64,000 nucleotides of DNA from Periweissella cryptocerci. Its GTDB lineage: Bacteria > Bacillota > Bacilli > Lactobacillales > Lactobacillaceae. Of this stretch, positions 1-64,000 are shown one piece after another; the first letter of the stretch is position 1; every line of letters starts with the position of its first letter. The translations under genes and the position numbers were made by a program. Below the pieces are notes generated by a model. That model ran no database searches and was not told the origin of the DNA. It worked only from the letters and a program-made list of their open reading frames with translations. The stretch covers positions 496,001 to 560,000 of the forward strand of contig NZ_CP037940.1 of assembly GCF_004358325.1 (NCBI RefSeq), in the 5' to 3' direction.

Positions 1-500
1 TATTGGTATGGCAAGCTGTAAAGATAGTTAACGTTAGGCATTGTTTGGTGGAATGCTGTATCAAAAACGGCAACAGAAATCGCATTAGGTAACAACTTTT
101 GGAAAACACGAATTCCCATTGCGTTAGCTGGGTTGTGTAATGGTGCATAAGCTGCCAAACGGTCAATCTTTTCCAAGACTTCTTCAGTTACGACAACTGA
201 ATGGTTAAACCATTCCCCACCAGCAACAACCCGGTGACCAACACCTGTGATTTCATCGAAGTTTGCGACGATTTCAAGGTCAAGTAAAGCTTGCAACAAC
301 TTTTCAATCCCTTGTTCATGGTTATCGATATCTTCAACGACTTCGTACTTTTCTCCATCGCCGTACTTAATGGTAAAGATTGAATCACCTAAACCGATTC
401 GTTCGATAACACCCTTTGCGATTACTGTTTCTGCAGGCATTTCAAGAAGTTGAAACTTCAATGATGATGATCCTGCGTTAACTGCCATTGTTTTTGCCAT
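1..500 (-). CDS. ackA: Acetate kinase, N-terminal part (3' end outside window)
   Basis: Acetate kinase makes ATP and acetate from acetyl phosphate and ADP in the cytoplasm. The visible 166 residues begin MAKTMAVNAGSSSLKFQLLE, the family's N-terminal phosphate-binding signature, and continue with the GHRVVAGG and FDTAFHQTMP motifs of the acetate/propionate kinases. The start is the ATG at 498-500, behind an AAGGAGCC ribosome site. The reading frame stays open to the window edge, so the C-terminal half is not seen. It is the last visible gene downstream of the comG operon and ytxK, an arrangement known in other Firmicutes. No defect is visible. Confidence 0.95.
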   Translation of the reverse strand, partial: MAKTMAVNAGSSSLKFQLLEMPAETVIAKGVIERIGLGDSIFTIKYGDGEKYEVVEDIDNHEQGIEKLLQALLDLEIVANFDEITGVGHRVVAGGEWFNHSVVVTEEVLEKIDRLAAYAPLHNPANAMGIRVFQKLLPNAISVAVFDTAFHQTMPNVNYLYSLPYQ

Positions 501-542
501 TATTTTGTGGCTCCTTTTCTTAAATCAAAAATATTTTATTAA

Positions 543-1517
543 CTATCCTAATTGACTAACCCATGCATTAATATTACCCAAGAAAGCTTGGAAAGCCTGC
601 ACGTCCTTGAAGGATGGGAAAGTTCCCAATAGTACTTGATCCGCTTGCTTGGCACTGCCACCGTGTCGTTGCACGATTAGCAATGCTTTTTGTGCCCGCA
701 CATCTTTAAACAACTCCGTTGGTAATTTCAAGAATCCTTGTAAATATGCAGTAGTGGTTAATTCCTTAATCAGCTTAACTGCCTCAGCCGTATCCAGCAA
801 ACTGCTTGGCACGATATAGATTCCATAACCGCATTCGTTTAAAGCTTGAAGACTGTGGTAAATCAACTCGTTATCGACCGTTTCGCTGCGATTGTCATGC
901 ATTAGTGGTAAATCGGCAATTACTGCGTCTGCCTTTGGTAATGCAGTACTCGTTGCATCCGCTTCGATTAACGCCACATCTGTATGTTGTAAATCGAAAC
1001 TAACGCCGGCCATTGCGAGCATTGTGTCATCAACATCGACCCCAACTGCCTTCACGTCCAATTCTGGGCGCGCGTTTAAGCGATGTAGAACTGTCGCCAA
1101 TAGATTCCCGGTACCCACAACTGGGTCTAGGATTGTCAATTCACTTACCTTACTCGTTAAACTTTCAAGTAAATACGCAACCAAAAAACCGATTGTATCA
1201 GGTGTTAATTGGTGATTTGCTTGAATTTTATCCGTTTTCATGGCTCTTAATAAAGCCAATTGAATTGCTTGACGAATTGTTTCGCCATCCATTGTGTCGA
1301 CATTAATCCCACCAAATAATTGTTCAAGCCGCGCTTGAACGCGTTCACTTGGACGTCCGGCTTCGACTTGGATTTGTTTTGCAAACAAATCCTCGCTAAT
1401 TTCAATTAATGCATCGAGATAAGTCGTTTCCAACTCTTCGGCTAAAACCAAGGTGGCTTGGTCGAGCACTTGGTAAAGTGATTCAGTCTGTGCTTGTGTC
1501 AGAATACCAGCCTCCAT
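543..1517 (-). CDS. ytxK: Class I SAM-dependent methyltransferase, YtxK type
   Basis: A 324-residue protein of the N6-adenine DNA-methylase-like family that sits between comGG and ackA in many Firmicutes. A helical N-terminal region precedes a Rossmann methyltransferase core. Motif I is visible as DPVVGTGNLLATVL near residue 130, and the catalytic-loop position reads ADLPL where true DNA methylases have DPPY, so the substrate is uncertain and may not be DNA. The gene lies 94 bp downstream of comGG and 43 bp upstream of ackA on the same strand. The start ATG at 1517 follows a weak ribosome site. Family assignment is good; the biochemical role is unknown. Confidence 0.8.
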   Translation of the reverse strand: MEAGILTQAQTESLYQVLDQATLVLAEELETTYLDALIEISEDLFAKQIQVEAGRPSERVQARLEQLFGGINVDTMDGETIRQAIQLALLRAMKTDKIQANHQLTPDTIGFLVAYLLESLTSKVSELTILDPVVGTGNLLATVLHRLNARPELDVKAVGVDVDDTMLAMAGVSFDLQHTDVALIEADATSTALPKADAVIADLPLMHDNRSETVDNELIYHSLQALNECGYGIYIVPSSLLDTAEAVKLIKELTTTAYLQGFLKLPTELFKDVRAQKALLIVQRHGGSAKQADQVLLGTFPSFKDVQAFQAFLGNINAWVSQLG

Positions 1518-1611
1518 TTCATCATTTGTATATAGGTTATAGTTGCTTTAATTATTACAAATGATAGTTTACCATATTTCACAAGCAGAATTCACTATTA
1601 ACTATCATGAA

Positions 1612-1944
1612 TTACTGACTTTGTGAAAATTGTCGTTGAAATTTATCTCCATTTGGATATTTAATAAATATTTGTTGATCTTTGAGAAGAACCTGAATCT
1701 CGCCGATTTTATATTCGGTCTGCTCTGGATGATCAATTAACTGCAATCTAACTTGATTAGTTAGCATATCAAGCCGATAACTGCGCTCAATCGTCGTATA
1801 AGTCTGCATTTGGTCGTGATAAATGTGCAACTGCCATAATTGCATACCTGCCAATACACTCAGCAAAATTAGTGTCGATGCCAAAGCAAAACCAGCATTA
1901 GTCGTTAGGGACCTTTTTTTGCGTAATTCCAAGATTAGCTTCAC
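1612..1944 (-). CDS. comGG: ComGG-like minor pseudopilin
   Basis: Last pilin-like gene of the comG operon, encoding a competence (type IV-like) pilus minor component. There is one hydrophobic segment near the N terminus (residues about 18-40) and no other recognisable domain, as usual for the very divergent ComGG proteins. I place the start at the GTG at 1944 because an AGGAG lies 7 bases upstream; a TTG at 1962 would add six residues. The 5' end overlaps the 3' end of comGF, which suggests translational coupling. The call rests mainly on position and topology. Expression in this lysogen may be reduced because the prophage separates it from comGA. Confidence 0.7.
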   Translation of the reverse strand: MKLILELRKKRSLTTNAGFALASTLILLSVLAGMQLWQLHIYHDQMQTYTTIERSYRLDMLTNQVRLQLIDHPEQTEYKIGEIQVLLKDQQIFIKYPNGDKFQRQFSQSQ

Positions 1945-2392
1945 GAATGTCTCCTGATTCAAATTTGATGATTACTTTAATCCGGCGCCCAACTGGTTTA
2001 AATTTAATTGTCTCAACCCCATAAACTAACGGCATAAAGCCACCGTTGCTGCCGGTTAAATGTAACGTATGGCTATTTTTTGTGTTTTTAAGTATATATT
2101 CTTTAACTTTAGCATCACCGTCACCACTGTCTTTACTCACACGCCAAACTCTTAATTCTGTCTCGGCATTGAGTGTTTTCACCCAATAAAATGGGTACTC
2201 GGTGGTTTCTATCGTATGCAAAAATTGTTGCCATGTGTAATTACTTGGCCGATTCACCAATGTTTTCTCGCGCATAAAGCTCGTGCCAAAATACAAAGCA
2301 CTAACCACACAACCAAATATCAATAACGCAATAAACACCTCAATCAGTGTGAATGCTGGCTTTTTCTTCAATTGCATCGGCCACCTCTTCAT
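1898..2392 (-). CDS. comGF: ComGF-like competence pseudopilin
   Basis: A 164-residue pseudopilin of the competence pilus. The N terminus MKRWPMQLKKKPAFTLIEV is a classic prepilin leader (basic, then the FTLIE cleavage box), followed by a hydrophobic helix, so it should be processed by the ComC prepilin peptidase. The start ATG at 2392 lies inside the end of comGE behind a GAGCGGAG ribosome site. A longer reading to 2479 would add residues before the leader and is less likely. It overlaps comGE upstream and comGG downstream. Confidence 0.85.
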   Translation of the reverse strand: MKRWPMQLKKKPAFTLIEVFIALLIFGCVVSALYFGTSFMREKTLVNRPSNYTWQQFLHTIETTEYPFYWVKTLNAETELRVWRVSKDSGDGDAKVKEYILKNTKNSHTLHLTGSNGGFMPLVYGVETIKFKPVGRRIKVIIKFESGDIREANLGITQKKVPND

Positions 2393-2558
2393 CGCTCCGC
2401 TCTTTTTGTTGACGAATTTTATTAATCCGTGCTTCTTGCGTCGATAGTTGCACATGAAGCTGGTGTTGATTGACCGCAAACCACGTAATAACTAACACCG
2501 TTAGCGTCAAAGCAACTAACCCTTCAGCCACGATATAGGCCTTTTGGTTCTGGCTCAA
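2340..2558 (-). CDS. comGE: ComGE-like competence pseudopilin
   Basis: A short pilin-like protein of 72 residues if it starts at the TTG at 2558, which has a GGGGGTG sequence just upstream; the only upstream ATG (2615) lacks a ribosome site. The protein begins MSQNQKAYIVAEGLVALTLT, a leader with a conserved Glu before the hydrophobic segment (about residues 10-30), followed by a charged tail. The gene overlaps comGD at its start and comGF at its end, as in most comG operons. Identification is by position and prepilin-like topology. Confidence 0.7.
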   Translation of the reverse strand: MSQNQKAYIVAEGLVALTLTVLVITWFAVNQHQLHVQLSTQEARINKIRQQKERSDEEVADAIEEKASIHTD

Positions 2559-2979
2559 TTCGATACACCCCCCATCCAAATCCCCATTTGATACTGTAGT
2601 AACTACCATTTGCACGAAACAATGAAACAGTTGTCGGATTAATGTGCCCCTCTGCTGAAACCGGAACGTGTACCATTACACCTGAAAACTTTAACGTATT
2701 AGGGTAATTCAGCCGTTTCACTTTTTTTGTCTCGCGATAAATATCGACATAGTTATTGGTAAACCTAAAATCAAAGACTATCTTTGTATCGCGGACACTA
2801 GTTTGCGCTTGTCGCCAAGTGACATCAAGTTCTTGCCAAAAACGGAGTTCGCTTTGCTCATTGTCATAGTTAACTTTTAAATAACCGATAATAAGGCATG
2901 TTGCCACCACCCCTAGCACAATCAGGCTTTCAAGTAATGTGAATGCAGACTCAGCTTTTTTCGACAACATTTTTTTCAT
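2524..2979 (-). CDS. comGD: ComGD-like competence pseudopilin
   Basis: A 151-residue minor pseudopilin of the DNA-uptake pilus. The N terminus is basic and then reads SAFTLLESLIVLGVVATC, a type IV prepilin leader with the Glu at +5 of the mature protein and a hydrophobic helix. The remainder is the usual variable ComGD body. It starts inside the 3' end of comGC (29 bases of overlap), so translation is probably coupled to comGC. In this lysogen that coupling is broken upstream, because comGC is cut by the prophage. Confidence 0.85.
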   Translation of the reverse strand: MKKMLSKKAESAFTLLESLIVLGVVATCLIIGYLKVNYDNEQSELRFWQELDVTWRQAQTSVRDTKIVFDFRFTNNYVDIYRETKKVKRLNYPNTLKFSGVMVHVPVSAEGHINPTTVSLFRANGSYYSIKWGFGWGVYRIEPEPKGLYRG

Positions 2980-3256
2980 TAATTTTGATCCCCACTTCGG
3001 CCGCCCGTTTAACTTGTGTCTTAGTTAAGTAGCCTTTATCTTCCAGCATTTTATAAGTCACTGTTGGCATGGTGTTTCCCTGCGCCGTTTCATGATCAAC
3101 AAATAAATCGACTTGCGTTTGCACGACTGATACCATCGCACCCGCTTGTCGGGTATTAGCATCCTCACGCGCATTAGATAAATTTGGTAAAACAATCAAC
3201 ATCAGTAATCCCACAATCAACATGACAATCGCCATTTCAATGGTAATCACTAACAA
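2951..3256 (-). pseudogene. comGC: comGC, 3' fragment (prophage-interrupted)
   Basis: This holds about 95 residues of the major competence prepilin, from MAIVMLIVGLLMLIVLPNL to the C-terminal KINEKNVVEKS. Its leader peptide lies 43.5 kb away at 46743-46814. The short stretch before GAAATGGCGATT (codons read as LVITI) is phage DNA. A TTG at 3256 could start translation, but the product would have no charged leader and no FTLLE cleavage box, so it cannot be a working prepilin. Joining both fragments through the 12-bp core gives a full ComGC of normal length with no frameshift. Confidence 0.93.
3227..3238. other. attL core of the comGC prophage
   Basis: The 12 bases AATCGCCATTTC (plus strand) are identical to 46749-46760. 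On the minus strand this is GAAATGGCGATT, encoding the E-M-A-I codons of comGC just after the prepilin cleavage box. Host comGC lies to the left and phage DNA to the right. The flanking bases differ between the two copies on both sides, so 12 bp is the exact shared core. Confidence 0.9.
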
Positions 3257-3274
3257 TGTTAGTTTTTATGAATT

Positions 3275-3328
3275 TTAAAAAGCCCCGATTCAAACTCAAC
3301 TTTCGAGAATGAATCGGGGCTTCATTTT
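3275..3328 (-). terminator. Terminator at the left prophage end
   Basis: A 13-bp perfect stem pairs 3280-3292 (AAGCCCCGATTCA) with 3310-3322, with a T-rich tail on the minus strand. It ends the three-gene operon at 3327-4606 and insulates the comG remnant from prophage transcription. It may also work weakly on the plus strand. Confidence 0.9.
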
Positions 3329-3776
3329 ATTCTTCTGGGCTTGGCGGATTGCCAGCCTCATGATTAGCTTTCATCGTTGCTAATGATGTAATTAAGTTGC
3401 CGATAGCTACGAGCACATCCGCTTGCAAATCTTCATGCGGTTCGTTCTCGAAGCGATTGAAACTGATTTTGCTAACGTCAATATTATTTTCATCGAAATA
3501 GTTAAGCAAGCTTCTGATACGAAGTAATATCGCTGGATCCTTAACATCATATTTTTTTAAGAATTCAAAGATTGGATTGCTTGCCGTTTCAAAATCATCT
3601 AAAACCATAGCGCCAGTTTTTCCAATCGTTAATCCGATACCTTCGAATATATTTGCTTTCCAAAGTCGGTAATCACGTTTCTGCGCAGCATCCATTGTTG
3701 CCGTTGGTATACCGGCTATACGAGTAACCTTCGCTCTCGTGACACCGTGCTCTTTTAAATAATCATCTAATTTCAT
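3327..3776 (-). CDS. Prophage accessory protein with N-terminal HTH-like region
   Basis: A 149-residue protein of unknown function. Residues 1-30 (MKLDDYLKEHGVTRAKVTRI, continuing AGIPTATMDA) resemble a helix-turn-helix of the XRE type; the rest is predicted helical and soluble, with an acidic, Pro-rich end. The start ATG at 3776 has the strong site AAGGAGATAAA. It is the last gene of a three-gene operon outside the lytic transcription unit, between the lysis terminator and attL, where temperate phages carry genes expressed in the lysogen. Possible roles are superinfection exclusion, regulation or a toxin-antitoxin partner; the sequence does not decide. Confidence 0.75.
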   Translation of the reverse strand: MKLDDYLKEHGVTRAKVTRIAGIPTATMDAAQKRDYRLWKANIFEGIGLTIGKTGAMVLDDFETASNPIFEFLKKYDVKDPAILLRIRSLLNYFDENNIDVSKISFNRFENEPHEDLQADVLVAIGNLITSLATMKANHEAGNPPSPEE

Positions 3777-3786
3777 TTTATCTCCT

Positions 3787-4083
3787 TTATCCGTTTTGGC
3801 GGTTTTGAATTTTTTCAAGCTTTTTCATAACTGAATTTGCTCTACGCTTGTTACCTGACATCATCGCGTTCCAAAATGGTGAGAGCTTCATTTCCGCCAT
3901 TTTATCATCGCTGCGTTGAACGGCTTCTTCCGTTAATTCATACATAGCGTGTGCAATCGTGCCATCTTTCCGCATTTGGAATCGCATAGCCTTGATGTCC
4001 TCCCAAGTATAATTACTTGGAAAACTCGAAGCCTCAACTTGTTCAGGCGTTAAATCTGCTTTTAAAATCCATTCGGTCATCAT
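3787..4083 (-). CDS. Prophage accessory protein, small, unknown
   Basis: About 98 residues, starting MMTEWILKADLTPEQVEASS, with a basic C terminus (KRRANSVMKKLEKIQNRQNG). It has no membrane segment and no recognised motif. The likely start is the ATG at 4083 or the adjacent one at 4080. Its leader (GTGAATATCATGATG) resembles the leader of the preceding gene (GTGAACATCATGATT), which suggests similar translation control. The next gene starts 10 bases downstream, so both are probably made together. A toxin-antitoxin or exclusion pair with that gene is possible but unproven. Confidence 0.7.
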   Translation of the reverse strand: MMTEWILKADLTPEQVEASSFPSNYTWEDIKAMRFQMRKDGTIAHAMYELTEEAVQRSDDKMAEMKLSPFWNAMMSGNKRRANSVMKKLEKIQNRQNG

Positions 4084-4132
4084 GATATTCACCATCACTT
4101 TCTATTTTTAGTTTATGTATCGCTAGGCTTCC

Positions 4133-4555
4133 CTAGCTAATTTTTACGTTGAAGCCGTCGATTCCGTTTTCGGGATCCCATTCTCGGGTTACGCTGAACA
4201 TTGGTAATGCTTGTCGTACGTCGAATTGTTCTTGCGCAGTTTCTCTTGCTTCGGCTTCATCTGCGAAGATGATAGTGCCGTCTTTCTTGTATTGTTCGTT
4301 GAAAGGATATGCAGTTCCGGTAAGCAATTCATCAATATCGATTAAGTGCGTTCCGCTAAATGAGATGGCGTTTTTGTAATTGATGTAGTACCGGTTTCCG
4401 TCGATTACGATGTAATTATCTGGGGTGCCTTGTACTAAGATGAAGTTGTCTTGCCGTGCTGCTAAATCCTTATCTAAACCGCGTTGTCGAAGTTGAATGT
4501 GCCAGCTGGTTCCTTTGGCGTTGTCATCCTTCGTTACGAATACTTTCTTAATCAT
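4133..4555 (-). CDS. Prophage accessory protein, first gene of the left-end operon
   Basis: A 140-residue soluble protein beginning MIKKVFVTKDDNAKGTSWHI. It has no motif that I recognise; the beta-strand-rich middle (NFILVQGTPDNYIVIDGNRY) suggests a small beta domain. Start ATG at 4555 follows AAAGGTAGAGTGAACATC. It is the first gene after a good promoter at 4607-4635 and is separated from the lysis genes by a strong terminator, so it should be expressed independently of the lytic programme. Confidence 0.7.
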   Translation of the reverse strand: MIKKVFVTKDDNAKGTSWHIQLRQRGLDKDLAARQDNFILVQGTPDNYIVIDGNRYYINYKNAISFSGTHLIDIDELLTGTAYPFNEQYKKDGTIIFADEAEARETAQEQFDVRQALPMFSVTREWDPENGIDGFNVKIS

Positions 4556-4606
4556 GATGTTCACTCTACCTTTCTTGTTATATCCCTCTTCCTTATCTTC
4601 ATACAT

Positions 4607-4635
4607 AGTATAACTCTGTTTTCCGAATGCGACAA
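4607..4635 (-). promoter_or_regulatory. Promoter of the left-end accessory operon, with direct repeats
   Basis: On the minus strand the -35 is TTGTCG (4630-4635) and the -10 is TATACT (4607-4612), separated by exactly 17 bp. A direct repeat TTTTCCGAAT occurs at 4619-4628, within the spacer, and at 4650-4659, upstream of the -35. This is the layout of an operator overlapping and flanking a regulated promoter. No other promoter is obvious between the lysis terminator and 4555. Confidence 0.7.
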
Positions 4636-4666
4636 CTAATAAGGCTCGGTTTTCCGAATTTAATTC

Positions 4667-4716
4667 AAAATAAAAAGGCCTAATCTAAACTCAAAAAGAG
4701 AATAGACTAGACCTTA
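4667..4716 (-). terminator. Terminator after the lysis genes
   Basis: A long hairpin pairs 4675-4692 with 4698-4715 (about 16 of 18 positions) and is followed on the minus strand by TTTTTATTTT. It ends the late transcript just after the endolysin gene. Confidence 0.85.
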
Positions 4717-4731
4717 TTTATATTCAATTTA

Positions 4732-5487
4732 CTATTTTAAAACCTTGTTTAAATAGGTTTGAAGCGCCTTAATCGTTAATGCACCAAGCGAGCCATCAAC
4801 GATAAGGTTTGCTCCGTTTTTATTCAAGAACACTTGAAGCGCGCGAGTTGTCGCGATACCCCAAACGCCATCAACAACAACGCCGATTTTCTTTTGCAAT
4901 GCGGTAACGGTACCGCGACCAACCAAGCCGTCAACTGTAACGTTAAGCCACATTTGAAGCGCCTTATCAGTTGCCAAGCCTTTAACACCATCAACTAACA
5001 ATGCCGTAAATTTTGCAGGCGCCGATAGTACGGTATTAGCCGTTTGGATTCCAGTTGCATAGAGTGCAGTTTCACCAGCCCGACGATTAGCCAAGCCTTG
5101 CAAGAATTGGCCACCAGCCTTGTTATATTTCTTCATAATTCGGACAACTTCAGAAGTGTTATTTGCATTGATGGCCGTGCGCAAAACTGAATCGTTATCC
5201 AAAACATAAGGCCCAATATTAAAGTGAAAACTAGCCAACGCATCGAACTGATTTTGAGTAAGTTGACGGTTAAGTTTATACAAGCCAATTACGTGCACTC
5301 GTAAATCATCATCGAGCAACTTATCTGCTTGTGCCTGCGTGATAGTCGTCCCCATTTTAACGCCTGCTGTATGTCCATATCCAATCGTTGGCACTCCGAC
5401 TGAATCGCGATAAGCATTCAATCGGCAACCTTCCCACGCCTTAATAAGAGCGCGCCCTTTTGCTGATAATTTCATATTTTCATTCAT
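4732..5487 (-). CDS. Endolysin: GH24-type lysozyme with peptidoglycan-binding repeats
   Basis: Muramidase that cuts the glycan strands of peptidoglycan for host lysis. The N-terminal domain (about residues 1-145) has the T4-lysozyme-type catalytic region: Glu in KAWEGCRL, then Asp and Thr in AYRDSVGVPTIGYGHT. Residues about 165-251 carry three related segments (VDGVKGLATDKALQ, VDGVWGIATTRALQ, VDGSLGALTIKALQ) typical of PG_binding_1 wall-binding domains. No signal peptide is visible, so release probably depends on a holin. The start is the ATG at 5487 behind AAAGGAAG; a GTG at 5496 is an alternative. It follows the two membrane-protein genes on the same strand. Confidence 0.93.
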   Translation of the reverse strand: MNENMKLSAKGRALIKAWEGCRLNAYRDSVGVPTIGYGHTAGVKMGTTITQAQADKLLDDDLRVHVIGLYKLNRQLTQNQFDALASFHFNIGPYVLDNDSVLRTAINANNTSEVVRIMKKYNKAGGQFLQGLANRRAGETALYATGIQTANTVLSAPAKFTALLVDGVKGLATDKALQMWLNVTVDGLVGRGTVTALQKKIGVVVDGVWGIATTRALQVFLNKNGANLIVDGSLGALTIKALQTYLNKVLK

Positions 5488-5510
5488 AACATTCACTTCC
5501 TTTCATTTCA

Positions 5511-5825
5511 TCAATCTAGTTTTTTAAGTTCAACATCAATGTTCACATCTGGATTAAGCTGATAGATTATCAACCGTAACTTTCGCGCTGTGGTTTCGAG
5601 ATTTATCGTTTCTCGTTCTCGATGATCCAGACGTTTTTTTAGCGCTTCAATATCACTTTCTAGTTTTGCAATCCGCTCGGCATTTCGTTCATTCTGTGAA
5701 ATCACCGTTGCAGTTGCTATTTCTCGTATGTTGTCATTACGTTTGCTTCGGTTATTTAAATACGCAAACGTTGCCGGAATTAGCGTAACTAACGCTCCGA
5801 TGACACCGCTAATCAAACCGATCAT
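5511..5825 (-). CDS. Holin-like protein, one membrane segment plus coiled coil
   Basis: A 104-residue protein starting MIGLISGVIGALVTLIPATF, a single N-terminal membrane helix. A charged cytosolic part follows, with coiled-coil character around residues 45-80 (ESDIEALKKRLDHRERE). The start ATG at 5825 has a very strong site (AAAGGGGGTAATC). Its place just before the endolysin suggests a lysis function, either a holin or a regulator or anchor of lysis. It overlaps the preceding gene by 17 bases. Confidence 0.65.
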   Translation of the reverse strand: MIGLISGVIGALVTLIPATFAYLNNRSKRNDNIREIATATVISQNERNAERIAKLESDIEALKKRLDHRERETINLETTARKLRLIIYQLNPDVNIDVELKKLD

Positions 5826-6234
5826 GATTACCCCCTTTAAATAGAAGTCCAATCATAGTTACTGTTGCTAAAAATGCATAAGCCCACGTGATATTAAAAT
5901 ATCCATTCATAAACGCGCGTAAGGAGAATACCGTTAATAATGCGCCATTAATCGCGATTAAATAGAACGTTGAAGCCGTCATTAAAGCTTCGTTATTCTT
6001 CAATACTCCAGCTAACATGAGCAAGCCACCAACTAGAACCACAACGCCGAATTGCCACTCATCGACGAAGCCGGTATACAGAATTACATTTTTATTTTTA
6101 GATAAATTATCAATCGCAACAATACTCAAATAATCGTTGTGAATGAATACATAGATTGCAACAAAAATAGCCCACATACCGATTGCGGTATGAAGGATAT
6201 TCTTAAGCAACAAGTTAAGAATTCGTTTAATCAT
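5809..6234 (-). CDS. Polytopic membrane protein of the lysis region, putative holin
   Basis: A 141-residue protein with about four hydrophobic segments (near residues 12-34, 60-80, 83-103 and 112-132) and a short charged C terminus. The ribosome site AGAAAGGTG precedes the ATG at 6234. It lies directly upstream of the one-helix protein and the endolysin, where lactic phages often encode one or two holins. No family was recognised, so the holin role is by position and topology only. Confidence 0.6.
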   Translation of the reverse strand: MIKRILNLLLKNILHTAIGMWAIFVAIYVFIHNDYLSIVAIDNLSKNKNVILYTGFVDEWQFGVVVLVGGLLMLAGVLKNNEALMTASTFYLIAINGALLTVFSLRAFMNGYFNITWAYAFLATVTMIGLLFKGGNHDRFD

Positions 6235-6245
6235 TTTTCACCTTT

Positions 6246-7268
6246 CTAGCCAGCAATCACATTACGATATGGTGATGTTGTTTTGGCAGGAAATCTTGCT
6301 ACAAACGCAGCACTGTTATCGCCAATAACAGTAACGCCAACATAATTCATTTTGCCAACAACCGTTGTTGATAATGTATTATCGCTTACTGTAAATTTTG
6401 CGGGATTTACTGCACCAATATCCAAAGAAGTGAAATTGTGACAATTACTCATGAAACTAGCTGTAATAGCTGTCGCTGTGTCAGGAACTTTAATTGTCCG
6501 GCTAAAAGCATAGCAGTTTTGCATGAAATTCATGTTAATCACTGTTAGTTTGGGCGGCAGATTCAATTCCTGATTAAAGTTATAACATCCCATGAGAAAC
6601 TCACTGGGGATCACTGTTACTGAACTTGGCAAAATAATCGGTTTATTAAAAGAAACGCAATTCTTCATGAAGCTACCGCCAAGTCCTGTAGTCATCGAAG
6701 CTGGAATGTTCAATTGTTGATTAAACGAATAACAATTATTTAAAAAACCAGTTTCGATATGATCTAGTTTATTTGGCAATACGATTGATCCGTTGAACCA
6801 GTAACAACTGTATAGAAAATTACTTGCGATATACGTTACGCAATTTGGAATAGCGCTTATTTTGTTTAATGTAGTAGCCCCGCCTAAAAAATATGAGTTA
6901 ATAGTAGTCAAATTAAAATCGGCTCCGAATTGAAATGTTAAGATTTCGGAGAGCCATAGCACGACATTATTAATCGTTATTGGACTTGTCGGAACCGCTT
7001 TAGTACTACTGCTTGCACACAACACGTTGAAATCCTCTGCAGTAAGCACTTCAATTTGCGTCCTATCTTCATCGTTTAATGTGATTAATCCAAAACCATG
7101 ATCTACCATTGGCAACGGTTGCGGTGTCTCTGCAGCCGGAATATCACGCACCTTGTCCGCATATCCATCAAACGCAACACTATCCATATCCATATTTTTT
7201 TCAATCAACGCATTTTTTATATCCGTTTTTACGGAATTAATTTGCATGAGTTTTTCTTCAATTGTCAT
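6246..7268 (-). CDS. Baseplate/tail-tip protein with Cys-containing repeats (leucine-rich-like solenoid)
   Basis: A 340-residue protein. The N terminus (MTIEEKLMQINSVKTDIKNA) is of the kind found at the start of phage tail appendage proteins. Residues about 150-300 contain six repeats of about 24 residues with the pattern F-(L/M)-x-x-C-(Y/V/H)-x-F-N-x-x-L-x-(L/I)-P, for example FLNNCYSFNQQLNIP and FMQNCYAFSRTIKVP. This pattern resembles BspA/leucine-rich surface solenoids. The position after BppU and before the lysis genes suggests a receptor-binding or accessory baseplate protein. The repeated Cys, one per repeat, is unusual for a phage protein made in a lactic acid bacterium. Confidence 0.75.
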   Translation of the reverse strand: MTIEEKLMQINSVKTDIKNALIEKNMDMDSVAFDGYADKVRDIPAAETPQPLPMVDHGFGLITLNDEDRTQIEVLTAEDFNVLCASSSTKAVPTSPITINNVVLWLSEILTFQFGADFNLTTINSYFLGGATTLNKISAIPNCVTYIASNFLYSCYWFNGSIVLPNKLDHIETGFLNNCYSFNQQLNIPASMTTGLGGSFMKNCVSFNKPIILPSSVTVIPSEFLMGCYNFNQELNLPPKLTVINMNFMQNCYAFSRTIKVPDTATAITASFMSNCHNFTSLDIGAVNPAKFTVSDNTLSTTVVGKMNYVGVTVIGDNSAAFVARFPAKTTSPYRNVIAG

Positions 7269-7269
7269 T

Positions 7270-8025
7270 TCACGCCTCCAAAATCGCAGCTAAAGCAGTT
7301 TCGATGTTGCCTGTCATTTCAAGAAAATCTTCCGAAAGATTATCCGCTGTATTTTCGAGCAAGACATATATTTCATCTTTCGTAAATACATCTTCCGAAT
7401 CAGCTTTTGCGGTAAGCTTTTCATCTACGCTTTCGTTAACAGAATCTACTGCTAAATCAATCGCTGAATCAATCGCAATATTCATGTATTCAGCGTCTAC
7501 TAACCCAGCGACAGCCTCGTTAACATATGAAATTGGTGCATAGCCAGCAAGAGTTTCGGTTAAATCAATAGTTGGGGCTTGTGGAACTTGTGCACCGTTT
7601 GCAATTGCCGTTTCAAACGCGGTTATTAATTCATCAAGCTTCGAAACATAGAACGTTGCTTGAGTTGGATTTAACTCGCTTTGTGGAAGCACTTTTAACT
7701 TGAACGTCCCTGACGTAATTGTTTCACCATCTGCATCGACAATATAGAAATATGCCAATCCATAAGTTCCAATTACAGCCACATTTTCAGCGGTAAACGT
7801 GTAAATAGCTTGCGTTCCATCATCTGAAACAACAGCTGTGCCAAGTTGCAACTGACCATTTGCATCGTTACCTTTAAACGATACTGTTTTGCCCTCTAGC
7901 GAATATGCCTTACCGCCCTCAACAATGTTTACCGCGACTTTATTGCCGGTTTCATCTTGCCGAACTAAAACACGATCACTAGTTACATTTCGCTTATCCA
8001 AATCAATCGTTAACGTTTGTGTCAT
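7270..8025 (-). CDS. Baseplate upper protein, BppU N-terminal family
   Basis: A 251-residue baseplate protein. The N-terminal domain of about 130 residues (starting MTQTLTIDLDKRNVTSDRVL, with GKTVSFKGNDANG and VIGTYGLAYFYI) matches the beta-sandwich family that in lactococcal phages such as TP901-1 holds the receptor-binding proteins to the tail tip. The C-terminal half is acidic and helical. Start ATG at 8025 with AAAGGAGG. The gene follows a terminator (8074-8102) and its 5' leader contains a small hairpin, so it may have its own promoter. The next gene begins one base after its stop. Confidence 0.8.
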   Translation of the reverse strand: MTQTLTIDLDKRNVTSDRVLVRQDETGNKVAVNIVEGGKAYSLEGKTVSFKGNDANGQLQLGTAVVSDDGTQAIYTFTAENVAVIGTYGLAYFYIVDADGETITSGTFKLKVLPQSELNPTQATFYVSKLDELITAFETAIANGAQVPQAPTIDLTETLAGYAPISYVNEAVAGLVDAEYMNIAIDSAIDLAVDSVNESVDEKLTAKADSEDVFTKDEIYVLLENTADNLSEDFLEMTGNIETALAAILEA

Positions 8026-8073
8026 GCAAAACCTCCTTTCTCGGGCACTTCCCCCGACGGCTAATTCAGCGTA

Positions 8074-8102
8074 TTAAAAAAGGCAGCTATTTTATAGCCA
8101 CC
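8074..8102 (-). terminator. Terminator inside the tail/baseplate cluster
   Basis: An 8-bp stem (GGTGGCTA pairing with TAGCTGCC through two G-T pairs) is followed by TTTTTT on the minus strand, just after the stop of the gene at 8106-8300. It may be partial, to lower expression of the appendage and lysis genes, because no obvious strong promoter follows before 8025. Confidence 0.75.
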
Positions 8103-8105
8103 TTA

Positions 8106-8300
8106 TTATTCTTTAGGACTTAACTCACCAATTTGAAGTTCAAGTTCTATATTACGTTTTTGCAATTCAGAATTTTGTTTCATCAATTCTTCACTTTGCA
8201 TTTGTAAATTTGCAATCTCTGCATTTTTGCCAATAATATCGTTAGCATAAATTACTTGCAAATACTTCACACCATTATCTTGTACTTGTTCGTTTTCCAT
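8106..8300 (-). CDS. Small coiled-coil phage protein
   Basis: 64 residues, highly charged. From about residue 25 to the end (EIANLQMQSEELMKQNSELQ and onward) it has leucine heptads typical of a coiled coil. Start ATG at 8300 with GAGGAATTAAA. It lies between the tail-tip protein and BppU. This could be a baseplate assembly or XkdX-like accessory peptide; function unknown. Confidence 0.7.
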   Translation of the reverse strand: MENEQVQDNGVKYLQVIYANDIIGKNAEIANLQMQSEELMKQNSELQKRNIELELQIGELSPKE

Positions 8301-8312
8301 TTTAATTCCTCA

Positions 8313-8489
8313 TTAACTATTATCTTCAGCTTGTGCCAGCAATTGTCCTACTTGAATCGCCAAAAAATCAATAACGCTATTTTGAGCAGCGTTTATTTCT
8401 GCATGATTCATATCCGGTTCTACACTTTGCAGTTCTAACACCTGTTTTTGAATGTTAACTAATGTTTTAGGTTCACCTACATCGTCCAT
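8313..8489 (-). CDS. Small phage protein downstream of the tail protein
   Basis: 58 residues, beginning MDDVGEPKTLVNIQKQVLEL, acidic and predicted helical. The ATG at 8489 lies 6 bases after AGGAGG, and the frame overlaps the last codons of the 753-residue tail protein. No family recognised. It is shorter than usual gene-calling cutoffs but has a strong start signal and fits the tight gene packing. Confidence 0.7.
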   Translation of the reverse strand: MDDVGEPKTLVNIQKQVLELQSVEPDMNHAEINAAQNSVIDFLAIQVGQLLAQAEDNS

Positions 8490-10738
8490 GTCGAACCTCC
8501 TAAAATACTTTTCACATTATACGCACTTCCGTTATACAGTAAATATAGACCCCCTGACCAAAAAATAACGCCATATTTTCCATCACTTGAACCGATGAAA
8601 TTACGATTAGTTCCATCGAGAGTGTTAATTTGGAGGTTCATATATGCACTGCCACTTTTATACAGCGCATCTGTCGAAATATTATCTACCGCTCTAATAG
8701 TTCTTCCAGCATACCAATCCGCTGTTGTTCCTAAAATAGTTCGTCCAGTAGGCGCATCGGCTAATGGCTCAATCGTCGTGTTAATTGAACCGTTATTGTA
8801 AGTTCCAACAAATTGAAGGGTAGCAGCACCACCGTTTAACTGAACATAATTACCACCTGAAATCCCTCGAACTGTAACACCCGAGATAGTACCCGCGCTA
8901 ATTTTATCAGCACTCAAACTCGCAATCTTAGCACTCGTTATCGTCGCATCTGAAATCATCGCGTTAGTGATGAATCCGTTAGTAATACTCAACTTATCAG
9001 ATGTAATAGATGACGCTTGAATACGACTAGCACTTAGATATCCAGTCGTAATTTTTCCGGCGTCTAAAGCAGCAATCTTAGCGCTCGTTATTGTTGCGTC
9101 CGAAATCATAGCATTGGTAATGAATCCGTTTGACATGACCATATTATCTGAATAGATATAATGGTCTACCCAGTCAGTACCTGTCCACCGCTTAAATTGC
9201 TTAGGTGATACCGATGTATTTTGCCAAACAGTACCAATTGAGGGATTGGCTGGTGCCGTATTTGAAACGATATAGCCAGCCGGCCCTGCAACGCCTTGTA
9301 AGCCATCAACGCCAACATACGTTTTTGAATACGTTGTTGTCTGATTTCCATCACTAAAGATCGTTAGCGTTTTTGACCAAAGCCACTTACCTTGTGTAAC
9401 CGTTGGTATCGCAGTTGTCCAACCAGTTGTCGGCGTTGTTGAACCGTCAGTTGTAGCTACATACGTAACCGAAACACCTGCAATACCGACGCCATCTGTA
9501 CCGCTTAAACTTTCAAATACGACCTCCCACGAAGTTCCGTTATAACGAAATGCTTGCGGAACGCCATCGTCTGAAAACTTAAACCAAGTATCATCTACCG
9601 ACGCTTTTGTTGGCGCTTGCGTTCCATAGAAAATCTTGCTTTTACCGTCAGCCGATTGTTGAACCTCACCAATTGCGAGTTGAGTTGCTTCTTGATAGCT
9701 TTGCAATTTCTGCGTTAATGATCCTGTTAATACGGCCGTACCGCTGCCCGAAGTATCAGCTGATATCGTTGATGATAAACCGCCATCATATGAAAATGAC
9801 ATGCTTAAAACCGGTACCGTAACAGCCGAGCCAGACCTGTCAACGATTGAAATCGAATCACCTAGCTCAATTGCAGGAAAACCGCTCCAATTTAATGTAT
9901 ATGGACTAAAACTAATGCCAGACAAGCGACCGCTAATATCATTTAATAATGATTGCGTCATTTGCGGATTCGTAAGCTCAATTGCGTTGCTACCTGAACC
10001 AGCGCTAATTGCTTGTTGGGTATCACCAACCGTAACCGAAGAAGTTAACTTTCCAACCGATGACAGAGCTTCGTTCTTATCAAATCCACTTTCATCGTAA
10101 TTGTCTAAACCAAGTTCGAGTTCAACGCCAGAAATACGCCTGAATTCTAATTGTCCCTGTCTATTAAACGTTGCAAATCCTGCATCAAACTGTGCGATAT
10201 AACCAGCAACATCACGCAATGTTCCACCTGTATATTTTTTAGGTAGCCAAACATCAGGCAAATCATTGAGATTATTCACGTTGTAATCAACACCGGCATT
10301 TATCGCAACTTCAATTGCAATATTTTTTAGCGATGCCGGATAAGTGATTGATGATGAATAATTCTTGCTTAGCTGTAACATGAAATCACTAGCTTCAAGC
10401 GTCGTCTCAACATCATTCACATTCCGGTTGAACTTAGTAATGGTAAACTTCCCAAGCGGAATATATGAAATCGTCGTATCAGGCAGCACGATTCCAATTG
10501 ACGGCTGAACTACCATGCCGACGAACAAGCTCGGCACAATCGAATTAAACTTCATGCTAATCGTATTAATTGGTGTTGCACCGACGTTAAGCGTGGTGCC
10601 ACCCATACTCGAGCCTGAATAATCAAAGCTAACAACATCATCGCCAGTATATTGAACTGAGCCGATTAACACTTTAAATTTAATAGCTCGCGACAAGCTT
10701 AACCATTCATCTTGTATATTTTGCGAAATCGTTAACAT
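8477..10738 (-). CDS. Tail-tip/tail-associated protein (Tal-like) with C-terminal appendage
   Basis: A 753-residue protein that follows the tape-measure and distal-tail genes. The N-terminal half (about 1-370) resembles phage tail hub proteins. Residues 370-530 hold modules common in lactic phage tail fibres, including a short collagen-like stretch GVDGLQGVAGPAG. Residues 530-620 contain a duplicated segment (SNGFITNAMISDATITSAKI occurs twice, about 55 residues apart), a triple-helix-like stalk. The end is a small beta-rich domain. It probably forms the tail-tip hub and contacts the host surface. Start ATG at 10738 with AGAGGTGG. Confidence 0.8.
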   Translation of the reverse strand: MLTISQNIQDEWLSLSRAIKFKVLIGSVQYTGDDVVSFDYSGSSMGGTTLNVGATPINTISMKFNSIVPSLFVGMVVQPSIGIVLPDTTISYIPLGKFTITKFNRNVNDVETTLEASDFMLQLSKNYSSSITYPASLKNIAIEVAINAGVDYNVNNLNDLPDVWLPKKYTGGTLRDVAGYIAQFDAGFATFNRQGQLEFRRISGVELELGLDNYDESGFDKNEALSSVGKLTSSVTVGDTQQAISAGSGSNAIELTNPQMTQSLLNDISGRLSGISFSPYTLNWSGFPAIELGDSISIVDRSGSAVTVPVLSMSFSYDGGLSSTISADTSGSGTAVLTGSLTQKLQSYQEATQLAIGEVQQSADGKSKIFYGTQAPTKASVDDTWFKFSDDGVPQAFRYNGTSWEVVFESLSGTDGVGIAGVSVTYVATTDGSTTPTTGWTTAIPTVTQGKWLWSKTLTIFSDGNQTTTYSKTYVGVDGLQGVAGPAGYIVSNTAPANPSIGTVWQNTSVSPKQFKRWTGTDWVDHYIYSDNMVMSNGFITNAMISDATITSAKIAALDAGKITTGYLSASRIQASSITSDKLSITNGFITNAMISDATITSAKIASLSADKISAGTISGVTVRGISGGNYVQLNGGAATLQFVGTYNNGSINTTIEPLADAPTGRTILGTTADWYAGRTIRAVDNISTDALYKSGSAYMNLQINTLDGTNRNFIGSSDGKYGVIFWSGGLYLLYNGSAYNVKSILGGSTWTM

Positions 10739-10747
10739 ATTCCACCT

Positions 10748-11113
10748 CTACATTTCAATGTAGTTGATTGAAAGCCCAGACCAACGCACATTATTAAACT
10801 TATCAACAAATGAGAAAATATCTCCGCCCATATCACCGGCATAAAATGAACGTGTGGCCATTCCAGCTATCGCCGGATCTAAATAGGTCACATTGAAATA
10901 CTGTCCTGAACTCGCGGTCATAATTGCTGACATTTGGCTTTCGCTCAAATTACCCCATTTAATTTCAAGCTTTCGTTTCGTAGTAATACGATCACGTTTC
11001 ATCTTTCCGCTAGCCGTACGACCAGACTTCGCATCAATATCGTTTAACGTAACTTTCATCTCAGTTGGTGTCGCGACGTTTACACCATTTATTTGTAAAT
11101 ATCTGTCGGCCAT
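10748..11113 (-). CDS. Phage tail protein after tape measure (DUF6711-like)
   Basis: A 121-residue protein, starting MADRYLQINGVNVATPTEMK, of a small conserved family coded between the tape measure and the tail-tip protein in Lactobacillales siphophages. It is mostly beta and may be a distal-tail connector. Start ATG at 11113 with AAAGGAG. The assignment relies on its location and general appearance. Confidence 0.7.
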   Translation of the reverse strand: MADRYLQINGVNVATPTEMKVTLNDIDAKSGRTASGKMKRDRITTKRKLEIKWGNLSESQMSAIMTASSGQYFNVTYLDPAIAGMATRSFYAGDMGGDIFSFVDKFNNVRWSGLSINYIEM

Positions 11114-11154
11114 TAATTTCTCCTTTCAAAATAAAGGGCGTATGCCCTCAATTC

Positions 11155-14100
11155 TTAAAGAATCAATTCGATACGCCCTTGTTCATTATGATATTTGTTT
11201 AAACCTTTTACGGTTGCCTCACCAAGCTTAGAACTATCCACTTTCAACTCGACTGTAATATCACCAGTTTGTTGATTGCTTCCAGCACCTTGATTCCGCA
11301 ACGCTTCGCTAACAGCATTAGCGATTTCTCGACCAATTTGTTCACTATCAATATGAATTGAAGTTGCACTCATACCCATTTGAGAAGTTGCAACGGTTGG
11401 CATATTAATACCTGACTTGAACGAATTGATGTCCATATTACCCACCCCATTTGCGTAGTGCGGGAATAAATCCTTCGTTTCGTTACCAGTGTAAACTGTT
11501 GCGCCTGCTTCAAGTGGAACCGTTAAATTACGCTTTGCTGGGAACATGCGAACTTGTCCATCGTTGCCACGATATGATTCGCGCCAGTTAGTACCAAGTC
11601 CATCATTGACCACTGCTAACCCACCTTTATGTCGGCGAGTACCATTGTGATACCAGTATTTAATATATGGAATCTTAATTCCAGGAATGCTATTTAATGT
11701 GCCAATAACATCATTAAGTCCTTGAATGAAAGTATTAACAATATTTTTCACACCATTTTCAAGGAACTTTGCCGAAATTGGTATGCTAATCTTCAAATCC
11801 ATAATGCTCTTGAATTTGTCTTTAATGCCACCCCAAATATCGCCTAAACCTTTTCTGGCTTTTGTAATAACATTACCAGCCCAGTCCCAAAGTGCAGATA
11901 CCTTGTTAGAAACTGTGGTGCCGTCAATTGCAAACAGCGATTTAATTTTTCCCCAAACCATATCGATTGGCTTTTTAATCGAATTAATAACACCCGATGC
12001 CCAATCCCAAAGAGCGGACACCTTTTTGGAAACTGTAGCGCCATCAATTGAAAATAATGATTTAATCTTGTCCCACACAACATCAATTGGCTTTTTAATT
12101 GATGCAATAACACCCGATGCCCATTTCCAAAGAGCCTCAACATAGTTATTAACACTTTTGCCTTTAATATCGAACAATGATTTAATCTTGTCCCAAATGC
12201 CACCAATTTTGTCAAAAATATTTTTTCCAACACCAGACGCCCAATTCCAAAGAACGGATACTAACGCAAGAACTAACTTAGTTTCAAATGTAAACAACTT
12301 CTTAATGAAATCCCAAATATTACCAATTGCACCCAAGATTTTTTTACCAACATCCTTTGCCCAATCCCAAAGAGCTGAAACCGCTGTTACCACGACTTCG
12401 GCTGCGATTGCGAATGAACTTTTAATGGTTTCCCAAACGCTACCAATTGCATCGAGCAGCTTTTGAGGTACGCCTTGCGCCCAATCCCAAAGAGCTGAAA
12501 CGGCATTTACAACAACATCACTTGCAATTGAATACAGCGATTTAATTGCATCCCAAATATTACCGATACCTTTTACGAATCGTTCTGGAAGAGTTTGTGC
12601 CCATTCCCACAAAACCTTCACAGCATTTTGAACGAACTCGCCTGGCACTGCGAACAATGATTTAATCGTGTCCCAAAGAAGTCCGATACCTTTTTTGATG
12701 TAATCATCAACCTTGTCAGACCATGCCCAAAGTGCAGATACAGAATGAATAACTTTTGAGCTATCTAAAGTAAAGAAGCCTTTAATAATATCCCAAACAA
12801 GCCCGATGCCTTCTTTAATCAGCTTACCGACACCCTTTGCCCAATCCCAAAGTGCAGATACAGAGTTCGTAACTTTGCTAGTATCAATTCCGAACTTCGA
12901 TTTAATGTTGTCCCACAAATCGCCTAGCTTGTCCTTAATCCAACCAGCCACGCTAGAAGCCCAATCCCAAAGAACTGAAACCCCCTTTTTAACAGCTCCC
13001 CAGCCAATGCTAAACTTTTCTTTAATGCTATCCCATAGATTGCCTATTTTTTCAACAATCCAGCCACGAACGTTAGCGCTCCAAGACCACAGAGCCGAGA
13101 CAACACTGATAACTGCATCAATCGGAATCATGAATCTCTTTTTAAGGAAATTCCACAAGTTCCCAAACGCTTCACCAATCTCGCTGCCAAGTTTGCCGAG
13201 TGTTTTAAGCAAATTATCTTTAATGCCTTTAATAGCATCCATGACAGCTTTACCCATTTTATCAAAGCCTTTTTTTACACCGTTCCAGTCGCCGTTAAAC
13301 AACGATACCAGAACATCTTTAAAGCCTTGCAATAAGTCGCCTACGAACTTGAACATTATGCCCAAACCTCTAAACGCAGCGGTTAAAATAGTTAATTCCA
13401 TTTTGACTGCTGGAGCAACTATCAAATCCCAAACAGGTTTTAATGCGGTTATGAAAATATCAAGTATCGCACCTACCGCGCTGAAAGTACCGCCGATAAT
13501 ATCTAATGCTCCCGGAATAACACCTTCCATCAAGAATGAAGCAATCGGTTCAAGATAGACCTTATAGAGTTCATCGATTACATCCATGACAGGCTTCAAA
13601 ATATCACCTAGACCTTTGAACGCAGTTGATAATGATTTGATTAGAGGCTCAAAATCGAGGTGTGAGCCCCATTTAGCGAAGCTATCAGTAATCTTATCCG
13701 TCTCTTTTAAAATGGGCTCAACCGAGCCGAGAATGGACTTAAATAGCTTCGTTCCGTTATCGCCCTTTTTCCAAGCTCTATCGAATGAGCCAACTAAGCT
13801 ACCAATATCATCAACAAGGTTCCCAGCAATATCAATTATTTCTCGAAGAACTTTTACGCCAACATTACTGTTAAACGCCTTACCGAATGATTCAGCAACA
13901 TCTCCGACTAATTTGTAAATTTTTTCAACGGCATTGAAAAGTTTACTTACTGCGGTATATCCTGCACCATCTTGATCCCACGCTTTTTTAAACGCCTTAG
14001 CAACGTTTTCGACCATACCAAACATTTGAGTTAACGATTTAATGTAAGCTGCCATAATACGATCGCCGACACCCTCGTTCCAAACTTGCCGGAATGTTCG

Positions 14101-16035
14101 AGTGATTGTAATAAGCAAATCATTAATTGCAATCAGCGAATCAAATATTTGTTGAATCAGCTTTTTGCCGGCTCCATTATCATTCCAAGCCTTGTTCCAA
14201 GAACGCTGCATGTCACCAATGAAGCCGACTAGTTCCGCGAACAGATTTAACAGTCCAGTCAGATACTTGGTACCCGTTCCGTTTTCCCAAACGCTTGCAA
14301 AATCACGCCCGAAATCTGCCCAACCTTGCTTAATCGCTTTGATAGTATCGCCAAGCGTCCGCATTACATAGCCACCGGCACTATCCCACGCATCTTTAAA
14401 TGGTTTAAAGAAATCTTTCAAGCTATCGTAAATGCCTTTAAGCTTATTCTTCATTCCATCAAGCTTGCTGTTAGCGCCATCGAAGCTACCGGAATCAAAC
14501 GAACCCGCACCAGCTCCACCGGCATCTGCTACTGGCGTGCTAGCGTCAGGCGTAGTATTCAAGCCGTTATCGGTATCTTGCTGCGAAATAAGGTTGATTT
14601 CATCGAACCCCATCATTGCTTGTAAATCTTTCTTGATAGCCTTAACGGACTTAGCACTAGCCTTAGCCTTATCAGCCGTTTTAGCCATGTTATTTTGAAC
14701 TTTTTTAGCCGGCTCAGCAGTTTCCTGCATTGGCTTGGACATTCCGTTCATCGCTGATTTAGAAGCCTCTGCACGTTTCCGCAAATCTTCCATATCCTTC
14801 GCACGCTTAGCCCGACCTTTACCACCATCGAGCATATCGGCAATACCGTCCATCATGATTGCGACACTTTTCAATGCGCCTTCGGCATTCTTACCGAAAT
14901 TCATAATCATTTGAGATAGCGTGCCAAGTCCTAGCGCTTCAGTGATATGACCAAACGAAGTGATGATTTCAGTCACACCACGAACAATTGCTGTCTTAGC
15001 ATTAGCAAAACTAGTCGCAATCCCTTGCGTTGAATCTTGCGCTAACTTCGATAACGCAACTAAGCCACCGCCACCATTTTGGTCAAGCGCAATCAACTGA
15101 TTTGAAAAGTCTTGAACTGAAATGGATCCAGACGATAATCCTTCACGAAGCGCGCCGGTGGTCATGCCCATTTTCTTAGCTAACGCATTCAAGGCGGGCC
15201 CCATACCACTATTAATAAGTGACAGCCAAGTTTGCCCTGTGATTTTACCGTTACCCAAATCTTGCGAAAGTTGAGTAACCGCATTAGAAACTTGTTCAGA
15301 GCTACCACCGAAACCAAGTATTCCGTCATTCATTGCTTTAAAAATCTTTTCAGATGCACCCATATTTTGAGTTGCACCAGTAAGCAATTGAATTCCTTGA
15401 ACCGCTGAATCGAGTGATGTTGGCAAGCCGTCAATATCCTTCTTAAGCTGTTCCATCATACCGGTGGCATCGCCTTGCCCCATGTTCGCAAACGTTCGTG
15501 TAGCGTTAGCCAACGTGTCCATACGTTGAATTGCGGGCCCGATTGAACCTTTAAGCATACCAACGGCACCTGCTACTAATCCAATAGCCGAACCGATACC
15601 AGCAATCTTTAATCCACTGGTAACGAAATTCTTAACTCCGCTAACCGCAGAGCCAATACCACTACCCACTTTAGAAATAGCGCTCCCCGCAACTTTGAAC
15701 GCCGAACCGACGCCATGTGCTACTTGGTTAGACATGTTTCTCATGATGCCTGTGAACTTTTGGAAACCGCCACTGCTAGCAATTTCTTTAAATCCGGTAC
15801 CAATTTTTGAAGCAAAGTTTGGAATCTTCAATCCAGAAAAGGCACCACTAAGCTTTTCTTTGAGACCGCCTAAGCCGTTACCGATAGAACCGAATGGACT
15901 TTTACCAGATACTTTTCCCATCGCAGCCGACGCTTGCTTAGCGCTTTTTTCTGCTTCAGAAACCATCTTTTTCATACTTTCGATAAACGGAGCTAAATCC
16001 GCTTCAATCGACATCTTCATTGATTCTGCACTCAT
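11155..16035 (-). CDS. Tape measure protein
   Basis: At 1626 residues this is the longest gene of the prophage. It sets tail length and is injected during infection. The N-terminal part (1-330) has Lys/Ala/Gly-rich helices and a hydrophobic segment around residues 145-165, as in the tape_meas_nterm family, including GKITGQTWLSLINSGMGPAL. The middle is a long helical region with hydrophobic patches. Residues about 965-1385 hold eleven 40-residue repeats with a WDWA...IWDxIKxxF core. The C-terminal quarter carries WRESYRGNDGQVRMFPAKRN, likely a folded domain. Start ATG at 16035 with AAAGGAGGTTAAGAC. Confidence 0.95.
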   Translation of the reverse strand: MSAESMKMSIEADLAPFIESMKKMVSEAEKSAKQASAAMGKVSGKSPFGSIGNGLGGLKEKLSGAFSGLKIPNFASKIGTGFKEIASSGGFQKFTGIMRNMSNQVAHGVGSAFKVAGSAISKVGSGIGSAVSGVKNFVTSGLKIAGIGSAIGLVAGAVGMLKGSIGPAIQRMDTLANATRTFANMGQGDATGMMEQLKKDIDGLPTSLDSAVQGIQLLTGATQNMGASEKIFKAMNDGILGFGGSSEQVSNAVTQLSQDLGNGKITGQTWLSLINSGMGPALNALAKKMGMTTGALREGLSSGSISVQDFSNQLIALDQNGGGGLVALSKLAQDSTQGIATSFANAKTAIVRGVTEIITSFGHITEALGLGTLSQMIMNFGKNAEGALKSVAIMMDGIADMLDGGKGRAKRAKDMEDLRKRAEASKSAMNGMSKPMQETAEPAKKVQNNMAKTADKAKASAKSVKAIKKDLQAMMGFDEINLISQQDTDNGLNTTPDASTPVADAGGAGAGSFDSGSFDGANSKLDGMKNKLKGIYDSLKDFFKPFKDAWDSAGGYVMRTLGDTIKAIKQGWADFGRDFASVWENGTGTKYLTGLLNLFAELVGFIGDMQRSWNKAWNDNGAGKKLIQQIFDSLIAINDLLITITRTFRQVWNEGVGDRIMAAYIKSLTQMFGMVENVAKAFKKAWDQDGAGYTAVSKLFNAVEKIYKLVGDVAESFGKAFNSNVGVKVLREIIDIAGNLVDDIGSLVGSFDRAWKKGDNGTKLFKSILGSVEPILKETDKITDSFAKWGSHLDFEPLIKSLSTAFKGLGDILKPVMDVIDELYKVYLEPIASFLMEGVIPGALDIIGGTFSAVGAILDIFITALKPVWDLIVAPAVKMELTILTAAFRGLGIMFKFVGDLLQGFKDVLVSLFNGDWNGVKKGFDKMGKAVMDAIKGIKDNLLKTLGKLGSEIGEAFGNLWNFLKKRFMIPIDAVISVVSALWSWSANVRGWIVEKIGNLWDSIKEKFSIGWGAVKKGVSVLWDWASSVAGWIKDKLGDLWDNIKSKFGIDTSKVTNSVSALWDWAKGVGKLIKEGIGLVWDIIKGFFTLDSSKVIHSVSALWAWSDKVDDYIKKGIGLLWDTIKSLFAVPGEFVQNAVKVLWEWAQTLPERFVKGIGNIWDAIKSLYSIASDVVVNAVSALWDWAQGVPQKLLDAIGSVWETIKSSFAIAAEVVVTAVSALWDWAKDVGKKILGAIGNIWDFIKKLFTFETKLVLALVSVLWNWASGVGKNIFDKIGGIWDKIKSLFDIKGKSVNNYVEALWKWASGVIASIKKPIDVVWDKIKSLFSIDGATVSKKVSALWDWASGVINSIKKPIDMVWGKIKSLFAIDGTTVSNKVSALWDWAGNVITKARKGLGDIWGGIKDKFKSIMDLKISIPISAKFLENGVKNIVNTFIQGLNDVIGTLNSIPGIKIPYIKYWYHNGTRRHKGGLAVVNDGLGTNWRESYRGNDGQVRMFPAKRNLTVPLEAGATVYTGNETKDLFPHYANGVGNMDINSFKSGINMPTVATSQMGMSATSIHIDSEQIGREIANAVSEALRNQGAGSNQQTGDITVELKVDSSKLGEATVKGLNKYHNEQGRIELIL
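11880..13140 (-). repeat. Eleven tandem 120-bp repeats inside the tape measure gene
   Basis: A conserved block CCAATCCCAAAG (plus strand; variants at some copies) recurs at about 11880, 12000, 12120, 12240, 12360, 12480, 12600, 12720, 12840, 12960 and 13080, a period of exactly 120 bp or 40 codons. Each unit encodes x-LWDWA followed by an amphipathic stretch ending IWDxIK. The period is constant although the sequence has diverged. Confidence 0.9.
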
Positions 16036-16062
16036 GTCTTAACCTCCTTTCAAATCTAATTA

Positions 16063-16386
16063 TTATTTGTTTGAAATCTGTTTTGCCCGCGCCTCAATCT
16101 GTTGCTTCATGAGTTGCCAGCCTTCGAGCCCCTCAACCGATTTCGGTTCTTCGGGTTGCTCGACGAACGGATAATGCTCATGTATCTTAGGCATTTCATT
16201 AGGCGCGTTAGTATACATATTCAGTTGAGCTTGCTTGTAATCCATCATCGCCTGCATTTGAAGTTTACGCATTTCGCGATTCCGGTTAGCTTCAAGCTGT
16301 ACCATCAACTCGCCATAAGTCAGCTCCCAAAACTTATCAACTGGAATTCCAGATTCAACAGCAATTGGATATAGATCCTCAAGCAA
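16063..16386 (-). CDS. Tail assembly chaperone, T part (made by -1 frameshift from the G gene)
   Basis: The downstream half of the G/GT pair of tail assembly chaperones. It has no own ATG or ribosome site; the TTG at 16386 is internal to a frame that is open back to the slippery site at 16518-16524. The frameshifted product would read from the G gene through a Ser/Asn/Gly-rich linker into ELLEDLYPIAVESGIPVDKF and on to this C terminus. In lambda-like tails the longer GT protein binds the tape measure. This matches the position immediately before the tape measure gene. Confidence 0.8.
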   Translation of the reverse strand: MLEDLYPIAVESGIPVDKFWELTYGELMVQLEANRNREMRKLQMQAMMDYKQAQLNMYTNAPNEMPKIHEHYPFVEQPEEPKSVEGLEGWQLMKQQIEARAKQISNK

Positions 16387-16409
16387 TTCGCTGACGTTGC
16401 TATAACTCT

Positions 16410-16817
16410 TTACACCGTTGGTTGTGCTGGAGTTTCCGTTGGCACTTGAACTTCCGGTACTGCTACCATTGCTGGCGCTGAAGGCGCTTTGATAGCTTCC
16501 GGTTTGTCTGTCTTTGGTAAAAAACCCGCTTCACTCATCAAATTTTGAATGGCCGGAATCAATTCCATGTAGTTACCGCCTGCTGCCATGAACTCATCAT
16601 TTAACGCATACATATCAGCGATAGCAACACCGTGAATCGTGTTAGCTTCTTGAAGTACGATTAATAATTCTTGCGTCATTGGCAATCGGAAGTTTTCACC
16701 GTCAAAGAAAATGCCGACAAATGCTTTGCCTAAACGCGTTTCAATACGCACGGCAGTTGCAGTATCTAACTTCAATGAGAGTGTCTTAGAGCCAAATTTA
16801 AATTCAATAGGTTTCAT
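16410..16817 (-). CDS. Tail assembly chaperone, G part
   Basis: A 135-residue cytoplasmic tail assembly chaperone. It begins MKPIEFKFGSKTLSLKLDTA at the ATG at 16817 (ribosome site GAGGTAA). A compact helical body is followed by a flexible Ala/Pro/Val-rich tail ending at 16410. The gene sits between the major tail protein and the tape measure. A T TTT TTA heptamer at 16518-16524 allows ribosomes to pass into the -1 frame to make the longer GT form. The short form ends 46 codons after the slip site. Confidence 0.85.
   Translation of the reverse strand: MKPIEFKFGSKTLSLKLDTATAVRIETRLGKAFVGIFFDGENFRLPMTQELLIVLQEANTIHGVAIADMYALNDEFMAAGGNYMELIPAIQNLMSEAGFLPKTDKPEAIKAPSAPAMVAVPEVQVPTETPAQPTV
16518..16524 (-). 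other. Programmed -1 frameshift site TTTTTTA
   Basis: On the minus strand the G gene reads GGT TTT TTA CCA, giving the heptamer T TTT TTA in the correct phase for -1 slippage. After slippage the frame is open without a stop into the 16063-16386 reading frame. This is the standard device for G/GT chaperones. Confidence 0.8.
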
Positions 16818-16911
16818 GTGTAAATTACCTCGTATATGTTTTGTTTGATTACGGCTATGCCGACATATCAACAATTTAATATGTACCCGAGAGATTGCCT
16901 CTCGGAATCAC

Positions 16912-17325
16912 TTAAGCAGTAGTTCCATAAGTGAAGTCTGTTTCTGGGGTCAAAATGACAGTAAATGTCAATGCACCATTAACTTCGGTAGCGTCACGCT
17001 TAACAGTGACACCAGCCTTAAATGATACGAATGAGCCGTCTGGATAGAGCACCTTCCAGAACTTAGACGCTGCGGTTTCCATAGCCTTAGCGGTCGTGAA
17101 GTTTGAGCCACGATATACAACTTTAAATTCCATGTTGTCAGTATCTTGAAGCCCCTTGATGTATTTCTTTTGCGTATCGGCAAGTGTGGTTACATCCACC
17201 TTTTCAGGTGCCCCACCGATTTCTGGAACGGATTGAACACCGCCCAAGTCGGAATAAGTACCTGATTCTGTTGTTGAGTATTGGAGCAATGTTTGCGCCG
17301 ACAATAATCCTGATTCAATAGTCAT
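16912..17325 (-). CDS. Major tail protein (tail tube)
   Basis: A 137-residue tail tube protein. It has the sequence style of short siphophage tube proteins: N-terminal SGLLSAQTLLQYS, then PEIGGAPEKVDVTTLADTQK, the conserved region around the pocket loop, and a beta-rich C terminus ending ALTFTVILTPETDFTYG. Start ATG at 17325 with AAGGAGG. It lies between the tail terminator gene and the chaperones, as expected. Confidence 0.88.
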   Translation of the reverse strand: MTIESGLLSAQTLLQYSTTESGTYSDLGGVQSVPEIGGAPEKVDVTTLADTQKKYIKGLQDTDNMEFKVVYRGSNFTTAKAMETAASKFWKVLYPDGSFVSFKAGVTVKRDATEVNGALTFTVILTPETDFTYGTTA

Positions 17326-17340
17326 GTAATGCCTCCTTAT

Positions 17341-17712
17341 TTATGACTGGAAAACTAATCCAGTTTCGTTATTAACAATGCCCTCATACGCCACAACGAT
17401 CCTTTTCAAAATTGCTGTATTGGCATCCTCCGAGCTTAAATTTCTAAATCCGAGTACAGAAAAAGCCTCGTCTAATTTATCTTCTAAATCAGTGAGGCTT
17501 CTTTCACCATACAATTCAATTGTGATAGTCCAATGCGTTAAAAGTTCTTCGTTAACTTCATAGCCTTTTGCTGGCTCATGAGATGTATAGAATATTGCGG
17601 ACGGATATTCGTCTGTCCAAGTTTGCGGATAAACGGTAGATTGCAACGTTAATCCTTCAATGCCACTCAGCGTTGTTGCCACCGCCTTCTTAACATTAAT
17701 TCGTTTAATCAT
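17341..17712 (-). CDS. Tail terminator/completion protein (putative)
   Basis: A 123-residue protein directly upstream of the major tail protein, the usual position of the tail terminator that caps the tube and joins it to the head. Features are an amphipathic helix at the N terminus (INVKKAVATTLSGIEG) and alternating beta strands including HWTITIELYGER. I recognise no diagnostic motif, so the call depends on gene order. Confidence 0.65.
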   Translation of the reverse strand: MIKRINVKKAVATTLSGIEGLTLQSTVYPQTWTDEYPSAIFYTSHEPAKGYEVNEELLTHWTITIELYGERSLTDLEDKLDEAFSVLGFRNLSSEDANTAILKRIVVAYEGIVNNETGLVFQS

Positions 17713-17716
17713 GCCG

Positions 17717-18259
17717 TCACCCTTTCACATTTCTAAATTCGTCACTAAGATATTGCTTAGCCTTCTGCGATACCTGCTTATACGCCGGAAACAAATATGG
17801 TCGTGACTTCTGCCCATGCGTTCGAGCAAACCACTGACCGTCTTTGCTTTGCCAGCTCACCATACCGTAGAGCACGCCAAAATCCATGTCAGTCGGAAAG
17901 ACCCACACATCCTTGCTAGTATATGCAACAGAGCCATACGCATGCTTAACTTCCATGCGGACAGATTGAGCACCTACGCGACCAGTACCTAATTCGCGAT
18001 AATCGGAATGATCCGAATTACTGTAAAGCGATACCGTTACGCGTCCACCCTTTTGTTCCTTGTACCGATACCGAATAGAGCTCGCTAGACCGCCGGTTCC
18101 ATACCTCACAGATGATTCAAGGTTGGACGTGGCTAACTTCTTCATATCTTCGCCCATGCGCCGAGAGGCTCGCATACTGGCTTTTCGATACATATCTGTA
18201 TGCTTAGCAGCACCATTTTTCAGCTTAGCAACATCTAGCTTTAATTTAATAGTTCCCAT
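17717..18259 (-). CDS. HK97 gp10-like head-tail joining protein
   Basis: A 180-residue basic protein in the head-to-tail junction cluster. It starts MGTIKLKLDVAKLKNGAAKH at the ATG at 18259 (site AAAGGAAG). It contains RELGTGRVGAQSVRMEVKHA and ends with PYLFPAYKQVSQKAKQYL, the pattern of gp10/neck proteins. The frame opens further upstream, but that extension lacks a ribosome site and overlaps the previous gene. Confidence 0.75.
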   Translation of the reverse strand: MGTIKLKLDVAKLKNGAAKHTDMYRKASMRASRRMGEDMKKLATSNLESSVRYGTGGLASSIRYRYKEQKGGRVTVSLYSNSDHSDYRELGTGRVGAQSVRMEVKHAYGSVAYTSKDVWVFPTDMDFGVLYGMVSWQSKDGQWFARTHGQKSRPYLFPAYKQVSQKAKQYLSDEFRNVKG

Positions 18260-18263
18260 AAAC

Positions 18264-18629
18264 TCACTTCCTTTCGAGGATAACTCGCTTATGGGTTCGT
18301 AGCGTTCTGATTGAAACGATACGATACACGACATTCTCACCGTCTAAACTTATACCATCGTTCTCGTTAGCAAACTCGTTGATTGAATTGCTAATGGTCT
18401 TACCCACTTTCATATTCATCACCTTGTCACCATACGTTTGAACGTCGGTATTTTCATTCATAGCCGAGATTGTCATTTGAACTGGTATCGCTTCATCGGA
18501 ATAGCCACTAATGAAGTTGCCTTCATCGTCTTGAACGTGTCCTCTCTCATGTAGAAACACCTCAGACGCGCTTTCGTTTTGCAGCAATGCTAGGTTTCCG
18601 GCAAAGCCCCAATCGGGAGGAATAGCCAT
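18264..18629 (-). CDS. Head closure / head-tail adaptor protein
   Basis: A 121-residue protein beginning MAIPPDWGFAGNLALLQNES at the ATG at 18629, eight bases after AGGAGG. It is predicted beta-rich, with the conserved-looking end YRIVSIRTLRTHKRVILERK, similar to SPP1-type head closure proteins. Its order (connector, small protein, closure, gp10-like, terminator) fits. A GTG at 18638 is a less likely start. Confidence 0.7.
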   Translation of the reverse strand: MAIPPDWGFAGNLALLQNESASEVFLHERGHVQDDEGNFISGYSDEAIPVQMTISAMNENTDVQTYGDKVMNMKVGKTISNSINEFANENDGISLDGENVVYRIVSIRTLRTHKRVILERK

Positions 18630-18641
18630 AATACCCACCTC

Positions 18642-18827
18642 CTAAATCTTGGCGATTAGTCCACGCTCAACTAATTCAGTAATTCGATTAGGCTCGTTTG
18701 TCGCTTCTGGAGCACCTCGACGCGGATAATCTGCGCCTAATCCATACTGGTGCAAGTCATCGAACATGTCGCGGAATACGAATACTACTTCATATTCTGC
18801 TGGTGTTAACTTTGCTTTCTCAACCAT
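18642..18827 (-). CDS. Small head-tail region protein
   Basis: 61 residues, starting MVEKAKLTPAEYEVVFVFRD, with a winged-helix-like flavour and no known motif. It lies between the head-tail connector and the head closure gene in the same transcript; the ribosome site AGGAGG precedes the ATG. Function unknown. It is short, but the frame, spacing and composition match its neighbours. Confidence 0.65.
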   Translation of the reverse strand: MVEKAKLTPAEYEVVFVFRDMFDDLHQYGLGADYPRRGAPEATNEPNRITELVERGLIAKI

Positions 18828-18841
18828 CTGGTCATACCTCC

Positions 18842-19171
18842 TTAATAAAATGAAATCTTGCCACGTCGCGAACCATCATGAACTTCGCCATTAAGCTCAA
18901 TCCAAGTATTAATAACCTTGTCAAACTCTGCCCAATCATCAGCTTCAAATGCATATGATTCATCATCACTGGTGAACGAGCTAACGCCCTGACTATTTAA
19001 TCGGTTTAGTTTCTTCATGGTCACTGGCAAGATTGTAAATTCAAGCGCTTTTGGCACATCTTCAGCTAATATTTTGGCTTTCAATTCAGCTCGCGTTTGA
19101 GCTTCCAAAACCTCTAACTTATCGTCTAACGTGCCATGCAACAGGCTATCTAAATCATCTGAAACAGACAA
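18842..19171 (-). CDS. Head-tail connector protein (gp6/gp15-like)
   Basis: A 109-residue acidic helical protein that follows the capsid gene, the usual place for the adaptor bound below the portal. It includes DDLDSLLHGTLDDKLEVLEA at the start and ADDWAEFDKVINTWIELNGE later, typical of the all-helical connector family. Start ATG at 19171 with AAGGAGG. Confidence 0.75.
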   Translation of the reverse strand: MSVSDDLDSLLHGTLDDKLEVLEAQTRAELKAKILAEDVPKALEFTILPVTMKKLNRLNSQGVSSFTSDDESYAFEADDWAEFDKVINTWIELNGEVHDGSRRGKISFY

Positions 19172-19183
19172 TGGATCACCTCC

Positions 19184-19393
19184 TTAAACGTCGGCGTTCT
19201 CGCCTTCTGTATCTTCCACTTGAGCATCATCTTCTGGAGTTTCATATTTTTCAATAAATGTGTCATCTAAGTTAGCAATAATTTCTTCTGCTCGTTTTAC
19301 GCCAAAAGGGACAACATCGCCGATGTTATAAATAACGCCTAAATGAATATCTTCAAATACTCGTAATACGGTGTACTTTTGCTTTTCTGCCAT
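19184..19393 (-). CDS. Small acidic protein downstream of the capsid
   Basis: 69 residues beginning MAEKQKYTVLRVFEDIHLGV, with an SH3-like beta start and a strongly acidic tail (EDDAQVEDTEGENADV). In related phages a protein of this type follows the major capsid protein; its role is not established. Start ATG at 19393 with GGAGA. Confidence 0.7.
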   Translation of the reverse strand: MAEKQKYTVLRVFEDIHLGVIYNIGDVVPFGVKRAEEIIANLDDTFIEKYETPEDDAQVEDTEGENADV

Positions 19394-19407
19394 AATTAAT
19401 ATTCTCC

Positions 19408-20397
19408 TTAACCTGCTGGAATTTCTTCCGCTCCAGTATTTACGTTAACAACAACTTGCTTGCCGTAATCATCACCAGCAACTTCGGTGCCTTGTTCCAA
19501 CTTAGCGAAGCCATCTTCCTTAAGAACCATCATTGAAACATACATAGTCACACGCATTGCAACCATATCACGTTCAAACAAGTTGATTACTTGACCATCA
19601 GAACCAACGACTGTTGATAATGAGCCTTCTTCTGAAATCTTGTATTCGATACCAGCTGGCACACCATAGAACAAGTTGTTCCAATCACCAAGATACAACT
19701 CACCGCGTTCTACACCGCTAAGTTCTGCTGTGGCCACACCATCAATATTCTTAGATGTGCGGTCATAGACTTCTGAGCTATCAACACCGTTATTGTTGCG
19801 AGCCTTACGAAGCATAGAGCGGTTCTTGCTAGTAGAGATGAACGCGTTAGGGTCAATTTCCTTATCAGTAAGCAAATCCTCAAGCGCCAAGACATCTTCT
19901 TCATCAATCTTGTTAGCGTATCGAGTTGTAACAACGGCATCGTTATCTTCATCAGTCACGATTGATTCGATTGATTGTGTGAATGGGTTATCAATACCCA
20001 ACAATACAGCCTTATCGAACTTTTCATAAAATGCTGCTGCAATTTGTGGGCGCATCATATCAAAGAAGTCCGCTTGGTTCATCTTGCCATATTCATTAGT
20101 GATAGGCACGATGGTAGCCAACTTATGCGATGTCATCTTGATAGTTGCCCATTCAGAGGTAGTAGTGTTAATGCGTTGACCTTCAGCAACCCAGTAAGCA
20201 CCAGGCCCGTTCAATTGGTGTTGAAATTCCTTTTCAGTATCGCTACCCATATCGATGAACTTACCGAGCTTAGTCACGACTGATTCGTGCAAGAAATCGT
20301 CTAACACCAAATCAGAATACACATTTGGAATATAGCCGTTCTTGGCATCATGCATTAATACCGTAGCTGGATTGAATGTTTGTTGTTCCACTGTCAT
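19408..20397 (-). CDS. Major capsid protein (HK97 fold)
   Basis: A 329-residue coat protein. It begins MTVEQQTFNPATVLMHDAKN and includes the N-terminal arm and E-loop region (GPGAYWVAEGQRINTTTSEW), the P-domain helix (EKFDKAVLLGIDNPF) and a C-terminal A-domain with FERDMVAMRVTMYVSMMV, all typical of the Firmicutes HK97-type coats. It has no obvious prohead protease gene next to it and a separate scaffold gene upstream. Start ATG at 20397 with AGGAGG. Confidence 0.92.
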   Translation of the reverse strand: MTVEQQTFNPATVLMHDAKNGYIPNVYSDLVLDDFLHESVVTKLGKFIDMGSDTEKEFQHQLNGPGAYWVAEGQRINTTTSEWATIKMTSHKLATIVPITNEYGKMNQADFFDMMRPQIAAAFYEKFDKAVLLGIDNPFTQSIESIVTDEDNDAVVTTRYANKIDEEDVLALEDLLTDKEIDPNAFISTSKNRSMLRKARNNNGVDSSEVYDRTSKNIDGVATAELSGVERGELYLGDWNNLFYGVPAGIEYKISEEGSLSTVVGSDGQVINLFERDMVAMRVTMYVSMMVLKEDGFAKLEQGTEVAGDDYGKQVVVNVNTGAEEIPAG

Positions 20398-20414
20398 ATA
20401 TATGACCTCCTGTT

Positions 20415-20978
20415 TTAAATAATGCGAGCTTTAGAAGCACGCTCTGCAAGTGACGTGTTATTTTCCTTGCTACCAAGATTTACACCACTCTTAGGAGCTG
20501 ACTGACGTGCGCCAGCCTTAATCCCTTCGGCAATTTGCGTCTTGATAGTTTCGGAAACTTTTTCGATTGCGCCTTTAATTGTTTCGGTATCAACGCCGTT
20601 AACGGTAAATACATCTGCTAATTCAATCGGCAATCCTTGTTCGTTTAAATCAGCGACAACTTCACCATGCAATTCTTGAAGTGCAATCTTGGTTTCACGT
20701 TCTGCAATTTCTTGTTCGCGCTTTTCCATTTCAGCTGACTTCTTTTGCTCGGCGGTCATCTTGGCATACTTCGCAGCTTCTTCTTTTTCAGTTTCAAGCT
20801 TAGATGCGAATTCTTCTTGCTGCTTAGCTAGAGCAGTTTGAATAGCCTTATCAACCTTCTTATCAGTAAGCGAATCAACTTCCGCCTGCGTATATGTCTT
20901 TTCAGGTTCAACGCCTGCGTTGCCACCTTCTGTTCCGGTATCGGCCTCATGTAAACGAATCATACTTTTCAATAACAT
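20415..20978 (-). CDS. Capsid scaffolding protein (DUF4355 type)
   Basis: A 187-residue, highly charged, coiled-coil protein: an acidic start (HEADTGTEGGNAGVEPEKT), a long helical middle rich in Lys/Glu (residues about 35-110) and a flexible basic C terminus. This matches the DUF4355 scaffold family found directly upstream of the coat gene in SPP1-like and lactic phages. It helps the coat assemble and is then lost. Start ATG at 20978 with AGGAG. It is separated from the gene before it by a terminator, so it may have an own promoter. Confidence 0.85.
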   Translation of the reverse strand: MLLKSMIRLHEADTGTEGGNAGVEPEKTYTQAEVDSLTDKKVDKAIQTALAKQQEEFASKLETEKEEAAKYAKMTAEQKKSAEMEKREQEIAERETKIALQELHGEVVADLNEQGLPIELADVFTVNGVDTETIKGAIEKVSETIKTQIAEGIKAGARQSAPKSGVNLGSKENNTSLAERASKARII

Positions 20979-21094
20979 TTTGTTCTCCTATCCAGTCAAA
21001 AATAGCGCTATACCCCATCCACGCAATTAAGCCCAGACACGATATACCGCTATTAAATCCCACATACATTTTTAATTAGTTTAACGTCGTTTCG

Positions 21095-21122
21095 GACAAA
21101 ATAAAAAGCAACTCACAGTTGC
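21095..21122 (-). terminator. Terminator after the candidate immunity gene
   Basis: Stem GCAACT/AGTTGC (21108-21113 with 21117-21122), loop of three, then TTTTTATTTT on the minus strand. The stem includes the stop codon of the gene at 21113-21385. It divides packaging/portal/MuF genes from scaffold/coat genes. Confidence 0.8.
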
Positions 21123-21385
21123 ATGAATTGCTCTAAGTTAATTATCACATCATCTTTATCAAAACCGAAAGCTAGCAATTCTTTTGCTAGGTCCCAATCA
21201 TCGGGTCCAGAAACCCACGGAGTTACTTCAACTGAGCCCGCATCACTGTCGGCTGGTACGTTGTCAAGATTAACCCCGTTACTCAATTCCACGTATTCGA
21301 TAACCGAAGCGCTATCCCCGACGTAATTCACGAATAATATATCTTCCGCTTCTTCATACGAGATATTAGAAATCTTTAGTGCCAT
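21113..21385 (-). CDS. Small acidic protein overlapping the MuF gene; candidate immunity protein
   Basis: 90 residues, starting MALKISNISYEEAEDILFVN at the ATG at 21385 behind GGGGTGG. It is very acidic (about 19 Asp/Glu against very few Lys/Arg), globular and without membrane segments. Its start overlaps the last 20 bases of the MuF gene, so the two are translated together. A small acidic partner encoded directly after a protein with a basic nuclease-like tail is the known layout of polymorphic toxins and their immunity proteins. That function is inferred; the family itself is unknown to me. Confidence 0.75.
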   Translation of the reverse strand: MALKISNISYEEAEDILFVNYVGDSASVIEYVELSNGVNLDNVPADSDAGSVEVTPWVSGPDDWDLAKELLAFGFDKDDVIINLEQFMQL

Positions 21386-22952
21386 GAGTAACCACCCCTT
21401 TTTTATTTTTGAATTGTGTTTCCATTTGTCGAAGTGTTTTTGTATACGAAGTAAGCACATTGCTTTTTTTATCAATCAAGACAAGTCTGTACTCACCATC
21501 AATTTTTTTAACAAACGCCTTATTCATTCGATTTTCCACGTCATAAGAATCCATGATGAAATCAGGCTTCTTAATTGTTTCAATAATATTCGTAATTTTT
21601 TTCGGAGAATTTGCCGCTATTTCGTGGCGATTAAAAATATGTTCAAATGATTTTGAATTAAATTTAATCATCTTAATTTTCGTTTCAATCCCGTCGCCAA
21701 TCCCATTTTCAAATCGGTTGCGCAGGAATTTAAATTTTGCCTCATAAGCTTTATCAGCTGCGAATTTTGTTCGTAATTCCCGACGGTCATTTCGATACTT
21801 GGGTGTCTTACCCCGACTACCATTATACCCCTTCGACGCACCAGAATTGCTTTTGGGGCCTTTCGAATTGCGACTTTTGGGGTCGATTGAATCGACAACA
21901 TCTTCAGCAAGCGAATAATCCATTGGGTTATCTTCATTTGTCCCAAACCAACTACACCTGCAGTTCGGGTGTTGCGGAATAATTGGTGAACTAACATCTA
22001 TCGTTTCCACAGTTTTGATTGCAAACGTATGCTCATCATACGGCATACACATCTCACACGCACCGCTTTCAGCATGCCACATCATGTTCTTAAATCCGGC
22101 ATCCTTAGCATTGTTCACTGCAGCTCTGGCTCGAACACGTTGCATTTCGGTGTTGTACAATCTATCAACCGCAGCAAGCTTATTCTTAACCGACTTATCA
22201 AGCAACGGCACTAACCTTGCACGCGCTTGTGTAATATTCAAGCCTCGCATTAGAGTATCACGCATAGCAGCATTCAAACGATTCCCTAGTTCGGCTTGAT
22301 GATTCCACAACCTGTCGCTAAACGTTTGCCCGACGAACTTATTTTGAACCAACGACTTAATCATTCCCTCATCGATTTTAGGAATCTTAATGCCCATCGT
22401 TTTCGCATGCATAGCAACTTCGTTAGCGTAGTTCTGGATCATCTTTTCTTGAATCATGCTATCCAGATTCACGCCATGTTTTGCCATGACTTTGCCAAGT
22501 TGAATATTCATAAGTTCTAGCTCGGTGTTTCGATGAGCTAAATCATACGCTGCCATGAACTCTTTAGATTTACCAGTTTGCCAAGACTCGTTTAGAAACG
22601 CCTGTAAGTCCTTCTGCGCGCGCTTGTAATCTTGCAAGGGTATTTGCTTAGTTACGTTACCAAGCGTCACCATTCCGCCTTCGTTATTCTTTAATAGCCA
22701 CTCTGTTTGTTCTTTCCACAAATCATCTGCCATCGATTGATATTCATCGGCTAATTTGGCGTTAAACAGGCTATCAGACTTATTCCGAAAGTTTTCTAAT
22801 TCGTTTTCGCGTCTAATCCAATAGAGGCGATTTCTAAACGTGGCTTCTTTTGCATCGGCGGTAAGCGCTTTAGGCGTATCTGTAATTACTTTAGCGCTAG
22901 GAAACTCTTTGATGTAATTTTCAAGTTCGGATAAATCATGCAAGCTTCGCAT
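21366..22952 (-). CDS. MuF/SPP1 gp7-type minor head protein with C-terminal nuclease-like (toxin) domain
   Basis: A 528-residue protein. Residues 1 to about 340 are the minor head protein of the MuF family, with the signature ACEMCMPYDEHTF and HPNCRCSW. Residues 355-420 form a Gly/Ser/Lys-rich linker. Residues about 428-528 are an extra domain (MIKFNSKSFEHIFNRHEIAA, later KAFVKKIDGEYRLVLIDKKS and SNVLTSYTKTL) resembling the phage Barnase-EndoU-ColicinE5/RelE-like nucleases seen at the ends of MuF proteins. A plain gp7 is about 300 residues. The extra domain could act on the infected or lysed host, or be delivered by virions. It overlaps the portal gene and a candidate immunity gene. Confidence 0.85.
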   Translation of the reverse strand: MRSLHDLSELENYIKEFPSAKVITDTPKALTADAKEATFRNRLYWIRRENELENFRNKSDSLFNAKLADEYQSMADDLWKEQTEWLLKNNEGGMVTLGNVTKQIPLQDYKRAQKDLQAFLNESWQTGKSKEFMAAYDLAHRNTELELMNIQLGKVMAKHGVNLDSMIQEKMIQNYANEVAMHAKTMGIKIPKIDEGMIKSLVQNKFVGQTFSDRLWNHQAELGNRLNAAMRDTLMRGLNITQARARLVPLLDKSVKNKLAAVDRLYNTEMQRVRARAAVNNAKDAGFKNMMWHAESGACEMCMPYDEHTFAIKTVETIDVSSPIIPQHPNCRCSWFGTNEDNPMDYSLAEDVVDSIDPKSRNSKGPKSNSGASKGYNGSRGKTPKYRNDRRELRTKFAADKAYEAKFKFLRNRFENGIGDGIETKIKMIKFNSKSFEHIFNRHEIAANSPKKITNIIETIKKPDFIMDSYDVENRMNKAFVKKIDGEYRLVLIDKKSNVLTSYTKTLRQMETQFKNKKGVVTHGTKDF

Positions 22953-24456
22953 TCACATCACCGCCTTGCAAGTTGCCAGCGTCATCAATCGGCAACGCTG
23001 GTTCAGTCGGCATCATAGCTTCACGTTCATCTGCTTCTTCTTGAATCTGCTTAATTTCATCATCTGGGTTGTCGATATAAGGCTGTTGGCTAAGCATTGT
23101 TTTCTGTGATACTTGCAAGCCTAAGCCACTAAACGTCTCGACAGCTTCCTTAACGTTCTTAGGAAGGTTAGGTGTGAAGTCCACAGCAACGCTTGAATAC
23201 TCCTCACCTTCCCACTCGTTAACGCTACTTTCGATGTTAGCAACGAGATGATACCGTTCAATCAACCCCTTAATGAACCAGTTCTGGTGTGTAGAAGCCT
23301 TGTTTTGCATGCCGAGTAATTTATACTTCATTGCCTCACCGGAGATGTTTCCCATGAACTCGCTATCAGTTAAATCAATCGTATATGAGAACTTATGAAT
23401 ATCGTTCGTAAGACGTTTCTTGTATGCTTCAATTCCTGCGACATCATATTGCTTGTAAATATAGTTAGCGCCCATTTGCGTTTGCTTACCACTTGAATCA
23501 ACGCCGGATTGCAATGCCAAAATATTAGCACGTGCCATTCCAATCATGTCATCTGCGCTTAAGCCAGCACCATCAATATCACCAGTAATAACTAACATTG
23601 CGTCGACTAAATCTTGCATGTAGTTTGCTGTATCTGATTCGCTACCATCATAGAGATTGATTAGCGGAATGACCTTCTCAAACGTACTCTTGCGTTCGCG
23701 GTCGAGTTGCCACTCAACAATCGGCACACGCTCAAACGCATGCGCTTCTTCGCTATTCAATACTAGCTGTCCAGATTCGATAGCCGTCTCGTTGAACACT
23801 ACTGCCTTATTGTTTGTGTAAACGGTAATCAAATACTTGTTCTCGTCTAACGCAACAGGGCGATAGCTAACTGCCATGATTGGCTTAGGCTTGATGTCGA
23901 AGTTATAGATTACGAATGTGTTTAATGGATCCAGACGAACGACAACATCCTTATCATCTTCCGAGCGGTACCACAGTTCATATCCGCGACCAAACACTGC
24001 AGCGTCTAAATAGACTTCGGTATTAAGCGCGTCGATTTTGTTGTAATCGTTAATCTCATTGATTTGCGCAGTACCCTTATCATCGTTTGGAATAGCAATT
24101 TTAAGAGGTACACCAGTATCATATGCAGTAAAGAAGTTAGCGATATACTCGCCAAACGAATGAGTTGCACGGTTATCAGCTTTCTCTTTACCGATACGCC
24201 TATCACCAGTCAAAATACCAACGTTATTACCGTCGGCATATGATTTTAAATACTTTAATCGTGGCGCTTGGTGCTCTTTATGGTGTTGAATGAATTTCAT
24301 CAATTCTGATAGGTTAGATAGCAAATCAGCTGCTTCACCGTTATACGTATATCGAATATTCGATTGCGCATCATATCTTTGCGTCTGATTAAATCGATTA
24401 ACATTAATGTCATTCTCAAACTCATTCGCTACTGGTATCAACACTTCGTCTGTCAT
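22936..24456 (-). CDS. Portal protein, SPP1 gp6 type
   Basis: A 506-residue portal that forms the dodecameric DNA entry ring of the capsid. It has the SPP1-family pattern: a helical N terminus, DRRIGKEKADNRATHSFGEY and TAYDTGVPLKI in the wing, the crown and stem region with SGEAMKYKLLGMQNKAS near residue 370, and an acidic C terminus. Start ATG at 24456 overlaps the terL stop. The MuF gene start lies inside its 3' end. Confidence 0.93.
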   Translation of the reverse strand: MTDEVLIPVANEFENDINVNRFNQTQRYDAQSNIRYTYNGEAADLLSNLSELMKFIQHHKEHQAPRLKYLKSYADGNNVGILTGDRRIGKEKADNRATHSFGEYIANFFTAYDTGVPLKIAIPNDDKGTAQINEINDYNKIDALNTEVYLDAAVFGRGYELWYRSEDDKDVVVRLDPLNTFVIYNFDIKPKPIMAVSYRPVALDENKYLITVYTNNKAVVFNETAIESGQLVLNSEEAHAFERVPIVEWQLDRERKSTFEKVIPLINLYDGSESDTANYMQDLVDAMLVITGDIDGAGLSADDMIGMARANILALQSGVDSSGKQTQMGANYIYKQYDVAGIEAYKKRLTNDIHKFSYTIDLTDSEFMGNISGEAMKYKLLGMQNKASTHQNWFIKGLIERYHLVANIESSVNEWEGEEYSSVAVDFTPNLPKNVKEAVETFSGLGLQVSQKTMLSQQPYIDNPDDEIKQIQEEADEREAMMPTEPALPIDDAGNLQGGDVNAKLA

Positions 24457-25739
24457 TTAATCAATCCCTTCACTTTCCTAATAGTTTTATTCACATCACG
24501 TTTAGTTGGCTTCAAGCTCCAAGTGCTGACGGCATAGCGCAATGCGTCCATGATGTGGTTGTTGGCATCAATCGGCTTGTTGAGCCACTTACCTTCTCTG
24601 TCTTGGTCATACGCATATGTGTTTATTTCATCAATCGTATGATTTAAAGACGGGTGAATATGAATCGTGAATCCTTGTAGGTACTGAATACCTTGTCGAA
24701 TTGAATCCTTACCTTTGGCGCTTGGGATAATCCGGCGGACGCCCTTCAACTTCAATTCAGCAATCAAACGTTGCTCAGCTTCATCGCCTTTGATTTCTTC
24801 TTTCAAATGGTCATGCGCTTTTAGCCACGCGAATATTTCATCTGTCAGCATTCCTTTTTGATACAGTTCTTCTGTCAGCCAGATGTCCTTATCGTCAAAG
24901 TTAATAGCTGCGTTGATATACGTCGTTGGGTCATTCTTGAAACCGAAATCCATTCCTTGCGTTACGGCGTCGGCGTTCTTTACCTTGTCGTGAATACTAA
25001 AGTCCTCAACCACGAAGTTTTCATACACTAATCCTTCTGCCACACCCCACTCACCGTCTAACGTGATGCGCGCACGTCTGGGATTAGTTCTGCGTACATC
25101 TTCATATCGGGCTATATCTTCTTTGGTAAGCCACTCGTTAGACTTGTAAGTCGTCGTATACGCGAATACATCTTTGACCTTCGTATCTTCATCAAAAAAC
25201 GTGGACTTAAGCCAGTGGCGCTCACTCCAAGGGTTAAACGTGAAGGTTGCTTGCTTAAAGAACTCGGGGTTATCATCGTCACCACCACGAATAGATTCAA
25301 TGACAGTTTGAACAGCGTCCCAAGATTCAAGCTGGTAGCTTTCCTCAAACCATACCCAAGTCAAAAAGCCAACCGCGACAGAAATAGATGTGATTTTCAA
25401 CGGATCATCTAATCCACGAAAAATAATCTTCTGGCCAGTTGGCAGGTATTCGATTTCAGGCAACGAACTATTGAACTTAAAAAGGCTATCCACTTTTAAC
25501 TTGTGGACAGCCCATTGCAAATCTGTAAATGTAGATTGCTTATTAGTATGTGAATATCGACGAACTACCAAGATGTTAGCCCAATCGTATTTCATAATGT
25601 GATAGATATACCACAGTGCAGTAGTCTTTGATTTCTTGCTACCACGCGAGCCTTTGACTACCTTGTAGAAGTGTCGGTCATTCCAATATCGGTTATAACC
25701 TTTGCCAATTAATTTACTAATTGATACTGTTTCGCTCAT
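24453..25739 (-). CDS. terL: Terminase large subunit (PBSX/SPP1 type)
   Basis: A 428-residue packaging ATPase and nuclease. The start of the ATPase domain shows KGSRGSKKSKTTALW, a Walker A variant as in SPP1-like terminases. FEESYQLESWD follows for Walker B and the coupling region, and the C-terminal RNase H-like nuclease has QGMDFGFKNDPTTY and later DALRYAV. Start ATG at 25739 with GAGGTG; the frame opens four codons earlier without a better signal. It overlaps terS upstream and the portal downstream. Confidence 0.95.
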   Translation of the reverse strand: MSETVSISKLIGKGYNRYWNDRHFYKVVKGSRGSKKSKTTALWYIYHIMKYDWANILVVRRYSHTNKQSTFTDLQWAVHKLKVDSLFKFNSSLPEIEYLPTGQKIIFRGLDDPLKITSISVAVGFLTWVWFEESYQLESWDAVQTVIESIRGGDDDNPEFFKQATFTFNPWSERHWLKSTFFDEDTKVKDVFAYTTTYKSNEWLTKEDIARYEDVRRTNPRRARITLDGEWGVAEGLVYENFVVEDFSIHDKVKNADAVTQGMDFGFKNDPTTYINAAINFDDKDIWLTEELYQKGMLTDEIFAWLKAHDHLKEEIKGDEAEQRLIAELKLKGVRRIIPSAKGKDSIRQGIQYLQGFTIHIHPSLNHTIDEINTYAYDQDREGKWLNKPIDANNHIMDALRYAVSTWSLKPTKRDVNKTIRKVKGLIK

Positions 25740-25747
25740 GCAACACC

Positions 25748-26224
25748 TCAATCATCTTCTGGAACATCGTCAACGAACGTCGGCAGTTCCAACTTAACGT
25801 TGAGGCTTTCGTTAAACGCACCATTAACTTTAAGTATCGTATCAATAGCGCTTAATTGGTCGTGACTGTCCGGTGTGTACTCATATGTTTTAGCACGCTT
25901 TTTTGTCGAAGATTTGCCGTTCCCGTTTTCGACCTTTTCCACGCTGTTTGAGACGCCTCTCTGCTTTTCCCCTCTAGCAATACTAGCGAGACGTTCAAGC
26001 GCCTCTGTGACGTCCATAGTACGCTTAGATTTAGCTTCAGCCGTCCGCATAGCGATATAAGCCTGAACCTTTGGATTTCTCAAGATTTCAGACGCGCCGG
26101 CAGCCGTGACCTTTGCTGAATAACCAGCCTTTCGATACGCCTCGGAGGCATTACCATGATTAATAATGTACTCGTCAGCGAATATCCGTTGTTTGAGCGT
26201 TAAGCCGAATTCATCTAATGCCAT
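25748..26224 (-). CDS. terS: Terminase small subunit
   Basis: A 158-residue protein with the N-terminal helix-turn-helix of the Terminase_2 family: LTLKQRIFADEYIINHGNAS, then EAYRKAGYSAK and the helix with NPKVQAYIAMRTAEAK. It recognises the packaging site and loads the large subunit. The C-terminal part is acidic. Start ATG at 26224 with GGAGG. Confidence 0.92.
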   Translation of the reverse strand: MALDEFGLTLKQRIFADEYIINHGNASEAYRKAGYSAKVTAAGASEILRNPKVQAYIAMRTAEAKSKRTMDVTEALERLASIARGEKQRGVSNSVEKVENGNGKSSTKKRAKTYEYTPDSHDQLSAIDTILKVNGAFNESLNVKLELPTFVDDVPEDD

Positions 26225-26272
26225 GTCGTGCCTCCTTTCGGCAAGTAAAAACCGCCGGCATATTGTCAGCGG

Positions 26273-27235
26273 TTAATTGTCTATCTTTGAAATTCCATTC
26301 CAAAATAACTTCTCTACGTTCTTAGTACGCTTAGCTGTATGACTAAACGTTTCGGCTTTAACCTTGCCCCAGATAACTTCAAACGGAGCATTGTACTCGC
26401 TAATGAATACAGGCACCGTTTGCTCGCTTACCCACTTATCGAACGCTTTAGTATCAAACTCTTGTGCATAACCTGCTGTCCCTCTATACGGTGGGTCAAC
26501 ATAGATAACTGCATTATCCGGAATTTCAATTGTACGATAATCTCCATTTGAAAAAGTGAGTTGCTTGCGTCGATTAAGTTGCTCAAGTCTTTGCAAATGT
26601 TCGAGGCGATTGAGTTGTTCGAGCCCTTGCAAATGTTGTAATACCGTTTCGTTCAATTCCAAATTAAGCTTTTTAGTAATTTGACCGAAACTTAATCGAC
26701 GCACCTTTAAATCTCGGCCTTTATAAGTATTTTCTCCGGTATCAAATACACTAAAGGCATCTGTGCTGAATTGTCTATTCAACTTATCAATTGATTGCTT
26801 ATCGCCAAACACTACCGCATAGTGACCTAATTTTTTGAATGGTTCGATGTCGGTTCCGTATAAGTATGAAAACTTTGAGACTCCATTACCAAATGACCAG
26901 ACGATACGAATGAAGCTGCTTAAAACACCGTCTTGCTTGACTAGTTCATCTGCTTCTTCGTGGCTGTACCACTTGTAAAACTCATCTGGAAATTCTTCAT
27001 GCGTCATAACATATTCGAATAGCTCATATGTTTTAGGATCCAGCTCGTTGTAATGAACCGGAATCCCGTTTTCAACTACGGCAGCAGTCATCGCACCTCC
27101 ACCGCCAAACAAGTCGTATAACACGAAGTCTCGCGTACCGACCTTATTAACAATCTTTGAGAGTATCTGTCCAGACAGAGCGCGTTTGCTACCTTGATAA
27201 GGCATGCCAAGTTTTGATGATTTAATTTTTAACAT
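26273..27235 (-). CDS. D12-class DNA adenine methyltransferase with leucine/glutamine-rich insert
   Basis: A 320-residue Dam-type N6-adenine DNA methylase. Visible motifs are PYQGSKRAL near the N terminus, YDLFGGGGAM (motif I, SAM binding) and VIYVDPPYRG (motif IV, DPPY). The region between them carries an insert with repeated units LQHLQGLEQLNRLEHLQRLE followed by QLNRRKQL, which looks like a recently expanded 7-to-14-residue repeat. The enzyme could protect phage DNA from host restriction. Start ATG at 27235 lies inside the end of the ParB-like gene and uses its own GGGTGG site; an upstream reading to 27259 is less likely. Confidence 0.88.
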   Translation of the reverse strand: MLKIKSSKLGMPYQGSKRALSGQILSKIVNKVGTRDFVLYDLFGGGGAMTAAVVENGIPVHYNELDPKTYELFEYVMTHEEFPDEFYKWYSHEEADELVKQDGVLSSFIRIVWSFGNGVSKFSYLYGTDIEPFKKLGHYAVVFGDKQSIDKLNRQFSTDAFSVFDTGENTYKGRDLKVRRLSFGQITKKLNLELNETVLQHLQGLEQLNRLEHLQRLEQLNRRKQLTFSNGDYRTIEIPDNAVIYVDPPYRGTAGYAQEFDTKAFDKWVSEQTVPVFISEYNAPFEVIWGKVKAETFSHTAKRTKNVEKLFWNGISKIDN

Positions 27236-27761
27236 GGAATACCACCCGATTGCCTTCAAACTCTGGCATGGTAATTAAATCAGCTGAGCTTAACTTTGAG
27301 AGCGCAGCAACTACCTTGTCGAAGTTATCGCCTCCAGTTTCAATATCATCATCTTCAAACTCATCGTCATCTAAATCATCAAGCGTGGTAACATCTGCGA
27401 AACCAAAACCGCTCATATCAATATCAGTCAATTCAAGTTCTTGTAATTCAATTGCTAAGGCATCCATATCCCATTCCGCAATTTCGCCAACCTTGTTATC
27501 AGCGAGACGGAATGCTTTTACTTGCTCCGGACTTAAATCATCGGCAACGATAGTCGGCACTGTTTCTAGTCCCAACTTTTTAGCTGCCTTAACTCGTGTG
27601 TGGCCAGCGATGATTTCACCGTTACCATCAACAATTACCGGCACTTTAAAGCCGAACTCATCAATAGAACGTGCCACCGCATCAACCGCTTGGTCATTGA
27701 ATCGGGCATTATTAGCGTATGGAATCAATTCATCAATCAACTTATCTATAATTTGCATCAT
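27222..27761 (-). CDS. ParB/Srx-domain protein next to a methylase
   Basis: A 179-residue protein with the ParB N-terminal fold: IDELIPYANNARFN, VPVIVDGNGEIIAGHTRVKA (the GEIIAGHTR catalytic/CTP-type box) and FRLADNKVGEIAEWD. Such phage ParB-like domains are commonly fused or adjacent to DNA methylases just before terminase genes, as here. The C-terminal tail is very acidic (DDLDDDEFEDDDIE). It probably binds or processes DNA; partition is unlikely for an integrated phage. The start is the ATG pair at 27761. Confidence 0.85.
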   Translation of the reverse strand: MMQIIDKLIDELIPYANNARFNDQAVDAVARSIDEFGFKVPVIVDGNGEIIAGHTRVKAAKKLGLETVPTIVADDLSPEQVKAFRLADNKVGEIAEWDMDALAIELQELELTDIDMSGFGFADVTTLDDLDDDEFEDDDIETGGDNFDKVVAALSKLSSADLITMPEFEGNRVVFHVKN

Positions 27762-28312
27762 TTCACCGTGCTTTCTACTTTTTATGTTATTAGACAAAAA
27801 AATAACGTTTGTCTTTAATCTGTTGTCTCCACCCTGTGCAGGAATAGCACTTTGGAGTTGTCAGCTAAAACGAACGTTAATTAATTATGTACGGACAAGC
27901 TATCGGAATCATGGTCGCACGATACCAAATTACGGCTTGCCTCTTGTGTATCAATCTTCATAGAGAGACACCTCACGTAATCAGAAAGGTGTTTCATATC
28001 TCGCTAAAACTTCGGCCATCTTAAAAGCCATCAGCGCTTATCACGGCAAGACTACGAACATGCGAGAGTACGACCCCTCTGCTTCACGTTAACAATCCGC
28101 AAGCCATGTCCAGCATTGGTTCGTCTACTGATAACTCAGCCAATGCAATTTGTATTAAACTCATTTATTAAAAACAATTCAAGACTATTCAAGAGGAGGA
28201 ACCAACTACTCTCGAAAGCCAATCGAACTCATTACAGTTTTGCTTCGCACGCCACCACCCAGTGTGTAGTTCGTTCGGCTGCGTGCCTGTTTCGTCTTGC
28301 TCTGAATTCTAT

Positions 28313-28370
28313 GTCAAATTGATGGAATCGAACCATCGGCCACCATCAAACCTGCTACCAAGCATTTGAC
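28313..28370 (-). pseudogene. Shortened tRNA-like element
   Basis: A perfect 7-bp acceptor-like stem (GTCAAAT with ATTTGAC) and a normal T arm (GATGG TTCGATT CCATC) enclose only a minimal D arm (GCT TGGT AGC) and a 4-bp stem with a 7-base loop. The total is about 58 bases, roughly 15 fewer than a normal tRNA. It may be a deleted tRNA. Confidence 0.5.
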
Positions 28371-28466
28371 CACCTAATATTAAACTTCTATTCAAGAAAG
28401 GAGATATCCACTCATACTGCAAACCCAGAAAGCAGCGGCTCATTTTTCGGTCTTTGCCTTGACCTA

Positions 28467-28537
28467 TGTTCACAGCAGGATTTGAACCTGCACCCTATCA
28501 CTAAAAGTAATATGCTCTACTGTTGAGCTACATGAAC
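28467..28537 (-). tRNA. tRNA-Lys(TTT), phage encoded
   Basis: A full cloverleaf of 71 bases: acceptor GTTCATG with TGTGAAC (two G-T pairs), T8-A9, D stem GCTC/GAGC, anticodon arm TATTA CTTTTAG TGATA (anticodon TTT, U33 present) and T arm GCAGG TTCAAAT CCTGC, discriminator A, CCA not encoded. The D loop AACAGTA lacks the usual GG pair, so stability may be reduced. Confidence 0.7.
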
Positions 28538-28609
28538 AGCCAATTATATTTGAACCCCGTTTTCAAAAACGAGTTCTCGTTGCTTTTAACGTCAATCCGA
28601 GGACATATG

Positions 28610-28679
28610 ATCGTGAGACGGAATCGAACCGCCGTACACCCGCTTTCGCGAATTGCTCTTGCCATTTAGCTATCATGGT
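28610..28679 (-). pseudogene. tRNA-like element with a GAAA-tetraloop anticodon arm
   Basis: T8-A9, a D arm of normal length and a good T arm (GGCGG TTCGATT CCGTC) are present. The acceptor stem has two mismatches. The anticodon arm folds as ATTCGC-GAAA-GCGGGT, six pairs capped by a GNRA-type tetraloop, so there is no 7-base decoding loop. It is probably non-decoding. Confidence 0.5.
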
Positions 28680-28682
28680 CTA

Positions 28683-28754
28683 TGGTCAATCAAGGAATTG
28701 AACCTTGTTATCTCGACTAGACCCCGAGCGCTCTACCAAATAAGCTAATTAACC
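28683..28754 (-). tRNA. tRNA-Arg(TCT)-like, phage encoded
   Basis: A canonical 72-base cloverleaf: acceptor GGTTAAT with ATTGACC, T8-A9, D stem GCTT/GAGC with GG in the loop, anticodon stem CTCGG/TCGAG, variable ATAA, T arm CAAGG TTCAATT CCTTG, discriminator A. The loop GGTCTAG gives anticodon TCT with A37 but G instead of the near-universal U at position 33, so decoding may be impaired. Confidence 0.6.
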
Positions 28755-28755
28755 A

Positions 28756-28800
28756 AATGGTCGCAATTTCAACGACCTGTCGCTTACCCAGCGTCTACAA
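28756..28800 (-). pseudogene. 3' half of a tRNA-like sequence
   Basis: An anticodon-arm-like segment (GACGC TGGGTAA GCGAC, possible anticodon GGT) is followed by a T-arm-like hairpin (GTCGT TGAAATT GCGAC). The 5' half is missing and replaced by A/T-rich sequence (plus-strand AAAAATAAAATAAAG), so this looks like a remnant abutting tRNA-Arg. Confidence 0.35.
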
Positions 28801-28942
28801 AAATAAAATAAAGTTTCCTGCTGCTTTTAGACTCAATCCAAGGAGTTATGTATACGGAATCTCACCGCACGTACGCTATTAACGCTCTGTAATGTCATCA
28901 AGTAGGCTTCTGGACTCTTTTCGGAGAACGTCCAGCTCCTAT

Positions 28943-29015
28943 GTGACGGTGTGGAATCGAACCACACGCGACTTAGCAGCAAGCTAGCAGTCGCACCATT
29001 TCGCCACTCCTCATT
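28943..29015 (-). pseudogene. tRNA-like element with an abnormal anticodon loop
   Basis: A strong T arm (TGTGG TTCGATT CCACA) and a GGCGAAATGGT D-region are recognisable. The stem GCGAC/GTCGC encloses 17 bases containing two copies of CTGCTA, as if the anticodon loop were partly duplicated, and the acceptor stem pairs badly. It may derive from a tRNA-Ser(GCT)-type gene. Confidence 0.4.
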
Positions 29016-29176
29016 CTAGGTCGGCTCGATCTTTCGCCGATTGAACGGTCACCGGCAAAGTGCACGCGTTCATAAATGATAGCCATTCACGCTTCAGAAC
29101 TAAAAAATATAAGAAGAGAAAACCTGTTAAAAAATGGAGGTTGAAAGGGATATCGCGAAACCTTTCAACAATACCT

Positions 29177-29230
29177 ATATTACAGGGTTTTCGAGATTAA
29201 AAGTGTCAGAAAAGTGTCACGAAAGTGTCA
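29177..29230 (-). promoter_or_regulatory. Candidate late promoter with three phased activator boxes
   Basis: On the minus strand TGACACTTT occurs three times (plus-strand AAAGTGTCA at 29200-29208, 29211-29219 and 29222-29230), exactly 11 bp apart. A -10-like TAATAT (29177-29182) lies 17 bp downstream of the last box, and there is no good -35. This is the form of an activator-dependent promoter. It lies just after the ArpU-type gene and points into the tRNA-like tract and late genes. A perfect 8-bp inverted repeat (TTGAAAGG/CCTTTCAA, 29141-29168) follows. Confidence 0.55.
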
Positions 29231-29244
29231 AATATCGCACTTTT

Positions 29245-29682
29245 CTAGGAAACGCTTTCATACTCATCATCTAGCACCAATAAGTCGCTGTACACATAGG
29301 TTTCACAGAACCTAGCCAATGTACGTTTCTTAATCCTGTTAACCGACTTTTGCGAGACATGAAACTTATATGCGAATTCCTCAATCGAGAGCGCATGTTC
29401 AGCCGTGAAGAATGCATCCATGCAATCGATTAGCATTGTATCGAAAAGCGCGTTAACGGCTCCCTCAAACTGATTTACCACTTGTTGCGAATGAAGCTGC
29501 TTAGTTAGCATATCCTCCGATGAATTACCGAACGCTGTACCTTTTGGCATGTCGGACATCACTGGCGATTTCAGTCCATAGCTAAACGAAGCCAGCGCGC
29601 GTTTACTTCGTCGATACTCCTTAACGATTTTCATAACATTTGCCTTAGTGGCCAGATAGTTGAACCCTGTTAAATCTTCCAT
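29245..29682 (-). CDS. ArpU-family late transcription regulator
   Basis: A 145-residue protein of the ArpU/RinA-like group, which activates the late genes of Gram-positive siphophages. Residues 1-60 are basic and helical (VKEYRRSKRALASFSYGLKS). The C-terminal third contains a sigma-region-4-like helix-turn-helix (HALSIEEFAYKFHVSQKSVN, then RIKKRTLARF). It is the last gene of the early/middle cluster. A phased-box promoter candidate lies immediately downstream and is its likely target. Confidence 0.8.
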   Translation of the reverse strand: MEDLTGFNYLATKANVMKIVKEYRRSKRALASFSYGLKSPVMSDMPKGTAFGNSSEDMLTKQLHSQQVVNQFEGAVNALFDTMLIDCMDAFFTAEHALSIEEFAYKFHVSQKSVNRIKKRTLARFCETYVYSDLLVLDDEYESVS

Positions 29683-29697
29683 GCGATATCCTCCTGC

Positions 29698-29772
29698 TTA
29701 TTTATCTGTAAAACTTATTACGAGCAATGCGCCCATTACACAACCAATCAAGAACGTTGCTGCTAAACTCAT
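29698..29772 (-). CDS. Tiny membrane peptide
   Basis: A 24-residue frame, MSLAATFLIGCVMGALLVIS plus FTDK: a single membrane helix. The ATG at 29772 overlaps the stop of the preceding small gene (ATGA-type overlap). Its short length makes it uncertain, but such chained membrane peptides are common in early phage operons. Confidence 0.45.
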   Translation of the reverse strand: MSLAATFLIGCVMGALLVISFTDK

Positions 29773-29885
29773 AGAAATATCCACCCCGCAATTTCTGACA
29801 ATGCTTTGATTGTTAGCATTATTAACGTTCCGATTCCTAGAATCATCAAACAAGTTTGCGCGCACATAGCTAAGGTTTCTTTCAT
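29769..29885 (-). CDS. Small membrane peptide
   Basis: 38 residues with one long hydrophobic segment (CLMILGIGTLIMLTIKALSE). The ATG at 29885 overlaps the stop of the gene at 29882-30112 in an ATGA arrangement, with GAGGTGG upstream. Function unknown; it may be a membrane-acting early peptide. Confidence 0.5.
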   Translation of the reverse strand: MKETLAMCAQTCLMILGIGTLIMLTIKALSEIAGWIFL

Positions 29886-30112
29886 TTAGCCACCTCATAC
29901 GTCCTTCTGAAAATATCATCTGCAATAGCCCAATGTTCACCATTGACGCCAGTTGCAATCCAATCATTCACCTTCAACATCATTGCACCTTCTAATGTTG
30001 GAATTGCTTGGCCTTCTGGAAAAATACTGACAATCCCATATTTTTCAATCATCGCACCTGAACCATCAAACTGCTCGGCTTCAATCAATGCCGTTTTACG
30101 ATACTTTGTCAT
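29882..30112 (-). CDS. Small phage protein (KYRKxxxIEAEQF type)
   Basis: 76 residues beginning MTKYRKTALIEAEQFDGSGA and containing LKVNDWIATGVNGEHWAIAD and FRRTYEVAK. This is a widespread small phage protein family whose function is not known. It overlaps both neighbours by a few bases. Confidence 0.75.
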   Translation of the reverse strand: MTKYRKTALIEAEQFDGSGAMIEKYGIVSIFPEGQAIPTLEGAMMLKVNDWIATGVNGEHWAIADDIFRRTYEVAK

Positions 30113-30386
30113 TTTTCACTTCCTCATACTTGATAGCGCCATTTGCTCCAAATGTTTGAGTAAATACTTTGCTACCCATGCGCATTTCTAATCTGTCATA
30201 TCTATCGACGATACCGTGTAACTCTGCCATCTCGCGATATACCATTAATCGTTGGTCATAGTTATCGTTCCAAGCGACTGTTTGGCGACCATTCTCATAT
30301 AGATCATGTCTAAACGCTGACTTCGCTTGCATGGTTCGCTTGGCACCAGCGAGGATACTTCTCTGGATTTGCTCTAACGTTGTCAT
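30096..30386 (-). CDS. Small phage protein, unknown
   Basis: 96 residues, MTTLEQIQRSILAGAKRTMQ at the start; basic and mostly helical, with a Tyr-rich middle. No recognised motif. Start ATG at 30386 lies one base before the stop of the upstream membrane peptide. Confidence 0.65.
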   Translation of the reverse strand: MTTLEQIQRSILAGAKRTMQAKSAFRHDLYENGRQTVAWNDNYDQRLMVYREMAELHGIVDRYDRLEMRMGSKVFTQTFGANGAIKYEEVKNDKVS

Positions 30387-30485
30387 CTAATCGCCTAAAC
30401 CTTTAATCACCGCAACAATCATCGTGATAATGATTGCAGTTCCGCAAATGATGAACACAGCTCCTAAACCGTTATCGCTCATCAT
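30387..30485 (-). CDS. Tiny membrane peptide
   Basis: 32 residues, MMSDNGLGAVFIICGTAIII followed by TMIVAVIKGLGD: one transmembrane helix. Starts inside the end of the upstream gene (AATGATGAG overlap) and stops one base before the next ATG. It is part of a chain of very short membrane-peptide genes. Confidence 0.5.
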   Translation of the reverse strand: MMSDNGLGAVFIICGTAIIITMIVAVIKGLGD

Positions 30486-30669
30486 TTACCTCCAAAAAAA
30501 TAGCTGAATTATATGGAATCGTTAACTTTTCGCCAGTTTCAAAGTAAACTTCGATTGACCAGAAGTAAGGGCTGTTAGTTACCTTTTTGATTCGCGCAAC
30601 GTTATCGCGTCCAACAATCCAATCTGCGCCATCTGGATGCCCAATTACCCCTACTTTTTTAATCATCAT
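30472..30669 (-). CDS. Small phage protein, unknown
   Basis: 65 residues, MMIKKVGVIGHPDGADWIVG, beta-rich, ending FLEVNDER. The ATG pair at 30669/30666 follows GGAGAG and overlaps the stop of the gene at 30659-30787. Function unknown; it may be a small nucleic-acid-binding fold, but that is only an impression. Confidence 0.6.
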   Translation of the reverse strand: MMIKKVGVIGHPDGADWIVGRDNVARIKKVTNSPYFWSIEVYFETGEKLTIPYNSAIFLEVNDER

Positions 30670-30787
30670 CAAGCTCTCCATCTGAATAATTATCGACGAA
30701 ATCATATAAATCATTCTGATTTGAGTTCCATTCAAAGAGAACACTTACTAACAATTTTGCGTACTTTCCAACTTCACTTTTATTCAT
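30659..30787 (-). CDS. Very small acidic phage protein
   Basis: 42 residues, MNKSEVGKYAKLLVSVLFEW then an acidic end (DNYSDGELDDD). The ATG at 30787 follows GGCAGGAAA, and the stop overlaps the next start. Unknown function. Confidence 0.55.
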   Translation of the reverse strand: MNKSEVGKYAKLLVSVLFEWNSNQNDLYDFVDNYSDGELDDD

Positions 30788-30806
30788 TTTCCTGCCTCGC
30801 TTTCCG

Positions 30807-31001
30807 TTACCGTTCAAAAATCAGTGTATCGACGTTGCGTGCACCTTCTTCGTTTAAGGTGCTGGTTTCAACCGCGATGCCTTCATTCGTGTAATCTGAC
30901 CAATTCACGTTCGCCATTCCATCGTTGAGCACTTCCATTAACTCATCCGGTTCGAGTACACTTTCAATAATCATCACTGTTTTACGTTTGTTTAAATCCA
31001 T
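30807..31001 (-). CDS. Small phage protein, unknown
   Basis: 64 residues, acidic, MDLNKRKTVMIIESVLEPDE at the start. Its ATG shares a base with the stop of the upstream gene at 31001. No motif recognised. Confidence 0.6.
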   Translation of the reverse strand: MDLNKRKTVMIIESVLEPDELMEVLNDGMANVNWSDYTNEGIAVETSTLNEEGARNVDTLIFER

Positions 31002-31450
31002 TACTCTTGCACCTCGTCAATTCGGGTGATGGTACCACGACGTAGCAGCACATCGTTACCATCGGTCGTTGTGTACCGATCAAACTTACCATTCACCTCA
31101 ATGTCTAAGCTATGAGTTTCTATGACTCCGTCTGGCGCATAGATACGATATAGCGGTGTTTTTGGTTCGGGGTTAGGGTACGGGTTTTTTAGAGGTTGCC
31201 AATACTCACTATTTAGGGGTTGCCAATATTCACTAAATTCATAAGAGTTTGCAACTTTTACGCCGTTAAGACCGGTAATATAAGTGATGATCCAGTCGCC
31301 TCGGTAAACACGTTGGCCATCCTTAAAATGCCAACTATTATTTCCAACGCTCTCAGTTAATTGGTATTGTGAAATCATTTCATAGGAATCATAAAACAAT
31401 TCTGCAAACCCTAAATGTTTGCTATCTTTATTCATAACTTTATATATCAT
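31001..31450 (-). CDS. Hypothetical phage protein with an in-frame duplication
   Basis: 149 residues; the middle contains SEYWQPLNSEYWQPLKNPYP, a tandem duplication of an eight-residue unit that is also visible as a 24-bp imperfect DNA repeat near 31190-31240. The C-terminal part is beta-rich (YRIYAPDGVIETHSLDIEVN). No family recognised. It overlaps the DUF1642-type gene before it. Confidence 0.65.
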   Translation of the reverse strand: MIYKVMNKDSKHLGFAELFYDSYEMISQYQLTESVGNNSWHFKDGQRVYRGDWIITYITGLNGVKVANSYEFSEYWQPLNSEYWQPLKNPYPNPEPKTPLYRIYAPDGVIETHSLDIEVNGKFDRYTTTDGNDVLLRRGTITRIDEVQE

Positions 31451-32538
31451 TCTTCCACCTCCACAGCGAATGCCATGTACTTTGGATTAATTGAATTTAT
31501 TTCGGATTCAGTAAATTCAATTGCATCACTTTTATAATCGCCTGCTTTATTGATCTTCTCGATATACGTTACGCCGTATACTGTACCAGCCAATACTTCA
31601 CTGTATCCGTCATTATCAGTAAACACCACGTGATACTTCTTCTCTTTCTTGAGTGTGTAACCACGACCGATTGCGTGAAGCATCAGCAGCTGATTAAGAC
31701 TTTGCTCATACTCACCACTTCCCTTAATCCATTCAATAAATCCATCTGGATAATCCATTTTTGGCAGCGTTCCAATCAAAGCATTTGCAAAACCGACGGC
31801 TCTTAAATGACCAAATTCATCTGTATCCAATGTTTCAAACCATTCAAACGCGACTTTTGGTAGCTTTACTGGCGCATACTTAGTTTTGAGTTCTGCCAAT
31901 TCTTTTCCCAAAGACGCATTAAGCTCTCCTGCCCGTAGGCTTGCCGTAGAATATTTAGATTTCCACTCCTCAAGCTCATGTACCAATTCAGTTTCACGAA
32001 CCTCGCGTGCTTCGATTTCAGCTTTAAGCGCCTTCTTGTCAGCCTTATGCTGCTTATTAGCTGTTTGAAGTTGTTCAATAATACTTTTCAAATGACTTTC
32101 TTCAAATTGTGAACGAGCGTCGGACAGGTCTTTGACTGCTTTGTCGCGAGCAACTGTCATTTCTGATAATTGGTCAACCAGTTCAGTAATTTGATTGTTT
32201 AAATCAAACCCAATAGCCGTCGATTGGTCAACCTGCGTTAGTGACTTGACGTAATCAACTATTGGTTTAAACGCACTACCGTCTTCTTTTTCTTTCCAAA
32301 ACGTATTATCGTAAGTTTCCCATAAATCAAATAGTTTTTCTTCATCAAACTCAACTCGCTCAGTCTTTGGTAATTGCTCATCTGGAATATCTAATTCGAT
32401 TTCAGCATCTGCACCAAGAGGCTTGAGCCAATATCCGAAACTGTATTTCGAACCAGCTAAAGATTTACCCTTCAAATTACTATCTTTAGTAATCACTGCT
32501 GTCGCCAATTGTTTCGCTGTTACTTTAATCTTTGCCAT
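31447..32538 (-). CDS. DUF1642-type phage protein with long coiled coil
   Basis: 363 residues. An N-terminal domain (about 1-105) is followed by a coiled coil (about 115-215, ITELVDQLSEMTVARDKAVK onward). A C-terminal domain then shows the DUF1642 pattern: WFETLDTDEFGHL, a GYTLKKEKKYHVVF box and the final IEFTESEINSINPKYMAFAV. DUF1642 proteins are frequent in early regions of lactic phages and have no proven function. Start ATG at 32538 with GAGGTG, overlapping the upstream gene, which carries the same domain without the coiled coil. Confidence 0.75.
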   Translation of the reverse strand: MAKIKVTAKQLATAVITKDSNLKGKSLAGSKYSFGYWLKPLGADAEIELDIPDEQLPKTERVEFDEEKLFDLWETYDNTFWKEKEDGSAFKPIVDYVKSLTQVDQSTAIGFDLNNQITELVDQLSEMTVARDKAVKDLSDARSQFEESHLKSIIEQLQTANKQHKADKKALKAEIEAREVRETELVHELEEWKSKYSTASLRAGELNASLGKELAELKTKYAPVKLPKVAFEWFETLDTDEFGHLRAVGFANALIGTLPKMDYPDGFIEWIKGSGEYEQSLNQLLMLHAIGRGYTLKKEKKYHVVFTDNDGYSEVLAGTVYGVTYIEKINKAGDYKSDAIEFTESEINSINPKYMAFAVEVEE

Positions 32539-33136
32539 TTTTCTTCACCTCCACTTTGAATGGTTCGTACTCGGGCTTAATTTCTGATTGTGTGAAATGG
32601 AATGACGGATCCGCAGTAGGATATTCCTCATTCTCAAATTCCACTTGACCATCCTTCCCCAAATACCAAGCGTCACCTTCGCTATCCGTTGAAATCTTAA
32701 TTAGGTATTTAGGTTCTTCTTTAATCTTGTAACCATCCAGAATTGCTTTGGTGAATAAGATTGTTTCCTCGCCGTCTGGAATGTACCGTTCTCCATTTAC
32801 AAGATAATGGGCGGGATTGAATCTGTCAGCAGTCAATGCCCCATCAAAACCTGTACGGTTTAAGAGGTATAGCGCAATAGTTTTATGGTGCTCACCATTA
32901 ATTGATGGTGACTCGGCAAGCTCCGCTACTTTTTTATACCAGTCGTCAAACCACGTTGGCACTTCAACCAAATCTTGTTCAACTTCAAGCGTGATTGTTG
33001 CTAGTTTGTCTAAGCGTAGTAATTCAATCTGTTTTTTACCAATACTAAACTCTCCGTCAAAACGAGTTCCATCTGAATAATATGTGTCGCCTTTGATCGT
33101 ACCTTCTGCTGTTAATTCAATTGTTTTCTTTGCCAT
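32525..33136 (-). CDS. DUF1642-type phage protein
   Basis: 203 residues. An N-terminal extension is followed by VPTWFDDWYKKVAEL, YKIKEEPKYLIKI and a closing FTQSEIKPEYEPFKVEV, the DUF1642 arrangement. Its C-terminal motif is shared with the next gene downstream, so the two appear to be paralogous domains in tandem. Start ATG at 33136 is inside the 3' end of the XRE-type gene behind GGAGGATATGG. Confidence 0.75.
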   Translation of the reverse strand: MAKKTIELTAEGTIKGDTYYSDGTRFDGEFSIGKKQIELLRLDKLATITLEVEQDLVEVPTWFDDWYKKVAELAESPSINGEHHKTIALYLLNRTGFDGALTADRFNPAHYLVNGERYIPDGEETILFTKAILDGYKIKEEPKYLIKISTDSEGDAWYLGKDGQVEFENEEYPTADPSFHFTQSEIKPEYEPFKVEVKKNGKD

Positions 33137-33497
33137 TTTCCATATCCTCCACTTTCATGACATTAATAGTTACCTTGAAGCCCGCTGGAATTTCAAAGCT
33201 CATCTCAACGTCAGCGTTCGTTTCCTTAGCCATTGAAACGAGCGACGCTAATGTATCACTCGTCTTGTCATCCTGCTCCGCACGTTCAGTTTGTGGCACC
33301 GATTCATCTGAAATACCCATAATGTAACTAACTGAAACTTCGAAGTAATCTGCCAATTCCTGCCACGTTTCAAGTTTCGGCTCACGATCTCCGTTCTCAT
33401 ATTTACTTAACGTGGGAACCGGCATATTTATCCCATCGCTTAACTCTTTAAGGGTTAAGCCTTTTTCTTTTCTAAGTTCTTTAACCTTGTTTACCAT
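33117..33497 (-). CDS. XRE-family helix-turn-helix protein (early region)
   Basis: 126 residues. A clear N-terminal XRE DNA-binding domain (ELRKEKGLTLKELSDGINMP, VPTLSKYENGDREP, WQELADYFEVSVSYIMG) is followed by a linker and a small C-terminal region ending DMENGKENN. It is separate from the lysogeny switch and probably regulates early or middle genes. Start ATG at 33497. Confidence 0.85.
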   Translation of the reverse strand: MVNKVKELRKEKGLTLKELSDGINMPVPTLSKYENGDREPKLETWQELADYFEVSVSYIMGISDESVPQTERAEQDDKTSDTLASLVSMAKETNADVEMSFEIPAGFKVTINVMKVEDMENGKENN

Positions 33498-33522
33498 TTT
33501 CCATATCCTTCAAAAATCAACA

Positions 33523-33825
33523 TCACTTAACATCTGGAGCATGAAACCGTGAACCGTCAGGTTTTATTGGGTCAAGTACTCCATATCGAATCATGTCAAA
33601 AGCTTCCAAAAACGAACCAGTTTCGCCTGTGTCAGTTTCCCAAAAATATTCGGTATCATATCTCACACGAGGTTCGTATGAATCATATACCTTTTTGGTA
33701 ATTGTAATAATGGCTCCAATTGGCGTATATGGCGTTCCCCATGAATCGGCCACATAAAATTTATCGCCTATTTCAGGCTCGTTGATAATCTTATGAAGAC
33801 GGCCTAAACGTTTACTCATTGTCAT
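33523..33825 (-). CDS. Small phage protein, unknown
   Basis: 100 residues starting MTMSKRLGRLHKIINEPEIG; beta-rich with DKFYVADSWGTPYTPIGAII, possibly an SH3-like or KOW-like fold. The start at 33825 uses GAGAGTGAAA, a site duplicated at the next upstream gene boundary. Function unknown. Confidence 0.65.
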   Translation of the reverse strand: MTMSKRLGRLHKIINEPEIGDKFYVADSWGTPYTPIGAIITITKKVYDSYEPRVRYDTEYFWETDTGETGSFLEAFDMIRYGVLDPIKPDGSRFHAPDVK

Positions 33826-34084
33826 TTTCACTCTCCATTTCTGCAATCTTCTCAAGCAGCTTTGCATTTTGCTTCTCACCATTTGCGATGATTGCTTCAA
33901 GCAATTCAATCTTGTGGCTTAACTCATCAATCCGTTTATTCGCAATATTGATTTTTGCAGTGTCTTTTTTGTAAATAATTTTACCGCCAGTCTGCAATCC
34001 ACGAATTTGCTCTTTTAAAACTTCGATATACTCCGCTTGCGACTTAACTTTGCTTAATAGCACTTTCTCCGTTTTAGTCGTCAT
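33812..34084 (-). CDS. Small coiled-coil phage protein
   Basis: 90 residues, MTTKTEKVLLSKVKSQAEYI at the start, almost entirely helical with heptads to the C terminus (IANGEKQNAKLLEKIAEMES). The ATG at 34084 lies within the 3' end of the upstream gene, and its own end ESENDNE overlaps the next start. Function unknown. Confidence 0.65.
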   Translation of the reverse strand: MTTKTEKVLLSKVKSQAEYIEVLKEQIRGLQTGGKIIYKKDTAKINIANKRIDELSHKIELLEAIIANGEKQNAKLLEKIAEMESENDNE

Positions 34085-34301
34085 TTTCACTCTCCAGCTC
34101 GTTAAACTGACGAACGGCTTCTTCATAGCTCAATCCATATTCAGAAAGAGCATGCATTGCTGTATGCGCGACCCTAAAATCAAAAACGTAATCCGGTTGT
34201 TCTTTTTTTTCGGTAAATAACACCATCTGCTCGTTATTAAAAATAGCTCTAATTGTTTGCAAACGGTATTTTAACCGATGCACATTCACGATTTGCCACA
34301 T
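34074..34301 (-). CDS. Small phage protein, unknown
   Basis: 75 residues, MWQIVNVHRLKYRLQTIRAI then an acidic helical C terminus ending QFNELESENDD. Its ATG overlaps the stop of the gene at 34301-35002. No family recognised. Confidence 0.6.
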   Translation of the reverse strand: MWQIVNVHRLKYRLQTIRAIFNNEQMVLFTEKKEQPDYVFDFRVAHTAMHALSEYGLSYEEAVRQFNELESENDD

Positions 34302-35002
34302 TACAGAACCTCAACCTTCAATTTCATCGTGCTAGTTTTCAATCGGTCTGCTACCGCTTGTGCGTTTCGCGCATCGTAGAACACCGCAGCGTTTTCTTTG
34401 TTTTTGATGAACTTGAAAACATTTTTGCCATACGCGTTGAATAGATAGCGCCTGACCAATTTTCGGTCATCATCGTAATACTCGTATCGCAAAATATACC
34501 GCTTACGGAACTTGTTAAGCTGTTCTTCCGTGTGTTGGTCTACTTCAATCACTTGGGGCTTTGAAGCTATCCGCTGACCGACTTCAATTAAATAATTTCG
34601 TTCGCGGTCGCTTGGGGTTTCAACTTTTGGCATACCGTAAATTTTAGACATCGGGATATTTTGACTTGCTCCCAGTTCTTTCAACGTGCCGGATCCAAGT
34701 AAATCCATGCCATGATACATTTCGTAAATTTTTACAGGTTTCTTTGCTGGTTTCATTTTTCCTCCTAGCGGGCTTCTAACCCCGTTCGGTAGCTTAGTGG
34801 CTACGTCACTGTTTTTATCTTCAATTTTCATAATCAACAGGCTCTTACCGCCACGTTCAAGCGCTCGTCTGTTTCCGCTCGAGCTAGCGAACCATTTTGT
34901 AGTTTTCAACTTTTGCCCTAATCGTGAAGATACATTTATCAATGTGTCGATGAATTGGAATTTTTCACCGTAATAAACGGCATGTTCATATTCTGCAACC
35001 AT
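34301..35002 (-). CDS. Hypothetical phage protein with a strong internal start
   Basis: 233 residues if started at the ATG at 35002 (site GAGGAA). The first about 80 residues are of low complexity and end RSPLGGK. An internal ATG at about 34756 (MKPAKKPVKIYEMYHGMDLL) has a much better site (AGGAGGAAAA) and would give a protein of about 150 residues with a more conserved look, including ELGASQNIPMSKIYGMPKVE. There may be two nested products, or the upstream part may be a separate gene fused in frame. Function unknown. Confidence 0.6.
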   Translation of the reverse strand: MVAEYEHAVYYGEKFQFIDTLINVSSRLGQKLKTTKWFASSSGNRRALERGGKSLLIMKIEDKNSDVATKLPNGVRSPLGGKMKPAKKPVKIYEMYHGMDLLGSGTLKELGASQNIPMSKIYGMPKVETPSDRERNYLIEVGQRIASKPQVIEVDQHTEEQLNKFRKRYILRYEYYDDDRKLVRRYLFNAYGKNVFKFIKNKENAAVFYDARNAQAVADRLKTSTMKLKVEVL

Positions 35003-35014
35003 CTGTATTCCTCA

Positions 35015-35560
35015 TTAGAATGGCTTTACAAACACCATATATCCTTCAATTTCTGCCTGCTTCCTATTCAAAGCTGCCGAAATATATCCATGATTTTTAC
35101 CCAAAAATTCACTAGCGAGTCGCATATTCCGAAATACGGTTGCGATGTTTGTTTGTACATTTACCAATACTATTTGTTTTTCGGATTTGTTTAAGCCATT
35201 CTCAAACGCATGACGCAGATTCCCTACATAATCAATCCATTCCAAATTATCAACTACATTGTTGCTAGGGTTGCCATCAATATGGTTGATAATTTCTTTC
35301 CCTTTTGGTGATGTTCCTAAGAATGTTTTGGCCACTATCCTATGCACTAAAAAGGTGTGCTGGGTTTTATCTTTGTAAAGAGAAACCCGTTTATAACCTT
35401 TTTTATCAGTCTTTTGCTTGATAATGCGCTCTTTCCAGCGCCTTTCACCATGAAATCTTGATTCGGTTATTTTGCCTTCCGGACTTTTTATTCGTCCTAA
35501 ATTACTTACTTCGTATAACCCTTCAAAATCGGGGACTGATTTCCAAATTTCTTTAATCAT
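35015..35560 (-). CDS. Free-standing HNH homing-type endonuclease (NUMOD4-HNH)
   Basis: 181 residues: an N-terminal NUMOD4 motif (WKSVPDFEGLYEVSNLGRIK), then the HNH core (VHRIVAKTFLG ... INHIDGNPSNNVVDNLEW) and a C-terminal NUMOD1-like DNA-binding helix (ASEFLGKNHGYISAALNRK). These are mobile selfish genes in phages. It is inserted between ssb and a small gene without disturbing either frame. No intron boundary was seen next to it. Confidence 0.88.
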   Translation of the reverse strand: MIKEIWKSVPDFEGLYEVSNLGRIKSPEGKITESRFHGERRWKERIIKQKTDKKGYKRVSLYKDKTQHTFLVHRIVAKTFLGTSPKGKEIINHIDGNPSNNVVDNLEWIDYVGNLRHAFENGLNKSEKQIVLVNVQTNIATVFRNMRLASEFLGKNHGYISAALNRKQAEIEGYMVFVKPF

Positions 35561-35563
35561 TAA

Positions 35564-36031
35564 TCAGCCCCCAAAATCAAAAGGGAGGTCATCATCGGTA
35601 ATATCAATTTCTTGACCATTAGGAGCGAATGGATCCTTAGGTCGCGCGTTGTTACCAAATGAATTACCGTTGCTTTGATTACCGGAATCATTCTTGCGCC
35701 CATCTGAATCAGAACGTGATTCTAATAGCGAGAAGTTTTCAACTACGACTTCGGTTACATAAACGCGGGTGCCTTGTTGGTTTTCATAGTTCCGCGTTTG
35801 GAGCCGACCTTCAATCCCAATCAATGAACCCTTGTGGGTAAAGTTAGCGAGGTTTTCAGCTGACTTGCGCCAGATAACAGCGCTAATGAAATCAGCTTCA
35901 CGCTCACCATCGTTGTTAGTAAATTGGCGATTAACTGCTAAGTTAAACGAACCTACTGCTGTACCGCTTTGGGTGTAACGGAGCTCAACATCTTTCGTTA
36001 AGCGTCCCGTAAGGACTACTCGATTAATCAT
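35564..36031 (-). CDS. ssb: Single-stranded DNA-binding protein
   Basis: 155 residues. The OB fold begins [20 protein letters not shown] and shows [35 protein letters not shown] and [20 protein letters not shown], as in bacterial SSB. A Gly/Asn/Ser-rich linker and the acidic tip [10 protein letters not shown] follow. It acts in phage replication and recombination. The ATG at 36031 overlaps the upstream stop (ATGATTAA); the reading to 36046 has no better signal. Confidence 0.95.
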
Positions 36032-36467
36032 TCGTCTTACCCCCAAACAACTTTCCCAAAATTCCTTCTTGCTGTTCTTCGCTTAAATCAGACATGTGGA
36101 TAACTGCTCCATCTTTCACCATGTCTCTTGTTACCTCACCCTCATCACCCGTTAAACCGGCGTCAAAAATACTGAATAACATTTCAGCCATAGCTGCGCC
36201 ATCACCTGAATTCGCTGCCCGTAATGCTTTTAAACCGAGAATAGTTGTTTCTTCCAACGCTTCAATCATCAATTTGAGCGCTTTATCGATTTCGTCGCTC
36301 GACATTTTTTCTTCATCAAATTTTTGCATCAAATCCAATGGCATCTTTGCAACCGCAAAAATTTGAGCCGGAATATCCATATTCGTCGTAATTTTCGGAT
36401 CACCGAAATATTCGTTTTCATCTTGTTGAATCTTAAATTTGAACGTGCTTTGTTTATTTTTAGTCAT
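36024..36467 (-). CDS. Hypothetical phage protein in the replication module
   Basis: 147 residues, acidic and helical, [20 protein letters not shown] at the start and [13 protein letters not shown] at the end. It is translationally coupled to ssb. I do not recognise a family; position suggests a role in DNA replication or recombination. Confidence 0.65.
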
Positions 36468-36500
36468 GTTAGTTTCCTCTTTCTTTTCGTGTTGGCTCCA

Positions 36501-37235
36501 TCAATCACCAATATTTTTTCTTAACGATTCTCGATAATACTTAGCGTCAAACTCGTTCATCTGCGTTCGCGTCATAACTCCAGTTGCAATCAATAAATCT
36601 TCTTGCAGCTTGATTCCTTCGACGTGGTGTAATGAATCGAATTTCTCAAAGCCTATTTGTTCAATCTCGCTATGGTGCGTTCTGCACAACGCCATAAGCC
36701 GATTCCTTCTGTGGTCGGTGTTATCTCGACCGGTCAAACCAACAACGTCAACGTGATGTATATCAGCATGTTCACCGCATATCACACATGACCTGTGCTT
36801 CAAGCCCATCAGCATCGCTGAATAAATATCGTCTGTTAGCTCGCTAGGCCGTTCGTGAAGTGGTACATTCCAAGCGATAGCTCTATCTAGCAACCAATTG
36901 ATGAATTGCTTTGCAACTGTCACGCTAGCTTGCTCCTCGCTCTTGTAACTTAGCGAAAACGGCTCAATGCCTGATTCTTGTAAGAAATCAATTGTCAGGA
37001 AGAACCTTTCGGTTTCCAAATCCTCACCGCTCCATTTTGCGAAGTCGCCAACAATAGCGAATATTTTGCGATGCTGTTCTGGTGTATGCCCTCGCCTATC
37101 ATCTACGAGAAGCATTACTTCGTTGTGCCTGACATTCCACAGCGCTAAATCATGTGCGAATTCAGCGCTATCAAAGCCGTTTAGCAACACTTGCTTTGAA
37201 TTAAACTTGTCTAATTTTGCTGAATAGCCCTGCAT
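36501..37235 (-). CDS. Putative HNHc nuclease of the replication region
   Basis: 244 residues. The C-terminal half carries a zinc-type HNH motif: SCVICGEHADIHHVD, then DHRRNRLMALCRTHHSEIEQ. The N-terminal half has a conserved RGHTPEQHRKIFAIVGDFAK segment seen in early-region nucleases of lactic phages. It is thought to act in recombination or replication intermediates; not a homing type. Start ATG at 37235 with CAGGAGG. Confidence 0.8.
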   Translation of the reverse strand: MQGYSAKLDKFNSKQVLLNGFDSAEFAHDLALWNVRHNEVMLLVDDRRGHTPEQHRKIFAIVGDFAKWSGEDLETERFFLTIDFLQESGIEPFSLSYKSEEQASVTVAKQFINWLLDRAIAWNVPLHERPSELTDDIYSAMLMGLKHRSCVICGEHADIHHVDVVGLTGRDNTDHRRNRLMALCRTHHSEIEQIGFEKFDSLHHVEGIKLQEDLLIATGVMTRTQMNEFDAKYYRESLRKNIGD

Positions 37236-37248
37236 GATTTGCCTCCTG

Positions 37249-37464
37249 TCAGATTATTGGCGCCCACGTTTTTGGATTACGGATCCAATCGACGCTAACT
37301 TTCACCTTCTTGCCATCTGCCGTTATCACATTCACCATGCGCAACATTTCGTTGTTGCCGGCTGAATCAACCTTTGCGTAAATCGGCTCAAAATCCGGCG
37401 GTGTAACAAGCACCTTTTTGCCAACAAAACCATCAATGAATTTCGTAAATGATTCTTTCATCAC
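37249..37464 (-). CDS. Small phage protein, unknown
   Basis: 71 residues, MMKESFTKFIDGFVGKKVLV, beta-rich with a conserved-looking SVDWIRNPKTWAPII end. It starts one base after the stop of DUF1351. Function unknown. Confidence 0.65.
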   Translation of the reverse strand: MMKESFTKFIDGFVGKKVLVTPPDFEPIYAKVDSAGNNEMLRMVNVITADGKKVKVSVDWIRNPKTWAPII

Positions 37465-37465
37465 A

Positions 37466-38371
37466 TCAGCCCGCCTTGTTTACTAGCACTGTTTTTCGGT
37501 CGGAACTCATTAATACTGTTGCGCCAGCTTTAATAATCGCCCGAGCAACTGCATCGAGTTGTTCCTTGTTACCTTGAAGCGTGAACGTTACTTGTTGCTG
37601 TTCCTCGATTACTTCGCCGGTATCAACATCAACTTTCATGCCGTTATCCGTTTCAACTAACGCAGCCTTTTTTGCCTCAATATCCGCTATCTCACGAGCC
37701 TTTTCGGCTTCAATACGCTTTTCCTTTGCCGTAACAGCATCGTCAATTCGTTGCATGATTAGGACTGTATCAAATGTATCTACCAAGCCAATCCACGCTT
37801 CGGGTTCTTCGCCCATCCGCTTCGCGTACTTGGTTACTACCTCGATGTTCGCAAGCCTAGTTTCTTGTTCAAGTTTGAGATGAATCATCTCGCCCGCAAT
37901 ACCATCTAGAATCGCTTTTTTCGTCGTTGATTTATTCGTCCATGAAGGCTGGATTTCGATTTCATCGGCTTCAACGTGATACTCAGGTGCCATTTCGGTA
38001 ATCAACGCTTTCACGCTTTCCAAGCGCTGCTCTTTTTCAAGCTCCTCAAACACTTTCACGCCATTATCGATGTCCTTAGCGACATCCTTCAAGGCTTTGC
38101 TCCAGCCGTTCACCTTAGCTTCAAACTCTGCTAACGGCTTGTTGTATTCGGTTTTAATCGCCTTGCGCTGGTCATCAATGCTTTTAGCGACTTTATTAAT
38201 TTCTTGCTTTAACTTCTTGTCGGAATCCTTACTTTCAGCCGTTACCACCAAATCGCGATACTTATCGGCGTATGCGTTAACCCTGTCGCCGAATTGTTCT
38301 TCGTTTTCGATAGCAATGTTTGATTGAGTGAACTCAACGTTGAACGTTGGAATCGTCGTTAATTCATTCAT
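37466..38371 (-). CDS. DUF1351 protein
   Basis: 301 residues, mostly helical: NAYADKYRDLVVTAESKDSD, then KQEINKVAKSIDDQRKAIKT and KPLAEFEAKVNGWSKALKDV, matching the DUF1351 family of Lactobacillales phage recombination modules. The C-terminal part holds a charged coiled coil and a small alpha/beta domain (VTFTLQGNKEQLDAVARAII). It is probably a partner of the annealing protein; the exact function is not known. Start ATG at 38371 with AGGAGGACG. Confidence 0.85.
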   Translation of the reverse strand: MNELTTIPTFNVEFTQSNIAIENEEQFGDRVNAYADKYRDLVVTAESKDSDKKLKQEINKVAKSIDDQRKAIKTEYNKPLAEFEAKVNGWSKALKDVAKDIDNGVKVFEELEKEQRLESVKALITEMAPEYHVEADEIEIQPSWTNKSTTKKAILDGIAGEMIHLKLEQETRLANIEVVTKYAKRMGEEPEAWIGLVDTFDTVLIMQRIDDAVTAKEKRIEAEKAREIADIEAKKAALVETDNGMKVDVDTGEVIEEQQQVTFTLQGNKEQLDAVARAIIKAGATVLMSSDRKTVLVNKAG

Positions 38372-38383
38372 ACGTTCGTCCTC

Positions 38384-38524
38384 CTAAACTTTCGCAATCA
38401 GATATGTGACGCCTTGATTCAATGTCCAATCAATCGCCGTCGCACCTGCTTGTTCGGCATCACGAAATGAAATGCCTTCTACGATTTCCCATGAATCACC
38501 AATATCTTTTTTAATTTTCCACAT
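38384..38524 (-). CDS. Very small phage protein between DnaC-like and DUF1351 genes
   Basis: 46 residues, MWKIKKDIGDSWEIVEGISF with a hydrophobic C-terminal strand (VTYLIAKV). It starts just after the stop of the upstream gene and ends 12 bases before the DUF1351 start, sharing the AGGAGG in between. Unknown function; support comes from the frame and packing. Confidence 0.55.
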   Translation of the reverse strand: MWKIKKDIGDSWEIVEGISFRDAEQAGATAIDWTLNQGVTYLIAKV

Positions 38525-38526
38525 AC

Positions 38527-39345
38527 TCAAACCTTCCGTAAATCTTCCATTTCCGAGAATACCAACATGTGCCCCGAATCTCTTTTCGGTATCAGACGGC
38601 TAACAAGCTTGTCGTTATACATTTTCTGTAATTCGGCATATTTGTTATTCGTCGTGATGATCGTCGTTTTTTGCATTTCGTCTTGATTCGGTTGAATCGT
38701 GCGTGGCGTGAATATCCGATATATCAATTCCTGCCACGTTTGAGAACCTTGCTTTAAATCGCCTAAATCAGCGCTTTCTGACATATCAACCTCCGTGCCT
38801 AAATCATCAAGCAATAGCACATCTACTTCTTGCATTGACCGTTCTACGTTGTCTAACTTGGCAGCTGCCGAGCTATCACGCCATGAGGCTTGCAATAATC
38901 GTTTGAGGTCTGCCGTGTTAACGAACATCGTTGATTTCTTCTTGCCGATTACATCCAGCATTGCTAATCCTAGCGATGTTTTACCGACGCCTGCCGTCCC
39001 CATCAATACAACGTTGTAATTGGTACCTAACAGCTCGTGTGCAAGCGTCCACGCTTGATTGCCTAGTGCTTTAGCACTATCCTCGTTAACTTGCTTAGAC
39101 GGCTTCCAATCGGCAAATTTAAACGTAAGCGGGATATTAGCCGGATAGAGCGAATCGCGTTGATACGCTTTAGCTTTCTTAGCTCTTAGACTTTCTTCGC
39201 CTAATTGAGTTGCCATCGAATCACGTTCGGCACGCCATACGCTCAATTCTTCCGGTGTCATGTTCGGCAGAGCCGGCTTTGAGAAATTAGAAGTGCTAGC
39301 AATATGCTTTACCGTATCGACTAACGCATTACTGAATTTATTCAT
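38527..39345 (-). CDS. DnaC-like helicase loader ATPase
   Basis: 272 residues of the IstB/DnaC AAA+ group. Walker A is VLMGTAGVGKTSLGLAML, Walker B is VDVLLLDDLGTEVD, sensor 1 is TTIITTNNKYAEL and an arginine-rich LVSRLIPKRDSGH follows. The N-terminal domain (1-85) contacts the helicase. It should load the host DnaB at the phage origin. The ATG at 39345 overlaps the stop of the initiator gene (ATGA); a TTG at 39351 is also possible. Confidence 0.92.
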   Translation of the reverse strand: MNKFSNALVDTVKHIASTSNFSKPALPNMTPEELSVWRAERDSMATQLGEESLRAKKAKAYQRDSLYPANIPLTFKFADWKPSKQVNEDSAKALGNQAWTLAHELLGTNYNVVLMGTAGVGKTSLGLAMLDVIGKKKSTMFVNTADLKRLLQASWRDSSAAAKLDNVERSMQEVDVLLLDDLGTEVDMSESADLGDLKQGSQTWQELIYRIFTPRTIQPNQDEMQKTTIITTNNKYAELQKMYNDKLVSRLIPKRDSGHMLVFSEMEDLRKV

Positions 39346-40100
39346 AGCCAATCCAGCTCCTCTCGCTTCTTCGGCATCTGCTCGTTTAGATAAGCCTCAA
39401 ACTTGGTTCCGAATAACGTTACCGGTCGCAAGTAATTGGCCATCTTAGAATCATGTCCCCAGCTTGCATACTTCACATCAATCACTCGTTTAAAATCATC
39501 GACTGTAAAGCCTTCTGCAATCCTAGCGTTAATATGCTTAGTTGTTGCCTTGCTGTTAGCCTTGTAGTTAGCGCCAACGACCTCGTTCAAATAATTCACA
39601 ATCTCTAAAACCTCTGGCTTCGTCGCTGATTGTTGGGAGGGGGCGTCGGGCTTGCCTGACAATGGTTCTTCTTGGTAATTAGGAGTATTGCTTTTAATAA
39701 GATTGTTCTCCTGGAAGATTTCTTCAGGGGGGGTTTGGAAGATTTCTTCACCACCCCCCGAAGATTTCTTCACCACCCCCTGAAAAGAATTTCCATAGGG
39801 TTCTTGAACGGTTTCGGCTAAATAAATCAATCGCCGTTCAACCTCTTTAGTGCCACTTTTGTATATCAATTTAATTTTGATATATCCCAGTTTTTCGAGA
39901 TGTCCAAGCCAGCTAGTAACACTCCGAGTCGAAACGCCATACAATTCGGATAAATACGTGTTGCTTGGCCACGCAAAACCTTGTTTACCAACAAGCGCGG
40001 AAATCTCCGCATACAACAATTTTTCATTGGCTTTTAAGCGATTGTCATACCGAATGTTTGCCGGAATGACAGCATAATAATTTGGTTGTTCAATTTTCAT
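39342..40100 (-). CDS. Phage replication initiator (HTH plus phage C-terminal domain)
   Basis: 252 residues. The N-terminal winged helix (residues 1-90: YYAVIPANIRYDNRLKANEK, WPSNTYLSELYGVSTRSVTS) binds DNA. The conserved phage C-terminal domain (about 165-245) shows IVNYLNEVVGANYKANSKAT and NYLRPVTLFGTKFEAYLNEQ, as in replisome-organiser proteins. The linker region is encoded by iteron-like repeats that may be the origin. It acts with the DnaC-like loader, overlapping it by four bases. Start ATG at 40100 with AAGGAGG. Confidence 0.9.
   Translation of the reverse strand: MKIEQPNYYAVIPANIRYDNRLKANEKLLYAEISALVGKQGFAWPSNTYLSELYGVSTRSVTSWLGHLEKLGYIKIKLIYKSGTKEVERRLIYLAETVQEPYGNSFQGVVKKSSGGGEEIFQTPPEEIFQENNLIKSNTPNYQEEPLSGKPDAPSQQSATKPEVLEIVNYLNEVVGANYKANSKATTKHINARIAEGFTVDDFKRVIDVKYASWGHDSKMANYLRPVTLFGTKFEAYLNEQMPKKREELDWL
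39714..39772. repeat. Iteron-like repeats inside the initiator gene, candidate origin
   Basis: GAAGATTTCTTCA occurs three times (39714-39726, 39738-39750, 39760-39772) separated by G- or C-runs of seven or fewer. The site lies in the linker-coding part of the replication initiator gene, where lambdoid and several lactic phages have their origins. Confidence 0.55.
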
Positions 40101-40109
40101 GATGCCTCC

Positions 40110-40745
40110 TTATGCTATTGGCACTGGATTAGATTCTTGTTGCCTAGCCCGAATCTTTTTATCAAGCAACAAGCCCATCGTTTTCACATCGCCTAGCGCA
40201 TGCTTGTTGAACTTCTTACCTGTTTCCTGCTCATAGTCCAGCATCGCTTGCTTACCAACATCGTTGATACCCATTCCGGTAATTTGGCTAATCTTGGTGT
40301 AACGCTGCTTATTGTCCATTAACGCTTGCGCCAGCGGATCAACCTTATTCACCGCGTTATTTTGCCGGTTATCCATCGAATCTGGATCGTCCGTATCATC
40401 AATACCTAGCAACCCGCTTAGCGCATATTTGCGAGCGTATGATGACGCGCTACCAGTAATTTGCGATTCATCCATACCTTTTTTAGCCAAAGGCTCACGA
40501 GCAAATGCTGTCGAACTTGCCGTTTCACCTTCTGAATTGGTAATTGTTGCGGTTGCTTTGATGTAATAACGCTCACCAATCAACACCACATCATCGCTTA
40601 AATTAATTACTGCTTTTGCTTCTGCCAATGCTGGCTTTACGGCTCTTAAAATATCTTCCGCATTACGATACTTATACTTTCCGAAAGTATTATTTTGAGC
40701 TTTTGGAACTTTTACATTTTGTTGAATTTGAGCTAATTCTTTCAT
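40110..40745 (-). CDS. ERF-family single-strand annealing recombinase
   Basis: 211 residues. The ERF core is clear: NNTFGKYKYRNAEDILRAVK, IKATATITNSEGETASSTAF and SQITGSASSYARKYALSGLL, with GIDDTDDPDS at its end. It promotes annealing of complementary single strands in phage recombination and works with SSB and perhaps DUF1351. Start ATG at 40745 with GGAGG. Confidence 0.93.
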   Translation of the reverse strand: MKELAQIQQNVKVPKAQNNTFGKYKYRNAEDILRAVKPALAEAKAVINLSDDVVLIGERYYIKATATITNSEGETASSTAFAREPLAKKGMDESQITGSASSYARKYALSGLLGIDDTDDPDSMDNRQNNAVNKVDPLAQALMDNKQRYTKISQITGMGINDVGKQAMLDYEQETGKKFNKHALGDVKTMGLLLDKKIRARQQESNPVPIA

Positions 40746-40752
40746 CTTTCGA

Positions 40753-41055
40753 CTACCTCCAAATTAACGTTTCTTTTGCCGTCTCAGCGCTTTTAATCCA
40801 ATCTGGCATATTCACTACTTCTTCTGGCTTAACTACGTCAAACCTTACTAAATCGGCTAAATACGCTGTTAAATCATCACGTTCAATCAATTGCCCCGTT
40901 TCTTCGGTATCTACGACGAACTCGCTTAAATCAATTTCATCGCGATACGCTACCCTGTCGTTTCCCCAAATGTTGATTGAGGGACGTTCAGGCATGACCA
41001 TCGTAGCGATTCCGGTTGAAATGGGGTGCCCAAGTACCATTCCGTTTTCTAGCAT
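40753..41055 (-). CDS. Hypothetical early phage protein
   Basis: 100 residues starting MLENGMVLGHPISTGIATMV, acidic; the ATG at 41055 follows AGGAGG by seven bases (a GTG at 41061 is in frame). No recognised family. It immediately precedes the ERF gene. Confidence 0.65.
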   Translation of the reverse strand: MLENGMVLGHPISTGIATMVMPERPSINIWGNDRVAYRDEIDLSEFVVDTEETGQLIERDDLTAYLADLVRFDVVKPEEVVNMPDWIKSAETAKETLIWR

Positions 41056-41136
41056 TTGCACGCCTCCTAAAATGTGTTAAAATACATGTAAATAAAGCTT
41101 TCGTAGCTTAATCAATTCAGGTTCTAACCCTTGTCG

Positions 41137-41328
41137 TCAAACTGGTGGGTTAGAGCCTTTTTCTGTGCCGAAGAAAGCATTTGAATCTTCCATCGCTTGC
41201 ACACGTTGCTTGTGCCTTCTGGTATCTTTCAACAGCCAGATAGCCCAGCGAATCAGATACGCAGTTGAAATTACTAACGCCAGCGTGAACATGAACATGC
41301 CGGCTTCAATTAGCGGTTGCCAAATCAA
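41137..41328 (-). CDS. Small membrane protein of the early region
   Basis: About 63 residues with one strong membrane helix (AGMFMFTLALVISTAYLIRW) and a basic cytosolic part (KDTRRHKQRVQAMEDS). The best start is the TTG at 41328, eight bases after AGGAGGTG; a GTG at 41337 overlaps that site. Function unknown. Confidence 0.55.
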   Translation of the reverse strand: MIWQPLIEAGMFMFTLALVISTAYLIRWAIWLLKDTRRHKQRVQAMEDSNAFFGTEKGSNPPV

Positions 41329-41384
41329 TTTCCTCACCTCCTCTCGTTGTATAATCTAAATACGTCACTGACTGAAAGGTGGTG

Positions 41385-41567
41385 ATGTATTTGGTTACTT
41401 TGAAGTTCAGCAACGCTGAGGGTGAATTGTTTTTCGCTCGAAACGTTACGAGTTTCACCGTCAGTGATGATGGTGATACCGTTATTTTCTCTACTCCGTC
41501 CAAGAACTGGGAAAATTACAGTATCAGCGAATCACATTGTGGCTTGAAGTTCATTCAAGCAGTTTAG
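41385..41567 (+). CDS. Plus-strand accessory gene inside the minus-strand early operon
   Basis: 60 residues, MYLVTLKFSNAEGELFFARN, predicted all-beta and acidic. Everything around it is on the other strand. It has its own signals: TATAAT at 41350-41355 with a weak -35, AAAGG just before the ATG at 41385, and a strong plus-strand terminator after its stop. That is the form of a moron, an added gene expressed apart from the lytic programme. The opposite-strand reading frame at 41306-41503 lacks a ribosome site. Function unknown. Confidence 0.65.
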   Translation: MYLVTLKFSNAEGELFFARNVTSFTVSDDGDTVIFSTPSKNWENYSISESHCGLKFIQAV

Positions 41568-41576
41568 TTTTACTAG

Positions 41577-41606
41577 CTCACTCATTTTCGAGTGAGTTTT
41601 TTGTTT
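41577..41606 (+). terminator. Terminator of the plus-strand accessory gene
   Basis: Stem CTCACTC/GAGTGAG (41577-41583 with 41590-41596), loop ATTTTC, then TTTTTTGTTTT on the plus strand. The hairpin overlaps the last codons of the convergent small membrane gene. Confidence 0.85.
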
Positions 41607-41685
41607 TGCTTGCCATATAAAACATGGTCGTCGTGAATGCTAATGAGATACCTAACACCACGCTCCAAATTACGATTTCAATCAT
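41578..41685 (-). CDS. Small membrane peptide of the early region
   Basis: 35 residues, MIEIVIWSVVLGISLAFTTT, one membrane helix, with a charged tail KTKNSLENE encoded by the convergent terminator hairpin. Its ATG overlaps the stop of the upstream gene behind AGGAGG. Unknown function. Confidence 0.55.
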   Translation of the reverse strand: MIEIVIWSVVLGISLAFTTTMFYMASKTKNSLENE

Positions 41686-41855
41686 TAGCTTGCCTCCTGA
41701 TTTTCGTGTTGCAAACTTTCAAAGAAGTTATAGAAATCAGTCGCTTCTTTTGGAATCACAAGACCTTTCACACTTTTGCGTTCGTGCCCATCCGACATGA
41801 TGTGTCGAACTTTTAAATTCAAACTGTTTTTTTGAAACTGAATTACATTTGGCAT
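41685..41855 (-). CDS. Small early phage protein
   Basis: 56 residues, MPNVIQFQKNSLNLKVRHIM, soluble. The strong site AAGGAGGTGG precedes the ATG at 41855. It lies just downstream of the Cro-like gene. Unknown function. Confidence 0.6.
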   Translation of the reverse strand: MPNVIQFQKNSLNLKVRHIMSDGHERKSVKGLVIPKEATDFYNFFESLQHENQEAS

Positions 41856-41886
41856 ATCGCCACCTCCTTGAAACTTTAGAATAAAA

Positions 41887-41902
41887 TACTAATTTTTACA
41901 AC
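41887..41902. promoter_or_regulatory. Switch operator copy 1 (TACTAATTTTTACAAC)
   Basis: One of four near-identical 16-base sequences. This copy touches the stop codon of the Cro-like gene, downstream of it, and may modulate expression of the genes that follow. Confidence 0.5.
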
Positions 41903-42123
41903 TATTGAACCAAATCAAAAATATCTTTAATTTCTAAATCCAATCCGCTTGCAATTTTTTTCGCAAGCGCTGGCCTGGGATGAATTTTCCCAGTTTGGAT
42001 ATTAGTCCAATGCGCTCTATTTATTCCGAGATACTTTTCGGCAAAATCTACACTGTTGTAACCGTGTAACGGCATTTGCCTTAACACTAAATCTCGATTT
42101 TTCATTACTAGTTTATAAGCCAT
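41902..42123 (-). CDS. Cro-like lytic regulator
   Basis: 73 residues with a helix-turn-helix (VDFAEKYLGINRAHWTNIQT, then GKIHPRPALAKKIASGLDL), a small Cro-type repressor. It is transcribed leftward, opposite to the repressor array, and is flanked by copies of the switch operator at 41887 and 42155. It would favour the lytic programme. Start ATG at 42123 with GGAGG. Confidence 0.8.
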   Translation of the reverse strand: MAYKLVMKNRDLVLRQMPLHGYNSVDFAEKYLGINRAHWTNIQTGKIHPRPALAKKIASGLDLEIKDIFDLVQ

Positions 42124-42154
42124 GAAACACCTCCGCTTCTTCTTTAGTACATTG

Positions 42155-42170
42155 TACTATTTTTTACAAC
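42155..42170. promoter_or_regulatory. Switch operator copy 2 with promoter before cro
   Basis: TACTATTTTTTACAAC, 32 bases upstream of the Cro-like start. On the minus strand a -35-like TTTCAA and a -10-like TACAAT, 17 bp apart, overlap it, so binding should control the cro transcript. Confidence 0.5.
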
Positions 42171-42207
42171 CTTTTGAAACACTTTGCAACTACATATTTA
42201 AAATAAT

Positions 42208-42378
42208 TTAGAACATGCGACTAATCAACTTGACTTCATTGTCTCGCAATCCAAAATGAATGCGTTCTTCATCAAGAATCTCGTTTACATCTTCACCAGC
42301 TTCAAGCCTTAACTCAATTACTTCAAGAACGCCAGTTAATGAACTGACGCTTTCGCCATTTACAATCGCTGCCTTCAT
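42208..42378 (-). CDS. Small acidic early protein
   Basis: 56 residues, MKAAIVNGESVSSLTGVLEV, ending DNEVKLISRMF; acidic and helical. The ATG at 42378 overlaps the stop of the upstream gene (ATGA), with AGGTGA upstream. Unknown function. Confidence 0.6.
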   Translation of the reverse strand: MKAAIVNGESVSSLTGVLEVIELRLEAGEDVNEILDEERIHFGLRDNEVKLISRMF

Positions 42379-42632
42379 GCCGTCACCTGCTCAGACATAT
42401 ACTTATTAAGCAATTCTTTAGCTGATTCAAGATCATGAAGCACTCTTTCAAGCTTAGCAATGTCTATCCTTGCTTTGTCGAGACGTTCGATTGACACTCT
42501 GTCTACATTGTCACCATAGCGCGTTAAATCTTCAACTGCCCAAGCTCTGTTGTAGTATGCACTTTCTAAATCGATCTTAACCAAATCAATCGTATGATTC
42601 AGCGAACGAATTCCATATCCTGTTGTGTCCAT
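42375..42632 (-). CDS. Early phage protein, unknown
   Basis: 85 residues, helical with alternating charges: MDTTGYGIRSLNHTIDLVKI, then IDIAKLERVLHDLESAKELL. The ATG at 42632 overlaps the preceding stop (TAATG) and uses AGGAGG. It is the second gene of the leftward early transcript; it may be an anti-repressor or another early function, not shown by sequence. Confidence 0.65.
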   Translation of the reverse strand: MDTTGYGIRSLNHTIDLVKIDLESAYYNRAWAVEDLTRYGDNVDRVSIERLDKARIDIAKLERVLHDLESAKELLNKYMSEQVTA

Positions 42633-42790
42633 TATCCTATCCTCCTAATTTTGTTGCTGAAAGTTTAGCGCCATTTCGCAAGGCTAATTTATGTATGCCC
42701 CGAAGGGCGTTAGAGCTATGTGTTCGGTCGCCTCCTTGCGATGCCTCCCTTTGCTACGATAATTGTATGAAGTCTTTGCTGTTTAGTCAT
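42632..42790 (-). CDS. First gene of the leftward early transcript: small very basic peptide
   Basis: 52 residues, MTKQQRLHTIIVAKGGIARR, with about 13 Lys/Arg and few acidic residues, suggesting nucleic-acid binding. The start is excellent (AAGGAGGTGAACCTA before the ATG at 42790), and it is the first gene after the lytic promoter. Its stop overlaps the next start. Function unknown; an early regulator such as an anti-repressor would fit the position. Confidence 0.65.
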
Positions 42791-42869
42791 TAGGTTCACC
42801 TCCTTAGAATATTGCTGCCGTGATATTAACCGGCCTTTTTGGTATTTCTTACTCCTTCTCTACACTTAT

Positions 42870-42898
42870 ATAATACAACAAAGTGCTAATTATTACAA
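42870..42898 (-). promoter_or_regulatory. Leftward lytic promoter overlapped by a switch operator
   Basis: Minus-strand -35 TTGTAA (42893-42898) and -10 TATTAT (42870-42875) with 17 bp spacing. The operator copy at 42884-42899 (TGCTAATTATTACAAC) covers the -35 and a second copy (TACTATTTTTTACAAC) lies at 42907-42922. It drives 42790 leftward. Confidence 0.65.
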
Positions 42899-42926
42899 CG
42901 AAAATATACTATTTTTTACAACTTTA

Positions 42927-42955
42927 TTGTACAAATACCACCAATTACATATATA
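42927..42955 (+). promoter_or_regulatory. Promoter of the repressor array
   Basis: Plus-strand -35 TTGTAC (42927-42932) and -10 TATATA (42950-42955), 17 bp apart, starting 36 bases before the first repressor codon. It directly adjoins operator copy 4 (42907-42922), so repressor could regulate its own synthesis. Confidence 0.6.
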
Positions 42956-42990
42956 CTAATATTATCAATTAATCGAAAGGAGGATTCGGC

Positions 42991-43371
42991 ATGGCAGATA
43001 ACGATCAAGCTAAAAAATTTGGTGTTTGGATAAAAAGCGCGCGTAGTTCGCAGGGCATGACATTAGGTCAGCTTGAATTGCAGACTGGCTACTCTAAAGG
43101 TAACATTTCACGCTTAGAGAAAGGATTGGCCAGTTCTGTGCCCAAAAAAGATACAATTATCAAGCTTGCGGAAGCTTTAAAACAAAACGTTGATGAAGCG
43201 TTAGCAATCGCAGGTCGATTAGGTTCAGATGAAATAAAAGATTTGAACGATACGGCAAAAACGTTATCACCTGCGCAACTTCGTGTTGCAGCACACATCA
43301 ACGATGACGTGACACCTGCTCAACTCGAGGACATCACACGCTATATTGAATTTCGCAAATCGCAAGGGTGA
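42991..43371 (+). CDS. Prophage repressor paralogue 1 (XRE HTH plus C-terminal domain)
   Basis: 126 residues. N-terminal XRE domain: FGVWIKSARSSQGMTLGQLE, TGYSKGNISRLEKGLASSVP. The C-terminal domain of about 45 residues (LSPAQLRVAAHINDDVTPAQ, then LEDITRYIEFRK) is repeated in the two following genes. No LexA-like self-cleavage site or catalytic Ser/Lys region is present, so induction would need another route, such as the ImmA-type protein downstream. Start ATG at 42991 with AAAGGAGG. Confidence 0.85.
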   Translation: MADNDQAKKFGVWIKSARSSQGMTLGQLELQTGYSKGNISRLEKGLASSVPKKDTIIKLAEALKQNVDEALAIAGRLGSDEIKDLNDTAKTLSPAQLRVAAHINDDVTPAQLEDITRYIEFRKSQG

Positions 43372-43408
43372 TAACGAACCCACAACTTACTTAGAAGGAG
43401 AATTTAAA

Positions 43409-43588
43409 ATGACAGATAACAATCAAGCTAAAAAAATTGGAGGCGCAGATGAAATGAAAGATTTAAACGATGTAGCCAAAAACCTATCCCCTGCGCAACT
43501 TCGTATTGCAGCACACATCGATGCTAATTTGACGCCTGAAAAACTTGAAGAAATCGAACGTTATATCGAATCGCGCAAACAAGATTAA
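43409..43588 (+). CDS. Repressor paralogue 2, lacking the HTH domain
   Basis: 59 residues. The first ten (MTDNNQAKKI) match the start of paralogue 1 (MADNDQAKKF), and residues 14-59 (MKDLNDVAKNLSPAQLRIAA onward) match its C-terminal domain; the whole DNA-binding domain is missing. AGAAGGAG precedes the ATG at 43409. With no own DNA-binding part it could only act by joining the other two repressors, as a bridging or inhibitory subunit. It could also be decaying, but the frame and ribosome site are intact. Confidence 0.75.
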   Translation: MTDNNQAKKIGGADEMKDLNDVAKNLSPAQLRIAAHIDANLTPEKLEEIERYIESRKQD

Positions 43589-43637
43589 ATTCGTCGTCAT
43601 TCAGAAAAAAATATGTACAAATAGAAAGGAAATTGAA

Positions 43638-44030
43638 ATGGTTGGTTACTTTTACTCTGCCGAATTCGGATATTGGTTAAAAAATGCACGTACGTATAAA
43701 AAAATGACAATGGCTCAACTTTCCGCACAGATTGGATATTCTGCAAGCGGTATTTCAAAACTAGAACGAGGCGCTTCTGACTATGCGCCTCGAAAAGAAA
43801 TGGTTATAAAATTTGCAGAAGCTTTAAATCTGGATGTTGATAGAGCATTAATGCTTTCAGGCCATATTCCTAGAGTTGCCGACCCAAAAATAACTGGCGC
43901 GCTATCTAGAACGCAACTTCGTATTGCTGCGCTCATCACCGATGATATGGACTTTAACCAAATCGAAGATGTTGCACATTATATCGAGTTTCGTAAGCGA
44001 GACAAAAATGGTCGTTTTATGCCTAAATAA
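43638..44030 (+). CDS. Repressor paralogue 3 (XRE HTH plus C-terminal domain)
   Basis: 130 residues. XRE domain: FGYWLKNARTYKKMTMAQLS, IGYSASGISKLERGASDYAP; C-terminal domain LSRTQLRIAALITDDMDFNQ then IEDVAHYIEFRKRDK, the same as in paralogues 1 and 2. The start is the ATG at 43638 after AGAAAGGAAATTGAA. The HTH recognition residues differ from paralogue 1 (ASGISKLERG against KGNISRLEKG), so operator preference could differ. Confidence 0.8.
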   Translation: MVGYFYSAEFGYWLKNARTYKKMTMAQLSAQIGYSASGISKLERGASDYAPRKEMVIKFAEALNLDVDRALMLSGHIPRVADPKITGALSRTQLRIAALITDDMDFNQIEDVAHYIEFRKRDKNGRFMPK

Positions 44031-44160
44031 AAAATCCGTCGCAAAATCATGAATGTTTTATGTCAAAACATTGAAACTTTTAGAAACCAACACTTATGAT
44101 TATTTCTTTTTAAAACTATTAGATACAATTAATGTATATTAATAGAAAGAGGACAGAAAT

Positions 44161-44784
44161 ATGAGTGTTTCAAAGAAAAAAGTTATAGGTTACGGCATTG
44201 CTGGAATTGTCGGTCTTGGTTTAATCGGCAATTTTGCTAATGGCAGCTCTGATACTTCTTCAAATAAAGAAGCGTCCCCAAAATCAGAACAAACAACAAA
44301 ATCTGCGAAAGCAGAAGATTTAGATCAACCGGAAAAAAAGAAGGTAGCGCCAAAGAAGAAAACTACCGCAACAAAAGACGGTGGTATTAAATTTGGTAAA
44401 ACTGCGAAACTTGGTGATATGAAATTGAAAATCACTAGTTCATCACTTGAAGATTCCGTTAAAGTGGGCGAATCAGGAACATTAGATTTACATCCTAAAA
44501 CAGGCGTTAAATATCTTGTATTAAAATTCAATTTATTTAATGCCGGCGATACCACGCAAACTATCCCTAACAGCGATTTTGTAGCAAAAATTGGCAATAA
44601 AGAATATGCTCCCGAAACAATTTTAAGCGACGATTTCTTTATTCTTTACGGCATAAATCCAAACCTGTCTTTAGATGGCACGGTTGTTTACGAAGTTCCA
44701 GCAAGCACCAACCGTTCGCAAGTTACCATCGAATATAAAGGCACCGGCTGGCTCACGAAGCCTAAGCAATTTAATATCGTTTAA
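44161..44784 (+). CDS. Exported DUF4352 protein, possible superinfection-exclusion factor
   Basis: 207 residues. A basic start is followed by one hydrophobic helix (VIGYGIAGIVGLGLIGNFAN), a Ser/Lys-rich linker (about residues 25-75) and a beta-sandwich with the DUF4352 pattern (GVKYLVLKFNLFNAGDTTQT, EYAPETILSDDFFILYGINP). The protein would be anchored in the membrane with the domain outside. Such proteins are typical of the lysogeny module of Lactobacillales prophages and are suspected to block injection by related phages. It has its own terminator; RBS GAAAGAGGA before the ATG at 44161. Confidence 0.8.
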   Translation: MSVSKKKVIGYGIAGIVGLGLIGNFANGSSDTSSNKEASPKSEQTTKSAKAEDLDQPEKKKVAPKKKTTATKDGGIKFGKTAKLGDMKLKITSSSLEDSVKVGESGTLDLHPKTGVKYLVLKFNLFNAGDTTQTIPNSDFVAKIGNKEYAPETILSDDFFILYGINPNLSLDGTVVYEVPASTNRSQVTIEYKGTGWLTKPKQFNIV

Positions 44785-44786
44785 TT

Positions 44787-44816
44787 TCAAGGGGTCATTT
44801 CCGACCCCTTTTATAA
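44787..44816 (+). terminator. Terminator after the DUF4352 gene
   Basis: Stem AAGGGGTC/GACCCCTT (44789-44796 with 44803-44810) with a six-base loop, followed by TTAT. It separates this gene from the ImmA-type/integrase pair. Confidence 0.75.
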
Positions 44817-44878
44817 AAAACGTAAAAGAACAAAGTTTCGTACATAAAGAACACAATTCGAAAAGGATGTGAAGAAAT

Positions 44879-45274
44879 GTGAATAAAATTGAACAGTTAG
44901 AATCTAATTGGCCTGATTACAAATTCATAGCAGATTCAAGCATGCCAATCGGTTTACCCGCATTAAACGTTAACGATAAAGTATACTGGAATCCGAACGT
45001 GCCGTTTAATACTATTTGGACAATTATCGCCGAAGAAATCGGACACGGCGAAACAACTTCTTGCCATGACATCACGAGGCAACTTACCCCGCAAGAATGG
45101 AAGGAGGAACGTACTGCGCGTGATTTCGGATTAGAGATAGCAATACCGTTCAACACGTTCAGACGCACTTTAACGAGCTATTATGACAATGATTGGGAGG
45201 CAGCCAATGATTTAGAAATTGATTTGAATACATTGCACGCAAGAAAAGAACTTTATGATAAAAGAGGAATCTGA
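44879..45274 (+). CDS. ImmA/IrrE-type metallopeptidase-like protein
   Basis: 131 residues of the Peptidase_M78 group. The zinc motif region reads IIAEEIGHGETTSCHD, with E-E-I-G-H where many members have H-E-x-x-H; variants with Glu at the first position are common in phage members. ERTARDFGLEIAIP follows, the usual third ligand region. In ICEBs1-type systems ImmA cleaves the repressor. The start is a GTG at 44879 after AAGGATGTGAAG. It ends just before the integrase start. Confidence 0.8.
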   Translation: MNKIEQLESNWPDYKFIADSSMPIGLPALNVNDKVYWNPNVPFNTIWTIIAEEIGHGETTSCHDITRQLTPQEWKEERTARDFGLEIAIPFNTFRRTLTSYYDNDWEAANDLEIDLNTLHARKELYDKRGI

Positions 45275-45275
45275 A

Positions 45276-46718
45276 ATGAAAACCGCTATATATGTACGCG
45301 TTTCAACCGAAAGCCAAGCGGAAGATGGGACTTCGATTGATACCCAAATCGAGAAATTAACGATGTACGCGGAAATGAATGACTGGAAAAATATCGAAAT
45401 TTACAACGATGCTGCGCACTCTGGTTCATCGTTCAATCGCCCTGCAATTCAGCGCTTAATCGCCGATATGGAGCACGGAGAAATCGCTCGGGTACTAATT
45501 TACAAGTTAGACCGTTTGAGCCGTTCACAGCTCGATACGCTGTCATTCATTGACAAGTATATTTCACGCTTAAACATTCCATTGATTTCATTCACGGAAA
45601 AACTTGATACTGAATCTGCAGCCGGCCAAATGATGATCGGGATCATGGCTTCATTTGCTCAATATGAACTTTCAAATATCACTTTGCGAATGCAAACAGG
45701 ACGCGCAGCACGCGCTCAAGCCGGCTACTGGGGTGGTGGTAGTCGCACGCCTTTCGGCTACGATTACATTGATGGTGAACTAATCGTTAATGAATTAGAA
45801 GCTACCGTTGTACGTGACATCTTCAATCGTTACGAAGCCGGTATTTCACTCACCAAGTTGCGCGATGAATTAAACGAAGCTGGCCACATTGGCAAATCGC
45901 GCGATTGGTCATTCACCACGCTACGGCAAGTTATCATACGCCCCATTTACGCCGGTTTAATAAAATGGAAAGGTGTAATATACGAAGGTCGCCATGAAGC
46001 ATTAATTTCAAAAGAGCAATATGATAATGTTCAAAAAAGCATTTTAGTTCGGCAAAAAAGAGCATATGAAGCGTCTGGGAACTCGCGCCCTTTTCAAGCA
46101 AAATATATGCTTAGTGGGTTGCTAATTTCCGCATACTCCAAAGCACCATTAACGTTAGACCAACGAGCATTACGTAAAAACGCGACTGAACGCGACAAAT
46201 ACTATGTACGTCCACGTCCACAAGGTGCATCTTCATATACGAGAAATTACACATCTGAACTTCGTGAATTGGATAAGCAAATCCGCCCGCATAAAATCGA
46301 GGAATATGAGGCTCTTGTACTATTTGAAATCGCTGGCTTAATTGGTACGGTTCCAAGTGCGGTAAAAAAAATAGATCGTCGTGTTGAAACGTACAAGCTA
46401 GAATTAACTAACTTGGATGCGCAACGTTCACGCCTGCTCGACATGTATCAATTAGATGCAATTACCGCCAGTGAATTTTCAGAACGAATTGAGGTTGTTG
46501 ACCGTCAACATAATTCACTTCTCAAAAAAATTGCAAAAGAGGAAGAAAAGGGTGATGAGCAAGGCACCGAAAACTTCAAAAACGTTTTCTCATCAATCCC
46601 CGAAATTTTAGAGAACGGGACTTATGACCAAAAAAAAGCGTTAGTGCGTGCTCTCATCGAAAAGGTAGAAGTCAGTGCGACTGAGCTAATTATTCGGTGG
46701 CGTTTCACAGAACAATAA
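45276..46718 (+). CDS. int: Large serine integrase, TP901-1 type, without cysteines
   Basis: 480 residues. The resolvase domain has catalytic Ser10 in AIYVRVSTESQAEDG and the arginine box YKLDRLSRSQ. The recombinase domain follows (GISLTKLRDELNEAGHIGKS), and the C-terminal region begins PFQAKYMLSGLL. In TP901-1 relatives this is followed by a zinc ribbon with CGYC and a second Cys pair. Here the positions read ISAYSKAPL and YYVRP ... SYTRNY, and I find no Cys in the whole protein. A coiled coil (about 350-430) and the end IIRWRFTEQ complete it. It integrates into comGC. ATG at 45276 with AGAGGAA. Confidence 0.93.
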   Translation: MKTAIYVRVSTESQAEDGTSIDTQIEKLTMYAEMNDWKNIEIYNDAAHSGSSFNRPAIQRLIADMEHGEIARVLIYKLDRLSRSQLDTLSFIDKYISRLNIPLISFTEKLDTESAAGQMMIGIMASFAQYELSNITLRMQTGRAARAQAGYWGGGSRTPFGYDYIDGELIVNELEATVVRDIFNRYEAGISLTKLRDELNEAGHIGKSRDWSFTTLRQVIIRPIYAGLIKWKGVIYEGRHEALISKEQYDNVQKSILVRQKRAYEASGNSRPFQAKYMLSGLLISAYSKAPLTLDQRALRKNATERDKYYVRPRPQGASSYTRNYTSELRELDKQIRPHKIEEYEALVLFEIAGLIGTVPSAVKKIDRRVETYKLELTNLDAQRSRLLDMYQLDAITASEFSERIEVVDRQHNSLLKKIAKEEEKGDEQGTENFKNVFSSIPEILENGTYDQKKALVRALIEKVEVSATELIIRWRFTEQ

Positions 46719-46742
46719 GTAGCACTATAATAAACCGACATT

Positions 46743-46814
46743 CTAGGAAATCGCCATTTCTAATAAAGTAAACCCCGCCTTTTTCTTTTTCAGCATCTGT
46801 TTTAATTTTTTCAT
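46743..46814 (-). pseudogene. comGC: comGC, 5' fragment (prophage-interrupted)
   Basis: 23 codons, with a prepilin leader of 13 residues (MKKLKQMLKKKKA) then GFTLLEMA, after which IS and a TAG stop come from phage DNA. The ATG at 46814 overlaps the comGB stop. Together with 2951-3238 it makes the complete major prepilin gene. As it stands only a leader peptide of 23 residues would be made. Confidence 0.93.
46749..46760. other. attR core of the comGC prophage
   Basis: AATCGCCATTTC, identical to 3227-3238. The phage side (minus strand) continues TCCTAGAATGT. Rebuilding attP from both phage flanks puts ACATT and AATGT as inverted arms around the core, as expected for serine integrase sites. Confidence 0.9.
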
Positions 46815-47893
46815 GATATATTCCCCATTAATTTGTACATTGGCAGTAACATCGACGCATAAATTGCGACAATGGCTACTGCAATCAGTGTGAACAGTAG
46901 TGGTTGCACAATACTTAACAACCGATTATATGACGTAGTGAGACGTTGAAAAGCAATTTGACTATATGCTCGTAAGTCTTCAGCAATCTGTAAATTCGTT
47001 TTGCCACGCACAAAGAATAACGCCAATTCCGCTGGTAAAAATGGTACCTTTTGAATAAAACTCGGTACATCGTAACCTTGAGCTAAATGATTTTGCATTA
47101 ATTGGCCAAACTCCGCTAAGAATGATTTGCTTGGTAGATTAGCGTATAGTTGACTTACTTGTTGAATTGAATGACCGCTTCGCATTAGTAAGCTTAAATT
47201 TTGACTGAATCGATACCCTTGATGTTGCCGAATTAAGTCACGGATAATCGGAATCTTCATTGACCACTCTAATCGTTGTACGGGCGAGCGCTTGCGATAC
47301 CACTTCATACTTCCCCAAAACATCGTCGCCAACGTAACTGCCCCTACACCACACGCACAATAAAAGCTCCATGGGTGTCCGTTAGTCGCTTGTAAATTGT
47401 TTTGCCACGACGCTAATTCGGGGAGTAAATAAACCCGAATCGCAATCGTCATGCCACCAAGCATGACCAATAAGCATAGTGGGTATTGTAATAATCGTTT
47501 TAATTGCCCAACTTGTTGTACGTGTAATCGCAAAGTATTTGCAACTGCGATGATTGCGTCACTCAGCGACCCGTGTGCTTCCGCTAGTTGTAACTGCAAG
47601 CTAATATCATCATCAACATAGTGCATAATCGCCTCACCAAATGCTTGGCCGCTTTCAATACAACCTATCATCTCTTGGATTTTTTCTTGCTGCCCTGACA
47701 AGATTTGTTGCATAAAATTTAAAGCTGCCTGCAATTGAAAACCCGCCACTAACAAGTCTGCAAGTAATTCAAAAAACGTGACTTGTTGCTTAGCTGATAA
47801 TTTTTTCGTATTGTGCTTGTGTCGCAGTTGAAATTTGTCCGGTTTCCAAAGCTTTTTCAACCAATTCACCCCACTTTCGATTAACATCAACAT
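46811..47893 (-). CDS. comGB: ComGB-like competence pilus membrane platform protein
   Basis: A GspF/PilC-type inner membrane protein of about 350 residues. It has two GspF domains (for example FFELLADLLVAGFQLQAALN near the start, and MRSGHSIQQVSQLYANLPSK) and membrane helices near residues 150-170, 195-215 and 335-355. It works with ComGA as the base of the DNA-uptake pilus. The open frame overlaps comGA by 104 bases, so the true start may be one of the in-frame GTG/TTG codons a few residues later. The gene ends at the start of the interrupted comGC. Confidence 0.9.
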   Translation of the reverse strand: MLMLIESGVNWLKKLWKPDKFQLRHKHNTKKLSAKQQVTFFELLADLLVAGFQLQAALNFMQQILSGQQEKIQEMIGCIESGQAFGEAIMHYVDDDISLQLQLAEAHGSLSDAIIAVANTLRLHVQQVGQLKRLLQYPLCLLVMLGGMTIAIRVYLLPELASWQNNLQATNGHPWSFYCACGVGAVTLATMFWGSMKWYRKRSPVQRLEWSMKIPIIRDLIRQHQGYRFSQNLSLLMRSGHSIQQVSQLYANLPSKSFLAEFGQLMQNHLAQGYDVPSFIQKVPFLPAELALFFVRGKTNLQIAEDLRAYSQIAFQRLTTSYNRLLSIVQPLLFTLIAVAIVAIYASMLLPMYKLMGNIS

Positions 47894-48770
47894 CAGTTTC
47901 CCAGATCTGCTGACCGCTTACTTGATGTTGGAGGGCACCTTGTTCCCCATCTTTCAGCGATAATAATCTTTGATACACAATCGTATTTAATGTCGCACGC
48001 AAAAAGTGTTCTTCAATGCCTAAATCTAGCAGGCGTGCCAAGACGCCATAAGCCGACCGCGCATGAATCGTCGTTAACACCAAATGACCACTTAGCGCTG
48101 CATTAATTGCCGCCTTGGCAGTTACTTGATCGCGAATTTCACCAATGATAAAAACATCTGGCCGATGCCGTAAGCCAACTTTAATCAGGTCCGCATATGG
48201 CATTTCTGCTTGACCATTGACCTGTAACTGCAAAAAATTAGGTTCGTGAATTTCAATAGGATCTTCAATTGCTAGCACTAATTTTTGCTGATCTGCCAAC
48301 TGGCGCGCTAACGCGTAAATCGTTGAAGTTTTACCTGACCCCATCGGACCAGCAAAAACAATTAGCCCAGACAACTTGGTTTCTTGCAGTAATTGATCGA
48401 ACTGTTCTGGCAAAACAAAACGTGGCCGGGCATGCCGATTGTCATAAATCAAACGGCAAACTAATGATTCACGTTGCTGATAATCACCAACTGTTGATAA
48501 TCGCAAGTAAACCGATTGTTTTGTATCAAATTTAATTTGTCCAACTTGCGGGCGCCGTGTTTCCGCAATATCCATATCGCCTTTGAATTTAGCGTAAAGA
48601 ATCAGTTGTTTTGCCAAGCTATTTACGATTGGGGCGCGTTTGATTAACCCACCTGCCGTCTTGAAATCAGCAGCATAGTGTGTTTCATCCGTAGGTAAGA
48701 CATAAATATCACTAGCTTGTACAGCAATTGCCTCTTCAATGAGCCTTTCAAAATATTGTTGAATTTCCAT
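47790..48770 (-). CDS. comGA: ComGA-like competence pilus ATPase
   Basis: 326 residues, GspE/PilB-type secretion ATPase. Walker A is IVFAGPMGSGKTSTIYAL, the Asp box AIEDPIEI, Walker B region RPDVFIIGEIRD and the His box TTIHARSAY. It powers assembly of the transformation pilus. It is the first gene of comG and is intact, unlike comGC. Start ATG at 48770. A TACGTATA sequence (minus strand, at 48825-48832) lies 55 bases upstream and resembles a competence box, which is only suggestive. Confidence 0.95.
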   Translation of the reverse strand: MEIQQYFERLIEEAIAVQASDIYVLPTDETHYAADFKTAGGLIKRAPIVNSLAKQLILYAKFKGDMDIAETRRPQVGQIKFDTKQSVYLRLSTVGDYQQRESLVCRLIYDNRHARPRFVLPEQFDQLLQETKLSGLIVFAGPMGSGKTSTIYALARQLADQQKLVLAIEDPIEIHEPNFLQLQVNGQAEMPYADLIKVGLRHRPDVFIIGEIRDQVTAKAAINAALSGHLVLTTIHARSAYGVLARLLDLGIEEHFLRATLNTIVYQRLLSLKDGEQGALQHQVSGQQIWETDVDVNRKWGELVEKALETGQISTATQAQYEKIIS

Positions 48771-48948
48771 CTGTTTGTTTCCTCGTCACTCGTCAGCGAC
48801 ATTTATTTAGGCCTATGTAAGTAATATACGTAATCCAACCGCATTTCTCTTTTTTTAAACAAAAATATTTAATTTTATGGTGTGCTACAAAGTAATTTTC
48901 AAATTTTTCTAATTTGGCTCCACCGTGAAAAGGTTCTAGTTGGAGAAT

Positions 48949-48976
48949 CAAAAAAAGCCACCCATTAAGGTAGCTT
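48949..48976 (-). terminator. Terminator of the HsdR-N-like gene
   Basis: Stem AGCTACC/GGTGGCT followed by TTTTTTT on the minus strand, directly after the stop at 48981. A very similar hairpin lies at 52071-52098. Confidence 0.8.
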
Positions 48977-48980
48977 AGCA

Positions 48981-50027
48981 TTAAACATATTTTTGAGCTG
49001 CTGCTACAACATCATCTGTATACATGTGCAAATCGAACGGGCGTTTAAATGGCAACTTAGCACCACCTTCTGGAGCTGATCCATCATTGATTCTAATAAA
49101 GTTTCCATTTTTACGGAAGTAAACTCTTAAAAGCCAGTTGCGGTTACTATCGTCAATCAACACATTAAAGTAAGAATTGTTATCTCGATAAAAAACTCGA
49201 CTTGCTTCTAGCACGTCATTTAACATCAATTTAACAATTGCATATGCCTCCAGTTCATCAACAGTCGTTTCAATAGTTGGTTTTTCATGCTCTGTAGCTT
49301 CATCTTTTGTACTTTGCAATGCCGATTCCAATTTTTGGCTGACCGAACCTGTAATTAGTTGTTTGAACGCTCTTTGAACAATTGGCTTAAATTGTTCAAT
49401 CACGCCCTGAGTCTTGACACCATGATAGTAATCATTGATGATAAATTTGATAAACTCGTCTGAAGGACTATCAAACTGTTTTTCAAGATAGCGTTTCGTT
49501 AAATCTAAATACTTTAAATCTGAAGCAGTACTGACAATCTGGTCAACATCAAATGCCATCTTAGAAAATTTAATTAATTCAGTTAATTGAATATCCGAAA
49601 TATTAGTAACGTCAATTGTTAGAAATGGCGTTTCGTCCATTTTATTCGTTTCATCTAAGTCAGTATAGAATTTGTAAAATCGGCCATTCGTTAAGATACC
49701 AAACTTCGCTTCAGTCGATGTGTAATACCTAAATAGTTGTGAATCATGTTTTTCAAGATCTTCGGATAATCCTTTGGCTTCGACCAGCATTTTCACCTGA
49801 CCATCAATGTAAATTGCGTAATCAACACGCTCACTTCTTTTAATTCCTCGTCCCGCTTTGATTTCGGGGGCAAATTCATCTGGATCGAAAACATCGTAAC
49901 CCAACATTGAGAAGAAAGGCATAATTAAAGAAGTTTTAGTTGTTTCTTCTGCAATCTTTTTTTCTTGCTGATCACGAACTTTTACAGCTAACTGACCAAG
50001 TTTTGTTTTTAATTCTTGAATTTCCAT
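48981..50027 (-). CDS. Solitary HsdR-N-terminal-like (PD-(D/E)xK) protein
   Basis: 348 residues with the type I restriction R-subunit N-terminal domain (HSDR_N_2 type): SLIMPFFSMLGYDVFDPDEF, then RSERVDYAIYIDGQVKMLVE and AKG, giving the PD-(D/E)xK-like D ... E-x-K pattern. KFGILTNGRFYKFYTD is also characteristic. No helicase part and no M or S genes are nearby, so it is not a classical type I system. The C-terminal half is of unknown function. It could be a stand-alone defence nuclease or an accessory regulator. Its leader contains a perfect inverted repeat. Confidence 0.75.
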   Translation of the reverse strand: MEIQELKTKLGQLAVKVRDQQEKKIAEETTKTSLIMPFFSMLGYDVFDPDEFAPEIKAGRGIKRSERVDYAIYIDGQVKMLVEAKGLSEDLEKHDSQLFRYYTSTEAKFGILTNGRFYKFYTDLDETNKMDETPFLTIDVTNISDIQLTELIKFSKMAFDVDQIVSTASDLKYLDLTKRYLEKQFDSPSDEFIKFIINDYYHGVKTQGVIEQFKPIVQRAFKQLITGSVSQKLESALQSTKDEATEHEKPTIETTVDELEAYAIVKLMLNDVLEASRVFYRDNNSYFNVLIDDSNRNWLLRVYFRKNGNFIRINDGSAPEGGAKLPFKRPFDLHMYTDDVVAAAQKYV

Positions 50028-50044
50028 TCTGTTACACCGTCCTT

Positions 50045-50089
50045 ATAAGATATTTATCCCCAATATCTTATTCCTATACTTTAGTATAG
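50045..50089 (-). promoter_or_regulatory. Promoter with two inverted repeats before the HsdR-N-like gene
   Basis: ATAAGATATT and AATATCTTAT form a perfect 10-bp inverted repeat (50045-50054 / 50062-50071), between the promoter and the ribosome site. A second one, CTATAC TTTA GTATAG, is at 50074-50089 and overlaps the -10 TATACT; a TTGCGT -35 lies 18 bp upstream. This looks like a regulated promoter. Confidence 0.55.
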
Positions 50090-50220
50090 CTATATAACAT
50101 AGTTCTACGCAAATTATAACCCTGAACTTCACAGAAAAATCAAATCGACTAATTTGGCAAGCCTTATCGTTTCAATAATTATATTGACTTAGATAAACTG
50201 GAATTAGGGAATCCTATCTT

Positions 50221-50253
50221 TTAGGGATAATAAATTTAAGGATTGGTGTTACC
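50221..50253 (+). promoter_or_regulatory. Shared leader element, copy 1
   Basis: TTAGGGATAATAAATTTAAG followed by GATTGGTG lies just before the ATG at 50254. A closely similar element precedes 51267. GATAAT could be a -10 and AAGGA a ribosome site. The duplication suggests common control of both exported proteins. Confidence 0.45.
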
Positions 50254-51081
50254 ATGAAAAAATTATGTCTCACTTTTATTTTTGTCATACTCTTTTCAAT
50301 AGCTACGCCCATTAACTATTCTAGTGCTACAACTAGAAGTGATTACTACGGTTGGATAGCAGATGGATTTTACACAAACTCGAAGTCAATCTGGTTAATG
50401 GCTAACCCTGTTGGCAGTTCATATGTATTAACTGCCAACAACAACAAAATTGCTTCAGGCACTTTTGTTAATGATGAGGTAAGAATTAAAGTAAAACCAT
50501 TCAAAGTTGGTACAGTGCTTAAGCTGTCTGTCTATTCAGATGGTGAACTAGTCGACTCGGATACCGTAAAAGTTCGTAATGTGCCTAAGCCCAAAATAAA
50601 ATTGAATAAGATAACTTACGGAGATCAAAAAATTAGTGGCATTGGCGGAACTTTTGACCCATCGTTTGATACCAGCACGAAAATTACTGTTAAACATGGT
50701 TCAACAGTTCTTGGGTCGACTACCGTAAAAAACGTGTGCAAGTTCTCGATTAAGTTAAAAAAAACACTCGGATCAAAATGGAAGTTGCAAATAATTGCGA
50801 AAGATACCGTTATTGGCGGTCAAATGACGAAAAACATCAGAACACCTAAGCAGCCCTCAGCAAAATACAAATACATTGTCACTTCGGATTTCTACATTTA
50901 CAAGGTTCGAAATGACCATGAACCTAAACCATTCTATATCAGACGTGGCACATACTTAACTAAAGCGCAAATGTCTGCGAGTTATGGCTATGTCATTGAG
51001 TGGAAAGGTCATAAAGGCACAAATAATTATTTCTATGCCACATATTACGATGCGGATAAGCACTGGAAATGTATCAACTAA
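50254..51081 (+). CDS. Secreted protein with Ig-like and C-terminal SH3-like regions
   Basis: 275 residues. A signal peptide (MKKLCLTFIFVILFSIATPI, then NYSSATT) is followed by a short unique domain and two beta-rich Ig-like modules (about 105-205, e.g. KITVKHGSTVLGSTTVKNVC). A C-terminal basic region of about 65 residues resembles cell-wall binding SH3-like modules (KPFYIRRGTYLTKAQMSASY). Probably exported and wall-associated. Similar proteins occur near integrases of Lactobacillales elements. It shares an upstream leader with the next lipoprotein gene. Confidence 0.7.
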   Translation: MKKLCLTFIFVILFSIATPINYSSATTRSDYYGWIADGFYTNSKSIWLMANPVGSSYVLTANNNKIASGTFVNDEVRIKVKPFKVGTVLKLSVYSDGELVDSDTVKVRNVPKPKIKLNKITYGDQKISGIGGTFDPSFDTSTKITVKHGSTVLGSTTVKNVCKFSIKLKKTLGSKWKLQIIAKDTVIGGQMTKNIRTPKQPSAKYKYIVTSDFYIYKVRNDHEPKPFYIRRGTYLTKAQMSASYGYVIEWKGHKGTNNYFYATYYDADKHWKCIN

Positions 51082-51232
51082 AACAAGCGCATCCCTGATA
51101 ACAGAGAATGCGCGTACATATGACCGTGACGTCGTTAAACTAATATTCAAATGTCAATTTATTAATATTTGTCAAGATGGTCATTCCGCTAAAAGTTAGC
51201 AGTAATATACACAGAAAAATAATTCTTAATTA

Positions 51233-51266
51233 TTAGGGATAATATTTAAAGGAATGGTATAAGACC
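51233..51266 (+). promoter_or_regulatory. Shared leader element, copy 2
   Basis: TTAGGGATAATATTTAAAGG followed by AATGGT lies before the ATG at 51267, matching copy 1 at 50221 over most positions. Confidence 0.45.
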
Positions 51267-52049
51267 ATGAAAAAAATTATTATCGCAATTGCAACGCTGT
51301 CAACTGCTCTAGTATTAGCTGGCTGTGGCACTACTAAATCTGATTCAAAATCATCAAGTTCTGACAAAGTATCTTCATCTAAAACTACCAGTGAACCTAA
51401 AGTTGATAAAACTGCAATGGCAAGTTATGTTATGAAATTAAATAGCGCCGACTCTAATTACTCATACACGTACGATGGAAATACTCATTCAATTATCATG
51501 CTTGCGGTTAGTGACAATACGTCGTCAGCTATGAAGCGTCTTAAAGCTGGTGACATGGATGAATCTGAGTGGACAGACCTTAAGAAAAGCGTAGATGATG
51601 ACTCAAAGACAATTGCCAGTGGCTTCCCTGGTGTTTCATTAAGCCTGATGGGACCAGATAACGACGGTACTGTTTACTACGAAGCCAAAGACGGTGTTAC
51701 AGTTCAAGACATCACCGCTGACGATACATCTAGTTCTTCTAGTGATTCAACAAGTGAGCAGTCAAACGAAGAAATTTACAACGATTATGTTGCAAAATTT
51801 GATGATGCAACTAAAACAATCATCGGCAATATCAAATCTAAAGTGAAGTCTGGATCATATTCAGGTGATGAGTTAACTCAGTTAGCAACAACGGAATCCA
51901 TTCCGCTGACAACTTTAGTTACTGACGGCATGAGTAAAATGGCCGAAAACGGTACTGGTTCAGATTACGACAAGTGGACTGATAAACTGACGAGTGCTTC
52001 AATGACAAATCTGAAACAAATTAAGGCTGTTGTTGACTCTTACAAATAA
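51267..52049 (+). CDS. Lipoprotein of unknown function
   Basis: 260 residues. A lipoprotein signal peptide with lipobox LAGC (MKKIIIAIATLSTALVLAGC) is followed by a Ser/Lys-rich linker, a domain of about 110 residues, a second Ser/Asp-rich linker and a helical C-terminal domain (EEIYNDYVAKFDDATKTIIG). It is anchored outside the membrane. Such lipoproteins next to phage integrases are often suspected of blocking superinfection; here that is by analogy only. Confidence 0.75.
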   Translation: MKKIIIAIATLSTALVLAGCGTTKSDSKSSSSDKVSSSKTTSEPKVDKTAMASYVMKLNSADSNYSYTYDGNTHSIIMLAVSDNTSSAMKRLKAGDMDESEWTDLKKSVDDDSKTIASGFPGVSLSLMGPDNDGTVYYEAKDGVTVQDITADDTSSSSSDSTSEQSNEEIYNDYVAKFDDATKTIIGNIKSKVKSGSYSGDELTQLATTESIPLTTLVTDGMSKMAENGTGSDYDKWTDKLTSASMTNLKQIKAVVDSYK

Positions 52050-52070
52050 AATAACTGCTGCTTAATCGCA

Positions 52071-52098
52071 CGAAAAAAAGCCACCCCGTAAGGTGGCG
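52071..52098 (-). terminator. Minus-facing terminator without an obvious gene
   Basis: GCCACC/GGTGGC stem with TTTTTTT on the minus strand, nearly the same as the terminator at 48949-48976. No minus-strand gene lies upstream of it (the integrase is on the plus strand), so it may be a relic of lost genes, or act weakly for the plus-strand lipoprotein gene. Confidence 0.6.
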
Positions 52099-52179
52099 TA
52101 CATAATATGGGGACCTAGACATGTCCCCTAAATAAACTGCCCTTCCTAATCTGTCCTGCCTGGTAGAAGGAAGGTAACA

Positions 52180-53295
52180 ATGGCTTCAATTAAAAAACGT
52201 GGTAAAACCTGGTACGCCAAAGTATCAGTTACCAAAGCAGGTAAGCGCACTCAACTTACCAAAGGTGGTTTCATCAAGAAATCAGATGCTCAATTGTGGG
52301 CTGACCAACTCGAAGTTAAGAAAGGTATCGGTGTGAACGTTATTGGTTCAACGATGCTTTATTCAGACTATTTCGATAAATGGTGGAAGAATTATCGCAA
52401 AGATAATATTCGTAAGTCCACTCAACAATCGTATGTAATTGCAACTAAGCATGTTCAACGTTTGTTCCCAGACGTGATGTTGAAAGATGTTACGAAAACA
52501 ATGCTCCAAAATGGGCTTGATTCGTTCGCTGAAAGCCATACTAAGGCTTACGTGAGCCAGTTTAAGTCTTACCTTATTTCGAGTCTCAAAGACGCTCTCG
52601 TTGACGAATTGATTACCAAAGATGTTACCCAACGTTTAGTTGCTCACGGTAAAGCATCTAAGTCGGCCGAGTTAAAATATCTTGAAGCTGATGAATTCGA
52701 AAGGCTCCAAGACTATCTCTATGACCATACTCCAGACATGTTCCATGCATTTTTGTTAGTTGGCTTGGAAACTGGAATGCGTAAAGGTGAAATGGCAGCG
52801 TTGACGTGGAATGATTTGAACTTAATGTTTAAGTCAATTTCAATCACGAAGTCATACTCACAAATTTCCGATGAAATCACTGAACCAAAAACTAAGGCAT
52901 CAATCCGGCATATCGGCATTAGTCAAAGTCTTTCTGATTATCTCCGAGAATACAAAAAAACCGCCCCATCTAGTGAATATCTTTTCACTAAACCGGACGG
53001 TCATCAAATGATTAATCAGCAAAACGTTAACTCTCGACTAAAAACGTTAACTCGCCAATTGGGTATTAAACGGATTTCAATTCATGGTCTCCGTCACTCC
53101 CATGTCTCATATCTATTATACAAAGGTTTGAGCATGGAGTATGTGTCAAAGCGTTTAGGACATGCTGACAGCACGGTTACTCGTGAAGTATACGCTCATT
53201 TCTTGAAAGCTCAAGAAACCAGTGAACAAACAATTGCTCTCGAAGTGCTCGAACATCGTGAACAAAAGGGACCAAAAGGGACCAAGACAGGCTAG
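52180..53295 (+). CDS. Tyrosine-type site-specific integrase
   Basis: 371 residues of the phage/ICE integrase family. It has an N-terminal arm-type DNA-binding region (ASIKKRGKTWYAKVSVTKAG), a SAM-like core-binding domain (about 60-160) and a catalytic domain with Arg in ETGMRKGEMAALTW, H-x-x-R in SIHGLRHSHVSYLL, and the Tyr in VTREVYAHFL preceded by KRLGHADSTV. All catalytic residues are present. Start ATG at 52180 with GAAGGAAGG. It ends 13 bases from the convergent rRNA methyltransferase gene. No attachment repeat could be fixed. Confidence 0.92.
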   Translation: MASIKKRGKTWYAKVSVTKAGKRTQLTKGGFIKKSDAQLWADQLEVKKGIGVNVIGSTMLYSDYFDKWWKNYRKDNIRKSTQQSYVIATKHVQRLFPDVMLKDVTKTMLQNGLDSFAESHTKAYVSQFKSYLISSLKDALVDELITKDVTQRLVAHGKASKSAELKYLEADEFERLQDYLYDHTPDMFHAFLLVGLETGMRKGEMAALTWNDLNLMFKSISITKSYSQISDEITEPKTKASIRHIGISQSLSDYLREYKKTAPSSEYLFTKPDGHQMINQQNVNSRLKTLTRQLGIKRISIHGLRHSHVSYLLYKGLSMEYVSKRLGHADSTVTREVYAHFLKAQETSEQTIALEVLEHREQKGPKGTKTG

Positions 53296-53308
53296 AAAGC
53301 CTGTTAAA

Positions 53309-54457
53309 TCAAGCTTTAGGAGTTCTCTCTTTTTTACCCCAGAATTGGAACAAGTCCGTCCGCAATGCACCATTGTACAGTTTACGTTTTTTAGTAGCCC
53401 GTTCACCATAAAATTGTTCAAATTCTAAATCGCTCGTCAAAATATATTTACTCCAAGTTTTCATTGGCCGATATACTTGACCCATTTCTTTATACAATTG
53501 GTGGACCGTTTCTTCGTCACCTAAACGTTCACCATATGGTGGGTTAGCGACGATAACACCGTTTTTCTTTGTTGGTTCCCAATCTTTAGCAGCTAATTGT
53601 TTAAATGTAATGTCATCGCCTAAGCCCGCTTCCAGTGCATTGGCCTTAGCAATTTCAATCATGTCGCCATCAATATCATAACCAGTAATATCTAATTCGA
53701 TATCGTAATCAGCCATAGCATCGGCTTCTGCACGTAAATCTTCGCTAATTTTTGGATCAATCCAATCCCATTTTTCAATAACGAAATCACGATTAAACCC
53801 TGGTGCGATATTACGCGCAATTAATGCCGCTTCAATTGGAATGGTACCAGAACCAGTCACGGGGTCAACAAACGGCATATCTGGATACCAGTGTGATAAC
53901 ATTACCAATGCTGCTGCCATGTTTTCTTTTAGCGGTGCACCACCCTTTTCAACCCGGTAACCACGCTTAAATAGTGAAGAACCCGTGGTATCCAACGTTA
54001 AAATGACGTGATCTTTGTTAATCATCACTTCAAGTGGGAATAAGTTACCAGTTTCAGGTAAGTTCGCCCGTGTGTGGTAAGTTTCTGACAATGAATTAAC
54101 AATTGCCTTTTTCACAATTGCTTGTGCTGATGGTACTGAGTGAATTTTAGAATTACGTGAACGACCTTGTACCGGAAATTCTGCATCATAAGGTAAAAGT
54201 TCGTCCCATTTAATTGCTTTGGTGTTTTCAAATAATTGGTCGAAAGTGAAAGCATCAAATTCAGCCACGACAATCTTAATTCGGTCAGCTGTTCGGAGCC
54301 AAAGGTTGGTTTTGATAATATCGCGAACAGTCCCTTCAAAGCGAACACGCCCATTTTCAACTTCAACACTGTAACCGAGGTCCTTTAATTCTTGACCAAC
54401 AAGCGCTTCAATTCCAGCCGCCGCCGTTGCCATTAACTTAAATGTTTTTTCTGCCAT
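53309..54457 (-). CDS. THUMP-domain rRNA (guanine-N2) methyltransferase, YpsC/RlmL-N type
   Basis: 382 residues. A ferredoxin-like and THUMP domain at the N terminus (about 1-160: EALVGQELKDLGYSVEVENG) precedes a Rossmann methyltransferase with VDPVTGSGTIPIEAALIARN (motif I) and VIVANPPYGERLGDEETV (motif IV, NPPY). It methylates a guanine of 23S rRNA. In Bacillus the gene (ypsC) also lies next to rnpB and gpsB. Start ATG at 54457. Confidence 0.92.
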   Translation of the reverse strand: MAEKTFKLMATAAAGIEALVGQELKDLGYSVEVENGRVRFEGTVRDIIKTNLWLRTADRIKIVVAEFDAFTFDQLFENTKAIKWDELLPYDAEFPVQGRSRNSKIHSVPSAQAIVKKAIVNSLSETYHTRANLPETGNLFPLEVMINKDHVILTLDTTGSSLFKRGYRVEKGGAPLKENMAAALVMLSHWYPDMPFVDPVTGSGTIPIEAALIARNIAPGFNRDFVIEKWDWIDPKISEDLRAEADAMADYDIELDITGYDIDGDMIEIAKANALEAGLGDDITFKQLAAKDWEPTKKNGVIVANPPYGERLGDEETVHQLYKEMGQVYRPMKTWSKYILTSDLEFEQFYGERATKKRKLYNGALRTDLFQFWGKKERTPKA

Positions 54458-54640
54458 TTATCTTATCTCTTCATTTCTTTAATTTACTGTTGTTATCGTA
54501 TCATACCAAGCACCTTGTATGCACAAAGTAGACCAAATTCTAATAAAATTATTGCGCATTGTTCACTAACCCAAACATATTAGCTGCTGAACGTCACCGT
54601 CACGTAAGCCACGCTATGTGTTATTTTAGATTACCAAGGG
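54458..54640. other. Intergenic gap, nothing recognised
   Basis: About 180 bases between the YpsC-type gene and the rnpB terminator. I see no gene, repeat or RNA motif here apart from likely promoter sequence for the methyltransferase. Confidence 0.5.
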
Positions 54641-54642
54641 CA

Positions 54643-54675
54643 AAATAAAAAGCCCGCCGAAGCGAGCTTTGCATG
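54643..54675 (-). terminator. Terminator of rnpB
   Basis: AGCTCGC TTCG GCGGGCT hairpin followed by TTTTTATTTT on the minus strand. Confidence 0.88.
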
Positions 54676-55075
54676 TGTGTGAATCCCTATAAGCCTCGTT
54701 ATGTTCTCTGGTAACGTCATGCAAGTTATCAGAGCAGTAATCATCTATCTTCACACGATACATCCTGTGCATCGTGACCACGACCATCGTTTCAATTCAC
54801 TAGGCCGAGCTCCCCTACCATAAGTTTGGGTTTCCCGCTTGAGGGGTTTACCGCGTTCCATCTGACCCGTTTCCGAGTCAGCTCGTCACTGTGGCACTTT
54901 CAGAAATACTAGAGCATAGCCGAAACCTTAGCCGGTTCTTCCGCCGTCACCGATAAATCGATGCCCCGGTTTATTTTTTCGCCGAGCACAAACACTACAG
55001 GCATCGCAGCCTGTGCGAGCAAGGACTTTCCTCACGTAACTCAAGGTTACGCGCGATTACCAGTAATTCACACAA
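54676..55075 (-). ncRNA. rnpB: RNase P RNA, bacterial class B
   Basis: The catalytic RNA of RNase P, about 395 bases. The universal core ACGTGAGGAAAGTCC, followed by GCTCGCACAGGCTGCGATG, is near the 5' end (minus strand, 55008-55040). The two ends pair (TTGTGTGAAT with ATTCACACACA, helix P1). A -10 TATAAT with a TG extension is at 55082-55087, giving a start at about 55075. Ends are approximate. Confidence 0.92.
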
Positions 55076-55095
55076 GTACATATTATAGCACAATC

Positions 55096-55446
55096 TTAGA
55101 GCAAGTGTGACCCATTATCTTGATTTCCTTCAAGTTGTGAGCCAAACACCCGGCGTTCGAGATTGCTCAAACGCTTCAAAATATCCATGTTAGTAGCGCC
55201 AGTAGTTGGTGTTGCCGTTTTTTGAGTGCTTGCTGCTGCCAATTGACGGTTCAATTCTTCAACTTGTGCCTTCAAACGGCGGTTTTCTTCTTGAAGCTCA
55301 ACTGTATTCTTGTTGAAAATATCATAGTCTTTCATGATATCGTCTAAAAATGCATCCACGTCAGCAGGATCAAAGCCAACGCCCATTCGTTTCTCTTTAA
55401 ATTCTTTTTGCAAAATATCTTGTGGAGTAAACCGTAAGTTTTCCAT
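55096..55446 (-). CDS. gpsB: Cell division protein GpsB
   Basis: 116 residues. The DivIVA-like N-terminal domain (LRFTPQDILQKEFKEKRMGV, FDPADVDAFLDDIMKDYD) binds the membrane and PBPs. A coiled coil follows, and the C-terminal trimerisation helix reads ILKRLSNLERRVFG. It coordinates septal and side-wall synthesis, and the PBP1A-type gene lies close by. Order rnpB-gpsB-ypsA is conserved in Firmicutes. ATG at 55446. Confidence 0.95.
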   Translation of the reverse strand: MENLRFTPQDILQKEFKEKRMGVGFDPADVDAFLDDIMKDYDIFNKNTVELQEENRRLKAQVEELNRQLAAASTQKTATPTTGATNMDILKRLSNLERRVFGSQLEGNQDNGSHLL

Positions 55447-55518
55447 GTTTTATCATTACCTCTTCGTTTAAAAGTCCTATTAAATCTTAGCAAATTTTTA
55501 GTCAAATAGCTATGCAGA

Positions 55519-56085
55519 TTATTCGAACTTATCACTTTCTTGTAATTCTCCGTAATCAATCGCGGATTCTTGTAAATCATCCATCGTAATTAGCGTCAAT
55601 GGATATGGGTGTTGCTCTTGCCAATTCATAATTAAATTGTAGTCAAACAACGACTTACCTTCATGATCAACATCATAAACTAGCAAGGCCGTATCAGTGT
55701 GCGTCAACATAAACGATTGATATGCTTGTAATTGGCGTGGACTTTCGTAGGGCTTTTCACTGACGCTATCATGAAAATCAACCTGTGCATATAATGATTG
55801 TAATTTACCACGATTTGCTTCATTCCACTGTTTACCAAAATCCATAAACGGTACCATCATAGCAACTTGGATTTCGGGATAGTCGGGTTTTAATTCCACT
55901 GCAACTTCCGCCGTCCACTGTTCAACACCCATCTGTGGTCCTGTGATAATCCAATCAACCCCATTTTCAATTGCTTGAATCAGTGCTTGCCGAATTGCAT
56001 ATTTTAACACCGCAAGCTTTGGATCAGAATCTCCAAACACGCCAAGTTCATAACTTCGATACCCTGTTACCCATAAACGACTCAT
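55519..56085 (-). CDS. ypsA: YpsA-like SLOG-domain protein (DUF1273)
   Basis: 188 residues. The DUF1273/YpsA pattern is visible: LWVTGYRSYELGVFGDSDPK, WIITGPQMGVEQWTAEVAVE (Rossmann nucleotide-binding loop) and ALLVYDVDHEGKSLFDYNLI. In Bacillus it affects cell division and interacts functionally with GpsB; it probably senses a nucleotide ligand. It is divergent from recU, with a short shared promoter region. ATG at 56085. Confidence 0.9.
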   Translation of the reverse strand: MSRLWVTGYRSYELGVFGDSDPKLAVLKYAIRQALIQAIENGVDWIITGPQMGVEQWTAEVAVELKPDYPEIQVAMMVPFMDFGKQWNEANRGKLQSLYAQVDFHDSVSEKPYESPRQLQAYQSFMLTHTDTALLVYDVDHEGKSLFDYNLIMNWQEQHPYPLTLITMDDLQESAIDYGELQESDKFE

Positions 56086-56166
56086 CTTTTGTTCCTCTTA
56101 ATCTTCGAAATTTTATGTACTAAATTGCTTCCATTCTTATTAACATTTTATTACGACCACATTCAT

Positions 56167-56197
56167 TTGAACATGCTTTCAGTAAATTTGCTATAAT
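56167..56197 (+). promoter_or_regulatory. Promoter of recU-pbp1A
   Basis: TATAAT at 56192-56197 with an upstream TG extension (TGCTATAAT) and TTGAAC at the -35 side with 19 bp spacing. Transcription would start just before the recU leader. Confidence 0.55.
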
Positions 56198-56241
56198 GGC
56201 TCATGTATACTTTACGTCAAGTACGCAAAAGAGGACAAAAA

Positions 56242-56853
56242 ATGATTCATTATCCGAATGGTAGTTCTTTCCAACAAGGTAAGCTCGCAACCAAAAAAGG
56301 CGCTGTTAAACCGGTGACTAACTATGGTAAACGTGGGATGACCTTGGAAGAAGAATTGAACCAAGCAAATCAATATTATCAGACTAAGGGACTCGCCGTC
56401 ATTCATAAAAAACCCACACCGGTTAAAATCGTGAATGTAAATTACCCGGCTCGCTCAGCAGCTAAAATTACTGAGGCTTATTTTAGTCAGGCTTCAACTA
56501 CCGATTATAATGGCATCTATCGCGGCCATTATGTGGACTTTGACGCCAAAGAAACAAAAAACAAAACTTCGATCCCACTGGATAATTTCCATGAACACCA
56601 AATTGCTCATTTAAAAGCAATCACGGAGCAAGGTGGGATTGGTTTTGTAGTGATTCGTTTTGTCGTTCAAGATGAAGTTTTTGTCTACCCAGCAAACCGA
56701 CTCATTGCTTATTGGCAAAATAAAGCGACTGGTGGTCGTAAATCAATTCCCTATGCGGAAATTCATGACCATGGCTTTCGTGTACCAACGCAATTAAACC
56801 CAACAGTCCCATATTTGGCAGCTGTTGATCAATTAATTGCCCAACTACCCTAG
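56242..56853 (+). CDS. recU: Holliday junction resolvase RecU
   Basis: 203 residues. It starts MIHYPNGSSFQQGKLATKKG; a longer frame to 56203 has no ribosome site, while AGAGGAC precedes the ATG at 56242. The catalytic PD-(D/E)xK core reads STTDYNGIYRGHYVDFDAKE TKNK, and GMTLEEELNQANQYY is conserved. It resolves recombination intermediates and aids chromosome segregation. It is in an operon with the PBP1A gene, as in Bacillus. Confidence 0.95.
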   Translation: MIHYPNGSSFQQGKLATKKGAVKPVTNYGKRGMTLEEELNQANQYYQTKGLAVIHKKPTPVKIVNVNYPARSAAKITEAYFSQASTTDYNGIYRGHYVDFDAKETKNKTSIPLDNFHEHQIAHLKAITEQGGIGFVVIRFVVQDEVFVYPANRLIAYWQNKATGGRKSIPYAEIHDHGFRVPTQLNPTVPYLAAVDQLIAQLP

Positions 56854-56944
56854 AGCCCAGTAATAACTGAGTCCAATTACCACATAGCGCAATTATTCAA
56901 GATTTATCTTTTTTAAATCATTTTTATGGAACAGGAGCATACAG

Positions 56945-59272
56945 ATGTCAAGTAATCAACCTCGTTCACGGGTCGAGCGTAATAAAGATCTTTATGAACG
57001 TAATTCTAAAAAGCCAAAACAAAAAGGCACTAAAAAGAAACTTAAACTTTGGAAAAAAATTGTTTTAGGCATTATCGGCTTATTCGTAGTAGTGATTGTT
57101 TCAGGAGTCATCGTTTTCTTCTCCTATGCAAGTTCAGCCCCCACGATTACCGAACAAAAATTAGCCTCAACGAATTCCACTGAATTATTTGATGACAAAG
57201 GTAATGTCATCTGGGAAATGGGTACACAAAAACGTGATTATGCCAGCTCCAAAGAAATTCCAGATCAACTAAAAGAATCTGTTGTTTCAATTGAAGATCG
57301 CCGTTTTTACCAACACGGTGGGGTTGACCCTCGGCGGATTATTGGTGCGGCCTTTGCAAATGTCACTGGCTCATCACTTGGACTACAAGGTGGCTCAACT
57401 TTAACGCAACAATTAGTTAAGCTATCCGTTTTCTCAACGGCCAAATCTGATCAAACAATTAAACGTAAGGCGCAAGAAGCTTGGCTAGCAATGCAAGTTT
57501 CTAAGAAATTTTCAAAAGATCAAGTATTAACTTTCTATATTAACAAGGTTTACATGGGCGAAGGTGTCTACGGAATGAAGACGGCCTCTGAATACTACTA
57601 TGGCAAACCATTAACCAAGTTATCCGTTGATCAATTCGCTTTATTGGCGGGCCTTCCACAATCACCAAGTGTGTATGACCCTTACATTAACCCAGAATAT
57701 GCCAAGGAACGTCGTAATACCGTGCTTGCTGCAATGGTTGCTAATAAAAAGTTGACTCAAGCTGAAGCAACGCATTACCAAGCCGTACCAATCACACACG
57801 GCCTACTTAAAACTGGTAACAAAAACGTTGCCGACGCCAAGGCTAATAAGACTCAAAAAATTGTTGATGCTTATGCGCAATCAGTCATTTCTCAATTACG
57901 TAAACTTGGTTACAAACCTGAAACTGATGGTATCAAAGTTTACACTAACTTGAATATGAAGGTTCAAAAACGCGCCTACAAGGTTGTTAACTCAAGCGAA
58001 TTCGTTAACTTCCCTAGCAACAAATTCCAAGTTGGTTTAACCATGACGGATCCAAAAAACGGCCACGTCATCGCTCAAATCGGTGGTCGTAAAATTAGTA
58101 CCGCCCTTGGAATCAACCGCGCAACTCAAACTAATCGTTCTGCTGGTTCAACCGTTAAACCATTAGTTGATTATGGTCCCGCCATTGAATATCTCAACTG
58201 GCCAACCTTCCGCACGATTATGGATGAAAAATACGTCTACCCTGGTACAGATACTCAAGTCTATGACTTTGAAAACGGGTATGTCGGACCAATGACTATG
58301 CGTGATGCGATTGCTACATCTCGTAATGTACCTGCCGTCGAAACGCTACAAACTGTCGGTTTGACTAAATCTGCTCAATTCCTCAAGCGCTTTGGTATTA
58401 AGTCACAGCTCTACGCAGCATCTGCAATTGGAATTGATCTTTCATCAGCACAAGAAGCCGCCGCATATGGTGCATTTAGTAATGGTGGAATTTACAATGA
58501 CCCTCAACTCATCAATAAAATTGTGACCCAAGATGGTAAAACCACAACTTTTAAAGATAAGTCAAAGCGTGTCATGAAGGCCACTACCGCATATCTCTTA
58601 ACCGATATGCTGAAGAGTGTCATGACTGATAGTAATGGGACAGGTAAAGATGGTCGCGTTCCAAATACCTTTGAAGCCGGTAAGACTGGTACAGTTGGTT
58701 ACGATGCTAAGGTTGGTATGCCATCCGGAGCTGTTTCTGACCGTTGGTTTACAGGTTACAATCAAAACTATGTCCTCTCAGTATGGACTGGTTATGATCA
58801 ACCTAACAAACCGGGTAATTATATTGCCCCTGGTTATAATTCACAAATTCCTTTATACATTTATAAAGCCATTATGGAATACGCAATGACTGGTAAGACT
58901 TCCAAAGATTGGAAGATGCCTGCAGGTGTTACTGCTGTCCAACGTGGTGGAGTACGTGAATTAGAATTAACTGGTAAAACATGGAGTAATGGTAACTTGC
59001 CAAACGCCAACTCAAACGGTGGTACTAAGCAATCTACTTATGTTGCACCCAAAAAATGGTCAAGCAAAAAATATTACACCAGTTACAAATCTTCATATAG
59101 TTCTAGTGCTAAAGCTGATTCTAAAGATTCGTCTTCTACTGCTAAGGAAAGCAGTGAGCATAGCGATAAACCAGCCGCATCTTCATCTAAACCGGCTGCT
59201 AGTTCAAGTAAAGCACCTGCACAAACAGATACCGATAGTAGCAAGTCTAAAGATACTACTTCAAAAAAATAA
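56945..59272 (+). CDS. pbp1A: Class A penicillin-binding protein, PBP1A
   Basis: 775 residues. A short cytosolic basic tail and one membrane helix (residues about 40-62) precede a GT51 glycosyltransferase (SVVSIEDRRFYQHGGVDPRR, GGSTLTQQLVKL). The transpeptidase follows with the S-x-x-K box GSTVKPLVDYG, SRN in ATSRNVPAVE and K-T-G-T in EAGKTGTVGYD. The C terminus is a Ser/Lys-rich tail of about 90 residues. It polymerises and crosslinks peptidoglycan. RBS GGAACAGGAG. Confidence 0.95.
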   Translation: MSSNQPRSRVERNKDLYERNSKKPKQKGTKKKLKLWKKIVLGIIGLFVVVIVSGVIVFFSYASSAPTITEQKLASTNSTELFDDKGNVIWEMGTQKRDYASSKEIPDQLKESVVSIEDRRFYQHGGVDPRRIIGAAFANVTGSSLGLQGGSTLTQQLVKLSVFSTAKSDQTIKRKAQEAWLAMQVSKKFSKDQVLTFYINKVYMGEGVYGMKTASEYYYGKPLTKLSVDQFALLAGLPQSPSVYDPYINPEYAKERRNTVLAAMVANKKLTQAEATHYQAVPITHGLLKTGNKNVADAKANKTQKIVDAYAQSVISQLRKLGYKPETDGIKVYTNLNMKVQKRAYKVVNSSEFVNFPSNKFQVGLTMTDPKNGHVIAQIGGRKISTALGINRATQTNRSAGSTVKPLVDYGPAIEYLNWPTFRTIMDEKYVYPGTDTQVYDFENGYVGPMTMRDAIATSRNVPAVETLQTVGLTKSAQFLKRFGIKSQLYAASAIGIDLSSAQEAAAYGAFSNGGIYNDPQLINKIVTQDGKTTTFKDKSKRVMKATTAYLLTDMLKSVMTDSNGTGKDGRVPNTFEAGKTGTVGYDAKVGMPSGAVSDRWFTGYNQNYVLSVWTGYDQPNKPGNYIAPGYNSQIPLYIYKAIMEYAMTGKTSKDWKMPAGVTAVQRGGVRELELTGKTWSNGNLPNANSNGGTKQSTYVAPKKWSSKKYYTSYKSSYSSSAKADSKDSSSTAKESSEHSDKPAASSSKPAASSSKAPAQTDTDSSKSKDTTSKK

Positions 59273-59281
59273 TTTTAAAAA

Positions 59282-59310
59282 AACGTGTCGAACTTTCCGG
59301 CACGTTTTTT
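59282..59310 (+). terminator. Terminator of the recU-pbp1A operon
   Basis: AACGTGTCG pairs with CGGCACGTT, seven-base loop, then TTTTTT on the plus strand. Confidence 0.88.
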
Positions 59311-59424
59311 TGACGCTAATGGCTAATATTTATCAACTACTCCTGACTAAAGTCAGCAGTTTGCAGAAAATTATTCACATTTTTTTGCTATGCTAAATGC
59401 AAATTACTTTGTGGAGGTTTTGCC

Positions 59425-61230
59425 ATGGATTTACTTACAATTAAACACCGTCCTGATAGTGAAGATGCGTTTATTACTCCAGATGGGCAATTACATTTGC
59501 GTCTACGCGCTAAACATGGTGATATTAACCAGGTTACCTGCATCTACGGTGACCCATATGATTACGAAGATACCTTTGTAACGAATGCTACTGATAGTAC
59601 GAACGAAGCGACATGGCTTTACCAAGCTGCTTCATTGGTACCCACACTATGTTCACAAATTTTTGATTACTGGGAATTAACAATTCAACCCGTTAATAAT
59701 CGTTTACAGTATGCTTTTTTAGTAACCGATAATTTTTGTGATACGCTTCTCTGGGGGGAACGTCGTCAAGTTAGTGACACTGCCACAAATCGCAATGACC
59801 CTACCAACTACTTTAAATTTCCCTACATGCAACTCACTGACGCAGCGGTCAAACCTGCTTGGCTTGCCGAAACTGTGTGGTATCAAATTTTCCCAGAACG
59901 ATTTAACAATGGGAATAAAAATAATGATCCCAGTGATGTGTTAGCATGGAATCCTCAGGCTCATCCGACGAGAACCGCTTTTTATGGTGGCGATTTACAA
60001 GGTATTTATGACCAGCTAAATTACCTAGCCAATTTAGGAATTAATGGTATTTATCTGTGCCCAATTTTTAAAGCCCCTTCCAATCACAAATACGATACCG
60101 CTGATTATTTTCAGCTTGACCCCCATTTTGGTGATGCCGCAACCTTATCCAAATTAATCAACAAAGCTCATCAGCTCGGTATGCATATCTTATTTGATGC
60201 AGTTTTTAACCATATTGGTTTTGAATCTACCCAATGGCAAGATGTATTACGAAACGGCCAGCAATCGCCGTATTATGACTGGTTCTTGATTAACAATCCA
60301 GATTTTTTAGCTTATGCCACAGGCGCAAAACAAATTAATGTCGGCGAAAAATTGCCATATGAGATGTTTAGTTACGAAAAAAATATGCCTAAACTCAATA
60401 CGCAACTGCCCGCTGTCCAAAATTATCTCTACGAAATTGGGCGCTATTGGCTCGCTGAGTTCGATATCGACGGTTGGCGACTTGATGTATCTGACGAAGT
60501 TGACCATCGCTTCTGGCGTGAATTTTGCCAGCAATGCCGTGATATTAAATCTGACTGCTACATCGTGGGTGAAAGTTGGAAAAATGCGCAATCAGTGCTC
60601 GCCGGCGATCAGTTTAATGGGGTTATGAATTATCCCTTAACGGACATTATCAAAGGCCATTTCATTGAAAATAAGTATTCACAACAAGATTTGATTACAT
60701 TGATTAACGAACAATATATGTTATATCGTTCGCAGGTTAATGAGTGCATGTTCAATATTTTGGACTCCCATGATACGACCCGTCTTTTGACTGCTTGTCA
60801 TGAAAACGTTGCACTTGAAAAACAAATTTTAGCCTTCACTTACCTCCAACTGGGCACACCATGTCTTTACTATGGTGACGAAATTGGGATGACTGGTAAA
60901 AACGATCCAGATTGCCGTAAATGCATGGATTGGGATACCACCAATTGGGATACCGACCTACAAACGTTCATTAAACAATTAATTAGCTTGCGCAAAACAT
61001 ATGGTTTACTCATCCAACAAGTTAATTTACGTTGGTTAACTAGCCTCGCTTTACCTGAACCATTACTTGAATTTCAATATTCAGATGGTAATCATTCTTT
61101 AATTGGCATTTTTAATACTACTAGCACTGCGCATCTAGTACCATCGATGCCAGGTTACACCGTCCAGCTGCAGTCTGGTTACGACAACACCCTGTTAGCA
61201 CCACAAGGGTTCGTGATTGCATCAAAATAA
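59425..61230 (+). CDS. GH13 alpha-glycosidase (neopullulanase/maltogenic amylase type)
   Basis: 601 residues. An N-terminal beta domain (about 1-125) is typical of GH13_20 enzymes that work on cyclodextrins, pullulan and maltodextrins. The barrel has region I FDAVFNH, region II GWRLDVSDEVDHRFW (nucleophile Asp), region III VGESW (acid/base Glu) and region IV ILDSHDTTRL. No signal peptide, so intracellular maltodextrin use is likely. Strong site GTGGAGG before the ATG at 59425. It forms its own unit between two terminators. Confidence 0.92.
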   Translation: MDLLTIKHRPDSEDAFITPDGQLHLRLRAKHGDINQVTCIYGDPYDYEDTFVTNATDSTNEATWLYQAASLVPTLCSQIFDYWELTIQPVNNRLQYAFLVTDNFCDTLLWGERRQVSDTATNRNDPTNYFKFPYMQLTDAAVKPAWLAETVWYQIFPERFNNGNKNNDPSDVLAWNPQAHPTRTAFYGGDLQGIYDQLNYLANLGINGIYLCPIFKAPSNHKYDTADYFQLDPHFGDAATLSKLINKAHQLGMHILFDAVFNHIGFESTQWQDVLRNGQQSPYYDWFLINNPDFLAYATGAKQINVGEKLPYEMFSYEKNMPKLNTQLPAVQNYLYEIGRYWLAEFDIDGWRLDVSDEVDHRFWREFCQQCRDIKSDCYIVGESWKNAQSVLAGDQFNGVMNYPLTDIIKGHFIENKYSQQDLITLINEQYMLYRSQVNECMFNILDSHDTTRLLTACHENVALEKQILAFTYLQLGTPCLYYGDEIGMTGKNDPDCRKCMDWDTTNWDTDLQTFIKQLISLRKTYGLLIQQVNLRWLTSLALPEPLLEFQYSDGNHSLIGIFNTTSTAHLVPSMPGYTVQLQSGYDNTLLAPQGFVIASK

Positions 61231-61240
61231 AGCTACGCAC

Positions 61241-61294
61241 AATAAAAAGGAAGTAGAACAAATGGCCCCTGCCATCGTTCAACTTCCTTTTTGT
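61241..61294. terminator. Bidirectional terminator between the glycosidase and apt
   Basis: AAAAAGGAAGTAGAAC and GTTCAACTTCCTTTTT form a long inverted repeat with T-runs on both strands, serving both convergent genes. Confidence 0.88.
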
Positions 61295-61304
61295 GTATCT
61301 TATT

Positions 61305-61829
61305 TTAGTATTCCATTAATGAGAAAACATCATAGTCTGCGATTTTCTCACGACCTTTGAGATCTTTCAAATCAATTAAGAAGGCCGTTCCGACTACAAT
61401 ACCACCAAGTTGTTCAACCAACTTGATTGTTGCAGCAATCGTACCACCAGTTGCTAACAAGTCATCCGTGATTAGCACGCGATCACCAGGTTTGATAGCA
61501 TCTGCATGAATTTCAAGGGTGTTAGTACCACCGTATTCTAATTCATAATCTTGCTTAACAGTCTTACGTGGCAATTTACCCGCCTTACGTGCAGGAATTA
61601 AACCCACGCCTAACTTGAATGCTACTGGACCACCAACGATGAATCCACGTGATTCAGGTCCCACGATGGCATCAACACCGCCGCGTGACTTAGCATATTC
61701 CACAATCGCATCGGTTGCGGCCGCATATGCTTCACCGTCACCAATTAATGGAGTAATATCACGGAACGTAACACCTGGTTCTGGAAAGTCAGGCATTGAA
61801 GCAACATATTTGTGAAAATCAAATGACAT
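61305..61829 (-). CDS. apt: Adenine phosphoribosyltransferase
   Basis: 174 residues. It starts [20 protein letters not shown] and contains [40 protein letters not shown] and the PRPP loop [13 protein letters not shown]. It makes AMP from adenine and PRPP for purine salvage. The ATG at 61829 with GAGGTAGAAAA fits the usual length; the open frame to 61880 is not needed. It lies downstream of recJ, a conserved pairing in Firmicutes. Confidence 0.95.
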
Positions 61830-61880
61830 TTTTCTACCTCGAGTGTGTACAGCCGGGGAACCAACGGGCCTCACTTGCAA

Positions 61881-64000
61881 TTATGCTTGATCAATCCACT
61901 GGTGTAGAAGCGTTTTAAGTTCAGTAGTTTTACTATAGATTAACGCTTTTTCGACTGCTTGTTTTTGAATTCGCGCTTGATAACTCGGCGCGGTTGTAAG
62001 TTCGGCATGTGGTGGATTAGCTACTCCATTTAAATTACCATCGTCAATTGTAACAAATCCCAGTTCAAAAAACACGGTAATCATAAAATATAGCCGGTTT
62101 TTATCAATATTTAGATATTTGGCAATTGTCTCCGTTTGCGCACGAATTGGTAAATCTGTGTGCGTTAACGCATACTTATACAACTTCCCAAATTCTTCTT
62201 TACTAGGATTTTTTTCTAAATAAACTTGGTGAGCAGCATAAAATATTGCCGTCAAGCGACTAAAAGTGTGTCCTTGCAAGACACTTAAATCATCAAGTTG
62301 CTTAGGTAAATCAACCAATACAGTTAATTGCCCATCCGTTAACACATCCCCAGCAGTCACATCAACTACATGACTACCTTCTGGTAAATAAGCTAGTAAT
62401 TGTGTTTTTACTTTTGGATTAAAAAATACATACTGCGCAACCTCTGTAAAAAGTTGAGGTTGGAGCTTATTTGTCCGGCCATCAACAATGGTTAAACCTT
62501 CTTGCAAGATGTCTTTAACCATTAACTGAAACGAGGTATTCCCCTTCCAGACATTTTCTTCAATCGAGCCGACAACTTGCACGCCTTGATCATTTGCAAC
62601 TAAATCGTTTGCTAAACTTCCTCGGCCAAAGGCAATTGCGTTTAAGTTTGGTTGATTCTCACCGCTCAAGGCAAATTTGAGATGTTTTCCTTCAGCTCCA
62701 ATTGCCTTGACGTTACTTAAAGTGGCAGGTTCAAACACGAACAAAGGCTCCGTATTACCATTACCAAATGGTCCTAAACTTTGCAGTTGTCGATATAATG
62801 TTGGTGTGACATCACTTGGTGTCATCAAGGTTGCAATTTTTAAAGCTGGCTTTTCTGCATCAGCTAAATCTTGTTGCAGTGCTTCAGCTTCAAAAGCCGT
62901 TTGTAAGGCCGACAACTGCTCAACGGCAACAGACATCCCAGCTGCGGCTGCATGCCCACCAAAGGCCACAAACAGCTCACGATGGGCATCAAGCGCCGTA
63001 AATAAATTAAAGGCTGGCACTGAACGGCCAGAGCCCTTCAAGATACCATCTTCTTCGCGCAAAACCAACGTAGGCTTACCGGTTTCTTCAACCACTCGGC
63101 TGGCCACAATTCCCAATACACCTTCATGCCAACCCGCACCGGTAATTACCAATGTCTGGCGCTCTAAGTTCTCTGGTTGCATCGCCTGAGCCATCGCGGC
63201 ATCACCAATACTTGCAACTAGTGCTTGTCGTTCAATATTTAATGTGTCAATTTTTTTAGCTAATTCTGTCGCAACTTCTTCGTCTTGGGTCGTTAAAAGT
63301 TCGACCCCAGTACCAGCATCACCAAGTCGTCCTAAAGCGTTCAACCGTGGTGCTAAACTAAAGCCCACAGTTGTCGCTGTAACTGCATCTTTTTGTACAC
63401 CCGCCACGTCCATCAAGGCTAACAGCCCTGGTCGTTGGGTCTGTTCAATCATCTTTAGACCATAAGTAACCAATGTCCGATTTTCACCAACTAAATCAAC
63501 CAAGTCAGCAATTTCACCAAGCGCCACCAGGTCTAACATTTCTTGGGGGATTTCTTCTAGTAAAGCTGTCGCCACCTTAAAAGCAACCCCGACACCCGAT
63601 AGTTCACCAAATGGATACGTACCTTCAGGATGCCGTGGATGCACAATCGCATACGCATCGGGTAATGTTTCAGGCAATTCGTGGTGATCAGTAACTACGA
63701 CATCTACCCCAAGTTCTTTAGCTCGAGCGATGGCCGCATGTCCCGCGACCCCATTATCAACCGTAACGATCAATTGCGTGCCTTCACCAATTAAACGTTC
63801 ATATGCTTCAACATTTGGCCCGTATCCATCATTAAATCGGTTAGGCACATAATAATTAACGTCCGCACCAACCATTTCCAGCGTTTCATACATCAACGCC
63901 GTACTCGTCAATCCATCGGTATCATAATCACCATAAACTGTGATTCGTTCACCGTTCATGATTGCTTCGTTAATCCGTGCAACTGCCTTATCCATGTCAT
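61881..64000 (-). CDS. recJ: Single-stranded-DNA exonuclease RecJ (5' end outside window)
   Basis: 704 or more residues are visible. DHH phosphoesterase motifs: VYGDYDTDGLTSTALMY, IVTVDNGVAGHAAIARAKEL and VVVTDHHELPETLPDAYAIV, then DHHA1 with AFGGHAAAAGMSV. The first visible codons (DMDKAV) correspond to about residue 60 of a complete RecJ, so the start lies beyond base 64000. The C-terminal 170 residues are an added domain typical of Firmicutes RecJ. It degrades single strands 5' to 3' in repair. It is next to apt. Confidence 0.95.
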   Translation of the reverse strand, partial: DMDKAVARINEAIMNGERITVYGDYDTDGLTSTALMYETLEMVGADVNYYVPNRFNDGYGPNVEAYERLIGEGTQLIVTVDNGVAGHAAIARAKELGVDVVVTDHHELPETLPDAYAIVHPRHPEGTYPFGELSGVGVAFKVATALLEEIPQEMLDLVALGEIADLVDLVGENRTLVTYGLKMIEQTQRPGLLALMDVAGVQKDAVTATTVGFSLAPRLNALGRLGDAGTGVELLTTQDEEVATELAKKIDTLNIERQALVASIGDAAMAQAMQPENLERQTLVITGAGWHEGVLGIVASRVVEETGKPTLVLREEDGILKGSGRSVPAFNLFTALDAHRELFVAFGGHAAAAGMSVAVEQLSALQTAFEAEALQQDLADAEKPALKIATLMTPSDVTPTLYRQLQSLGPFGNGNTEPLFVFEPATLSNVKAIGAEGKHLKFALSGENQPNLNAIAFGRGSLANDLVANDQGVQVVGSIEENVWKGNTSFQLMVKDILQEGLTIVDGRTNKLQPQLFTEVAQYVFFNPKVKTQLLAYLPEGSHVVDVTAGDVLTDGQLTVLVDLPKQLDDLSVLQGHTFSRLTAIFYAAHQVYLEKNPSKEEFGKLYKYALTHTDLPIRAQTETIAKYLNIDKNRLYFMITVFFELGFVTIDDGNLNGVANPPHAELTTAPSYQARIQKQAVEKALIYSKTTELKTLLHQWIDQA

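What the first reader, a model, noticed from the sequence alone, without database searches (positions are those of the whole stretch)
21113..22952. MuF head protein with an added nuclease-like toxin domain and an overlapping acidic candidate immunity gene
Seen: the minor head gene is 528 codons, with the MuF/SPP1 gp7 core ending near residue 340, a Gly/Ser/Lys-rich linker, and an extra C-terminal domain of about 100 residues (428-528). The next frame (21113-21385) overlaps it by 20 bases, has a strong ribosome site, encodes 90 very acidic residues, and is followed at once by a terminator. Known: temperate phages of Firmicutes carry MuF proteins fused to polymorphic toxin domains with neighbouring immunity genes. 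Inferred: this is such a pair, with a PBECR-like nuclease. The immunity family looks unfamiliar to me and may be new. Virion-bound toxin could be delivered to the next host or act on competitors.
Basis: partly seen in the sequence, partly recalled or inferred. Interest (0 to 1): 0.85.

Follow-up and report, generated by a model that had tools for sequence, protein, structure and literature searches.

The report
Phage head protein carrying RNase-like toxin
A virus sleeping in a lactic acid bacterium carries a head protein whose tail end looks like an RNA-cutting toxin, followed by a small acidic gene that probably protects the carrier; related pairs turn up in other lactic acid bacteria and in streptococci, where the protective gene also occurs alone, once inside a phage satellite.

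Summary
A prophage with an integrase gene carries a 528-residue MuF minor head protein (21366-22952, minus) with a basic C-terminal domain (residues 406-528), overlapped by 20 bases by a very acidic 90-residue ORF (21113-21385). The tail is a PBECR-like (barnase/EndoU/colicin/RelE type) predicted RNase: it matches Pfam PBECR3 below the curated cut-off and is homologous to five intact tails from a Streptococcus phage, a Streptococcus chromosome and two Ligilactobacillus genomes. The catalytic-type His and Thr are invariant in all six. Each of the five relatives has an acidic neighbour gene, and these neighbours form one family for which I found no model. The cassette sits on two MuF types, on a protein without MuF match and as an orphan, the hallmark of polymorphic toxins. 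Immunity-only copies occur in a phage satellite and a chromosome. The window's own partner agrees in position, size and charge but is not recognisably of that family. Structure prediction could not be run. Verdict: a MuF toxin-immunity pair, new member of a known kind, partner undescribed. The most interesting leads lie in the relatives: satellite-borne immunity, and a host Prp-protease motif at the MuF/toxin junction.

The parts
21366..22952 (-). MuF minor head protein with C-terminal PBECR-like domain, 528 aa (P0001)
21951..22277 (-). MuF domain proper (PF04233, residues 226-334)
   Evidence: E 4.3e-6, 27.9 bits, cut-off 29.6; PHROG minor head 2.8e-42
21738..21941 (-). Gly/Ser/Lys-rich linker, residues 338-405
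   Evidence: read
21369..21737 (-). Predicted RNase toxin domain (PBECR-like), residues 406-528; H438, H443 and T501 (and R442 in one of two alignments) are the conserved positions
   Evidence: PBECR3, E 8.5e-5; homologues; invariant columns; numbering
21113..21385 (-). Candidate immunity protein, 90 aa, charge -16, pI 4.1 (P0002)
   Evidence: position as in relatives
21392..21400 (-). Ribosome-binding-site-like AGGGGTGG of the candidate immunity gene, inside the end of the MuF gene
   Evidence: read
21098..21122 (-). Terminator-like hairpin and T run closing the pair (weak)
   Evidence: 3 sites in the stretch, 2.1 expected
22936..24456 (-). Portal protein (context)
   Evidence: PF05133 E 4.3e-90
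20415..20978 (-). Scaffold protein DUF4355 (context)
   Evidence: E 4.9e-20
45255..46718 (+). Integrase, serine type by its DNA-invertase similarity (context: temperate phage)
   Evidence: phrog_95 integrase E 1.3e-111, phrog_125 DNA invertase E 1.7e-40

Best explanation
A MuF polymorphic toxin and its immunity gene in a temperate phage. The MuF part is a minor head protein that (by analogy with SPP1 gp7) sits in the procapsid near the portal; the C-terminal domain is a metal-independent RNase of the BECR type that cuts RNA in the cytoplasm of the cell it enters with the DNA, or in which it is made. The 90-residue acidic protein, translated from a start codon inside the end of the toxin gene, is made together with the toxin, binds the basic domain, covers its active site, and protects the producing cell and later the lysogen. 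A phage carrying the toxin thus gains an edge against cells lacking the partner. Shown here: the gene arrangement, homology of the tail, conservation of the catalytic-type residues, movement of toxin-immunity cassettes between carriers, the basic/acidic pairing. Inferred: RNase activity, inhibition by binding, virion packaging, delivery.
For: Tail matches PBECR3 and is homologous to the tails of Streptococcus phage Javan199 (27% identity, E 9e-12 for the single comparison) and Ligilactobacillus ceti (E 6e-7). Four of four related proteins scanned against Pfam also match PBECR2 and/or PBECR3 below cut-off (E 9e-5 to 0.02). H33, H38 and T96 of the tail are invariant in six of six. Carriers of the cassette: PF04233-type MuF (window, Javan199, truncated in L. 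ceti), PF06152-type MuF2 (G295, E 1.8e-78), a 193-aa protein without MuF match in Streptococcus sp. 121, an orphan beside the MuF copy in L. ceti. Six of six toxins are basic (pI 8.8-10.0) and six of six partners acidic (pI 4.1-4.4). A seventh, decayed pair in G631 keeps the end of the toxin and then the partner in one frame. In 29 other MuF loci of the host family a small ORF adjoins 11 of 12 long MuFs but 3 of 17 short ones, Fisher p 1.2e-4, repeating the published pattern (PMC5576092, first part of Results).
Against: The Pfam score is below the curated cut-off (22.9 against 30 bits). No structure could be predicted. The window's partner is not recognisably homologous to the partners of the related toxins, so its immunity role rests on position, overlap and charge. 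Its GC is that of the phage, not of the AT-rich tail, so the two need not have arrived together. P0002 has no homologue outside its own genome and own viral record in what was searched, so conservation of the pair itself cannot be tested. No experiment.
Confidence: 0.76

Rival explanations
1. The tail is a true PBECR-like RNase but works for the phage itself (early mRNA or host defence RNA cleavage on injection), and the 90-residue protein is an inhibitor or regulator that keeps the enzyme quiet during head assembly rather than an immunity protein against rivals.
For: Iyer et al. 2017 (PMC5512222, passages read) propose mRNA or CRISPR RNA targets for PBECR domains in injected phage proteins. 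The partner would look the same in sequence.
Against: Orphan toxin, orphan immunity and satellite immunity copies in relatives fit conflict between elements better than a purely internal role.
Confidence: 0.12
2. The 90-residue ORF is an ordinary small phage gene (head or unknown function), not linked to the tail; true immunity is absent or elsewhere.
For: P0002 does not match the immunity family of the related toxins (15.7 against 91.5-159.9 for its members; not listed at E 10 by an HMM of the family). Three of 17 short MuFs also have a small neighbour. Its GC does not follow the tail's.
Against: All five intact relatives keep an acidic partner at this place; P0002 has a similar overlap, size and charge. 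Small ORFs beside non-PBECR tails are less often acidic: 3 of 12 ORFs at ten loci have pI below 5; the list left out L079, whose ORF has charge -7, and L063, which has none. A global profile alignment of P0002 with the family beat 500 of 500 shuffles (first Met kept), though by a small margin.
Confidence: 0.09
3. The tail is a degenerate or purely structural extension of the head protein.
For: Phage Mu's own MuF carries a PBECR domain described as inactive (PMC5512222, passages).
Against: Catalytic-type His and Thr kept in six of six; 17 of 29 other MuFs in the host family do without a tail; composition unlike the core.
Confidence: 0.03

Closest known systems
MuF polymorphic toxins of temperate Firmicutes phages (Jamet et al. 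2017, PMC5576092; first part of Results, and Discussion read)
   Same: MuF head domain after portal, C-terminal toxin-like domain, small ORF directly downstream, temperate phage of Firmicutes
   Different: Tail subfamily has no match above cut-off in Pfam, and the partner none in Pfam, PHROGs or NCBIfam
PBECR domains fused to MuF and portal proteins (Iyer et al. 2017, PMC5512222; passages read)
   Same: BECR-type motif layout (His early, Thr late), MuF fusion, phage context
   Different: Below the PBECR3 cut-off; relatives score on both PBECR2 and PBECR3, also below cut-off; the passages seen name no immunity family for PBECR
BECR toxins delivered by MuF in the catalogue of Zhang et al. 2012 (PMC3482391; passages read)
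   Same: BECR-fold toxins listed with MuF carriers and with their own immunity families
   Different: No match of the partner to any Pfam immunity family here
Apk2-IapK-Aph1 of a Streptococcus pneumoniae prophage (PMC12226406; passages read)
   Same: MuF toxin with an adjacent small inhibitor gene; toxicity and inhibition shown there
   Different: (p)ppApp synthetase, not an RNase; has a second, enzymatic immunity
Bxa-Bsi-BAH of a Bacteroides stercoris prophage (PMC11699363; passages read)
   Same: MuF-fused toxin neutralised by adjacent immunity proteins
   Different: ADP-ribosyltransferase; Bacteroides host
Toxin-immunity pair of Streptococcus phage Javan199 (MK448702, 19260-20928)
   Same: Homologous tail (27%), 17-base overlap with a 97-aa acidic partner
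   Different: Partner belongs to family A14; the window's partner does not detectably

Membership tests
MuF polymorphic toxin | MuF domain, gene next to portal in a head module | tested here: met
   PHROG minor head 2.8e-42, portal next door; Pfam PF04233 E 4.3e-6 but 1.7 bits under its cut-off
MuF polymorphic toxin | C-terminal toxin-like domain with homologues on other carriers | tested here: met
MuF polymorphic toxin | small ORF under 150 aa directly downstream | tested here: met
   comparison set
MuF polymorphic toxin | temperate phage | tested here: met
   integrase gene in the phage region of a chromosome; attachment sites were not looked for
MuF polymorphic toxin | toxicity relieved by the partner | not testable with these tools
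   needs expression
PBECR3 (PF18812) | score above curated cut-off | tested here: not met
   22.9 bits against 30; hence called PBECR-like, not filed as PBECR3
BECR-type RNase | His in the first helix and Ser/Thr late in the domain | tested here: met
   H33, H38, T96 invariant in all members; layout from PMC5512222; that the His lies in a helix is not shown
BECR-type RNase | BECR fold | not tested
   Structure prediction busy at 20 attempts (first, last)
BECR-type RNase | RNA cleavage | not testable with these tools
   needs an assay
Immunity family A14 (partners of the related toxins) | P0002 recognised by the family profile | tested here: not met
   local score 15.7, reached by 12 of 500 shuffles; members left out one at a time score 91.5-159.9. 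Global mode: 0 of 500 shuffles as high, but 17.4 against a best shuffle of 16.4; not listed at E 10. (smaller profile): 4 of 400 shuffles

The most novel reading that the evidence does not exclude
This toxin family is a weapon in conflicts between mobile elements inside Gram-positive cells, not only between cells: phage satellites and chromosomes carry the immunity gene alone as protection against MuF toxins of phages they share a cell with, and in some hosts the ribosome-maturation protease Prp, which already cuts phage scaffold and capsid proteins, also cuts the toxin off the head protein. The window's partner would then be an independently recruited or extremely diverged inhibitor of the same toxin fold.
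Probability: 0.25. Interest if true: 0.78.

Novelty: new member of a known kind. Interest (0 to 1): 0.52.

Why it matters
In the papers seen here only a few MuF toxins (Apk2, Bxa, the EFV toxin) have been worked on, and what they do for a phage is open. This pair and its relatives form a small, clean set: one toxin fold, at least one and perhaps two kinds of acidic partner, several kinds of carrier. That makes three things directly testable: whether a PBECR-like tail is a toxin with a dedicated inhibitor, whether an orphan immunity gene in a satellite protects against a phage-borne toxin, and whether a host protease frees the toxin from the head protein.

Tried and rejected
Close relatives of P0002: none in 50,697 phage records, 72,556 plasmid records, viral contigs except the window's own phage (pattern-based, finds close relatives only), or four other genomes of the genus. 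In 300 other genomes of the family nine matches at E 0.03-0.1; eight lie in open frames of 210-1116 aa and one in a frame of 85 aa; I dropped all nine on score without reading them one by one.

Single-sequence search with the tail: nothing in phages at E 10, only its own record in viral contigs. In 300 other family genomes eight weak matches: L013 (L. ceti) proved real; L014 and L016 (through stop codons), L015, and L017-L020 were dropped after reading. The profile search found G295. In one search four matches in frames of 614-627 aa (L094-L097) were dropped as chance; two were read and look like DnaG primase (recalled). In one search two matches (L085, L086) were dropped; both were read and look like ImmA-type proteins (recalled).

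That the host belongs to the same family as Ligilactobacillus and that G295 and G237 are of its genus follows from the kinship columns.

PDB sequence searches with tail, tail profile, partner family and P0002 gave no credible relative. PADLOC was not searched. The two G237 partners were not scanned against any family library, the G295 partner only against Pfam, the L. ceti orphan toxin not against Pfam.

Considered and rejected: that P0002 belongs to the partners' family (not met); that the Prp motif is present in the window's MuF (absent, as in the 12 other long MuFs of the host family).

Full report
What is there. The window lies at 496001-560000 of a single 3.02 Mb contig. It holds a tailed phage with terminase, portal, MuF, scaffold and capsid genes, an endolysin and an integrase; attachment sites were not looked for. 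The MuF gene (21366-22952, minus) encodes 528 residues; the next gene (21113-21385) encodes 90 residues from an ATG 20 bases inside the MuF gene. The 90-codon frame is coding by codon usage (+0.25 per codon against -0.24 to -0.85 for the other five frames), is strongly acidic and ends in a terminator-like hairpin that by itself is weak evidence. The tail of MuF is AT-rich (GC 31.7%) compared with its core (42.8%), as an imported piece could be; the 90-codon gene is not (42.1%).

The tail. Pfam gives one hit there, PBECR3 at 427-513, E 8.5e-5, under the curated cut-off. The tail is homologous to the C-terminus of the MuF of Streptococcus phage Javan199 (27% over 90 residues, E 9e-12 for that single comparison) and to a tail in Ligilactobacillus ceti (E 6e-7). 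With a 193-aa protein in Streptococcus sp. 121 and a second copy in L. ceti this makes six intact tails. Seven columns are invariant in the six, among them H33, R37, H38 and T96, that is H438, R442, H443 and T501 of the window's protein. R37 depends on how one gap is placed: in the five-row alignment it is not invariant, while H33, H38 and T96 are. Iyer et al. [quoted passage not shown] Small proteins matching PBECR3 above cut-off occur in 16 of 395 genomes of the order (frames of 114-142 aa); seven of these kind align with the tail family over 82 columns (hhalign E 0.0015, probability 17%), and four are picked up by the tail HMM at E 8e-4 to 0.008.

The partner. Each of the five intact relatives has an acidic ORF of 97-109 residues beside the toxin: overlapping by 17 bases in Javan199, 16 in Streptococcus sp. 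121, 11 in G295, 11 or 20 (depending on the start codon) in the L. ceti MuF copy, and 19 bases downstream in the L. ceti orphan copy. These five, with three orphans, form one family (alignment A14, eight members). Six of the eight were scanned against Pfam and five against PHROGs and NCBIfam, without a significant match. In all six pairs the toxin is basic (pI 8.8-10.0) and the partner acidic (pI 4.1-4.4). The window's P0002 fits this by place, size and charge, but not by sequence: left-out members of the family score 91.5-159.9 against the profile, P0002 15.7, reached by 12 of 500 shuffles; in global mode none of 500 shuffles reaches it, by a small margin. An earlier, smaller profile gave 4 of 400. 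An HMM of the family run over 2,254 frames of the fetched loci and the window does not list P0002 at E 10. So it is either a very diverged member or a different inhibitor.

A decayed pair. In the same HMM run one 149-codon frame of G631 (L043, streptococcal family) matches the end of the toxin profile at residues 2-37 (E 0.0016) and then the partner profile at 57-117 (E 1.4e-4): the remains of a further toxin-partner pair, in order.

Cassette mobility. The same toxin with the same kind of partner hangs on a PF04233-type MuF (Javan199 and, truncated, L. ceti), on a PF06152 Phage_min_cap2-type MuF (G295, E 1.8e-78), on a protein without a MuF match in a streptococcal chromosome, and alone next to the L. 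ceti MuF copy (an in-frame stop lies just upstream of that orphan, so it may be a cut-off remnant rather than a gene in its own right). This is the pattern of polymorphic toxin modules. Immunity genes without a toxin occur in Streptococcus satellite phage Javan620 (73.7% identity to the Javan199 partner; the Javan199 toxin has no match in that record at E 0.01) and twice in G237, beside a toxin fragment in a 39-aa frame.

Control in the host family. A search with the MuF core found 36 MuFs, the window's included, in 32 of 301 genomes. I examined the 29 loci handed out besides the window's (three of their matches contain a stop codon); six further matches had no locus and were not examined. Twelve are long, 17 short. 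An ORF of 45-149 codons starting from 60 bases before to 30 after the MuF stop is present in 11 of 12 long and 3 of 17 short (Fisher p 1.2e-4). The 12 tails are diverse: two ADP-ribosyltransferases above cut-off, six with HExxH by eye, the rest unassigned. None matched PBECR at the thresholds used. This agrees with Jamet et al. [quoted passage not shown]

How it most likely works. The MuF part places the protein in the head, the tail acts as RNase in the cytoplasm, and the acidic partner blocks it in the producer and the lysogen. Only arrangement, homology, residue conservation, charge pairing and cassette mobility are shown; the rest is inferred, with Apk2/IapK (PMC12226406, passages) and Bxa/Bsi (PMC11699363, passages) as tested precedents for a MuF toxin and a neighbouring inhibitor.

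A lead from the relatives. In L. ceti and G295 the MuF/toxin junction reads MNLQLF-GKS and MNLQFF-GRR. This resembles the cleavage motif of Prp, the host protease that trims ribosomal protein L27, found through the cleavage of phage 80alpha scaffold and capsid proteins (PMC9405229, passages read). The L27 start of each host resembles its own phage variant: MLMNLQLF-AHKK in L. ceti, MLKMDLQFF-SKHK in G295. The strict motif occurs three times in 90,907 residues of frames of 150 or more residues in the loci fetched by then: these two junctions and the start of a frame downstream of the MuF in L058, not identified further. Javan199 and Streptococcus sp. 121 have at most degenerate versions; the window's MuF and the 12 other long MuFs have none. 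Searches for the motif, for Prp with L27, toxin and phage, and for MuF with Prp listed no paper that by title or abstract makes the link (the last lists 10 of 25); the one motif paper has no occurrence of MuF or toxin in its text. The catalogue of Zhang et al. names papain-like proteases for the MuF system (PMC3482391, passages). All this covers open-licence PMC text only.

Satellites. A search for satellite, polymorphic toxin, immunity gene and prophage together found no paper, and one for three of satellite, immunity protein, phage toxin and MuF found one unrelated paper.

Verdict.

Noticed in passing
L041:4501-4800 (Streptococcus satellite phage Javan620, MK448581 7945-8244); apparently the same element as L088: A phage satellite carries the immunity gene of this toxin family (73.7% identical to that of phage Javan199) with no toxin match in its record: possible protection of a satellite or its host against a phage toxin.
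   Followed up: partly
L045:10813-11646 and L090:241-1854 (junctions), L102, L103 (host L27): Prp-type protease motif MNLQ[L/F]F-G at the MuF/toxin junction, resembling the L27 cleavage site of the respective host; suggests release of the toxin by a host protease.
   Followed up: partly
L045:9877-11956 (Ligilactobacillus ceti): Between genes that look like chromosomal ones, a truncated MuF-toxin with partner and an orphan toxin with partner, all as open frames (a stop lies just upstream of the orphan).
   Followed up: partly
L091 (G237), minus strand: Two orphan immunity genes of this family, separated by one frame, beside a toxin fragment in a 39-aa frame and near a gene that looks like that of ribosomal protein L19 (recalled).
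   Followed up: partly
L043:1540-1989 (G631): One frame holds the end of the toxin domain and then the partner: a decayed pair.
   Followed up: partly
L101 (own genome, 445229-445468): The host's L27 has an unusual start, MLLNMETLTMF-AHHK, and no prp-like frame lies between the genes that look like L21 and L27, unlike in the two Ligilactobacillus genomes (L102, L103; gene names by eye).
   Followed up: no
L052-L080: MuF tails in the host family are diverse: ADP-ribosyltransferase, six with HExxH by eye, one with an HNHPESGRLS stretch (L071) recalled as JAB/RadC-like, others unassigned.
   Followed up: partly
window 26273-27797: DNA methyltransferase and ParB-like protein genes lie directly upstream of the small terminase gene.
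   Followed up: no
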